The translations under genes and the position numbers were made by a program. From Thiocystis minor (GTDB lineage Bacteria; Pseudomonadota; Gammaproteobacteria; Chromatiales; Chromatiaceae), in assembly GCF_016653465.1 (NCBI RefSeq), contig NZ_NHSQ01000029.1:1-41298 (forward strand): a stretch of DNA of 41,298 bases, in the 5' to 3' direction. Shown here one piece after another: positions 1-41,298 of this stretch. The notes beneath the pieces are model-generated. The model worked only from the letters and a program-made list of their open reading frames with translations, was not told the origin of the DNA and made no database searches. The first letter of the stretch is position 1. Each line of letters begins with the position of its first letter.

Positions 1-3
1 AGC

Positions 4-105
4 ATGAACCTGTTCGAACAGGAGGGGTCGGCGATCAGCTTGGCCAAGAAGCGCCGCAAGGCCGCGTGGAACGATGACTATCGCGCCAAGGTGGTGTTCG
101 GCTGA
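4..105 (+). pseudogene. Possible transposase N-terminal fragment
   Basis: A 33-codon reading frame starts at ATG 4 and stops at TGA 103. Its basic tail (KKRRKAAWNDDYRAKVV) recalls the helix-turn-helix start of IS3-type OrfA proteins, where a run of Arg/Lys is followed by a W/F-x-x-E/D-Y/F-K/R-A-K-V pattern. The match is short and the rest of such a protein is missing, so this is at best a broken remnant. It may instead be the tail of a gene entering from outside the window. Confidence 0.25.
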
Positions 106-131
106 GGATTTAAGCGCGCTCGCCCTGAAGT

Positions 132-404
132 AAAGATCTGTTGCACCACCTGTGCCTGCTCGGGGATGATCTCATCGCGCGCCTCGCCACCGCCCTCCCA
201 GCGGCTGAGGTAGTGATCGCCATAGGGTGCCCCGCTGAGTTTCCGTTCGATCTTTTGAGTATTGGGACAGTGGCAAGCGAATCTGACCCGGTTGCGGACG
301 ACCTCGACCTGATCGAAAAGCCAGCGGGTCTGACCTTGATCGATGCCCTGCTGGCGAAGATCGCGGCGTTCCAGCATCGCGTCCGCACGCCCTTCGACCA
401 TCAA
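132..404 (-). pseudogene. Degenerate serine recombinase remnant
   Basis: Read on the minus strand, this stretch contains APYGDHYL followed by a GGGEAR-x-EIIPEQAQVVQQIF-like segment. That matches the Recombinase domain of large serine recombinases, usually P-Y-G-Y-x-Y, A-R-x-E-I, P-E-E-A, V-V-R-x-I-F. Before it lies LERRDLRQQGIDQGQTRWLF, which resembles the C-terminal coiled-coil segment of the same family. In an intact protein that segment would follow the PYGY block, not precede it. There is no catalytic Ser domain. I read this as a shuffled, dead fragment. The family call rests on short motifs only. Confidence 0.4.
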
Positions 405-523
405 GCGCCGATCCCGATGGTGGCCTGATGCCACCGACGCGGCTTCGCGCCGGAACCCCTCCAATCATCCTGTGTGCTACAGTCTCGTCGCCGACCGATT
501 CGAGTCTTCGCGGAGTACGCTTC

Positions 524-2263
524 ATGGACGCCCACGCCGAGCCCCACTGTCCCCACTGCTTCAGCCAGACGAGCGCCACACCCTGCCCGACCTGTGGCTG
601 GCATCCTGGGCTCGACAACCCGCCCCCGGCGCTTGCGCTCGGCATCGTGCTCGACGGACGCTACCGCCTCGGGCGGGTACTCGGCCACGGCGGTTTCGGC
701 ATCACCTATCTGGCCTGGGACGAGAATCTGCAACTGCGCTTGGCGATCAAGGAATATCTGCCGCGCGACAGCGCCAGCCGCGCGCCCGATGGGGTGAGTC
801 TCGCCGTCTATTCCGGCCCGGCCGCCGAGCAGTTCGCCTACGGACTGGAGCGCTTTCTGGAAGAGGCCCGCGCGCTGGCGCGCTTCGATCAGCATCCCGG
901 CATCGTCACCGTCAAGAGCTTCTTTCGCGCCCACGGCACCGGCTACAGCGTGATGGATTACGTCGAAGGGCTGACGCTCAAGCAGTATCTGGAACAGCAA
1001 CCGGGCGGACGGCTGCCGTTCGACCAAGCCCTGCGCCTGCTGCTACCGGTGATGGACGCCCTGCGTGCCATGCACCGGGAGGGCTTGCTGCATCGCGACA
1101 TCGCCCCCGACAACATCTATGTCAGCCGCAGCGGGCGGATCAAGCTGCTCGACTTCGGCGCCGCGCGCTTCGCCGCCGGCGAACACAGCAAAAGCCTGTC
1201 GGTCATCCTCAAACCCGGCTATGCCCCGGAAGAGCAATATCGGACCAAAGGCAAGCAAGGCCCCTGGACCGATGTCTACAGCCTCGCCGCGACGCTCTAT
1301 CGCGCCATCACCGGCGTGCTGCCGCCCGAGGCGCTGGATCGGGTGGAACTGGATGAGTTGATTCCGCCGTCGCGGTTGGGAATTGCGATCGCTCCGGCGC
1401 AGGAGGCGGCGTTGCTCAAGGCGCTGGCGGTGCGGGCGGGGGATCGCTATCCGAGCGTGGCGACGTTGCAGGAGGCGTGGAAGAACGCGATTGCCTCAGT
1501 AGCGCAGCCGGAAGCTCCGCACGAGACGCCGAAGCCAGAGCCACAACGCGCCTCATCGGAGGAACTGCGGGAATCGCAATCCGCCATCAAGGAGCAAGAC
1601 CATCGTCATCAACGGCCCGCGCCTATCAAGCCTCACGCTCGTTCGGGGGGTGGATTGCTCGTGGTGGTGGTGATTGCGCTGGTGCTGTCGTTCGTTCTGT
1701 TTGTATTACTCGATTCGCCGATGCAATCGTCATCTTTGCCAACGCAGCCAGTATCGACAAGTGAGAATGTCGCGGAAGTCCCCCACACTCAATTGATCAA
1801 TGATCGTTACATCGATAACGGCGATGGCACCGTCACCGATACCACGACTGGCCTGCAATGGATGCGTTGCAGCCTGGGCCAGAACTGGAACGGCCGCACC
1901 TGCCTCGGGGAAGCAAAGATATTGATCTGGGATGAAGCGATGCGGCAGCCACAAGACTTTTCCTACGCAGGCCACAGGGATTGGCGGATGCCGACGAAGG
2001 ATGAGTTGCTGACCCTGGTGTATTGCTCCAGTGGCCGGCCCCAGACCTGGAACATGACTGGCGACTCGTGTGATGGTGAGTATGCGAGACCGACCATCGA
2101 TCAAACGGCTTTTCCCAATCCGCCAAGTTCGTATGTCTGGTCGGGTTCTCCCTACGCCGGCTATTCGAGCCACGCGTGGTACGTGTACTTTGGCTATGGG
2201 TACGCCCACTACTATGATCGGAGCTACAGCAGCCACGTCCGATTGGTGTGCGGCGGACAGTGA
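524..2263 (+). CDS. Membrane-anchored Ser/Thr kinase with C-terminal DUF1566 (Lcl_C) domain
   Basis: The predicted protein has 579 residues. Residues 8-26 form a CxxC...CxxC zinc ribbon (CPHC, CPTC). The kinase domain spans about 42-300, with a glycine loop (GHGGFGITY), catalytic Lys76 (AIKEYLP), the HRD motif at 190-192 and DFG at 210-212, all intact. A hydrophobic helix at about 374-397 is the likely membrane span, and a DUF1566/Lcl_C domain fills about 425-579 (DNGDGTVTDTTTGLQWM; HRDWRMPTKDEL). The kinase should be cytoplasmic and the C-terminal domain periplasmic or external, as for other PknB-like receptors; this is inferred. ATG 524 was chosen because GGAG lies 8-9 bases upstream and the zinc ribbon starts at once; the frame is open further upstream. 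The extreme C-terminus is very rich in Tyr/Ser/His (see the separate feature). Remnants of FHA and PP2C genes at 5628-6264 may be old partners. Confidence 0.9.
   Translation: MDAHAEPHCPHCFSQTSATPCPTCGWHPGLDNPPPALALGIVLDGRYRLGRVLGHGGFGITYLAWDENLQLRLAIKEYLPRDSASRAPDGVSLAVYSGPAAEQFAYGLERFLEEARALARFDQHPGIVTVKSFFRAHGTGYSVMDYVEGLTLKQYLEQQPGGRLPFDQALRLLLPVMDALRAMHREGLLHRDIAPDNIYVSRSGRIKLLDFGAARFAAGEHSKSLSVILKPGYAPEEQYRTKGKQGPWTDVYSLAATLYRAITGVLPPEALDRVELDELIPPSRLGIAIAPAQEAALLKALAVRAGDRYPSVATLQEAWKNAIASVAQPEAPHETPKPEPQRASSEELRESQSAIKEQDHRHQRPAPIKPHARSGGGLLVVVVIALVLSFVLFVLLDSPMQSSSLPTQPVSTSENVAEVPHTQLINDRYIDNGDGTVTDTTTGLQWMRCSLGQNWNGRTCLGEAKILIWDEAMRQPQDFSYAGHRDWRMPTKDELLTLVYCSSGRPQTWNMTGDSCDGEYARPTIDQTAFPNPPSSYVWSGSPYAGYSSHAWYVYFGYGYAHYYDRSYSSHVRLVCGGQ
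2153..2236 (+). other. Candidate diversified (DGR-type) variable region
   Basis: In these 28 codons of the DUF1566 domain, 18 are TAC/TAT, CAC, AGC, GAT or GGC, and none is AAC or AAT. Each of the 18 differs from an Asn codon (AAY) only at the A positions. In diversity-generating retroelements, adenines of a template repeat are randomised in the variable repeat, and DUF1566-like C-type-lectin folds ending in V-R-L-V-x-G-G are recurrent targets. No template repeat copy and no intact reverse transcriptase are visible in the window. An ordinary DUF1566 tail is also rich in aromatic and small polar residues, so this is a candidate only. Confidence 0.4.
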
Positions 2264-2324
2264 TTTTGAACCATTTGTGTTTGGCTCTCTGGCTCCCGCG
2301 CTCCAGTGTAACTGCCAGTAAGTT

Positions 2325-2387
2325 AAGCCGTTCGTGGTGAGCCCTTCGGCTTCGCTCAGGAGAGCCTTGTCGAACCATGAACGGCTT
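2325..2387. repeat. Palindromic intergenic repeat
   Basis: The ends AAGCCGTTCGTGG (from 2325) and CCATGAACGGCTT (to 2387) are inverted copies with one G/A difference. The interior holds CTTCGGCTTCGCTCAGG. On the minus strand this interior reads as the peptide SPERSRRA, a hallmark of a widespread dispersed repeat. The same core recurs inside hisC at about 27980-27998. Confidence 0.75.
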
Positions 2388-2403
2388 CACGCTCAGAGGC
2401 TTA

Positions 2404-2464
2404 GGGTTTCCCGTTCATCTTCGACCCTTCGACAAGCTCAGGACTTAGGACGAACGGGAAACCC
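2404..2464. repeat. Inverted repeat with 13-bp perfect arms
   Basis: GGGTTTCCCGTTC at 2404-2416 is the exact reverse complement of GAACGGGAAACCC at 2452-2464. The interior contains CCTTCGACAAGCTCAGGA, a sequence typical of dispersed bacterial intergenic repeats. There is no T-run after the second arm, so a terminator role is not indicated, although the hairpin would sit in the 3' region of the kinase transcript. Confidence 0.75.
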
Positions 2465-2476
2465 TTCACTGTTCGT

Positions 2477-2524
2477 ATGATTCGTCTGGGTTTTTCGCTT
2501 CATCAGGCCATACTGAGAATTGCT
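2477..2524. repeat. 48-bp repeat, copy 1
   Basis: This 48-bp segment begins ATGATTCGTCTGGGTTTTTC and ends GAGAATTGCT. It matches 12553-12600 in the same orientation at about 43 of 48 positions, and the flanks differ on both sides. On the minus strand it reads M-K-R-K-T-Q-T-N-H. It lies just past the palindromes that follow the kinase gene. Its function is unknown. Confidence 0.8.
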
Positions 2525-2609
2525 GCATCCGACGTGGCAACGTGGCGCCCCATCCTGTTTGGGGTTACTCTGATCGCCTGCCCAATGACGCTCGCAACCA
2601 CCGACATCG

Positions 2610-4538
2610 ATGTCGAACAGCCCGCACCTGCACCGCATCATCTACCGCCACTATCTGCGCAGCGCGCTGGTGCCGATGCTGTTGGTCGAGTGTCTGCTGC
2701 TGGCGCTCTATTTCGGCATCACGCTCCACATCTCCGACAAGAATCAGGCGCTGTTGCTCGATGAGGTGCGGCGCAACCTGCTGGAAGTCACCGCCACCGA
2801 GACCGCGGGCATCGATATGCGGCTTGCCGAGATCGCCCGCCTGAGCCGTCTCCTGCAGGCCGATCATCAGCGGTTTTTCGCCAACCCCGAGACCTGTGTG
2901 CTGCCCCATGGCGAGCCGCGCCTTGAGCCGCATCCCAATGGCGCCTTTTACAAGACCGCGGATAATGGCGGGGCGAGCCTCTACTACTCGGCCAGTACCG
3001 TCATCGGCGCGGTCGAGCGGCGCCAGGCGCGCTGTAGCGAGGCCATCGACCCGCTGCTGCGCGCCATCGTCGAGACCCATCCGCTGGTGGCCCAGGCTTA
3101 CATCAACACCGCCGATGGCATGAACCGGCTCCATCCCTTCATGCACGATGCCGCCGAGCGCTTCGGACCATCCTGGAACGTCGAGGATCTCGCCTTCTAC
3201 GTCGAGGCCGACGCGGCGCACAACCCCGGGCGCGGGCCGGTGTGGACGAGCGCCTACCTCGACCCGGCGGGGCAAGGCTGGGTGATGTCGAGTCTGGTGC
3301 CCATCTACCGGGACGATCGCCTGGTGGCGGTCAGCGGCATCGACATCACCCTTGATCGCGTGGTGAACCATGTGCTGGATCTGCGCCTCGCCTGGGAGGC
3401 CATGGCCTTCCTGGTCGATGACCGGGGAACCATCCTGGCCATGCCGCCGCGCGTCGAGCGGCTCATGGGGCTGAAGGAGCTGCACCAGCACGACTATCTC
3501 GGCCCCATGGTCGAGACCCATGAAAAGCCCGATGAATACAATCTGCTGACCGGCCGGCATCCGGTCTTTCGCGACCGCCTGAGCCGCTTTTTCGATTCGC
3601 GCGACAGCAGCACCGACATCCATGTGGATGGCGTCGATTATCTGCTCATTCAGCGCATCGTCGCGCAGAACGGCTGGCGCCTCATGGTACTGGTGGACAA
3701 GGTGAAGATCTTCGCCCCCATCGAGGATCTGCGCGCGCTCAGCACCCGCATCGGTTATCTGGCCATTAGCGGTATGCTGGTCTTTTATCTGCTGTTCTTT
3801 CTGGTGCTGAACGCCAGGGCGCGCCGTCTGGGCACCCGGATCGCCAAACCCATCCACGCGCTCTCGGAGGCCACCGGCCATCTGGGCCAGGGGCTGCGCA
3901 ACCATCCTCTGCGGGCAGTCGGCATCCAGGAGATCGACGCGCTGAACCAGCACTTCAACGCCATGATCGAGGAACTCGACGAGCGCACCAGCCAACTGGC
4001 CGCCAACATGGTCCGCGAGCGCCTGCGCCAGGAGGAGACGCGGACGCTGGAACGTCTGGCAAGCACCGACACCCTGACCCAGGTCCACAATCGGCGCAAG
4101 ATCGATGATCTGCTGGGCGCCGAACACGCCCGCTTTGAGCGTGGCGGGCCGCCCTTCGGCGTCATTCTCTGCGACATCGATCATTTCAAGCAGGTCAACG
4201 ACCAGCACGGCCATCTGGTGGGCGATCAGGTGCTCACCGAGATGGCGCGCCTGCTCGCCAGTTTGCTGCGCGAGAGCGACTGGCTCGGCCGCTGGGGCGG
4301 CGAAGAGTTCATCATCCTCTGCCCCAACGCCAGCCGCGCCGGCCTGGCCACCCTGGCCGATACCCTGCGCCAGCACATCGCCGCCCATCGTTTCGAGGTC
4401 GTCGGCACCAAGACCGTGAGCCTCGGCGCCACCCTCGCCCGGCCCGGCGAGAGCCTCCAGACCTTGTTCGCGCGCGTCGACCGCGCCCTCTATGCCGCCA
4501 AGGACGGCGGACGCAACCGCGTCGAGGTGGCGGATTAA
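2610..4538 (+). CDS. Diguanylate cyclase with extracytoplasmic Cache-type sensor
   Basis: The 642-residue protein has an N-terminal membrane helix (about 17-40), a ~330-residue periplasmic region, a second helix (about 375-400), a HAMP-like linker and a C-terminal GGDEF domain. The periplasmic region looks like a double Cache ligand-binding domain (LVAQAYINTADG; VWTSAYLDPAGQGWVMSSL; VAVSGIDITLD). The active-site motif is GGEEF at 563-567. An RxxD inhibitory site (RESD, 554-557) lies exactly five residues before it, so product inhibition by c-di-GMP is expected. It should make c-di-GMP from two GTP in response to an external small molecule; the ligand cannot be told. No clear Shine-Dalgarno precedes ATG 2610, so the exact start is uncertain. 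It stands alone, preceded by repeats. Confidence 0.92.
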   Translation: MSNSPHLHRIIYRHYLRSALVPMLLVECLLLALYFGITLHISDKNQALLLDEVRRNLLEVTATETAGIDMRLAEIARLSRLLQADHQRFFANPETCVLPHGEPRLEPHPNGAFYKTADNGGASLYYSASTVIGAVERRQARCSEAIDPLLRAIVETHPLVAQAYINTADGMNRLHPFMHDAAERFGPSWNVEDLAFYVEADAAHNPGRGPVWTSAYLDPAGQGWVMSSLVPIYRDDRLVAVSGIDITLDRVVNHVLDLRLAWEAMAFLVDDRGTILAMPPRVERLMGLKELHQHDYLGPMVETHEKPDEYNLLTGRHPVFRDRLSRFFDSRDSSTDIHVDGVDYLLIQRIVAQNGWRLMVLVDKVKIFAPIEDLRALSTRIGYLAISGMLVFYLLFFLVLNARARRLGTRIAKPIHALSEATGHLGQGLRNHPLRAVGIQEIDALNQHFNAMIEELDERTSQLAANMVRERLRQEETRTLERLASTDTLTQVHNRRKIDDLLGAEHARFERGGPPFGVILCDIDHFKQVNDQHGHLVGDQVLTEMARLLASLLRESDWLGRWGGEEFIILCPNASRAGLATLADTLRQHIAAHRFEVVGTKTVSLGATLARPGESLQTLFARVDRALYAAKDGGRNRVEVAD

Positions 4539-4648
4539 GCGCGTTGGCAGTCTCAGCATGTGCTGGTTGGCGGGAGCAGGCAATTCCGTTGTCGATGCTC
4601 GGATCGGGATTGACTCAATAGACGCCAGTCGCGCCGACGAAAACTGAC

Positions 4649-5542
4649 ATGCGGATTCCTCCTTACGCACTCTTGCTGCTCATGACCGCCGCCATCCAGG
4701 CCGAGGCGGCGCTGCGCGAGGTGCCGGTTTCGGGACCGCCGCGGGCGGAACCGGTCCGGCAGGTGGTGATTCACGCGACGGGCGGGCCGGATTGCGATCC
4801 GGCCCGCCGTTTTCGCGGCGGTACCCTGGACGGCATCGTGGCGCACTTTCTGCGCCATCAGGGCACGATCAGTATCCATTACGTGATCGGCCGGGACGGC
4901 AGCGTGGTGAGCATGGTGCCGGAGTCGCGGGTGGCGCATCATGTGCGCGGCCGGAATGCGGATTCGATCGGCATCGAACTCGTCAACGATGGGGACGGTC
5001 GGGATCCGTTTCCGGACGCGCAGATCGCGGCGCTTGCCAGCGTCTTGCGGGGGATCCTGGACCGGCATGGATTGCGGTTTTCCAGCGTCAAATCGCACGC
5101 GGAACTGGATGATTCGTCTCTGACTTGTGAGGGCCAGCGGATCAAGCGCAAGCAGGATCCAGGGGCGGCGTTTCCCTGGAGCCCGCTGCAACGCGCGGTC
5201 GAGTCGCGCGCGCTGGCGGTGCCGACCGTGCGAAAGGAGGAACGCGCGACCGCCCCGGACGAGGCGGCAAGCCAACGGAATCGGCGTCAAGAAGAACTCC
5301 GCGCGCGGCTCAGGCAAAACGCGCGGGATCAGGATGACGCACGAACGGCGCTCCGTTTGAGCCGACAGCAACGCGCGCGAGACCCGGAAGCCGCCGCCCT
5401 GGCGATGCGGCAGGGAGACGATCAAATCGGCTCCATGGAGGAGGCGATCAGCCAACTGGAGCAACGTGAAAAGGAACTGCGAGCGGAACTCAAGGCGGTC
5501 GGGCAGACGCGGGAACGCGCGGCCGTCGACGACTCGCGCTGA
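4649..5542 (+). CDS. Secreted N-acetylmuramoyl-L-alanine amidase (Amidase_2) with coiled-coil tail
   Basis: The 297-residue protein has an N-terminal signal peptide (hydrophobic core ALLLLMTAAIQAEA). An Amidase_2/AmpD-like domain follows to about residue 175: VVIHATGG carries the first zinc His, HAELDD the second, and QDPG the Asp ligand. The pattern ISIHYVIGRDGSVVSMVPE is typical of the family. The enzyme cleaves the bond between MurNAc and L-Ala in peptidoglycan, here presumably in the periplasm. Residues about 190-297 are charged and rich in Arg/Glu/Gln, probably a coiled coil, and not part of the catalytic fold. It is not linked to other cell-wall genes here. The N-terminus is supported by the signal peptide rather than by a strong ribosome site. 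Confidence 0.88.
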   Translation: MRIPPYALLLLMTAAIQAEAALREVPVSGPPRAEPVRQVVIHATGGPDCDPARRFRGGTLDGIVAHFLRHQGTISIHYVIGRDGSVVSMVPESRVAHHVRGRNADSIGIELVNDGDGRDPFPDAQIAALASVLRGILDRHGLRFSSVKSHAELDDSSLTCEGQRIKRKQDPGAAFPWSPLQRAVESRALAVPTVRKEERATAPDEAASQRNRRQEELRARLRQNARDQDDARTALRLSRQQRARDPEAAALAMRQGDDQIGSMEEAISQLEQREKELRAELKAVGQTRERAAVDDSR

Positions 5543-5627
5543 AGGCGATAGCCGGGAAAGTTTCTAACGTAATCAAATCTTTGAAACCCGGAGCCAGCCT
5601 GATCAAACACACCGGCAGGAGCGCGAT

Positions 5628-5930
5628 GTGATGTCTTTGTTACCCTGGCGGTTATTCGCCCTGTCTGCCGTTCTGGGCGCCACGGTGGTCGTCCACGCCG
5701 GCCAGCCAGCGGAGATCGCCATTTCACAGGCACTGGCCGAGGACGATGAGGTTTCGACGCAGCATGCGCGTTTGAGCCTTCAGGGCCGGCAGACGATCCT
5801 GGAGGATCTCGGTTCCACCAATCGGACCTGGCTCAACGGCGTGCCGCTGTCCGCGCCGCATCCGGTGCGCGACGGCGATGTCCTGCGCGTCGGTCAGACC
5901 GAGTTACGTCTCGGCGGGAGCGGGCGTTGA
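5628..5930 (+). CDS. Truncated FHA-domain protein
   Basis: The 100-residue frame has an N-terminal hydrophobic segment (about 5-25) followed by the second half of a forkhead-associated domain: VSTQHARLSL, DLGSTNRTWLNG and VRDGDVLRVGQTELRL. These carry the phosphothreonine-binding S-x-x-H and the D-L-x-S-T-N-G-T-like loop. The first strands, with the usual G-R pair, are missing or degraded (AEIAISQALAEDDE stands where they should be). FHA domains read threonine phosphorylation made by kinases like the one at 524. The stop overlaps the TTG start of the next gene (TTGA), as in a former operon. Probably a deletion product; whether it is still made is unknown. Confidence 0.6.
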   Translation: MMSLLPWRLFALSAVLGATVVVHAGQPAEIAISQALAEDDEVSTQHARLSLQGRQTILEDLGSTNRTWLNGVPLSAPHPVRDGDVLRVGQTELRLGGSGR

Positions 5931-6264
5931 GTAGGCTAACCTTGCAGCCGGGCAATGCCCAATGGATCGGCACGCGCCCGGAGCAACAGGACGCCTTTGG
6001 CTTCGCCGGCTGTTCGGCCCAGGGCGCCAATCCGCCGGGCGGGGTGCTGGTGGTTCTGGCCGACGGCATGGGCGGTCTGCGCGAGGGACGCGCGGCGAGT
6101 CAACTGGCGGTCAAAAACTCAACACCACGCTGGTTGCGCTGGCCGAAAGCGCGCTGCTGGAGCTGCTGCTCCATCTGGTGCAGGCACGCGAAGAACTGGC
6201 CGTCAATCAGGCCGGGTATTACACTCTGGTCAATCTGATCAATCGGTTGTATGCGGGGCGTTAG
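5927..6264 (+). pseudogene. Broken PP2C-type protein phosphatase
   Basis: From TTG 5927 the frame gives SRLTLQPGNAQWIGTRPEQQ-DAFGF and VVLADGMGGLREGRAASQLA. These are the first two metal-binding motifs of PPM/PP2C Ser/Thr phosphatases (R-x-x-N/Q-Q-D and D-G-M-G-G). Similarity stops at about residue 62, after which this frame runs on without meaning to 6238. Another frame, ending at 6264, carries NTTLVALAESALLELLLHL and ends LINRLYAGR; this looks like the C-terminus of a different protein I cannot name. A deletion has therefore probably joined two gene ends. With the FHA fragment and the kinase at 524 this suggests an eroded phosphorylation module. Confidence 0.65.
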
Positions 6265-6498
6265 ACGTGCCTTGGAAGTCAAGGAAGTGGCTGTCAGGAA
6301 AACTCCAGGGCCGTTGCGCTCAACCCTGCGAACGAAGCGCGCTCTTTGCGTAGACAGACCATCCTGATCTGTCCCGTCAGGGTTGGAAGCCCTGGCGCAG
6401 CAGATGGTTGCCGAAACTTCGGCGCCGCTGTGCGAACCCCATTGCCCATGCGTGCGCGATTGACAAGCCGCCGAGCACACTGAAGTGGGAGCCCTCGC

Positions 6499-8265
6499 AT
6501 GAAATTACCCTATGGCCTGAGCAATTTCGCCACGCTGATCGCGGACGGCTATTTTTATCAGGATCGCACCGACCGCATTCCACAGTTGGAGGAGGCCGGT
6601 CGGCAACTGATCTTCATCCGCCCGCGCCGCTTCGGCAAAAGTCTGCTGCTTTCGATGCTGGAGCACTATTACGACCTGAACCGCGCTGACGACTTTGAAG
6701 CGCTGTTCGGCGGGTTGTCCATCGGTCGCCAGCCGACCGCGCTGCGCAACCAGTATTTCGTGATGAAGTGGGACTTTTCGCTGATCCAGTCGCAGGGGAC
6801 GCTGCGCGAGATCGAATCCGCGCTGCATCGCCATCTCAACGACTGCATCGAGGAATTCGCGCTGCGCTATGCCGCGCGTCTGACGCACCCGATCGAGATT
6901 CGCGACGACAATGCGCTGTCGTCCTGGCGCTCCGCCCTGATGGCGGTTTCGCAGACCCCGCACCGGCTCTATCTGCTGATCGACGAATACGACAACTTTG
7001 CCAACGAGGTGCTGATGGGCGGTCAGTCGCCGGAGCGTTACGACGCGCTGCTGTACGGCGAGGGCTTGCTGAAAACGGTGTTCAAGGCGGTGAAGGCGGC
7101 GGCGGGCGGCATGGGGCTGGATCGGGTCTTTATCACCGGCGTCTCGCCGGTGGTGTTGAGCGATATGACGAGCGGGTACAACGTCGGCAAGAGCATTGAT
7201 CGGGAGCCTGAATTCAACGATCTCTGCGGCTTTTCCGAGACCGAGGTCAGCGCCGTGCTGACGCGTTTGAGCGGGGAGGGCGCCGCCTGGTCGGCCAGAG
7301 AGGCCCTGGACACCATGCGTACCTTTTATAACGGTTACCGATTCAGCGATCTGGCCGAAACCAGCGTCTACAACCCCACGCTGAGTCTCTATTTCCTCGA
7401 TTACTTGCGTCGGCGGGGCCGTTATCCGCACCAGATGCTCGACGAAAACCTGGCGATGGATCGCAACAAACTGGTCTATATCGCTCAGCTTCCGCACGGC
7501 GAGGCGGTGTTGATCCAGGCGCTCAGCGGCGACGAGGCGCTGGTGATTGCGCAACTGGCGCAACGCTTCGGCGTGGCCGACGTGCTCGCGGCTGCCAAGG
7601 ACGAGCGGTTCATGGTGTCGTTGCTCTATTACTTCGGCATCCTGACCTGGGCCGGTCGGACCGGATTCAACGAGGAGGTCTTTAAGATCCCCAATCTGGT
7701 CGCCCGCGCGCTCTATGTGGAACGTCTGCGGGAACGCTGGCTGCCGGATCCGGCGGATCAGACCAGCGTCCAGCACATCGGCCGGGTGGTCTGTCAGACC
7801 GGCGACCTGGCCCCCTTGTGCGACTTCATCGAGCAGCGCTATTTCAGCGTGATCTCCAACCGCGACTATCGCTGGACCAACGAACTGCTGATCAAGTTCG
7901 CTTTTCTGACCCTGTTGTTCAACGACCGGCTCTATATGACCGTCTCGGAGTTGGAGAGCGCCCGTGGTTATGTGGATCTCGCGCTGATCCTGCGCCCGGA
8001 CATGCGCCGCTTCCAGGCGCTGGATCTGCTGCTGGAGTTCAAGTATCTAGGGCTGAAGGAACTGGGGCTGAGCGGCGAGCAGGTGCGCGCGCGTTCCCGC
8101 GCCGACTTGAGCGTCCTGCCCGCCGTGGCCGCGAAGCTCGATGAGGCCGAGGCGCAGGCGCGCCGCTATGGCGCGACCCTGCGCGCGAGCTATGGCGTCT
8201 CCGATCTACACGCCTTCGCGGTGGTGGCGCTGGGGGTGGAGCGGATCGTCTGGCGTACTCTGTGA
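6499..8265 (+). CDS. AAA-ATPase-like / PD-(D/E)XK nuclease family protein
   Basis: The 588-residue protein starts MKLPYGLSNFATLIADGYFYQD and carries a P-loop variant RPRRFGKSLL at about 50-60. This is the AAA-ATPase_like family (PF09820 type). LLIDEYDNF at about 160 fits Walker B and sensor motifs. The C-terminal ~100 residues fit a PD-(D/E)XK fold (PF08011 type): YVDLALIL supplies the Asp and LLEFKYL the E-x-K. Members are abundant, multi-copy proteins in Bacteroidetes and gammaproteobacteria; their cellular role is not established, though a link to mobile DNA is often suspected. ATG 6499 has GGGAG nine bases upstream. It is apparently a single-gene unit between a decayed module and the QEGLA gene. 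Confidence 0.85.
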   Translation: MKLPYGLSNFATLIADGYFYQDRTDRIPQLEEAGRQLIFIRPRRFGKSLLLSMLEHYYDLNRADDFEALFGGLSIGRQPTALRNQYFVMKWDFSLIQSQGTLREIESALHRHLNDCIEEFALRYAARLTHPIEIRDDNALSSWRSALMAVSQTPHRLYLLIDEYDNFANEVLMGGQSPERYDALLYGEGLLKTVFKAVKAAAGGMGLDRVFITGVSPVVLSDMTSGYNVGKSIDREPEFNDLCGFSETEVSAVLTRLSGEGAAWSAREALDTMRTFYNGYRFSDLAETSVYNPTLSLYFLDYLRRRGRYPHQMLDENLAMDRNKLVYIAQLPHGEAVLIQALSGDEALVIAQLAQRFGVADVLAAAKDERFMVSLLYYFGILTWAGRTGFNEEVFKIPNLVARALYVERLRERWLPDPADQTSVQHIGRVVCQTGDLAPLCDFIEQRYFSVISNRDYRWTNELLIKFAFLTLLFNDRLYMTVSELESARGYVDLALILRPDMRRFQALDLLLEFKYLGLKELGLSGEQVRARSRADLSVLPAVAAKLDEAEAQARRYGATLRASYGVSDLHAFAVVALGVERIVWRTL

Positions 8266-8424
8266 CTCGGCTCTTCATCGAAGACATCGACGGTTCCGAT
8301 TTTCTTGCTCAAACACGAACGGCGGATGTCAAACCCGCTTTGACTTTCGAGGGGAAACGGGAAATCCCGATGCGCTGGACGCGAAGCCATGATCCTGAAT
8401 CCGACAGTTTTGGAGCCTTTCCGC

Positions 8425-9729
8425 ATGACCGATGCCACTGAACGGGAGAAAGAGCGCATCCGCGCCGTCGCCGGCCTGCTGCACACCGCCTGCAAACCCT
8501 TGCGCATCCTGCGGACCCTCGCCTGGGAGCCGGAGGTGAAGGAAACCTTCCTGGAACAGGGCGGCCGCGAGCTGCCGCAGGTGAGCTATCCCGCCTTCGA
8601 CCCCACGCCCAGCATCGAGGCGGTGCGCGAGGCGCGTCGCCAGATCGTGCCGGTGACCACCATCGACCTCTGGCTCGACCGTCAGGCCAATGCCATCGAA
8701 CTTAGCGCGCGGATGCTGGCGGCGGTGGGGACCACGGGGTTCTTCGAGTACGGCCGCCAGCTTTACGGCGAACCGACCGCGCCCCTGCGCTATGTGCCGA
8801 TCACGCCGCTCGACCTGGCGCAAAGCGTCCTCGACACCATCACGAATCTCGCCCATATCGAAATCCATACCGCCCCGCCCAGCTACCACACGGCGGACTC
8901 GGTCGCGGCGGATCTCGACGTTGCGGTGCGCGCCCATTTCGGCGATCAGGCGCCCGCCATCGAGCTGGTCGACCGGCTGTCCGCCAATGCCCTCGCCACC
9001 TCGCGGGCGATCCGGATCCGCCGGGGCGCGCGCTTTACCGATCGCGATTTCGTCCAACTGCTCCACCATGAAGCCTATATCCATGTCGCCACCTCGCTGA
9101 ACGGCAAGGCCCAGACCGAGTTGCCGCTGCTGGCGGCCGGGCATCCGGGCACGACGCGCACCCAGGAGGGGCTGGCCGTTTTCGCGGAGGTGATCAGCGG
9201 TTCCATCGAACTCGACCGCCTGAGCCGCCTGGCGGATCGGGTGCTGGCGATTCAGATGGCCATCGATGGCGCGGACTTCCTGGAGGTCTATCGCTATTAT
9301 CTGGAGCGCACCAGCGACCCGGACCAGGCGTTCGAGAATGCCCGGCGGGTGTTTCGCGGCGGGGTCATCACCGGTGGCGCGCCCTTCACCAAGGATCTGG
9401 TCTATCTGCTGGGACTGCTCCAGGTGGACAACTTCATCCGCGCGGGCTTCGCCGCCGGGCGGGCCGACTGTCTCAGTCTGCTGTTCTGCGGCAAGCTCGA
9501 TCTCTTCGACATTCCGGCCCTGTGCGAACTCTACGCGCTGGGTCTGTGCCGACCGCCGCGCTTTCTCCCGCCCTGGATCAGCGACCCGCGCCATCTGCTC
9601 GCCATGCTCACCTTCACGGTGTTCACCAGCCGCATCAGTCTGGAGCCGATCGTCGAGGTAGCGCGCAAGCTGCTCGACAGTGCACCGATGGTGCGGATGC
9701 CGGGGGCAGGTCATGCCGAGTCGTGTTGA
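8425..9729 (+). CDS. QEGLA-motif (DUF1704) metalloprotease-like protein
   Basis: The 434-residue protein carries TQEGLAVFAE (the QEGLA motif) and LLHHEAYIHVATSLNGKAQ, an H-E-x-x-x-H metal-binding helix. Both mark the family once named flavohaemoglobin expression-modulating QEGLA motif protein (DUF1704, TIGR02421 type). Eukaryotic relatives include the MATCAP tyrosine carboxypeptidases, so zinc peptidase activity is likely by family, but the bacterial substrate is unknown. The downstream pattern ENARRVFRGG and KDLVYLLGLL is also typical. ATG 8425 was chosen because TTGGAG lies 10 bases upstream; the frame is open to ATG 8389, which would add 12 residues. The gene is monocistronic here. Confidence 0.85.
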   Translation: MTDATEREKERIRAVAGLLHTACKPLRILRTLAWEPEVKETFLEQGGRELPQVSYPAFDPTPSIEAVREARRQIVPVTTIDLWLDRQANAIELSARMLAAVGTTGFFEYGRQLYGEPTAPLRYVPITPLDLAQSVLDTITNLAHIEIHTAPPSYHTADSVAADLDVAVRAHFGDQAPAIELVDRLSANALATSRAIRIRRGARFTDRDFVQLLHHEAYIHVATSLNGKAQTELPLLAAGHPGTTRTQEGLAVFAEVISGSIELDRLSRLADRVLAIQMAIDGADFLEVYRYYLERTSDPDQAFENARRVFRGGVITGGAPFTKDLVYLLGLLQVDNFIRAGFAAGRADCLSLLFCGKLDLFDIPALCELYALGLCRPPRFLPPWISDPRHLLAMLTFTVFTSRISLEPIVEVARKLLDSAPMVRMPGAGHAESC

Positions 9730-9767
9730 GGTGGATGCTTTTGACAATGGGAACAAAATATACAAGG

Positions 9768-9783
9768 GGCGAATTCATTCGCC
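9768..9783. repeat. REP-like palindrome beside RAYT relic
   Basis: GGCGAAT-TC-ATTCGCC is a perfect 7-bp inverted repeat. It lies 66 bp upstream of a fragment of a REP-associated tyrosine transposase, the usual neighbour of such palindromes. Confidence 0.55.
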
Positions 9784-9848
9784 ACGATCAAGCAAATCTC
9801 CGACACGATCTTATGTCCCGTGACGATTGACTGAAAGGACGTGTCTCC

Positions 9849-10112
9849 TTGCCTGGCCATGCCTATCATGTCACCGCCAGCACGGAGGCACGATTGCCGC
9901 TGTTCCGTGATCTTGCCTGCGGGCGATTGGCGGTGACGGAGATGCGCACGCTGAACGACCGTGGCGCCTTGACATCGCTTGCCTGGGTGGTCATGCCGGA
10001 TCATGTCCATTCGTGGTTGCCAAATCCACTGCCTTGCTCTGAGAGACAAGATAAGGCGTACAAGAATCCTGACAACCCCAGCGCCTGGTGCTCGCGGCCT
10101 GGGATTGCCTGA
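9849..10112 (+). pseudogene. Truncated REP-associated tyrosine transposase (RAYT)
   Basis: From TTG 9849, with GAAAGGA about ten bases upstream, the frame reads PGHAYHVTASTEARLPLF and then LAWVVMPDHVHSWL. These are hallmarks of the Y1/HuH transposase family RAYT; the H-V-H pair is the HuH metal site. After about residue 60 the family pattern ends and the frame stops at 87 residues, whereas intact members are near 150-200 and carry the catalytic Tyr further on. The protein lacks that Tyr and is therefore dead. RAYTs mobilise REP palindromes, which fits the adjacent 9768-9783 palindrome. Confidence 0.75.
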
Positions 10113-10152
10113 ACAGCCGCGAAGGGAACGCGGAACAACAAGGAGATTTGGC

Positions 10153-11364
10153 ATGACGCATTCGGCGTTTCTCACCCGCGTAGTGCTGCGCAATTACAAA
10201 AGCATCGGCCACTGCGATGTCCGTTTGCAGCCGCTGACTTATCTGGTCGGGGCGAATGGATCGGGCAAGAGCAATTTCCTCGATGCCCTTCACCTGGTGC
10301 GCGATGCGCTGAGCGGCTCGTTGGACAATGCGCTGAACGAGCGCGGCGGTCTTGCCGAGGTGCGTCGTCGATCAAGCGGTCATCCAACGCATTTCGGCAT
10401 TCGGCTGGAGTTTGCGTTACCCGATGGGACGCCGGGGCACTATGCCTTCAATATCGGCGCGCTGAAGGGCGGTGGTTATGAGGTCCAGACTGAAGAGTGC
10501 GCCATCGGTGGCCTTGGCAAAGGCCCTTTCTACAAGGTCGAGCGGGGCAAGGCGACGGCGACGAGCGAAACAACCTTCCCGGCGGTCACGGCCGACCGCT
10601 TGGCACTGGTTTCCGTCTCGGGTCTGACCGCGTTTCGCCCCCTGTTCGATGCGCTGACATCCATGGGTTTCTACAACCTCAATCCGAAGCTGATGCGCGA
10701 GCCGCAGAAACCGCAGGACGGCCGCCTGCTCAAGCCGGTCGGCGAGAATATCGCTAGCGTCATCGGTCATTTGGAGCGGACCGCCCCGGCGCAGATGGCG
10801 ATCATTCAGGAGTATCTGCAGACCGTCGTCCCCATGGTGCATGGCGTCGAGCGAAAACCGTTCGGTCCGACGGAGACCCTGGAGTTTCGTCAGGAGATGG
10901 CTGGCGCGAATCATCCCTGGCGCTTTCTGGCGCAGAGCATGTCCGATGGCACCTTGCGAGCCTTGGGTGTGCTCACGGCGCTGTTTCAAGGCAACCGCGA
11001 TGATGCCCCGACATTGGTGGGCATCGAGGAGCCCGAAACGGCGCTCCATCCCGCCGCGAGTGCGGCCTTGCGAGAGGCATTGACGAGGGCCACCGAGCAC
11101 ACGCAGATCATTGTCACCAGCCACAGCCCAGACCTTCTGGATGATCGCTCCCTGAGTGCGGAGTCACTCTTGGCCGTGGTGTCGGAGGCGGGCGAGACGC
11201 GTATCGCGTCAATCGACGAGGCATCGCGCGCGGCCATGCGTGATCATCTCTTTTCGGCGGGTGAGTTGCTGCGGTTGAATCAATTGGCGCCCGATCCAGC
11301 GGAGCTTGCCGCCCAAGCGCAACAGCAGTCTGATTTGTTCGGCGAGGGTGAGGGCAAGCGATGA
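10153..11364 (+). CDS. AAA family ATPase (AAA_21/OLD-like), module partner of DUF4276
   Basis: The 403-residue protein has an SMC/RecF/OLD-like ATPase fold. It starts FLTRVVLRNYKSIGHCDVRL, with Walker A GANGSGKS at 33-40. A Walker B/signature region GIEEPETALHP lies at about 290-300 and an H-loop TSHSPDLLD near 323. This N-terminal K-S-I/F start and the E-E-P-E-x-x-L-H-P motif are shared by OLD-family ATPases, AbiL/PARIS-type ATPases and RloA. It overlaps the next gene by four bases (ATGA), so the two are co-translated. ATG 10153 has AAGGAG at 8-9 bases. I infer a sensing or motor role in an anti-phage or other conflict system; no function is proven for this pair. Confidence 0.85.
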   Translation: MTHSAFLTRVVLRNYKSIGHCDVRLQPLTYLVGANGSGKSNFLDALHLVRDALSGSLDNALNERGGLAEVRRRSSGHPTHFGIRLEFALPDGTPGHYAFNIGALKGGGYEVQTEECAIGGLGKGPFYKVERGKATATSETTFPAVTADRLALVSVSGLTAFRPLFDALTSMGFYNLNPKLMREPQKPQDGRLLKPVGENIASVIGHLERTAPAQMAIIQEYLQTVVPMVHGVERKPFGPTETLEFRQEMAGANHPWRFLAQSMSDGTLRALGVLTALFQGNRDDAPTLVGIEEPETALHPAASAALREALTRATEHTQIIVTSHSPDLLDDRSLSAESLLAVVSEAGETRIASIDEASRAAMRDHLFSAGELLRLNQLAPDPAELAAQAQQQSDLFGEGEGKR

Positions 11365-12023
11365 GCGCCGTCGCCGCGATCGTCGAGGGGCATGGCGAAG
11401 TCGCCGCCTTGCCCATCCTGCTGCGCCGGCTTGGCGAGTGGCAAACACAAACACCCGGAACGTTCGTGCGGACACTGCCGCCGATCCGAGTGCATCGTGA
11501 CCGATTTCTCAACCGCGAGGACGAGTTCCGACGGCATCTGTTGCTGGCTGCGGCAAAATGCGGCGATACCGGATGGATACTGATTCTGCTGGACGCGGAC
11601 GACGATTGCCCGGCGGAGTTGGGGGCGCTGATTCTGCAACGGGCGCGGGTCTGTGTCCCCCATCGCCGCATCTCGGTGGTGCTGGCGAACCGCGAGTATG
11701 AAGCTTGGTTTATTGCCGCCGCCAAGTCTCTTGACGGTCATCGGGGTTTCGCTTGCGACCCAGGCAACGGCGTTGAGGCGGAAACGCCACGCGATGCCAA
11801 GGGATGGATAAGCGAGCACATGGCGACCGGAAGCTATGGCGAGACGACGGATCAGCCAGCTTTTTCGGCACGCATGGATTTGCAGCAGGCATTCGAGCTC
11901 AGCCGCTCCTTTCGCAAGCTCTGCAATGAATGGCTCAGACAGGTTCAATCGGAATTGGACGGCGGAAGCGAGTCGCCGACATCATCTGGCAAAACGCACG
12001 TCGCGAGAAAACCGTGCATCTGA
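11361..12023 (+). CDS. DUF4276 family protein, TOPRIM-like effector candidate
   Basis: The 220-residue protein begins AAIVEGHGEVAALPILLRRL, with an E9-x-G-x-E13 motif, and has ILILLDADDDCP with acidic residues at 78-82. These two blocks are the conserved acidic sites of the TOPRIM fold (E-x-G-x-E and D-x-D). DUF4276 proteins are generally encoded right after an AAA ATPase, as here. The arrangement parallels OLD nucleases and the ATPase + TOPRIM pairs of abortive-infection systems. Nuclease activity is inferred from motif geometry, not known. The last ~25 residues (from about SESPTSSGK) look unlike the family and may be an altered tail, because mobile-element debris follows directly. Confidence 0.75.
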   Translation: MSAVAAIVEGHGEVAALPILLRRLGEWQTQTPGTFVRTLPPIRVHRDRFLNREDEFRRHLLLAAAKCGDTGWILILLDADDDCPAELGALILQRARVCVPHRRISVVLANREYEAWFIAAAKSLDGHRGFACDPGNGVEAETPRDAKGWISEHMATGSYGETTDQPAFSARMDLQQAFELSRSFRKLCNEWLRQVQSELDGGSESPTSSGKTHVARKPCI

Positions 12024-12092
12024 GGACTGGATCGCATACCTCAATCTGTCCGCTTTTCGGCCCATCGTCGGACACGACCGGATCCCATGGGA

Positions 12093-12494
12093 TTAGCGCA
12101 GCCCGCCCAGTCGCCATCGATACCAACGCCAAACGTACTGCCGGAGCTGGTTCTCGTCAGCTCCGCGCGCATGAAGCCGGCGCGCACGGTCGATCAATCG
12201 GTTGATGGATGGCCTGGTCGGCCGCCGCTTGCGGGAGGCTTGGAAGCGATACCCCAGAAAGTCGAACCCCCTGGCCGTGCGGCCGATGAAACGTTTGTCA
12301 GGATGAACCCTGACCTTCAAGGCTTCAAGCACTCGATACATCCGCCGGATGGCGACTCGGAGCGCCTGTCGCGTCGGTGCAAAGATGACGAAGTCATCCA
12401 TGAAGCGCCGAGAGCAAATCCCGCGCGGTCGTGCCAACGCCTCCATCGCCCGATCCAGCGGGGTGAGAGAGAGCGCACCCAGCAGCGGCGCGGA
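12093..12494 (-). pseudogene. 5'-truncated reverse transcriptase
   Basis: On the minus strand, from 12494 down, the frame reads SAPLLGALSLTPLDRAMEAL (resembling the S-P-L-L-G-A-L block before the active site). Next comes RRFMDDFVIFAPTRQALR with the polymerase motif F-M-D-D, then HPDKRFIGRTARGFDFLGYR, and finally a basic thumb-like tail ending WRWYRWRLGGLR. This is the C-terminal third of a bacterial reverse transcriptase. An in-frame TGA at 12497-12495 and loss of similarity beyond it show that the finger domain is gone. Group II maturases normally have Y-A-D-D, so this is a different, unclassified or retroelement-type RT. A 48-bp repeat shared with the kinase locus lies 58 bp upstream of it. 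Confidence 0.8.
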
Positions 12495-12552
12495 TCACGG
12501 ACGCGACGCTGACGCGTGGCAGCCGAGAGACGAATAATCCTTCACGGCCGCG

Positions 12553-12600
12553 ATGATTCGTCTGGGTTTTTCGCTCCATCAAACCCTACCGAGAATTGCT
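12553..12600. repeat. 48-bp repeat, copy 2
   Basis: Same orientation and about 43 of 48 bases identical to 2477-2524, including the first 23 bases and the last 10 (GAGAATTGCT). Here it lies upstream of the reverse transcriptase remnant and 86 bp before the binding-protein gene. It marks a boundary between accessory debris and intact genes. Confidence 0.8.
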
Positions 12601-12686
12601 GGGCGAGCGAGCGGTCGCGTGTCATTCCTTGTCGGATTCGGTTATCGTGAGTTCAAACAAACATGCATTCGGCGGGGTTCAGTCAG

Positions 12687-13733
12687 ATGAGATCCGGATC
12701 CTCTCGTTGGTCGACGCTTTTGTTCCTTCTCCTTTTCGCTTGCGTCCTGGCGCTCCTCGGCCCGCTCGCGAGCGCGGGTGATGTGCTGGACACGCTCAAG
12801 TCGCGCGGGATGCTGCACTGCGGGGTCAGCGAGGGCATCCCAGGGTTTTCCGAACGCGATGCGGCAGGACGCTGGCAGGGATTCGATGTCGATTTCTGCC
12901 GCGCCGTGGCCGCCGCCGCGCTGGGCGATGGCGAGAAGGTTCAGTTTGTGCCGCTCCGCGCCTCGACCCGCTTTCCCGCCCTGCAGGCGCACAAGATCGA
13001 TCTGCTGGTGCGCAATACCTCCTGGACCTTGACCCGCGAGGCGATCCTTAAGCTTCAGTTTCCGGCGATCCTCTTCTACGACGGCCAGGGTTTTCTGGTG
13101 CCGGCCGGATCGCCGGTGCATGCACCCTCCGACCTCGCCGGGGCGACCGTCTGTATCGAGAAGGGGACCACTCATGAGCGCAATCTGCGGGACTATTTCG
13201 CCGCTCGCGACCTCGCGGTCACTCCCTTGGTGTTCGATTCCGCGACTGGGGTGGCGGACGCCTTCGCAGCCGGCCGCTGCCTCGCCTACAGCTCGGATGC
13301 CTCCCAACTCGCCGCCGTGCGCTCGCGTCTTCCCGCCGGTCGCGATGGCTGGCGCATCCTGGAGGAACGGATCTCCAAGGAGCCGCTGGCGCCCGTGCTC
13401 TGGGGCGGCGATCCGGAATGGACGACCCTGGTGCGCTGGGTGCTGTTCGCGCTGATTCTGGCGGAGGAGTCGGGCGTCACCCAGGCCAATCTGGATCAGG
13501 TGCTTGCCACGGATCTCACCCCCCTGTCCCGCCTGTCGCATGACGAACGCGCCCTGCTCGCGGATAGTCTGGGTCTGTCGGCGGGCTGGGCGGCGCGCGC
13601 GGTCAAGGCCGTCGGCAACTATGGGGAGATGTTCGAGCGCAATCTCGGCGCGGGCAGTCCGCTCGGCATCGAACGCGGCCTCAACCGGCTCTGGAATCAG
13701 GGCGGACTTCTGTATGCCCCGTCCATCGACTGA
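12687..13733 (+). CDS. Periplasmic amino-acid-type substrate-binding protein
   Basis: The 348-residue protein has a signal peptide (LLFLLLFACVLALLGPLASA) and then the solute-binding family 3 pattern: LKSRGMLHCGVSEGIPGFSE, GRWQGFDVDFCRAVAAAALG, and FDSATGVADAFAAGRCLAYS. The order and length match general L-amino-acid binding proteins of the AapJ/BztA group. It should capture a small solute, probably an amino acid, in the periplasm. No ABC permease or ATPase follows; instead an SLC13-like permease begins 18 bases after the stop. ATG 12687 was chosen for its compact signal peptide and CGGGG about 10 bases upstream; ATG 12663 in the same frame is an alternative. Confidence 0.87.
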   Translation: MRSGSSRWSTLLFLLLFACVLALLGPLASAGDVLDTLKSRGMLHCGVSEGIPGFSERDAAGRWQGFDVDFCRAVAAAALGDGEKVQFVPLRASTRFPALQAHKIDLLVRNTSWTLTREAILKLQFPAILFYDGQGFLVPAGSPVHAPSDLAGATVCIEKGTTHERNLRDYFAARDLAVTPLVFDSATGVADAFAAGRCLAYSSDASQLAAVRSRLPAGRDGWRILEERISKEPLAPVLWGGDPEWTTLVRWVLFALILAEESGVTQANLDQVLATDLTPLSRLSHDERALLADSLGLSAGWAARAVKAVGNYGEMFERNLGAGSPLGIERGLNRLWNQGGLLYAPSID

Positions 13734-13751
13734 CCGCGGGAGAACCGAGCG

Positions 13752-15101
13752 ATGAGCGCACTCGACATCTGGCTGATCGTGGGGGTCTTCGCCGGCGTGA
13801 TCCTGCTGATCGCGTTTGACGCGATCGACATGATGGTGGCGGCCCTGCTCGGGGTCTGCGTCCTGATCGTCCTCGGCCTGCTGGAACGCAGCGACCTGCA
13901 GGAGGCGTCCAAGGTCGCCGGCGGTCCGCTCGCCTTGCTGTTCGGGGGCATGGTGGTCGCGCGCGTGCTCGCCAGGACGGGCATCTTCGAGCGCCTCGGC
14001 GAGGTCTTTCTGCGGGCCACCGGCGGGAGCGGAAAACGCTATCTGTTGCTCCTGGTCGCCCTGGTGGCACCGGTCTGCGCCCTGCTGCCGAACGCCACCG
14101 CCGTGATCCTGCTCGCCCCGGTCATCATCGGCGTGGCCAGGTCGCTCCGGGCGGACTTTGTCGGCCCCATGATCCTCGCCGCCCTGGTCAGCAACTCGGC
14201 CGGGATGCTGACCTTGGTCGGCGACCCGGCGACCTTTCTGGTCGGCAGCGCCATCGGTCTGTCCTTCATCCAGTATCTCCAGCAGGTGAGTCTGGGCGGT
14301 CTGCTGGCGGTGCTGGCGATTCTGCCGCTCCTGCCGCTTCTGATGCCGGACATCTGGCGTCTGCGCGTCCCGCTGCCGGCCAAAACCCCCTTGCCGCGCA
14401 TCGAACGCAAGGGCTTCGTGACCTTCGCCCTCCTGGTGCTCGTCGTCATGGTCGCGCTCTTCCTGATCGGCGAATCCCTGCCGACCCATATCGTGCCGCC
14501 GGCGGTGGCCATCATTGGCGCCACCTTGGCGCTGCTCGTCATCCATGGCGCGCGCGTCGAGCCGGTGGACGCCGTGCTGCGCGACATCGACTGGAAGACC
14601 CTGGTGTTTCTCGGCGCCATCTTTGTCCTGGTCCAGGCGTTCGCCAAAACGGGTCTGTTGCAGGGGCTCTCGCTGCAACTCTATGACTGGTTCGGGGCTG
14701 AGCTGACGCTGGTCGCCCTGCTGCTGCTCGCCGGCATCGGGCTGTTGTCGAGCCTGCTTGCTAACATCCCGGTGGTTGCCGCCGCGTTGGTCATGACCAA
14801 GGGCTATCTGGTGGCGGCCGAGGCCGTGCCCGAGGTTGCGCTCGCCGCCGGATTCACCGATTGGCCGGCGGCGACCCTGCCGGTGTTCATCGCCATGATG
14901 TTCGGCGCCACGCTCGGCGGTAATGCGACGCTGGTCGGCGCCTCCGCCAACATCGTGAGCGTCGGCATCTGCGCCACCCAGGGCGAGCGGGTGAGCTTCA
15001 TGCGCTTCGCCCGCTATGGCGTGCCCATCATGATCGTCCAGTTGAGCATTGGGGCAGTCTATGTCCTGGCGTTGAGTCGCTCTCTGCGCTTGACGGAGTA
15101 G
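13752..15101 (+). CDS. SLC13/ArsB-NhaD superfamily permease
   Basis: The 449-residue protein is almost wholly hydrophobic, with about 11-12 membrane helices. It has the two-fold pattern of the ion transporter superfamily: LLPNATAVILLAPVIIGVAR with NSAGMLTLVGDPATFLVGS in the first half, and LLANIPVVAAALVMTKGYL with GATLGGNATLVGASANIVSV in the second. The N-A-T and G-N-A-T-L-V-G-A-S-A-N motifs are the re-entrant substrate/Na+ loops. Relatives move dicarboxylates, sulfate, arsenite or Na+/H+; the substrate here is not readable. GGGAGA lies about 10 bases before ATG 13752. It follows a binding protein closely, suggesting co-transcription. Confidence 0.85.
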   Translation: MSALDIWLIVGVFAGVILLIAFDAIDMMVAALLGVCVLIVLGLLERSDLQEASKVAGGPLALLFGGMVVARVLARTGIFERLGEVFLRATGGSGKRYLLLLVALVAPVCALLPNATAVILLAPVIIGVARSLRADFVGPMILAALVSNSAGMLTLVGDPATFLVGSAIGLSFIQYLQQVSLGGLLAVLAILPLLPLLMPDIWRLRVPLPAKTPLPRIERKGFVTFALLVLVVMVALFLIGESLPTHIVPPAVAIIGATLALLVIHGARVEPVDAVLRDIDWKTLVFLGAIFVLVQAFAKTGLLQGLSLQLYDWFGAELTLVALLLLAGIGLLSSLLANIPVVAAALVMTKGYLVAAEAVPEVALAAGFTDWPAATLPVFIAMMFGATLGGNATLVGASANIVSVGICATQGERVSFMRFARYGVPIMIVQLSIGAVYVLALSRSLRLTE

Positions 15102-15540
15102 AAGACTGACTGGGTCTCGCCTTTGCGATTGGGCAACCCGTGGATACTCCGTGCCGATGCCAGTGCTTTTTGCGTCCGATCCATCGACTGAATGGATTGC
15201 TCAAGCCGCCTTCGTGCAGACCTCGAAGCGTTGCCCGTCGAACGGTTGGCGGGTCTTGAGCAGGTCATGAATGGCATGCGGCTTGTCGGAGGCGCATCGC
15301 GCGCCAGCGTCTGACCAAACCGCCCCCGCGCAACCGGGGTACGGTTGCTGTCGGGATGGATTCGCGAACCTCGACGGGTTGTCGGACAGATTGCGGATTC
15401 GCGCCGACAGACGCGTTTTTAGACTGGCCTCGGTCATGGCGTCGCCCTTGCGTTCGTCAGGGTCTCGCGTTAGCTTCGCACGTCTTTCCCGCGCCAACCT
15501 GGCGTGCATGGGTTTCTCTCATCCTGGAGCGGTGTAACGA
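15102..15540. other. Intergenic stretch without recognisable gene
   Basis: A minus-strand open frame (15201-15509) ends with HAIHDLLKTRQPFDGQRFEV, which could be the tail of an old transposase, but I cannot assign a family. No convincing promoter, hairpin terminator or RNA gene was seen, and no regulator for the downstream efflux genes. Confidence 0.4.
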
Positions 15541-16736
15541 TGCCAATTCATTCCCCCGACTCGGCTTGCCAGGCGCGGCAGTCCGTCCTGGACGCGGGTT
15601 CCCGCGGTGGCTGGTCCACGCGCGTCCTGGTGGCCGGGATCGCGCTTGCACTCATCGGCTGCGGCAAACCCGAGCCGGTCGCTGTTGCGGCGATGCCGCC
15701 CCCGGCGGTGGTCGCGGTCGCGGCCAAGTCGCAAGCCATCGAGGACGAGGCGCGCTTCGTCGGCCGGGTGGTGGCGGTGAACCGGGTCGAGCTGCGCGCG
15801 CGGGTGGAGGGCTTTCTGAAAGAGCGCCGCTTCACCGAGGGCGATCCGGTGGCGGCGGGCGATGTCCTCTTCCTGATCGAGCCGGAACAATATGAGGCCA
15901 TCGTGGAGCAGCGTCAGGCGGATGTCACGAAGGCCGAGGCCGATGCGCAGAACGCCGGGGCCCAGCTCAAGCGCGGTCTGGAGCTGCTGACGCAGAAGAA
16001 TATCGCCCAGGCCAAGGTCGACGAGTTACAGGCGGCGGCATCCGTCGCCAAGGCGAGCATCGCCCAGGCCAAGGCCGCGCTCACGGCGGCCCAACTGGAT
16101 CTGAGCTATACCCGGATCACGGCCCCGGTTGCCGGGCGGATCGGTCTGGCGCAATACACGATCGGCAATCTCGTGACTCCCTCCTCCGGGGTGCTGGCGA
16201 CCATCGTCAGCCGCGATCCCATCTATGTTCAGTTTCCCCTGACGCAACGCGAACTGCTCCAGGCCCGGCGTGACGTTAAGGACCGGGGCATGGACGGCAA
16301 GAACGTCGTGGTGAGGGTCCGCCTGCCCGATCAAACGCTGTACGAGCATTCGGGGCGCCTCGACTTCGTCGATGTCACGACCGACGCGGGGACCGACTCG
16401 GTGACCCTGCGCGCCGCGTTGCCCAATCCCGACGGTCTGCTGGTGGACGGTCAGTACGTCGGTCTGGTGCTCGAAAGCGGCGAGCCTAAGTCGGCGATCC
16501 TGATCCCCCAATCGGCGATGCAGATCGACCAGCAAGGCGTTTATGTCCTGATCGTCGATGGCGAGAGCAAGGCGCAGGTGCGCCGTGTGGAGACCGGTCC
16601 GATCAAGGGGGCGAACATCGCGGTGACGAAGGGGCTTCAGGAGGGCGAGCTGGTCATCGCCGAGGGCATTCAGAAGGTGCGCCCCGGCCAGGCGGTCAAG
16701 ACCGCGCCGGCGCTCGATGGGGGCGCGGCGCCATGA
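15541..16736 (+). CDS. RND efflux periplasmic adaptor, lipoprotein (MFP)
   Basis: The 398-residue membrane-fusion protein has a signal sequence ending in a lipobox (ALIGC), so it should be lipidated and anchored in the inner membrane. Family blocks follow in order: a first barrel-sandwich strand ([20 protein letters not shown]), a coiled-coil hairpin (about 115-190, [13 protein letters not shown]), the second lipoyl half ([20 protein letters not shown]) and beta-barrel strands ([16 protein letters not shown]). It bridges the RND pump and an outer-membrane channel. GGAGCGG lies 9-10 bases before ATG 15541; the open frame upstream (from 15504) would spoil the signal peptide. Its stop overlaps the pump start (ATGA). 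No TolC-type gene lies nearby, so a channel from elsewhere is presumably used. Confidence 0.92.
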
Positions 16737-19700
16737 TCTCCGACACCTTCATCGACCGACCGCGACTGTCGATCGTCATCTCGGTCGTGATCACGCTCGC
16801 CGGGCTGATCGCGATCACGCAGATTCCGATGGCGCAGTTCCCGGACATCGTCCCGCCGCAGGTTTCGGTCACCGCGTCCTATCCGGGCGCCAGCGCGTCG
16901 GTGGTGGAGTCCACCATCGCTCAGCCGATCGAGTCCCAGGTCAACGGCGTCGACAACATGCTCTACATGAAGTCGACCAGCGGCAACGACGGCAGCTATT
17001 CGCTGAACGTGACCTTCGCGCTCGGCACCGACCCGGATATCAATACGGTCAATGTGCAGAATCGGGCGAATCTCGCCACCGCCCAGCTTCCGGAAGAGGT
17101 CAAGCGTCAGGGGCTGACGGTCAAGAAAAAATCCACCGCCATGCTTCAGGTGGTGGCGATCTACTCGCCCAAACACGCCTATGACTCGCTGTTCCTGAGC
17201 AACTACGCGACGATCAACGTCATCGACACCCTGGCGCGGGTGCCGGGCGTGGGCGAGGTTTCGCAGTTCGGGCCGCTCGACTACAGCATGCGCATCTGGC
17301 TGGACTCGGACCGTCTGACCGCGCTCAGTCTCACGCCGTCCGACGTGATCTCGGCGATCCAGAGTCAGAACGTCCAGGCGGCGGTGGGTCGCATCGGCGC
17401 GCAGCCCATGACGCCGGACCAGCAGTTCCAGATTACGCTCCAGACCCAGGGCCGGCTGAGCGACGCGGCTGAATTCGAGAACATCGTGGTGCGCGCCAAT
17501 CCGGACGGTTCCAACGTCCTGGTCAAGGATCTCGGGCGGGTGGAACTGGGCGCCAAGCAGTCCGACCGGATGAGCCGGCTGGACGGCAGCGACACGGCCG
17601 CGATGGCGATCTATCTGGCCCCCGGCGCCAATGCGGTGGCGGTAGCGGATGGCATCCAGGCGGCGATGGATAAACTCGCCGAACGCTTCCCCGACGATCT
17701 GGACTACGCGGTCGTCTACGACACCACGGATTTCGTCAAGGCGAGTCTGGAAAAGGTGATCCACACCCTGTTCGAGGCGTTCGCGCTGGTGATCCTGGTC
17801 GTGTTCGTTTTTCTCGGCAGTTGGCGCGCGACCCTGATCCCGCTGATCGCCGTGCCGGTCGCCCTGATCGGCACCTTCGCGTTTCTGCTGATGATCGGTT
17901 TTTCGGCCAATACCATCTCGTTGCTTGCCGTGGTGCTCGCCATCGGGATCGTGGTCGACGACGCCATCGTGGTGGTCGAGAACGTCGAACGCATCATGGA
18001 GGAGGACGGCCTAGCGCCGCGCGAGGCGGCCAAGAAGGCGATGGGCCAGATCACCGGTCCCATCATCGCCATCACCTTGGTGCTGCTGTCGGTCTTCCTG
18101 CCGGTTGCCTTCATTCCCGGCATCACCGGGCAGTTGTTCCAGCAGTTCGCCGCCGTGGTCGCCTTCTCGATGCTGATCTCGGCGATCAACGCGCTCACCC
18201 TGTCGCCGGCGCTGTGCGCCATCCTGCTCAAGCCGACCCATCACAAACGCGGACCCATGCGTTACCTCATGCGCGGGATCGACCAGGTTCGCGATGGTTA
18301 TGCCGGGATCGTTGCGCGTCTGGTGCGCTTCTCGCTGCTCGTGTTGGTGCTGGTGGCGGGCGTCGGACTGGCCACCGGCTGGCTGTTTAAGATCACCCCG
18401 ACCGGCTTTCTGCCCGAGGAAGACCAGGGCGCCTTCATGGCGCAGATCCAGTTGCCCGAGGGTGCTTCGGTCAACCGTACCCTGGAGGTTGTCAAACAGG
18501 TCGAAGCGCTGATCGGCCAGGATCCGGCGGTCGCCCATGTGCTGACGGTGCCGGGTTTCAGCATCCTCGACGGCGTGGTGCAGTCCAACAGCGCACTGGC
18601 GGTGATTCGGCTCAAGCCCTTCGAGGAGCGGACCACGCCCGATCTCAAGGCAACCGCCGTGATCGACCGGGTCGCCGTCCAGGCCGCCGGTATCCCGAGC
18701 GCCCGTGTCATGCCCTTCAATCTGCCGCCGATCATCGGACTCGGCACCGGGGGCGGATTCGAGTACCAGCTCCAGGATCTCCAGGGCCGCACGCCGGCCG
18801 AACTGGCCGCCGCCATGCGCGGTCTGGTGCTGGCCGCCAATCAGGATCCGGCGCTCGCGCGGGTCTTCTCCACCTGGGCGACCGATAACCCGCAGATCTT
18901 TCTCGACATCGACCGCGAGAAGACACAGACGCTGGGGGTTCAGGTCAGCGACATCTTCACCGCGCTCCAGGCCACGCTGGGCGGCTATTATGTCAACGAT
19001 TTCAATAAATTCGGACGGGTTTGGCAGGTCCAGATCCAGGGCGAGGAGAGCGATCGGCAGCAGTTCGACGATGTCTATCGCATCCATGTCCGTAACAGCC
19101 AGGGCGAAATGGTGCCCATCCGAGCGGTGATGACCCCGGAACTCATCCTGGGTCCGCAACTCCTGCAGCGTTACAACAACTACCGCAGCGTCACCATCCA
19201 GGGCGGACCGGCGCCGGGGCGCAGCTCCGGCGACGCGCTGGCCGCCATGGAACGACTCTCCGCCACGACCCTGCCGAGCGGCTATGGGTTCGAGTGGACC
19301 GGCACCGCTTTCCAGGAAAAAGAGGCCGGCGGCAAGACGCCCATCGTGCTCGGACTGGCGGTGCTCTTCGCCTACCTGTTCCTGGTCGGACTCTATGAAA
19401 GCTGGTCCATGCCGGCGGCGGTGCTGCTCTCGGTCACCGTCGGCGTACTGGGGGCGATGTCCGCGCTCTGGATCGCCGGACTGCCCAACGACCTCTACGC
19501 CCAGGTCGGCATCGTGGTGCTGATCGGACTGGCGAGCAAGAACGCCATTTTGATCGTCGAGTTCGCGATGGAGGAACGGGCGGGCGGCAAACCCTTGTTG
19601 GAAGCCGCTACCCATGCCGCACGGATGCGGATTCGCGCCGTGCTCATGACCAGCTTCGCCTTCATCCTTGGATTAGTGCCGCTCATCATCGCGAGCGGGG

Positions 19701-19864
19701 CCGGAGAGGCCAGCCAGCGCGGCGTCGGCACCGCCGTCTTTGGCGGCATGCTCGCCGCCTCGCTGATCGGGATTTTCCTGATTCCGATGCTCTATGTGGT
19801 GTTTCAGCGGTTGCGCGAGAAGGTGCATGGCAGGGCGGTCGATTCGGTCGCTGGCTTAACGTGA
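16733..19864 (+). CDS. RND multidrug efflux pump, HAE1 (AcrB-like) family
   Basis: At 1043 residues it has the normal length of AcrB/MexB proteins. It begins [20 protein letters not shown]. The proton-relay acids of TM4 are present ([18 protein letters not shown]), as is the TM10 lysine ([17 protein letters not shown]). Periplasmic landmarks include [20 protein letters not shown] and [20 protein letters not shown]. It exports hydrophobic compounds using the proton gradient, as a trimer with the adaptor encoded just upstream (4-base overlap). No frame break is seen. Drug specificity cannot be told. Confidence 0.95.
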
Positions 19865-20165
19865 TTGCCTGTCACTCGATCTTCGAGTTTTTAAGGTTTG
19901 ACTTTAGCCATGGCGATACGCTAAGCGCAGGCACAGACCTCTGCTGCGCGGTATCGCAACTCGGGTGTCGGTTGTTGGCGCCCCAGCTCACGCCCGCTCA
20001 TGTGCTTGCTCGACGAAGCCAGAGGAAACAGGGTCTTGATGGTCTGCGCCAGTTGCGCGAACTGTGCGAACCGCACAGCGCAAACGGGTATCGGGTGGCA
20101 CCACGGAAACCGAAAGCACTCCCAGTGCAATCGGTCTCATCACCCTTGGTGTGAAGGCAACAGGA
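19865..20165. other. Non-coding stretch, possible 5' part of RNA relic
   Basis: No gene-like frame is found on either strand. The segment GTGCGAACCGCACAG (about 20066) forms a short hairpin, and it leads into the highly structured 20166-20345 block. If that block is a group II intron relic, this stretch could hold part of domains I-IV; I cannot show that from sequence alone. Confidence 0.3.
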
Positions 20166-20345
20166 AAGCCCGGTGCCGGAAAACGGCACGCCGGGTTTGA
20201 CATGGCGGGAGCTGGAAACGTGATCATTGGAGCCGGATTGAGGGCCAGCACGAAAGGGCTGGAAGCACCACTGGCCCCTACCGTCGGCGCGCCAATTCCC
20301 GACCCTACCGGAGGGAGGGGAGGCGAGAGCCTTCCCTACCCCTAT
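20166..20345 (+). ncRNA. Structured RNA-like block resembling group II intron domains V and VI
   Basis: Hairpin 1 (20166-20198) has an 8-bp lower helix (AAGCCCGG with CCGGGTTT), a two-base bulge (CG at 20189-20190), a 5-bp upper helix and a GAAAA loop. The AGC at 20167-20169 with a G-U wobble, and the bulge five pairs below the loop, match group II domain V. Hairpin 2 pairs GGGCCAG with CTGGCCC (about 20248-20276); GTCGG and CCGAC (about 20283-20303) pair next. The last hairpin (about 20309-20343) has a GAGA loop, a long stem and an unpaired A at 20338, seven bases before a CTAT end, as in domain VI. Oddly, about 110 bases separate the two, where introns have 2-4. No maturase gene is present. 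Confidence 0.4.
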
Positions 20346-20395
20346 CGATGGCGGATGACGCCAAAATGAGAATTGCTACGGGCTTTCGGCTTCAC

Positions 20396-20424
20396 TTGAC
20401 GCTTCCCTGTCCGCTCGCCAAAAT
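20396..20424 (+). promoter_or_regulatory. Candidate sigma-70 promoter for mla operon
   Basis: TTGACG (20396-20401), a 17-base spacer and CAAAAT (20419-20424) match the -35 and -10 consensus at 5 of 6 and 4 of 6 positions. It lies about 75 bases before the first mla start codon, in DNA with no other gene. Confidence 0.45.
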
Positions 20425-20500
20425 GGCGCCCTTTGGCCAATGACGCGATGAGCCACGGTGGATGATCGTTTAGACAGGTCGAGAATCAGGAACCGAACAC

Positions 20501-21406
20501 ATGGATTACGGCAACACTGATCCACTGTCTCGGCAACCGCTTGTCGTCGATTCGCGGTCGGCCGACCGGCCCGGCATGCAGGAGCAATCTATCGCAACCG
20601 CTTCCGATGTTCTCGTTAGCATCCGCGGCCTAAGTTTTCGGCGTGGCGACAGGCTGATTTTCGACGACCTGAATCTCGATATCCGCCGGGGTTCGGTCAC
20701 CGCCGTTATGGGGCCGAGCGGAAGCGGCAAGACCACCCTGCTCAAGCTGATCACCGGCCAGATCCATCCGGATGCTGGACACATCGAAGTGGACGGCGAG
20801 GATGTCCATCGGCTCGACAAAGCCGGACTGTACCGGCTGCGCCGGCGCATGGGCATGTTGTTTCAGAGCGGGGCGCTGCTGACCGACCTGACGGTGTTCG
20901 AGAACGTCGCCTATCCGCTACGCGAGCATACCGACCTGCCGCCTTCGCTGCTGCGCAAACTGGTGCTGCTCAAGCTGGAGGCCGTGGGTCTGCGCGGCGC
21001 GCGGGATCTGCTGCCGAACGAATTGTCCGGCGGCATGGCGCGGCGGGTGGCGCTCGCCCGGGCGATCGCGCTGGATCCGCTGATGATTCTTTACGACGAA
21101 CCCTTCACGGGTCAGGATCCGATTTCCATGGGGATGCTGGTCGCCCTGATTCGTCAACTGAACGACGCCGCCGGCCTGACCAGCATTCTGGTCTCCCACG
21201 ACGTGCGCGAGACCGCGAGTATCGCCGATGATCTGTATGTCATCGCCGAGGGCCGCATCATTGCGCACGGGACGCCGGCGGAACTCGCCGCGGATCGTTC
21301 GGCCTGGGTCCGCCAGTTCATGGACGGCTTGCCGGATGGACCGATGCATTTTCACTACCCGGCGCCCCCGCTGGAAGCGGATTTTCGCACCCGAGGGGCG
21401 CGCTGA
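20501..21406 (+). CDS. mlaF: MlaF, phospholipid ABC transporter ATP-binding protein
   Basis: The 301-residue ATPase has Walker [10 protein letters not shown], the signature [17 protein letters not shown], Walker [15 protein letters not shown] and the switch His in [15 protein letters not shown]. The M-A-R-R after the signature and F-T-G-L/Q-D-P after Walker B are characteristic of MlaF. It powers the MlaFEDB inner-membrane complex that moves phospholipids between the membranes to keep outer-membrane asymmetry. The first ~35 residues are an extra N-terminal stretch; ATG at 20501 is preceded by CAGGA, while a second in-frame ATG near 20576 would give a more usual length. It is the first gene of mlaFEDCB and overlaps mlaE by one base. 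Confidence 0.95.
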
Positions 21407-22188
21407 TGCGATTCGATAGCCTGGCGCGTCTCGGACGCGTTGGATTGGGCGCGCTGGAGCGGCTGGGACGGGCGCATCTGCTGCTTGTGAGTATCGTCCT
21501 GGGCGTCGGTGAGATTCTGCGCCGCCCCGGTCTGCTGTGGGCGCAGATCTTCAATATCGGCGTGCTCTCGCTGCTGATCGTCGGCGTCTCGGGTCTGTTC
21601 GTGGGCATGGTGCTGGGATTGCAGGGCTATTATGTGCTGGCCCAGTTCGGCGCGGAACAGAGTCTGGGGGTGATGGTCGCGACCTCGCTGGTCCGCGAAC
21701 TGGGGCCGGTGGTCACCGCGCTGCTGGTCGCCGGACGCGCGGGCTCGGCGCTGACCGCCGAGATCGGTCTCATGAAGGCGACCGAGCAGTTATCCGGCCT
21801 GGAAATGATGGCGGTGGACCCCATTCGGCGCATCCTGACCCCGCGCTTTTTCGGCGGCGTGCTGGCCATGCCCCTGCTGGCGGCGATCTTCAGCGCGGTC
21901 GGCGTGATGGGCGGTTATTTCGTGGGGGTCGGTTTGCTGGGGGTCGACGATGGCGCGTTCTGGAGCCAGATGCAGTCCAAGGTCGATTTCGAGGAAGATT
22001 TGATCAACGGCGTTGTCAAGAGCTTAGTGTTCGGTGTCGTCGTCACCTGGATCGCCTTGTTCCAGGGGTACGATAGCGCGCCGACCGCCGAGGGTGTGAG
22101 TCGCTCGACGACACGTTCGGTGGTGCATGCGGCACTGGTGGTACTGGGAGTCGATTTCGTGTTGACGGCATTGATGTTCGGAGACTGA
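21406..22188 (+). CDS. mlaE: MlaE, phospholipid ABC transporter permease
   Basis: The 260-residue integral membrane protein has the MlaE signature segments [40 protein letters not shown] and [22 protein letters not shown], then four to five further hydrophobic helices. As a dimer it forms the membrane channel of the MlaFEDB complex. Its ATG overlaps the mlaF stop (TGATG), indicating translational coupling. The length is normal and no damage is seen. Confidence 0.95.
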
Positions 22189-22192
22189 GCGC

Positions 22193-22660
22193 ATGGGCAA
22201 GCAACACCGGATCGAGGTCATGGTCGGCGCCTTTATGGTGCTCGGCTTTCTCGCGCTGTTTTTTCTGGCGATGCGGGTCAGCAATCTGAGCCTGGATACC
22301 AACGCCGAGGGCTACCGCCTGAGCGCCCGTTTCGCGAACGTGGGCAGCCTCAAGGTCCGCTCGCCGGTGACCATGGCCGGGGTGCGGATTGGACGGATCG
22401 AAGAGGTGCGCTTCGACAAGACGACCTATGAGGCGGTCGTCATCGTCCGCATCGATGCCGGGATCGATACCATCCCGGAGGATACTTTCGCGAACGTCTT
22501 CACCTCCGGCCTGCTCGGCGAGCAATATCTCGGGCTGGAGCCAGGCGGCAGTCAGGAGTATCTGCGCGATGGCGACGAAATCGCCAATACGCAGTCGGCA
22601 CTGGTGCTCGAACAGATGATCGGGCAATTTCTTTTCAAAAAAGCCGGAGAAAGTGGCTGA
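22193..22660 (+). CDS. mlaD: MlaD, MCE-domain phospholipid-binding protein
   Basis: The 155-residue protein has one N-terminal membrane helix (VMVGAFMVLGFLALFFLAM) and a single MCE domain with LSARFANVGSLKVRSPVTMA-type and GVRIGRIEEV segments, ending in GLLGEQYLGLEPGG. MlaD forms a hexameric periplasmic ring that receives phospholipid from MlaC and passes it to MlaE. It starts four bases after mlaE and its stop shares one base with the mlaC start. Normal length. Confidence 0.95.
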   Translation: MGKQHRIEVMVGAFMVLGFLALFFLAMRVSNLSLDTNAEGYRLSARFANVGSLKVRSPVTMAGVRIGRIEEVRFDKTTYEAVVIVRIDAGIDTIPEDTFANVFTSGLLGEQYLGLEPGGSQEYLRDGDEIANTQSALVLEQMIGQFLFKKAGESG

Positions 22661-23276
22661 TGATGAAGCGACGTCATTTTCTGATCTTCGCACTCTGCCT
22701 CCTGCCTCTGGCCTGGAGCGGAAACCTCCTGGCCGCGCAGGACGAAGCGACCGATCTGGTCAAGCGCACGGCGGAGCGGATGCTCAAAACGCTGGAGGCT
22801 CGCCGCGGCGAGGTGGAGCGCAATCCGTCCCTGATCTATGGCATGGTCGAGAGCACCGTGGCCCCGCATTTCGATTTTGAGCGGATCACCCAGGGCGCGC
22901 TGGGCCAATCCTGGCGCCAGGCCACGCCCGCGCAGCAGCGCCAACTGGTCAACGGTTTCAAGCAGGTGCTGATTCGCACCTATGCGCGCTCGCTCCTGAG
23001 CTATTCCGGCGAGGAGATTCGCTACCTGCCGGTCAAGCCCGGCAGCCGGCCATCCACCGTCACCGTCTCGACCGAGGTGCGCGAACCGGGCGCGGCCCCG
23101 ATTCCGGTCGATTACCGGATGCACAACAGCGGCGGCGGTTGGAAGGTTTACGATGTCGTGATCAACAATGCCAGTCTGGTGGGCAACTACCGCAGCAATT
23201 TCGCCAACGAGATCCGTCAGGTCGGGATCGACGGACTGGTCGCGAAGTTGGGCGACATGAATACGCAGGGGCGGGA

Positions 23277-23280
<4 letters not shown>
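22660..23280 (+). CDS. mlaC: MlaC, periplasmic phospholipid shuttle protein
   Basis: The 206-residue protein has a signal peptide (HFLIFALCLLPLAWSGNLLA, cut after AAQ or nearby) and then the MlaC/Tol-Tol_Ttg2 fold: FDFERITQGALGQSWRQATP, QRQLVNGFKQVLIRTYARSL and YDVVINNASLVGNYRSNFAN. It ferries phospholipid across the periplasm between the outer-membrane MlaA lipoprotein and MlaD. Two adjacent ATG codons are possible starts. It overlaps mlaB by four bases (TTGA). Confidence 0.94.
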
Positions 23281-25643
<2,363 letters not shown>

Positions 25644-25651
25644 GTCACACC

Positions 25652-26305
25652 ATGGCACCCACCTATGAAGACATCCTGACGCTGTTCCGCGAAGTCGCGG
25701 AAGCTCAGAAAGAGACCGATCTGAAGTTTCAGGAGACCCGCCGGATCATCAACGAACAGTCCCAGAAAACCGATCTGAAGTTTCAGGAAACCCGCCGAAT
25801 CATCAACGAACAGTCTCAGAAAACCGATCTGAAGTTCCAGGAAACCGATCGGTTGATCAGGGAACTCAGCCGGACCTTCGGCGGCTGGAGCAACCGGCTG
25901 GGCGAATTCGTCGAGGAAATGGTGCGGCCGGCGGTCGTGCGATTGTTTCGCAGTCGCGGGCTGGAGGTGCATCAGGTGATGCGCGACGTAACGGCGATCG
26001 ACGACAACGGCGAGGAAGGCATCGAGGTCGATCTGCTGATCACCAACGCGGAGACCGCGATCGGCGTGGAGTGCAAGAGCCGCCTGACCCTGGAAGACGT
26101 GCAGGAGCATCTGGCGCGGCTGGAAAAATTCAAGCGACTCTTTCCGCAGTACGCGGGCTATCGGCTGATGGGCGCGGTGGCGGCGATGGTGCTGCCCGAC
26201 GAAGTGGCCCGCTTTGCCTATCGCCAGGGTTTGTTCGTGCTCGCGCAAAGCGGGGACGCGATCCTCATCCGCAATGACGATCGGTTCACGCCGAAGGAAT
26301 GGTAA
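25652..26305 (+). CDS. Coiled-coil/PD-(D/E)XK nuclease-like protein inserted in his cluster
   Basis: The 217-residue protein has two parts. Residues about 10-75 are polar and helical with an 18-residue repeat ([18 protein letters not shown]), two full copies and a diverged third, probably a coiled coil. Residues about 90-217 match the DUF3782-type family with a PD-(D/E)XK core: [10 protein letters not shown] gives the Asp and GVECKSRL the E-x-K. Such proteins are common, often repeated in cyanobacterial and gammaproteobacterial genomes, and of unknown role. The ATG lies eight bases past the hisG stop, so it should be co-transcribed with the his genes. The natural hisG-hisD pair is interrupted by it, suggesting later insertion. 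Confidence 0.7.
25715..25876 (+). repeat. 54-bp in-frame tandem repeat
   Basis: Units start with ACCGATCTGAAGTT at 25715, 25769 and 25823, exactly 54 bp apart. The first two units are near-identical and the third matches for its first half, then drifts. Each unit encodes 18 residues of the coiled-coil region. Copy number may vary between strains. Confidence 0.9.
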
Positions 26306-26360
26306 TTCAATCGCGTCGACCGACATCGCGACGCCTGACCTGACAGCGAGTGACATCCCC

Positions 26361-27665
26361 GTGACCGATATTCAACGTCTCTCCACCTTGGACGCCGATT
26401 TTCAACCTCGGCTCGCCGCGCTCCTGGCCTGGGATTCCGTTTCCGACGACCGGGTTCAAGGGACCGTCGCCGAGATCATCCGCGCGATCCGCGCGCGCGG
26501 CGACGCAGCGCTACTGGACTATACCGCCCGCTTCGACCGCTGGACGCCCGCCACGGCCGCCGAGCTGGAACTCCCCCGCGCCCGCCTGGCGCAGGCGTGG
26601 CAGACCATCCCGACCGACCAGCGCGCGGCGCTGGAGTTGGCCGTCGCCCGCATCCGCGCCTATGCCGAGCATCAAAGGCTGGAAAGCTGGAGCTATCGCG
26701 AACCGGACGGCACCCTGCTCGGTCAGCAGGTCACGCCGCTCGATCGCGCCGGACTCTATGTCCCTGGCGGCAAGGCGGCCTATCCTTCGTCGGTGCTGAT
26801 GAACGCCATCCCGGCCAAGGTCGCGGGCGTGGGCGAACTCATCATGGTGGTGCCGACCCCCGACGGCGAACTCAACGAACTGGTGCTAGCCGCCGCCCAC
26901 ATCGCTGGCGTCGATCGCGCCTTCGCCATCGGCGGCGCGCAGGCGGTCGCCGCGCTCGCCTACGGCACCGAGACGATCCCCGGCGTGGACAAGATCGTCG
27001 GCCCCGGCAACATCTATGTCGCCACCGCCAAGCGCGCCGTCTACGGTCAGGTCGGCATCGACATGATCGCCGGCCCCTCCGAGATCCTGGTGGTCTGCGA
27101 TGGCGCGACCGATCCCGACTGGATCGCCATGGATCTCTTCTCCCAGGCCGAGCACGACGAGGACGCCCAATCCATCCTGCTGAGCTGGGATGCTGATTTC
27201 CTGGAGCGGGTCGCCGCCAGCATCGAGCGTCTGCTGCCGACGATGGAGCGTCGGACCATCATCGCCGCCGCCCTTGGCGCGCGTGGCGCGCTGATCCAGG
27301 TCCGCGATCTCGACGACGCCATCGCCGTCGCCAATATGATCGCTCCGGAGCATCTCGAACTCTCGGTCGCCGATCCCGAGGCCATCGTCGGGCGCATCCG
27401 TCACGCTGGCGCCATCTTCATGGGCCGTTACACCGCCGAGGCGCTGGGTGACTACTGCGCCGGCCCGAACCATGTCCTGCCCACCTCGCGCACCGCGCGC
27501 TTCTCCTCGCCGCTGGGCGTCTACGACTTTCAGAAGCGCTCCAGCCTGATCATGGCCTCCCGCGCCGGTGCCGCCGAGTTGTCCCGCACCGCCTCCGTCC
27601 TGGCGCGGGGCGAGGGACTCACGGCCCATGCGCGTTCAGCCGACTATCGCGGAGATGCGTCGTGA
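26361..27665 (+). CDS. hisD: HisD, histidinol dehydrogenase
   Basis: The 434-residue zinc enzyme oxidises L-histidinol to L-histidine with two NAD+, the last step of the pathway. Signature blocks are present: [52 protein letters not shown], and [11 protein letters not shown] with zinc ligands. The catalytic Glu-His region is at APEHLELSV, and [14 protein letters not shown] follows. GTG 26361 gives the usual start ([13 protein letters not shown]) and the same length as the E. coli enzyme. The frame is open for about 50 codons upstream but overlaps the previous gene. It overlaps hisC by four bases (GTGA). Confidence 0.95.
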
Positions 27666-28792
27666 AGGAGTTGATCGACCGGCTGGTTCGCCCCGAGATC
27701 CGCGCGCTGAATGCCTACCATGTGCCCGAGGCGGCGGGACTCATCAAGCTGGACGCCATGGAGAATCCCTACGTCTGGCCGGAGTCGCTCAAGACCGAAT
27801 GGCTCGACACACTGCGCGACGTGGCGCTGAATCGCTATCCCGATCCCACCGGGCGCGCGCTCCAGGAAACCTTGCGCGAGGCGATGGATATTCCGTCCGA
27901 CATGGGCCTGCTGCTCGGCAACGGCTCCGACGAACTGATTCAGATGCTGGCGCTGACCGTCGCCCAACCGGGCCACAGCACTTCGACTTCGCTCAGGGCA
28001 GGCCCTGGAGTAAGTCCTGCGGCTCCGCTTGGGGCACGTATCCTGTCGCTCGATCCCGGTTTCGTCATGTATCGGATGATCGGACTCTTCGCCGGCATGG
28101 ACTATGTGAGTGTCCCTCTCCAGGCGGACGATTTCTCGATCGACCTCCCCGCCACGCTCGACGCCATCGCGCGTACGCAACCCGCCCTAATCTATCTTGC
28201 CTATCCCAACAACCCGACCGGCAACCGTTTCGACGCCGACGACATGGTGCGGATTATCGAGGCGGCTCCTGGCTTAGTGATCGTCGACGAGGCTTACTCG
28301 CCCTTCACTGACTCCAGCTTCATGGGTCTGCTGGGCGACTGGCCCAATCTGCTGGTCATGCGCACGGTCTCCAAAATGGGACTGGCCGGGCTGCGGCTCG
28401 GTTATCTGGTCGGTCCACCCGCGTGGCTGAATGAAATCGATAAGGTTCGATTGCCCTACAACATCAATGTTCTGACTCAAGCCTCCGCAACCTTCGCGCT
28501 GAAACACAAAGCGGTGCTGGATGAACAGACCCATGCCATCCGGGTCGAGCGTGCGCACCTGTTCGAGTCACTGACGCGCATCGAGACACTTCACCCCTAT
28601 CCAAGCGAGGCCAATTTCATTCTCGTTCGAGTGCCAGATGGCCAGGCTAACAACCTTTTCGCGCATCTCAAGGCACGCGGGATCCTGATCAAAAATCTGC
28701 ATGGCGCGCATCCATTGTTGCAAGACTGCCTGCGAATCACGGTGGGACTGCCCAAGGAAAATGCCGCCTTGATCGATGCCCTAAACGCTTGA
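27662..28792 (+). CDS. hisC: HisC, histidinol-phosphate aminotransferase with 20-residue insertion
   Basis: The 376-residue PLP enzyme swaps the amino group between glutamate and imidazole-acetol phosphate. Family blocks include [61 protein letters not shown], and [18 protein letters not shown] with the PLP lysine. Between QPG and [13 protein letters not shown] it carries about 20 extra residues (105-124), encoded by a 60-bp segment that resembles the dispersed repeat at 2325-2387. Without it the protein would be 356 residues, normal for the family. The frame is preserved. The insertion lies just after the PLP phosphate-binding G-N-G-S-D-E helix, in a region that is often a surface loop, so activity may survive. 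Starts at GTG 27662 inside the hisD stop. Confidence 0.93.
27974..28033 (+). repeat. Dispersed repeat inserted in frame within hisC
   Basis: These 60 bases contain ACTTCGACTTCGCTCAGG, which matches CTTCGGCTTCGCTCAGG in the intergenic palindrome at 2325-2387. On the minus strand both read as (S/C)-P-E-R-S-R. The interior has a GCAGG/CCTGC pair around 27998-28020. Similar short sequences (GGGCCAC and GGGGCAC) lie at the two edges and could be a decayed target duplication. Confidence 0.75.
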
Positions 28793-29028
28793 CCGAATGA
28801 TAGTCATCGAACACGATCACCGGATCGGTCGCGAGGATCTGACCCGCGCGATACTCAGGGCGTGCCACTGACTGAGAATGACTGATCCCAGACAAAAGCC
28901 CGCGTGGAGGTCGAGTGAAAATCTCGCTCGCTTGGGTTAGAGTTCGGTGCTTTAAAAAAACCACACTTACAACCTGATTCTGGCCGTGCCATCCGCGCCG
29001 TGCCATGACGATCCTGGGGGACACGAAG

Positions 29029-29712
29029 ATGGCTTCTGATCTGATCGCACCGTCCATTCTGTCGGCGGACTTCGCCAAGCTCGGCGAGGAAGTCGACAAT
29101 GTGTTGGCCGCCGGCGCCGACATCGTCCATTTCGACGTGATGGACAATCATTATGTGCCGAACCTGACCATCGGCCCGCTGGTCTGCGAGGCGCTGCGCA
29201 AGCACGGGGTCACGGCGCCCATCGACGTGCATCTGATGGTCAAGCCGGTGGATCGCATCATTCCCGACTTCGCCGCCGCCGGGGCGACCTATATCACCTT
29301 CCATCCGGAGGCGAGCGAGCACATCGACCGCACGCTGCAACTGATCCGCGGCGAGGGCTGCAAGTCCGGTCTGGTGTTCAATCCGGCGACGCCCCTGAGC
29401 TATCTGGATTATGTGATGGATAAGGTGGACATGATCCTGCTGATGTCGGTCAACCCCGGTTTCGGCGGCCAGAGCTTCATCCCTGCGACCTTCGAGAAGC
29501 TGCGTCAGGCGCGCCGGCTGATCGACGCCTCCGGGTTCGACATCCGGCTGGAGATCGACGGCGGGGTGAAGGCGGACAACATCGCCGAGGTCAAGGCCGC
29601 CGGCGCCGATACCTTCGTGTCCGGTTCTGGGATCTTCAGCAAGGCCAAGGAGAGCGATCCGCACCGTTACGACAGCATCATCCGCGAAATGCGCGCGGCG
29701 ATGGCCAGTTAA
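29029..29712 (+). CDS. rpe: Rpe, ribulose-phosphate 3-epimerase
   Basis: The 227-residue TIM-barrel enzyme interconverts ribulose 5-phosphate and xylulose 5-phosphate in the pentose phosphate pathway and, if the host is autotrophic, the Calvin cycle. Metal and substrate blocks are intact: [58 protein letters not shown] and [23 protein letters not shown] 29029 has GGGGGA about nine bases upstream; ATG 29005 would add eight residues with no ribosome site. Its stop codon TAA lies inside the terminal TTAAACCGCGTC of the repeat unit that follows. Confidence 0.96.
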
Positions 29713-29796
29713 ACCGCGTCCGGCGCACCATGCGTCGTTTCGGGCGCTCAGCCAGGTTGGCATGAATCGATCCGCGTCGGAGTCGACGCGGTTTAA
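29709..29796. repeat. 88-bp palindrome-bounded unit, copy 1
   Basis: TTAAACCGCGTC at 29709-29720 is the exact inverted complement of GACGCGGTTTAA at 29785-29796. The interior holds GCATGAATCGATCCGCGTC. The left end supplies the rpe stop codon. It shares its left 18 bases (TTAAACCGCGTCCGGCGC) with copy 3. Confidence 0.8.
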
Positions 29797-29815
29797 GTGA
29801 TTAAAGATGAAACGC

Positions 29816-29902
29816 TTAAACGGCGTCAGCGCCGGCGTTTTCCGGTTCATGCGAGATCAGGCCAATGCACCATCAGTGCATACTCCGCGAGACGCCGTTT
29901 AA
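29816..29902. repeat. 87-bp palindrome-bounded unit, copy 2
   Basis: TTAAACGGCGTC at 29816-29827 pairs exactly with GACGCCGTTTAA at 29891-29902. The spacing matches copies 1 and 3 while one base of each arm has changed in concert (C-G swapped to G-C), so pairing is kept. It ends 25 bases before the gph start codon, so it lies in the gph leader. Confidence 0.75.
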
Positions 29903-29927
29903 TTTTTTACCTGGAACGAGTCCACGC

Positions 29928-30602
29928 ATGCTGCAACCGAAGATGATTCTCTGTGATTTGGACGGGACGCTGGTCGATAGCGTTCCGGATCTGGCCTTTT
30001 GCGTGGACGCCATGATGGATCGGCTCGGACGCGCGCCGCGTGGCGAGGCGGCGGTGCGCACCTGGGTGGGCAACGGGGTCGAAAAACTGGTGTGCCGGGC
30101 CTTGACCGGACAACTGGAGGGCGAGCCGGACGCCGCCGACTATGCGTTGGCCTATCCGATCTTTCTCGAACTCTATGCCGAGAATACCTACAACCGCTCG
30201 ATCCTCTACCCGGGAGTGCGCGAGGGTCTCGACTTTCTGGCGTCGGCCGGTTATCCGCTCGGCTGCGTGACCAACAAGGCCGCGCAGTTCACCGAACCGC
30301 TGCTGACCCATCTCGGGATTCGCGAGCGCTTCACGCTGGTCGTCAGCGGCGACAGCCTGCCGCGCAAGAAACCCGACCCGATGCCCCTGTTGCATGCCGC
30401 CGATCATTTCGGCGTGGTGCCCGCCGAGGCACTGATGATCGGTGACTCGGTTAGCGACGTGAAGGCGGCGCGAGCCGCCGGTTTCGGGATTATCTGCATG
30501 AGCTATGGCTATAACCACGGCGAGGATATCCGCGACTCCAACCCGGACGCGGTGATCGACTCGATGGTCGAACTCAGGGGATTGTTGGCTCCCGTGGCTT
30601 AA
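29928..30602 (+). CDS. gph: Gph, phosphoglycolate phosphatase (HAD family)
   Basis: The 224-residue HAD hydrolase has motif I ILCDLDGTLVDSVPDL (nucleophile Asp10, acid Asp12). Motif II lies in CVTNKAAQF, motif III at PRKKPDPMPLLHAA and motif IV at MIGDSVSDVKAARAAG. It removes phosphate from 2-phosphoglycolate, formed by Rubisco oxygenation or DNA repair. ATG 29928 gives a normal start; ATG 29865 upstream would translate part of repeat copy 2. The order rpe-gph-trpE is common in gammaproteobacteria and supports the name over other HAD enzymes. Confidence 0.93.
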   Translation: MLQPKMILCDLDGTLVDSVPDLAFCVDAMMDRLGRAPRGEAAVRTWVGNGVEKLVCRALTGQLEGEPDAADYALAYPIFLELYAENTYNRSILYPGVREGLDFLASAGYPLGCVTNKAAQFTEPLLTHLGIRERFTLVVSGDSLPRKKPDPMPLLHAADHFGVVPAEALMIGDSVSDVKAARAAGFGIICMSYGYNHGEDIRDSNPDAVIDSMVELRGLLAPVA

Positions 30603-30722
30603 GTCGGGAAGCGAGTACTGCGCGTATGCAAATCCAGGCAAGACCAGCAATGACCGGGCGACGATGGCGACGCCGAGACGCCTTCGCTCACCTTAAACGC
30701 TGACGCTTGCCTGGAGATTCCG

Positions 30723-32222
30723 ATGACCCCCAAAACCTTTCGCGCCCTCGCCGATCAGGGCTACAACCGCATTCCCGTCGCCTGCGAGGTGCTGGCCGAC
30801 CTCGATACCCCGTTGAGCGTCTATCTCAAACTCGCCGGCGGCCCCTATTCCTATCTGTTCGAGTCGGTGCAGGGCGGCGAGAAATGGGGCCGTTATTCGA
30901 TCATCGGGCTGCCCTGCCGGACCCTGATCCGAATCGACGGACAGCGGATTCGCGTCGAGCGCGACGGCATGGTGATCGAGGAGGTCGAGACGTCTGACCC
31001 GCTCGGTTGGCTCGAAGCCTTCCAGCAGCGTTTTCAGGTCGCCGAGGTCGAGGGTCTGCCGCGTTTCGTGGGGGGGCTCGTCGGTTATTTCGGCTATGAC
31101 ACCATCCGCTATATCGAACCGCGTCTGGCCCGGTGTCCGAATCCGGACCAGTTGGGCACGCCGGATATCCTGCTGATGGTCTCGGACGAGGTGGTCGTGT
31201 TCGACAATCTCAGCGGGCGTCTCTTCATCATCCTGCATCTGGATCCAACCGCCGGCGACACGCTGGAAGCGGGCGAGGCGCGCATCACCGAACTCACCGA
31301 GCGTATGCGTCATGGCGCGCCGCGCGGCAACGGCGGGACAGCACGCGAGGTTAGCGAAGCCGATTTCGTCTCCGGCTTCACCGAAGAGGGTTTCAAGCAG
31401 GCGGTCGCGCGCATCAAGGACTACATCCTCGAAGGCGACTGCATGCAGGTGGTGCTGTCGCAGCGACTCTCGATCCCCTTCCAGGCGCCGCCGCTCGATC
31501 TGTACCGCGCGCTGCGCGGGCTCAATCCCTCGCCCTATATGTACTTTCTGGATCTCGGCGATTTCCACATCGTCGGCTCCTCGCCCGAGATCCTGACCCG
31601 GCTGGAGGATGGCGTGGTCACGGTGCGCCCCATCGCCGGCACCCGTCGCCGCGGCCACACCGAGGCCGAGGATCAGGCGCTGGAGGCCGAGCTGCTGGCC
31701 GACCCCAAGGAACTGGCCGAGCATCTGATGCTGATCGACCTGGGCCGCAACGACGCCGGACGGGTCGCCGAGATCGGCAGCGTGCGCCTGACCGACAAGA
31801 TGATCGTCGAGCGCTATTCGCACGTCATGCACATCGTCTCCAACGTGGTCGGCACGCTCCGGGAGGGCATGAGCGCGCTCGACGTGCTGCGTGCCACCTT
31901 CCCGGCCGGGACCGTCTCGGGCGCGCCCAAGATCCGCGCCATGGAGATCATCGATGAGTTGGAGCCGGTCAAGCGCGGCATCTACTCCGGCGCGGTCGGC
32001 TATCTCTCCTGGAACGGCAACATGGACACCGCCATCGCGATTCGCACCGCCGTCATCCAGGACGGCATGCTGCACATCCAGGCCGGCGCCGGGATCGTCG
32101 CCGACTCGGTGCCGGAGCTGGAATGGCAGGAGACCATGAACAAAGGCCGCGCCATCTTCCGCGCCGTCACCGCCGCCGAGGTCGGGATCGATCGCTATGG
32201 CTGCGGGTTGAAGCGCGTCTGA
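30723..32222 (+). CDS. trpE: TrpE, anthranilate synthase component I
   Basis: The 499-residue enzyme makes anthranilate from chorismate with ammonia from TrpG. Blocks include [20 protein letters not shown] (the L-x-E-S tryptophan feedback site), [66 protein letters not shown] and [23 protein letters not shown] is placed about 7 bases before ATG 30723. No leader peptide rich in Trp was seen in the 120 bases upstream, so attenuation control is not supported. trpG does not follow; a SWIM protein does. Confidence 0.96.
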
Positions 32223-32243
32223 CCGAGCGAAGGGGTAAATCCG

Positions 32244-33998
32244 ATGCTCGCCGATCTGATCGCCATCGACCTACTTGAAGATCTGGCCGGGAAAAAGGTT
32301 TTCTGGCGAGGTGAAGCCTATTACTCCAACGCCGCCGTCCGGCGCGTGCGGATGATCGGTGACAAACTCACGGCCAGGGTCGAAGGCACCGAAACCTATC
32401 AGGTCGAGCTGTGGGATCAGGATGGCGAGCTTGCCTACGACTGCACCTGTCCGCACGCCGCCGAGGGCAACTTCTGCAAGCATTGCGTCGCGGTTGGTCT
32501 TGCCTGGCTGGCCGGAGCGGTCGATTTACCCGACTCCGAGGATGCCGACGAGACGCCGCCGCGCGATCCCTGGCAGGACATCCGGGATTATTTGAGCGTT
32601 CAGCCGCCTGAAATTCTGGCCGGTCTCCTGCTTGAAACCGCCCGGCGCGACGATCGGCTCTACCAGTCGCTTCGGCTCAAGGCGGAGCGTCGTGGCGCTG
32701 GCGGCAATGTGGTCAAGGTGTTCCGCCGCGCGATCGACAACGCGATCTGTACCCATGGTTTCGTCGATTATGAGGAGGCTGGGGGCTTCGCCGGCGATAT
32801 CGAGCAGATCGTGGATTCGCTGGAGGAGTTGCTGACACCCGAGACCGCCGCCGTGCTGGTCGAACTGGCCGAATACGCCATCGAACGTGTCGAAAACGCC
32901 ATGGAGCATGTCGATGACTCGGACGGCGAGGTCGGGAGCGTCGGCGAGCGTCTGGGTCAATTGCATCTGGATGCCTGCGTCATGGCGCGACCGGATCCGA
33001 TTGAACTGGCCACCCGTTTGTTCCGGCTCGAAACCACCTTGCCGCAAGGTCTGTGCAGCTTCGACGCCGTCACCTATCGCGAGGTTCTTGGCGAGGCAGG
33101 TCTGCGGCACTATCGGGAACTGGTCGAAACCGAGTGGCGCGAACTCGGTCCCCGCAGCAGCAAGAGCGCTTACGACACCCATCGATCACAGATCACCCGC
33201 CTCATGGAGCGACTGGCCGAGGCCAGCGGCGATATCGAGGAACTGGTGTCGATCCGCTCGCAAGACCTCACCTCCGCCTATCGTTATCTCGACATCGCCC
33301 AGCTTTGGGCCAAGGCCGGAGAGCCCGAGAAGGCGCTGGACTGGGCGGAACGCGGACTCAAGGCATTCCCCGAGCGACCGGACAACCGTCTGCGCGATTA
33401 TCTGGTCGCGGCCTATCTCGACCGCGGACGCCATGACGAGGCGCTGCAACTGACCTGGATTCAGTTCGAGGAACAGCCGGAACTCGCGCATTATCAGAAG
33501 CTCCATGCGGTTGCCAACAAGCTCGGTCGCTGGCCTGAACAACGCGAACGGGCGCTCGCTTGGCTGGACGAGACCATCGTCCGCGAGGCCGCCACGACCA
33601 ACCGCTGGAAGACGACGCCATCGGTTCCCGATTATTCGCGGCGGCTTGAAATCGCCTTGTGGGAGAAGGATCTGGACGCCGCCTGGGCGACCGCCCAGCA
33701 AGGCGCTTCGGCGTCGCTCAGCGCGGGCACCTGCGACCGTCGTTTGCTGATCGCACTCGCCGGCCAGCTCGAAGCCTCGCGACCCGAGGACGCCATCGCG
33801 CTCTATCGGCGCGTGGTGCCGCCCATCGTCCAGCAGACCAATAACACGGCCTACGACGAGGCGATCAAGCTAATCCGCAAGATCGGCGGCTTGATGAAGA
33901 CGCTGGATCGGACGCGGCAATTCGCGGATTACTTGGCCGAACTGCGGGTCCAGTACAAGCCGAAGCGCAATTTCATCAAACTGCTCGACAGGGTCTGA
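32244..33998 (+). CDS. SWIM zinc-finger protein
   Basis: The 584-residue protein has a SWIM zinc finger at about 67-82: YDCTCPHAAEGNFCKHCVAV, the C-x-C-x(n)-C-x-H pattern. A long, mostly helical remainder of unknown fold follows, with TPR-like stretches near 340-420 (YRYLDIAQLWAKAGEPEKAL, LVAAYLDRGRHDEALQLTW). SWIM domains bind DNA or proteins; bacterial versions are often near SWI2/SNF2 helicases, but none is present here. GAAGGGG lies about 9 bases before ATG 32244. It starts 21 bases after trpE, so they may share a transcript without sharing a function. Confidence 0.8.
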   Translation: MLADLIAIDLLEDLAGKKVFWRGEAYYSNAAVRRVRMIGDKLTARVEGTETYQVELWDQDGELAYDCTCPHAAEGNFCKHCVAVGLAWLAGAVDLPDSEDADETPPRDPWQDIRDYLSVQPPEILAGLLLETARRDDRLYQSLRLKAERRGAGGNVVKVFRRAIDNAICTHGFVDYEEAGGFAGDIEQIVDSLEELLTPETAAVLVELAEYAIERVENAMEHVDDSDGEVGSVGERLGQLHLDACVMARPDPIELATRLFRLETTLPQGLCSFDAVTYREVLGEAGLRHYRELVETEWRELGPRSSKSAYDTHRSQITRLMERLAEASGDIEELVSIRSQDLTSAYRYLDIAQLWAKAGEPEKALDWAERGLKAFPERPDNRLRDYLVAAYLDRGRHDEALQLTWIQFEEQPELAHYQKLHAVANKLGRWPEQRERALAWLDETIVREAATTNRWKTTPSVPDYSRRLEIALWEKDLDAAWATAQQGASASLSAGTCDRRLLIALAGQLEASRPEDAIALYRRVVPPIVQQTNNTAYDEAIKLIRKIGGLMKTLDRTRQFADYLAELRVQYKPKRNFIKLLDRV

Positions 33999-34026
33999 AT
34001 CGTTTTTCTTTGAGTCCTTTGCGGTT

Positions 34027-35343
34027 TCACCCGCCGGATTTCGGTTTGAACGTCTCGCCCTGCAGCACGCCGGTCTCGCCCTCGCGACGGGCGATGATCA
34101 CCGCCCCGCAGCTATCGCTGAAGACATTGACCGCGGTTCGCATCATGTCGAGGATGCGGTCGACCGCCAGAATCAGCCCGATGCCCTCTAGCGGCAACCC
34201 GACCGCAGCCAGGATGACGGTGATGGCGACCAGACTCGCGGCCGGGATGCCGGCCACCCCGATCGAGGTCATGAGCGCCAGGATCACGATGACGAATTGC
34301 GAGGCAAACGACAGCTCGATCCCATACGCCTGCGCGATGAACATGACCACCACGCACTCGTAAAGCGCGGTTCCGTCCATGTTGATGGTCGCGCCCAGCG
34401 GAATCACGAAGCTGGTGACCTTGTTCGAGACCCCGGCGTTCTTTTCCAGGCACTCCATGGTAACCGGCACGGTGGCGGACGAGGACGCGGTCGAGAAGGC
34501 GGTCAGCAGCGCCGCGCTCATGGCCTGGAAGTGGCGAATAGGACTGACCCCGCCGATGAAGCGCAACAGCAGCGGCAGCACTAGAAACGTATGGATGGCG
34601 AGCCCCATCGCGACGGTCAGGAAGAAGAGCGCCAGCGGACCGAGCGCCGCCAGACCCGTGTCGGCCACGGTGCGGGCCACCAGCGCGAAAACCCCGATGG
34701 GAGCGAAGCGCATGACGAGATCGGTGATCTTCATCATGATCTCGAACATGCCCTGCCAGAAATTGTACTGAGCCTCCGCGTAGACCGGCGCGACGCGAGT
34801 GAGAAAGAACCCGTAGAGCAGACCGAAGAAGATCAGGCCGAGCATCTCGCCATTCGCCGCGGCGGACACCACGTTCGCGGGGATCATGCGCAGGAAGACG
34901 TCGACCACGTCGCTGCCGTCCCGACCGCTCAGTTGTTCCTGGAGTGCCGTGGCGTCCGCGCTGAAGCCGAAGACCGCCTTCGGATCGCCGTCCACCACAC
35001 CCGGCTGGATCAGGTTCACGAGAAACAGCCCGACCAGCACGGCCAGCAGCGTGGTGGTGGCGTAATAGCCGATCGTCTTCGCGCCCAGTCGCTTGAGATC
35101 GCTCGCCCCGCCGATCCCGGAAATCCCGACGATCATCGACGACAGGATCAGCGGCACGATCAGCATTTTGAGTGCGTTGAGAAACAATTGCCCGAGAAAA
35201 TCGAGCGAGGAATAGAGACTGGCGCCGAAGAATCCAGCCTCGCGGCCGACCAGAAGTCCCACGGTGACGGCGAGAACCAGGGCGATCAGGATTTGCCAGT
35301 GGAGCTTAAACCGCGTCCGGCGCGACAGGTGTTGTGTGTGCAT
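34027..35343 (-). CDS. Dicarboxylate/amino acid:cation symporter (DAACS family)
   Basis: The 438-residue protein has about eight membrane helices and the GltPh/DctA-type motifs: an S-S-S-A-T-V-P-V-T hairpin, then IPLGATINMDGTALYECVVV (the N-M-D-G-T sodium/substrate site) and GIPAASLVAITVILAAVGLP. It imports a dicarboxylate or acidic amino acid with Na+ or H+; the exact solute cannot be named. The start at 35343 (MHTQHLSRRTRFKLHWQIL) is the family-like choice; ATG 35385 would add 14 residues. The first 12-13 codons lie inside repeat copy 3, so the very N-terminus may be repeat-derived. It is downstream of valS on the same strand, 67 bases apart. Confidence 0.9.
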   Translation of the reverse strand: MHTQHLSRRTRFKLHWQILIALVLAVTVGLLVGREAGFFGASLYSSLDFLGQLFLNALKMLIVPLILSSMIVGISGIGGASDLKRLGAKTIGYYATTTLLAVLVGLFLVNLIQPGVVDGDPKAVFGFSADATALQEQLSGRDGSDVVDVFLRMIPANVVSAAANGEMLGLIFFGLLYGFFLTRVAPVYAEAQYNFWQGMFEIMMKITDLVMRFAPIGVFALVARTVADTGLAALGPLALFFLTVAMGLAIHTFLVLPLLLRFIGGVSPIRHFQAMSAALLTAFSTASSSATVPVTMECLEKNAGVSNKVTSFVIPLGATINMDGTALYECVVVMFIAQAYGIELSFASQFVIVILALMTSIGVAGIPAASLVAITVILAAVGLPLEGIGLILAVDRILDMMRTAVNVFSDSCGAVIIARREGETGVLQGETFKPKSGG

Positions 35344-35392
35344 CGAATCGGCCTCGTCCGAGCCAGCAAGCGTTATCGCTGACACGGTTTAA
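35306..35392. repeat. 87-bp palindrome-bounded unit, copy 3
   Basis: TTAAACCGCGTC at 35306-35317 faces GACACGGTTTAA at 35381-35392 (one mismatch in pairing). The left 18 bases equal copy 1, and the interior CATCGAATCGG resembles its CATGAATCGAT. This copy spans both candidate start codons of the minus-strand symporter gene. Confidence 0.75.
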
Positions 35393-35410
35393 GTTGTTGA
35401 TGATTTAGAA

Positions 35411-38260
35411 TTACAGCGCAGCGATTTTTGCTCGTTGGGATTGCAGGTTGCTAATCGCCGCCGCGTGCTCGGCCAGCTTGGCGCGCTCTTTCCCGACCAC
35501 CGCCTCGGGCGCCTTGTCGACGAAACTCGGGTTGGCGAGCTTTTGCTCGGTGCGGGCGCTGTCGTCGGTCAGGCGCGCGATTTCCTTGTCCAGCCGCTTG
35601 AGTTCGGCGTCCTTGTCGATCAGCCCAGCCATCGGGATCAGGAGCTTCATGGCGCCGACCAGCGCGATGGCCGATTCGGGCGCGGCGTGCTCGTCATCGA
35701 GAAGGGTGATGGACTCGGTGCGGGCGAGAAAATCCAAATAGGGCCGGGCGCTGTCGAGCCAGCGCCGATCCTGTTCGGAGGCGTTGGCCACCAGCACCGG
35801 AAGCGGTTTGCCGGGCGCGATGTTCATCTCGCCCTTGATGCGGCGGACCCCAAGGATGCACTGCTTGACCCAGTCGATCTCGCCGACCGCCTGCTGATCC
35901 TCGGCGGTCGTATCGGCGATCGGGAAGGGGGCGAGCATGATGGTGTCCCCATCGACACCCGCCAGTGGCTTAACCTTCTGCCAAATCTCCTCGGTGATAA
36001 ACGGCATGATCGGATGAGCGAGGCGCAGCAGGGTCTCCAGCGTGGCGACCAGAGTCCGGCGGGTGCCGCGTTTGGCGGCATCCGAGGCAGTCTCGCCCGT
36101 GAGCACCGGCTTGGACAGTTCCAGATACCAGTCGCAGAAGTCGTTCCAAGTGAATTCATAGAGCGCCTGGGCGGCGAGGTCGAAGCGGTAGCCCTCGATG
36201 GCGGCGGTGACGGTGGCGATGGTGGCGTTGAGTCGGGCGCGGATCCAGCGGTCGGCGGCGCTCAGTTCAATCGGGTCGGATCCCAGACCGCAATCCTGCT
36301 CCTCGGTGTTCATCAGCACATAGCGCGAGGCGTTCCAGAGCTTGTTGCAGAAATTACGGTAGCCTTCGGTGCGGCTCAGGTCGAACTTGATGTCGCGTCC
36401 GGTGGTGGCGAGCGCGGCGAAGGTGAAGCGCAGGGCGTCGGTGCCGAAGGCGGGGATGCCGTCGGGGAAATCCTTGCGCGTGTCCTTGGCGATCTTGTCG
36501 GCGAGATGCGGCTGCATCATGCCCTTGGTGCGCTTCTCGACCAGCGCCTCCAGCTCGATGCCGTCGATCAGATCGATGGGGTCAAGCACGTTGCCTTTGG
36601 ACTTGGACATCTTGTCGCCGTGGGCGTCGCGCACCAGTCCATGGATGTAGACCTCCCGAAAGGGCACGTCCCCCATGAACTTGAGCCCCATCATGATCAT
36701 CCGGGCGACCCAGAAAAAGATGATGTCGAAGCCGGTGACCAGCACCGAGGTCGGGTAAAAGGTCTGGAGCCGGTCGGTCTGCTCCGGCCAGCCGAGCGTA
36801 CTGAAGGGCCAGAGCGCGGAGCTGAACCAGGTGTCGAGCACGTCGGGATCCTGGACCAGCACCACCTCGGGGCCGAACCGATGCTTGTCGCGGATCTCCT
36901 GCTCGGTGCGCCCGACATAGACATTGCCCTCGCAGTCGTACCAGGCCGGGATGCGGTGCCCCCACCAGATCTGACGGCTGATGCACCAGTCCTGGATGTT
37001 GCGCATCCACTCGAAATAGGTGTTCTTCCAGTTGTCCGGGACGAAACGGATATCGCCGTTTTCGACCGCCTTGATCGCCGGATCGGCCAGCGGCTGCACG
37101 CGCACGTACCATTGATCGGTCAGATAAGGCTCGATGACCGCGCCGGAACGGTCGCCGCGTGGCTGTTGCAACCGGTGATCCTTGACCGCCGCCAGCAGGC
37201 CGAGCGATTCCAGGTCGGCGACGATCCGCTTGCGCGCCTCGTAACGGTCGAGCCCGATATAGGCAGCGGGCAGCAACTGACCTTCTTCGGGTTCGTTGTC
37301 ACGGACTGCCGCATCGGGCGTGAAGATGTTGACGAGCCCGCCATGCGGCTGATTGGCGATGCTCGTCTCGTCGCGATGGCGCAGCCAGACCTGATGGTCG
37401 TTGAAATCGTGCGCCGGGGTGATCTTGACGCAGCCGGTGCCGAACGCGGGGTCGGCGTGCTCGTCGGCGAGGATGGGGATGCGCCGACCGGTCAGCGGCA
37501 GCTCGACGAACTCGCCGATCAGGTGTCTGTAGCGCTCGTCCTCCGGGTTGACGGCCACCGCGCAGTCGCCGAGCAGGGTCTCTGGGCGGGTGGTGGAGAC
37601 CACCAGATACAGCGGTTCCGGCGCGCCGAGCGGCTGGATCAAGGGATAGCGCATATCCCACATGTGGCCGCTTTCTTCCTCGGAGATGACCTCTAGGTCC
37701 GACACCGCCGTGTGCAGCACCGGATCCCAGTTCACCAGCCGCTTGCCGCGATAGATCAGCCCCTCCTCGAACAGTCGCACGAAGACCTCGCGCACCGCCT
37801 CGGACAAGCCTTCGTCCATGGTGAAACGCTCATGCGCCCAGTCCAGCGACGAACCCATGCGGCGCAATTGGCGGGTGATGGTGCCGCCGGACTCGGCCTT
37901 CCACTCCCAAACCCGCTCGGTGAAACGCTCGCGGCCATAGTCATGGCGGGTCTGGCCCTCGGCATTGATCAGCCGTTCCACGACCATCTGGGTCGCGATG
38001 CCGGCGTGATCCGTACCCGCCTGCCAGAGCGTGCGGTCGCCCTTCATCCGACGATAGCGGATCAGGGCATCCATGATGGTGTCCTGGAAGGCGTGCCCCA
38101 TGTGCAGACTGCCGGTCACGTTGGGCGGCGGGATCATGATGCAATAAGCGCTATCCTCTTCGTTGCGCGCGGTCGCGGCCGGAACGAAGTAGCCTTGCTC
38201 CTCCCAAGACCGATACCAGTTTTTTTCCAGGGTTTGAGGATCGTAGTTTTTATCCAGCAT
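35411..38260 (-). CDS. valS: ValS, valyl-tRNA synthetase
   Basis: The 949-residue class I synthetase charges tRNA-Val. It has the HIGH-type motif at residues 53-56 ([16 protein letters not shown]) and the KMSKS loop ([14 protein letters not shown]). An editing domain lies between them ([19 protein letters not shown]), the anticodon-binding helices follow, and a C-terminal coiled-coil arm ends [14 protein letters not shown] 38260 ([16 protein letters not shown]) matches the family start and the length of the E. coli enzyme. A -10-like TATAAT at 38303-38298 would place transcription inside the longer frame from 38299, also favouring 38260. Confidence 0.97.
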
Positions 38261-38297
38261 GGTGCTCAGGCTCGTGGTCGCGCGCGCGAAATGACTC

Positions 38298-38303
38298 ATT
38301 ATA
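38298..38303 (-). promoter_or_regulatory. valS: Possible -10 element for valS
   Basis: The minus strand reads TATAAT, a perfect -10 hexamer, 38 bases before the chosen valS start. No good -35 hexamer is found at 16-18 bases, so the element is only a candidate. Confidence 0.35.
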
Positions 38304-38389
38304 ACTGATGGATCGTCAGCGCTTGCCGGCGGTCAGCGATTCGTCATGAGCGTGTAGAATCGCGTCTTTGCCACCCGTTGGACCCCCGC

Positions 38390-40171
38390 ATGAATGAGCC
38401 AACCCAATCCGCCAAACCCTGGGCCGGGCGCTTCAACGCGCCGACCGACGCCTTCGTCGAGGCATTTACCGCCTCCGTCGACTTCGATCGGCGCCTCTAC
38501 CGCTACGACATTCAGGGTTCGATCGCCCACGCCACCATGCTCGCCCGTCAGGGTATTCTGACCGCGGCCGAGCGCGACGCCATCGTCGCGGGTCTGGAAG
38601 CGGTGCGCGCGCGCATCGATGCCGGCGAATTCGCCTGGTCGATCCCGCTGGAGGATGTCCACATGAACGTGGAGTCCGCGCTCACCGCCGACATCGGCGA
38701 GGCCGGCAAGAAGCTACACACCGGACGCTCGCGCAACGATCAAGTCGCCACCGACGTGCGGCTCTGGCTGCGCGACGAGATCGACGCCATCCGCGCCGCG
38801 ATTGTGCGACTCCAGCAAGCGCTGCTCGATCTGGCCGAGCGCGAGGCCGACACCATCCTGCCCGGCTTCACGCATCTTCAGGTCGCCCAGCCCATCACCT
38901 TCGGTCATCACATGCTGGCCTGGTTCGAGATGCTGGAGCGCGACCGCGAGCGTCTCGCCGACTGTCGTCGACGGATGAACGTGATGCCGCTCGGTGCCGC
39001 CGCCTTGGCCGGCACCACGTACCCCATCGATCGCCACTACACCGCCGAACTGCTCGGCTTCGACCGCCCGGCCGAAAACTCGCTGGATGCCGTCTCGGAT
39101 CGCGACTTCGCCATCGAATTCACCGCCGACGCCGCCATCCTCATGATGCATCTGTCGCGCTTCTCAGAAGAACTCATCCTCTGGTCCTCGGCCCAGTTCG
39201 GCTTCGTCGATCTGTCGGACAGTTTCTGCACCGGCTCCTCGATCATGCCGCAGAAGAAAAACCCCGACGTGCCCGAACTAGTCCGCGGCAAGAGCGGGCG
39301 TGTCTTCGGTCATCTGATGGGTCTGCTGACCCTGATGAAAGGTCAGCCGCTGGCCTACAACAAAGACAATCAGGAGGACAAGGAACCGCTGTTCGACACC
39401 GTCGACAACCTCAAGGGCTCGCTCAAGGTCTATGCGGACATGATGGGCAACCTGACTTGCAACCGCGAGCGCATGCGCGCCGCCGCCAAGCAGGGGTTCA
39501 GTACCGCCACCGATCTGGCCGATTATCTCGTGCGCCGGGGCATTCCCTTTCGCGACGCCCATGAAATCGTCGGCAAGGCGGTCGCGCTCGGGGTGCACGA
39601 GGGGCGCGATCTGGCCGACCTGACGCTGGCCGAACTGCGCCAGTTCTCGGCGGCCATCGGCGAGGAGGTCTTTGCCGTGCTGACGCTGGAAGGCTCGGTC
39701 GCGGCCCGCGATCACCTCGGGGGGACGGCCCCAGCGCAGGTGCGTGCCGCGATCGCGCGCGGGCGGGGGCGGCTGAACGCCGCGGGTCAGAACCTTGCGG
39801 AGAATTCCAACCCGCATCCAACCAGTCTCGACCAGCTCAACGCCCGTCTGCTCCAGTTCGCCCGCGAGCGCGATTGGGAGCAGTTTCATTCGCCCAAGAA
39901 TCTCGCCATGGCACTCGCCGGCGAGGCCGGTGAGTTGCTGGAGCATTTTCAGTGGCTCACGGAGGCGCAGAGTGCCGCGCTGGAGGACGGGAAAAAGCGG
40001 CAGGTTGCCCATGAACTGGCGGATATTCTGCTGTATCTGATCCGTCTGTCCGAACGGCTGGGGGTGGATCTGATCGCCGCGGCCGAGGAGAAGATCGCGA
40101 TCAACGAACAACGGTATCCGGCGGAAAAAGTGCGCGGGGATGCGCGGCGGGCGGGTGAATATCCGGATTGA
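38390..40171 (+). CDS. argH: ArgH argininosuccinate lyase fused to MazG-like pyrophosphohydrolase
   Basis: The 593-residue protein joins two enzymes in one frame. Residues 1 to about 465 are argininosuccinate lyase: [40 protein letters not shown] and the superfamily signature [12 protein letters not shown] (282-293). It makes arginine and fumarate. Residues about 480-593 are a MazG/dCTPase-like all-alpha nucleotide pyrophosphohydrolase. ExxE is at Glu512 and Glu515 ([16 protein letters not shown]), ExxD at Glu542 and Asp545 ([18 protein letters not shown]), 26 residues apart, as needed for Mg2+. A short linker ([12 protein letters not shown]) joins them. Normal ArgH ends near 460-470. There is no stop or frameshift at the joint. 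The two activities have no known link, so the fusion may reflect loss of a stop between adjacent genes. ATG 38390 follows a short leader. Confidence 0.93.
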
Positions 40172-40225
40172 TCGGGGTTGCCGGTGTGGGGCGGGCCGTC
40201 TTCCGTCGGGCGTTTGGGTGTGAAT
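40172..40225. other. Short spacer after argH
   Basis: Fifty-four bases between the argH stop and the hairpin, with no recognisable element. Confidence 0.3.
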
Positions 40226-40244
40226 CGCCGACGACAAGTCGGCG
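40226..40244. repeat. Hairpin between convergent genes
   Basis: CGCCGAC and GTCGGCG (7 bp, perfect) flank a GACAA loop. It sits between the ends of argH and the minus-strand metalloprotease gene. It could act as a shared terminator, but there is no T-run on either side; similar ACGCCGACTTGTCGTCGGCG sequences are common dispersed repeats. Confidence 0.5.
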
Positions 40245-40262
40245 TCCCCAGATGCCGTGATC

Positions 40263-41018
40263 TTATTGCCGCTCGTCTGCAAAGGTATCGCAGGCGGCGA
40301 GCGTGCCCTCCTGAAGACCGCGCTTGAACCAACGCACCCGCTGCGCGGAGCTGCCGTGCGTGAAGCTGTCCGGGCGGACATAGCCGCGGCTCTGGCGCTG
40401 AAGGTGGTCGTCGCCGATGGCCGAGGCGGCGTTCAGGCCCTCCTCGATGTCGCCCTGTTCCAGGATATTGCGGGCCTGATGGGCGCGTTTCGCCCAGAGC
40501 CCGGCGAAACAGTCGGCCTGGAGTTCCAGTCGCACCGAAAGCGCATTGGCCTCGGTCTGACTTGCCCGCTGGCGCAGCGTGTCGACCTGATCGGAGATGC
40601 CGAGGAGATTCTGGACGTGATGGCCGATCTCGTGCGCGATGACGTAGGCCTGCGCGAAGTCGCCAGGGGCGCCCAGGCCGTCGCGCAGCTCGCGATAAAA
40701 GTCCAGATCGATATAGACCTTGCGATCGGCGGGGCAGTAGAAGGGCCCCATGGCGGCCTTGCCGAGTCCGCAGGCGGAGCGGGTCATACCCGTGTACATC
40801 ACCAGCTTGGGGTCGCTGTAGCGTTCGCCTCGCTCCCGGAAGATCGCGCTCCAGGTATCCTCGGTATCGGCGAGAATCACCGAGACGAAATCCGCCAGTT
40901 CGTCCTGCCCCGAGGCGCGTCGATTCGGGGTTTGAGACGGACCTGGCTCGAATGGTGACGGGCGGCTTTGCCCCATCGGCGCCTGCTGGGGGGGGGCAAC
41001 ACCCATACGCGCCAACAT
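40263..41018 (-). pseudogene. YpfJ-type neutral zinc metallopeptidase, 5'-truncated
   Basis: The frame matches the putative neutral zinc metallopeptidase family (YpfJ/KPN_02809 type): [60 protein letters not shown], then the zinc site [17 protein letters not shown] and [13 protein letters not shown] with the third ligand. The C-terminus is complete (FADERQ). The usual N-terminus, a basic start (R-x-S-x-N-V-E-D-R-R-G) and a Gly-rich membrane helix, is missing. Upstream of about 41018 the frame enters DNA belonging to a transposase gene on the other strand. The catalytic domain is whole, but membrane anchoring is lost, so I count it as a disrupted gene. Confidence 0.8.
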
Positions 41019-41076
41019 AGCCGGCAAGCCCTTGAAAATCAGTGGAGAGGCGCGATCTGTTGGGCATTTTGCCGCC

Positions 41077-41298
41077 ATGCTCCGCGCCCCCCAGCCCGTC
41101 GATCTCGCGTTTGAAGCGTTTCTGAAGGAATTGCCACCCGAGTACGCGACGATGGCGCGTGAGTTCAAGGCATTCGCCCGCCCGCGCAAGCTCAAGACGC
41201 CGGCGCAATTGCTGCAAGTGGTGATGCTGTCTTGTGGGTTGGATCAGGCACTGCGAACGACTGCCGGGAGCTTCACGCGGCTGGAGGAACGCATCACC
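41077..41298 (+). CDS. IS4-family transposase, N-terminal part (runs off window)
   Basis: From ATG 41077 an unbroken frame of 74 codons reaches the window end. It reads [20 protein letters not shown], then [20 protein letters not shown] and FTRLEERIT. This is the N-terminal pattern of IS4-type DDE transposases (P-P-E-Y, K-T-P-A-Q-L-L, C-G-L-D-Q-S-L-R, L-E-E-R-I-T). The catalytic residues would lie beyond the window. Its left end abuts the metalloprotease gene, which lost its 5' end there; the exact insertion-sequence end between about 41000 and 41076 could not be fixed. Confidence 0.75.

Follow-up and report, generated by a model that had tools for sequence, protein, structure and literature searches.

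A kinase–DUF1566 gene of Thiocystis minor as a probable past target of a diversity-generating retroelement

Introduction

Diversity-generating retroelements (DGRs) copy a template RNA with random errors at adenines, and the copy replaces a variable region (VR) in a target gene. In the targets, the VR forms the C-terminal end of a C-type-lectin-like or immunoglobulin-like domain; the Legionella protein LdtA is a DGR target with a DUF1566 domain. The reverse transcriptases (RTs) of DGRs are recognised by the motif (I/V/L)GxxxSQ.

The copying mechanism is also described in the paper on the purple sulfur bacterium Thiohalocapsa PB-PSB1 (PMC10907252). As in the locus considered here, the DGRs of PB-PSB1 are described there as acting on lectin-like C-terminal VRs of signalling proteins, and the legend to Figure 2 of that paper names a protein kinase domain among the targets. 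Several targets per genome, targets in trans and cassettes broken by transposons are likewise features that PB-PSB1 shares with the present case. DUF1566, however, is absent from the main text of that paper, and the link between cassette and target within the genome is, in the present case, an inferred one. The cyanobacterial Ser/Thr kinase–C-type lectin (CLec) proteins diversified by DGRs (PMC7517822) are alike in having an N-terminal kinase, a C-terminal lectin-like variable domain and many dispersed paralogs, but they come from a different phylum, and the main text of the paper does not contain the term DUF1566. Two roles of the variable domain were put forward for these proteins: the kinase may be activated when a ligand binds there, or substrates may be selected by the domain (PMC7517822). 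Among the Pfam domains of DGR targets, DUF1566 itself is named as the most frequent, and a CLec fold is ascribed to it (PMC6642488); the gene described below shares this domain, but the word ‘kinase’ is absent from the main text of that paper. As far as these texts go, publications already cover DUF1566 and kinase–lectin targets, targets in trans and cassettes broken by transposons (PMC6642488, PMC7517822, PMC10907252). The combination of DUF1566, kinase and DGR in this group was not found in the open-licence papers searched, and the gene would extend the DGR-diversified sensors of purple sulfur bacteria to kinase–DUF1566 receptors.

The analysed stretch of DNA (the window, 41,298 nucleotides) is contig C29 of the source genome, a 5.3 Mb assembly in 198 contigs with completeness given as 100%.

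The kinase–DUF1566 gene

The first-pass annotation had described a Ser/Thr kinase with a DUF1566 tail at 524–2263, and both the open reading frame and its domains were confirmed at these coordinates (Table 1). The chosen start is consistent with the N-terminus MDA..CPHC of the relatives; judging by the spacing of the CxxC pairs, this N-terminus may be zinc-ribbon-like. The five highest-scoring 19-aa Kyte–Doolittle windows of the protein all fall within residues 375–398 (maximum 3.5), which likely form a membrane span and would leave the C-terminal domain outside. The kinase motifs, membrane span and outer sensor domain are those of a receptor Ser/Thr kinase of predicted topology and presumed activity.

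Table 1. Features of the window, with strand and the basis of each assignment
Feature	Position	Strand	Basis or remark
Gene, 579-aa Ser/Thr kinase – membrane span – DUF1566 protein	524..2263	+	Pfam Pkinase 4.4e-28, Lcl_C 6.5e-29
Two CxxC pairs, residues 9–24	548..595	+	Sequence
Protein kinase domain	662..1330	+	Pfam; GHGGFG, AIKEY, HRDIAPDN, DFG and APEE motifs
Hydrophobic stretch, residues 375–398	1646..1717	+	Kyte–Doolittle
DUF1566 / Lcl_C domain	1826..2248	+	Pfam; low-confidence model
Candidate DGR variable region (alignment of 42 codons with the G003 template repeat)	2132..2257	+	Alignment
3′ end of the candidate variable region	2234..2257	+	Alignments; differs at non-A sites
C-terminal RT fragment, RT_UG4-related, not a DGR part	12093..12491	-	PADLOC best match RT_UG4, E 1.1e-34
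IS4-like element piece	40999..41297	+	Copy abuts truncated DGR-type RT on C45

The C-terminal Lcl_C/DUF1566 domain corresponds to the C-type-lectin-like target domain of a DGR, with the candidate VR at the C-terminus, the fold being weakly supported by the predicted structure (mean pLDDT 70, with low confidence in the tail, much of which is below 60). Fifty of the 106 matches of the model to PDB structures were inspected by title and were nearly all C-type-lectin-like, none of them being significant (best E 0.12). A search of PDB sequences with the protein gave nothing at E 0.01.

In a scan of genome contigs, which may omit the source genome, the nearest named relatives came from Thiocapsa imhoffii (full-length, 61–62%) and the Chromatiaceae MAG SJ691 (56%) and, for the kinase half, from an uncultured Thiocystis MAG (91% and 85%) and Allochromatium palmeri (80%), which very likely places the host among the purple sulfur bacteria of the family Chromatiaceae. 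According to the translations of loci L123–L126, relatives join the same kinase half to different C-terminal parts, and the protein therefore looks like a modular receptor. In T. imhoffii, loci L120 and L121 contain adjoining kinase–DUF1566 genes, two per contig, one of which has a long repeat-rich C-terminal extension.

Codon composition of the tail

The suggestion that the tail is a DGR target arose from its codons at 2153–2236. The claimed excess of Tyr, His, Ser, Asp and Gly codons is real, the count of such NNY codons being 19 of 28 rather than 18; the absence of Asn and the C-terminus V-R-L-V-C-G-G-Q were also read correctly. Altogether 22 of the 28 codons end in C or T. At the residue level, Y, H, S, D and G make up 21 of the 28 positions; no 28-residue stretch that starts within residues 1–510 has more than 12.

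Since every NNY codon reaches AAY by A-only changes, the pattern of A-only differences is no evidence when taken alone. A different 28-codon stretch of the same open reading frame contains 24 NNY codons, and the 15 columns that are Asn in the template are occupied by NNY in 15 of 15 cases in the window tail versus 12–14 of 15 in nine control DUF1566 tails. The controls, taken as not recently DGR-written (C61 and C110 of the source genome and the rest from genomes G003–G006), were hand-picked after the table had been seen and are related to each other. Compatibility with AAY was rejected as DGR evidence, being met by any NNY codon and nearly as well by conserved DUF1566 tails. What the case teaches is that an NNY-rich, Asn-free tail is insufficient by itself; variation at codon positions 1 and 2 with position 3 and non-A sites fixed, relative to the upstream domain, is a better discriminator.

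DGRs in related genomes

A congener (G003) has, on contig C144 (L074), an RT with the motif LPIGNLTSQ, a bAvd-like gene (39.8 bits versus a cut-off of 40), a template repeat (TR) and two DUF1566 VRs. The TR lies directly upstream of the RT, the Avd-like gene is upstream too, and the DUF1566 tails flank on either side. Over 120 bases, each of these tails departs from the TR at 18 positions, all of them template adenines. A second Chromatiaceae DGR is located in SJ691 (G008; L251, contig C353, 6900–9300) and comprises an Avd-like gene (bAvd E 5e-5, under the cut-off), an RT with a deleted N-terminal part and a TR/VR pair that differs at 15 A sites and 1 non-A site within 121 bases.

The G001 and G002 assemblies yielded 20 ungapped tails, the set being limited to those with VRLV in register. 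At 16 variable codons the third-position consensus is kept by 18–20 of the 20 tails, with entropy near zero, and positions 1 and 2 are highly variable. Neither a DGR-type RT nor a TR was found in the two assemblies, despite the 20 clearly templated tails. The TR/VR pairs of G003 and G008, together with the frozen third positions in G001 and G002, identify the DUF1566 tails of this group as DGR variable regions. The earlier assignment of DUF1566 as a DGR variable domain is thereby upheld within the genus, by the A-only TR/VR pairs of G003 and the third positions of G001 and G002.

With one DUF1566 tail as query, 29 DNA matches were obtained in G001 and 28 in G002 (E up to 1, a few of them short); loci such as L061, L098, L110 and L117 and also L092 and L105 encode several domains per protein, in frames of up to 2004 aa.

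For comparison with the G003 TR, tblastn matches were dropped if they were gapped, contained stops, had fewer than 37 columns or lacked a [VIA]R[LPF][VM] end, which retained 43 distinct tails, the G003 TR among them. The tail of one T. imhoffii kinase–DUF1566 protein (L120:2343–4004) mismatches the TR at 8 non-A and 22 A sites over 120 bases, with the third position changed at 1 of 15 columns; the other three ungapped tails of this species, two of them on separate kinase genes, have 6–7 third-position differences of 15. No TR was found in T. imhoffii: the match on contig C26 belongs to a further tail, around which a pattern search of 16 kb gave no RT motif.

Comparison of the window tail with templated tails

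Compared with the G003 TR, the window tail has 21 A and 25 non-A mismatches over 120 bases, and its differences are not confined to adenines as in an active DGR; the third position is changed at 4 of the 15 template-Asn columns. Compared with the G001/G002 consensus, the 19 variable codons show differences at 20 of the 38 sites of positions 1 and 2 and at 4 of the 19 third positions, the third positions of fixed codons differing at 8 of 19. The nine controls, hand-picked and mutually related, sum to 89 third-position differences of 171 at the variable codons (p 0.009 versus the window tail), with single tails ranging from 5 to 14 of 19.

Relative to the upstream part of the gene, differences at NNY third positions were lower in the window tail in 12 of 15 comparisons and synonymous differences in 10 of 15, with p<0.05 in four comparisons of each kind. 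The synonymous test was referred to ten pairs chosen by hand, seven templated and three not, and none of the seven templated pairs exceeded p 0.0145. In the window tail, the VRLVR end has Cys in place of its nearly invariant R (RLVC), and non-A differences separate the tail from each of the templated tails seen, its 3′ end included. This end occupies what we take to be the position of the homing signal in known DGRs. The sequence comparisons point to a moderate third-position signature in the window tail alongside ordinary drift, the other templating tests being weak. The present hypervariability proposed in the first-pass annotation is not supported, given the 25 non-A differences and the RLVC reading of the conserved RLVR.

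RT, TR and Avd in the source genome

Six DUF1566 domains were found in the source genome, and the RVT_1 profile gave nine places. The sole DGR-type RT among the nine is on contig C45 (L028:9573–10772) and has the motif LPIGNLNSQ; of the other eight, L007, L008, L009 and L012 have an SP motif and four are without a motif match. The C45 RT is 52% identical to the G003 RT in an alignment that begins at residue 109 (about L028:9567), counted along the translated stretch and not from the protein start. A 299-base copy of the element at the end of the window, 84.6% identical to it, ends at L028:9571 and abuts the RT. The IS4 label of this element is weak, part of it matching NCBIfam at E 7e-5, below the cut-off. 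The C45 RT is truncated N-terminally at the boundary of the IS4-like element and is not an intact DGR-type RT; the element occupies the side on which G003 has its TR and Avd-like gene.

The first-pass annotation had placed the TR and the RT elsewhere in the genome or considered them lost. The truncated C45 RT agrees with this, but the TR matching the tail was not found in the assembly by BLAST with four DNA queries (the window tail, the G003 TR, a G001 tail and the tail of contig C71), a search that could overlook a strongly diverged TR in an assembly in 198 pieces. Scanning C45:18000–49659 (L028, L029) with the window tail revealed no TR near the RT, and a self TR/VR scan of 16 loci, which included L028 and not L029, found no pair in L028. 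Weak self-matches appeared in seven of the 16 loci (1–3 non-A and 6–7 A differences per 60 bases); eight were inspected by eye and rejected as ordinary gene duplicates or repeats. The best Avd candidate, a bAvd-like match on C116 sharing 27% identity with the Avd-like protein of G003, was not accepted, its E of 9.9e-5 being below the cut-off.

The paralog on C71, a collagen-like protein, was compared with G003 C312. Mismatches at NNY third positions number 1 of 29 in the tail and 11 of 35 upstream, and synonymous differences 1 of 20 versus 22 of 44. The C71 tail looks recently templated on this signature, which implies that the source genome has had DGR-written tails. In another paralog, on C138, the templating signal is not clear (p 0.52 and 0.09).

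Probable origin of the tail

The kinase–DUF1566 gene is probably a past DGR target, now orphaned, whose diversification has most likely ceased in this genome. There is a good likelihood that the tail is a frozen, drifting variant of a formerly written VR and that the matching cassette, which appears inactivated, lies in the same genome. In such a scheme the outer C-type-lectin-like DUF1566 domain would serve as the ligand domain of a membrane receptor-like Ser/Thr kinase. An RT misreading adenines would have copied the template RNA, and the error-bearing copy would have replaced the last ~42 codons of the gene, changing template Asn codons at positions 1 and 2 and leaving third positions as they were. 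The window tail would once have been written in this way, and C45 may represent its former cassette, inactivated where the IS4-like element abuts an RT without its N-terminal part, with TR and Avd not found. After the loss of the cassette, the tail would have persisted as a frozen variant subject to drift. Ligand binding may regulate the kinase; by analogy with the two proposals made for the cyanobacterial proteins (PMC7517822), a ligand-activated kinase would be the most likely role of the domain.

Alternatively, the tail could be a DUF1566 ligand loop of the ordinary kind, in which Tyr, Ser, His, Asp and Gly abound because they suit the binding face, never or only remotely written by a DGR and shaped by normal mutation and selection. 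The control tails, which are likewise occupied by NNY at nearly all template-Asn columns, the weakness of the templating tests and the amount of non-A drift are in keeping with such an origin. It is nevertheless considered unlikely, since the third-position differences of the window tail lie below those of all nine controls, synonymous differences from the templated C246 tail are 7 of 27 in the tail versus 32 of 64 upstream (p 0.028), and the five residues fill three quarters of the 28 positions. A live DGR target, with intact RT, Avd and TR hidden in assembly gaps, on an element left unbinned or in different strains and acting in trans, would accord with the fragmented assembly, the apparently recent templating of the C71 tail and the many templated tails of G001 and G002 where no DGR-type RT was found. 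For PB-PSB1, action in trans has been reported, as have strain variants whose cassettes are intact (PMC10907252), which also accords with a live target. The window tail, however, differs at non-A sites from every templated tail seen, at the 3′ end too, and the completeness given for the genome is full; a live target is accordingly regarded as very improbable. The tail as such fits a VR written in the past and drifted since, or one written by a diverged TR missing from the assembly.

If the preferred reading of a past, now orphaned target is correct, targets seem here to have outlived their cassette, and the decay of a VR after loss of its mutator can therefore be studied. A broader proposal, quite unlikely at present, is that the DGRs of the genus are transient mutators: cassettes would arrive, write many DUF1566 tails in trans and be lost to insertion elements, leaving frozen receptor repertoires kept by ordinary selection. 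Such repertoires would comprise the dozens of tails in G001 and G002, with targets that include kinases both here and in Thiocapsa.

Other RT-related sequences

The truncated RT in the window and a repeat shared between its vicinity and that of the kinase gene had been mentioned alongside the proposed DGR target, and neither belongs to a DGR. The RT fragment was rejected as a DGR RT on its best PADLOC match (RT_UG4); to our knowledge, PADLOC contains no DGR RT model. In PHROGs, the fragment and the C45 RT fall into one broad RT family. The repeat (2460–2525 and 12536–12601) is 66 bp long, 82% identical and intergenic, and was rejected as a TR because it lies outside gene 524–2263. A longer RT on C35 (L012) of the source genome also has RT_UG4 as its best match.

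At its C-terminal end, the C45 DGR-type RT includes a MutS domain I (Pfam 5.5e-9). Accessory genes resembling MutS have been reported for DGRs; a fusion of RT and MutS domain I was not found in the literature searched. In 43 related RT loci of viral contigs, no match extended past residue 302 of the query (400 residues), which leaves the MutS_I end unmatched there. Pieces resembling this end are present at C45:24348–24503 and on contigs C291 and C448 of G003.
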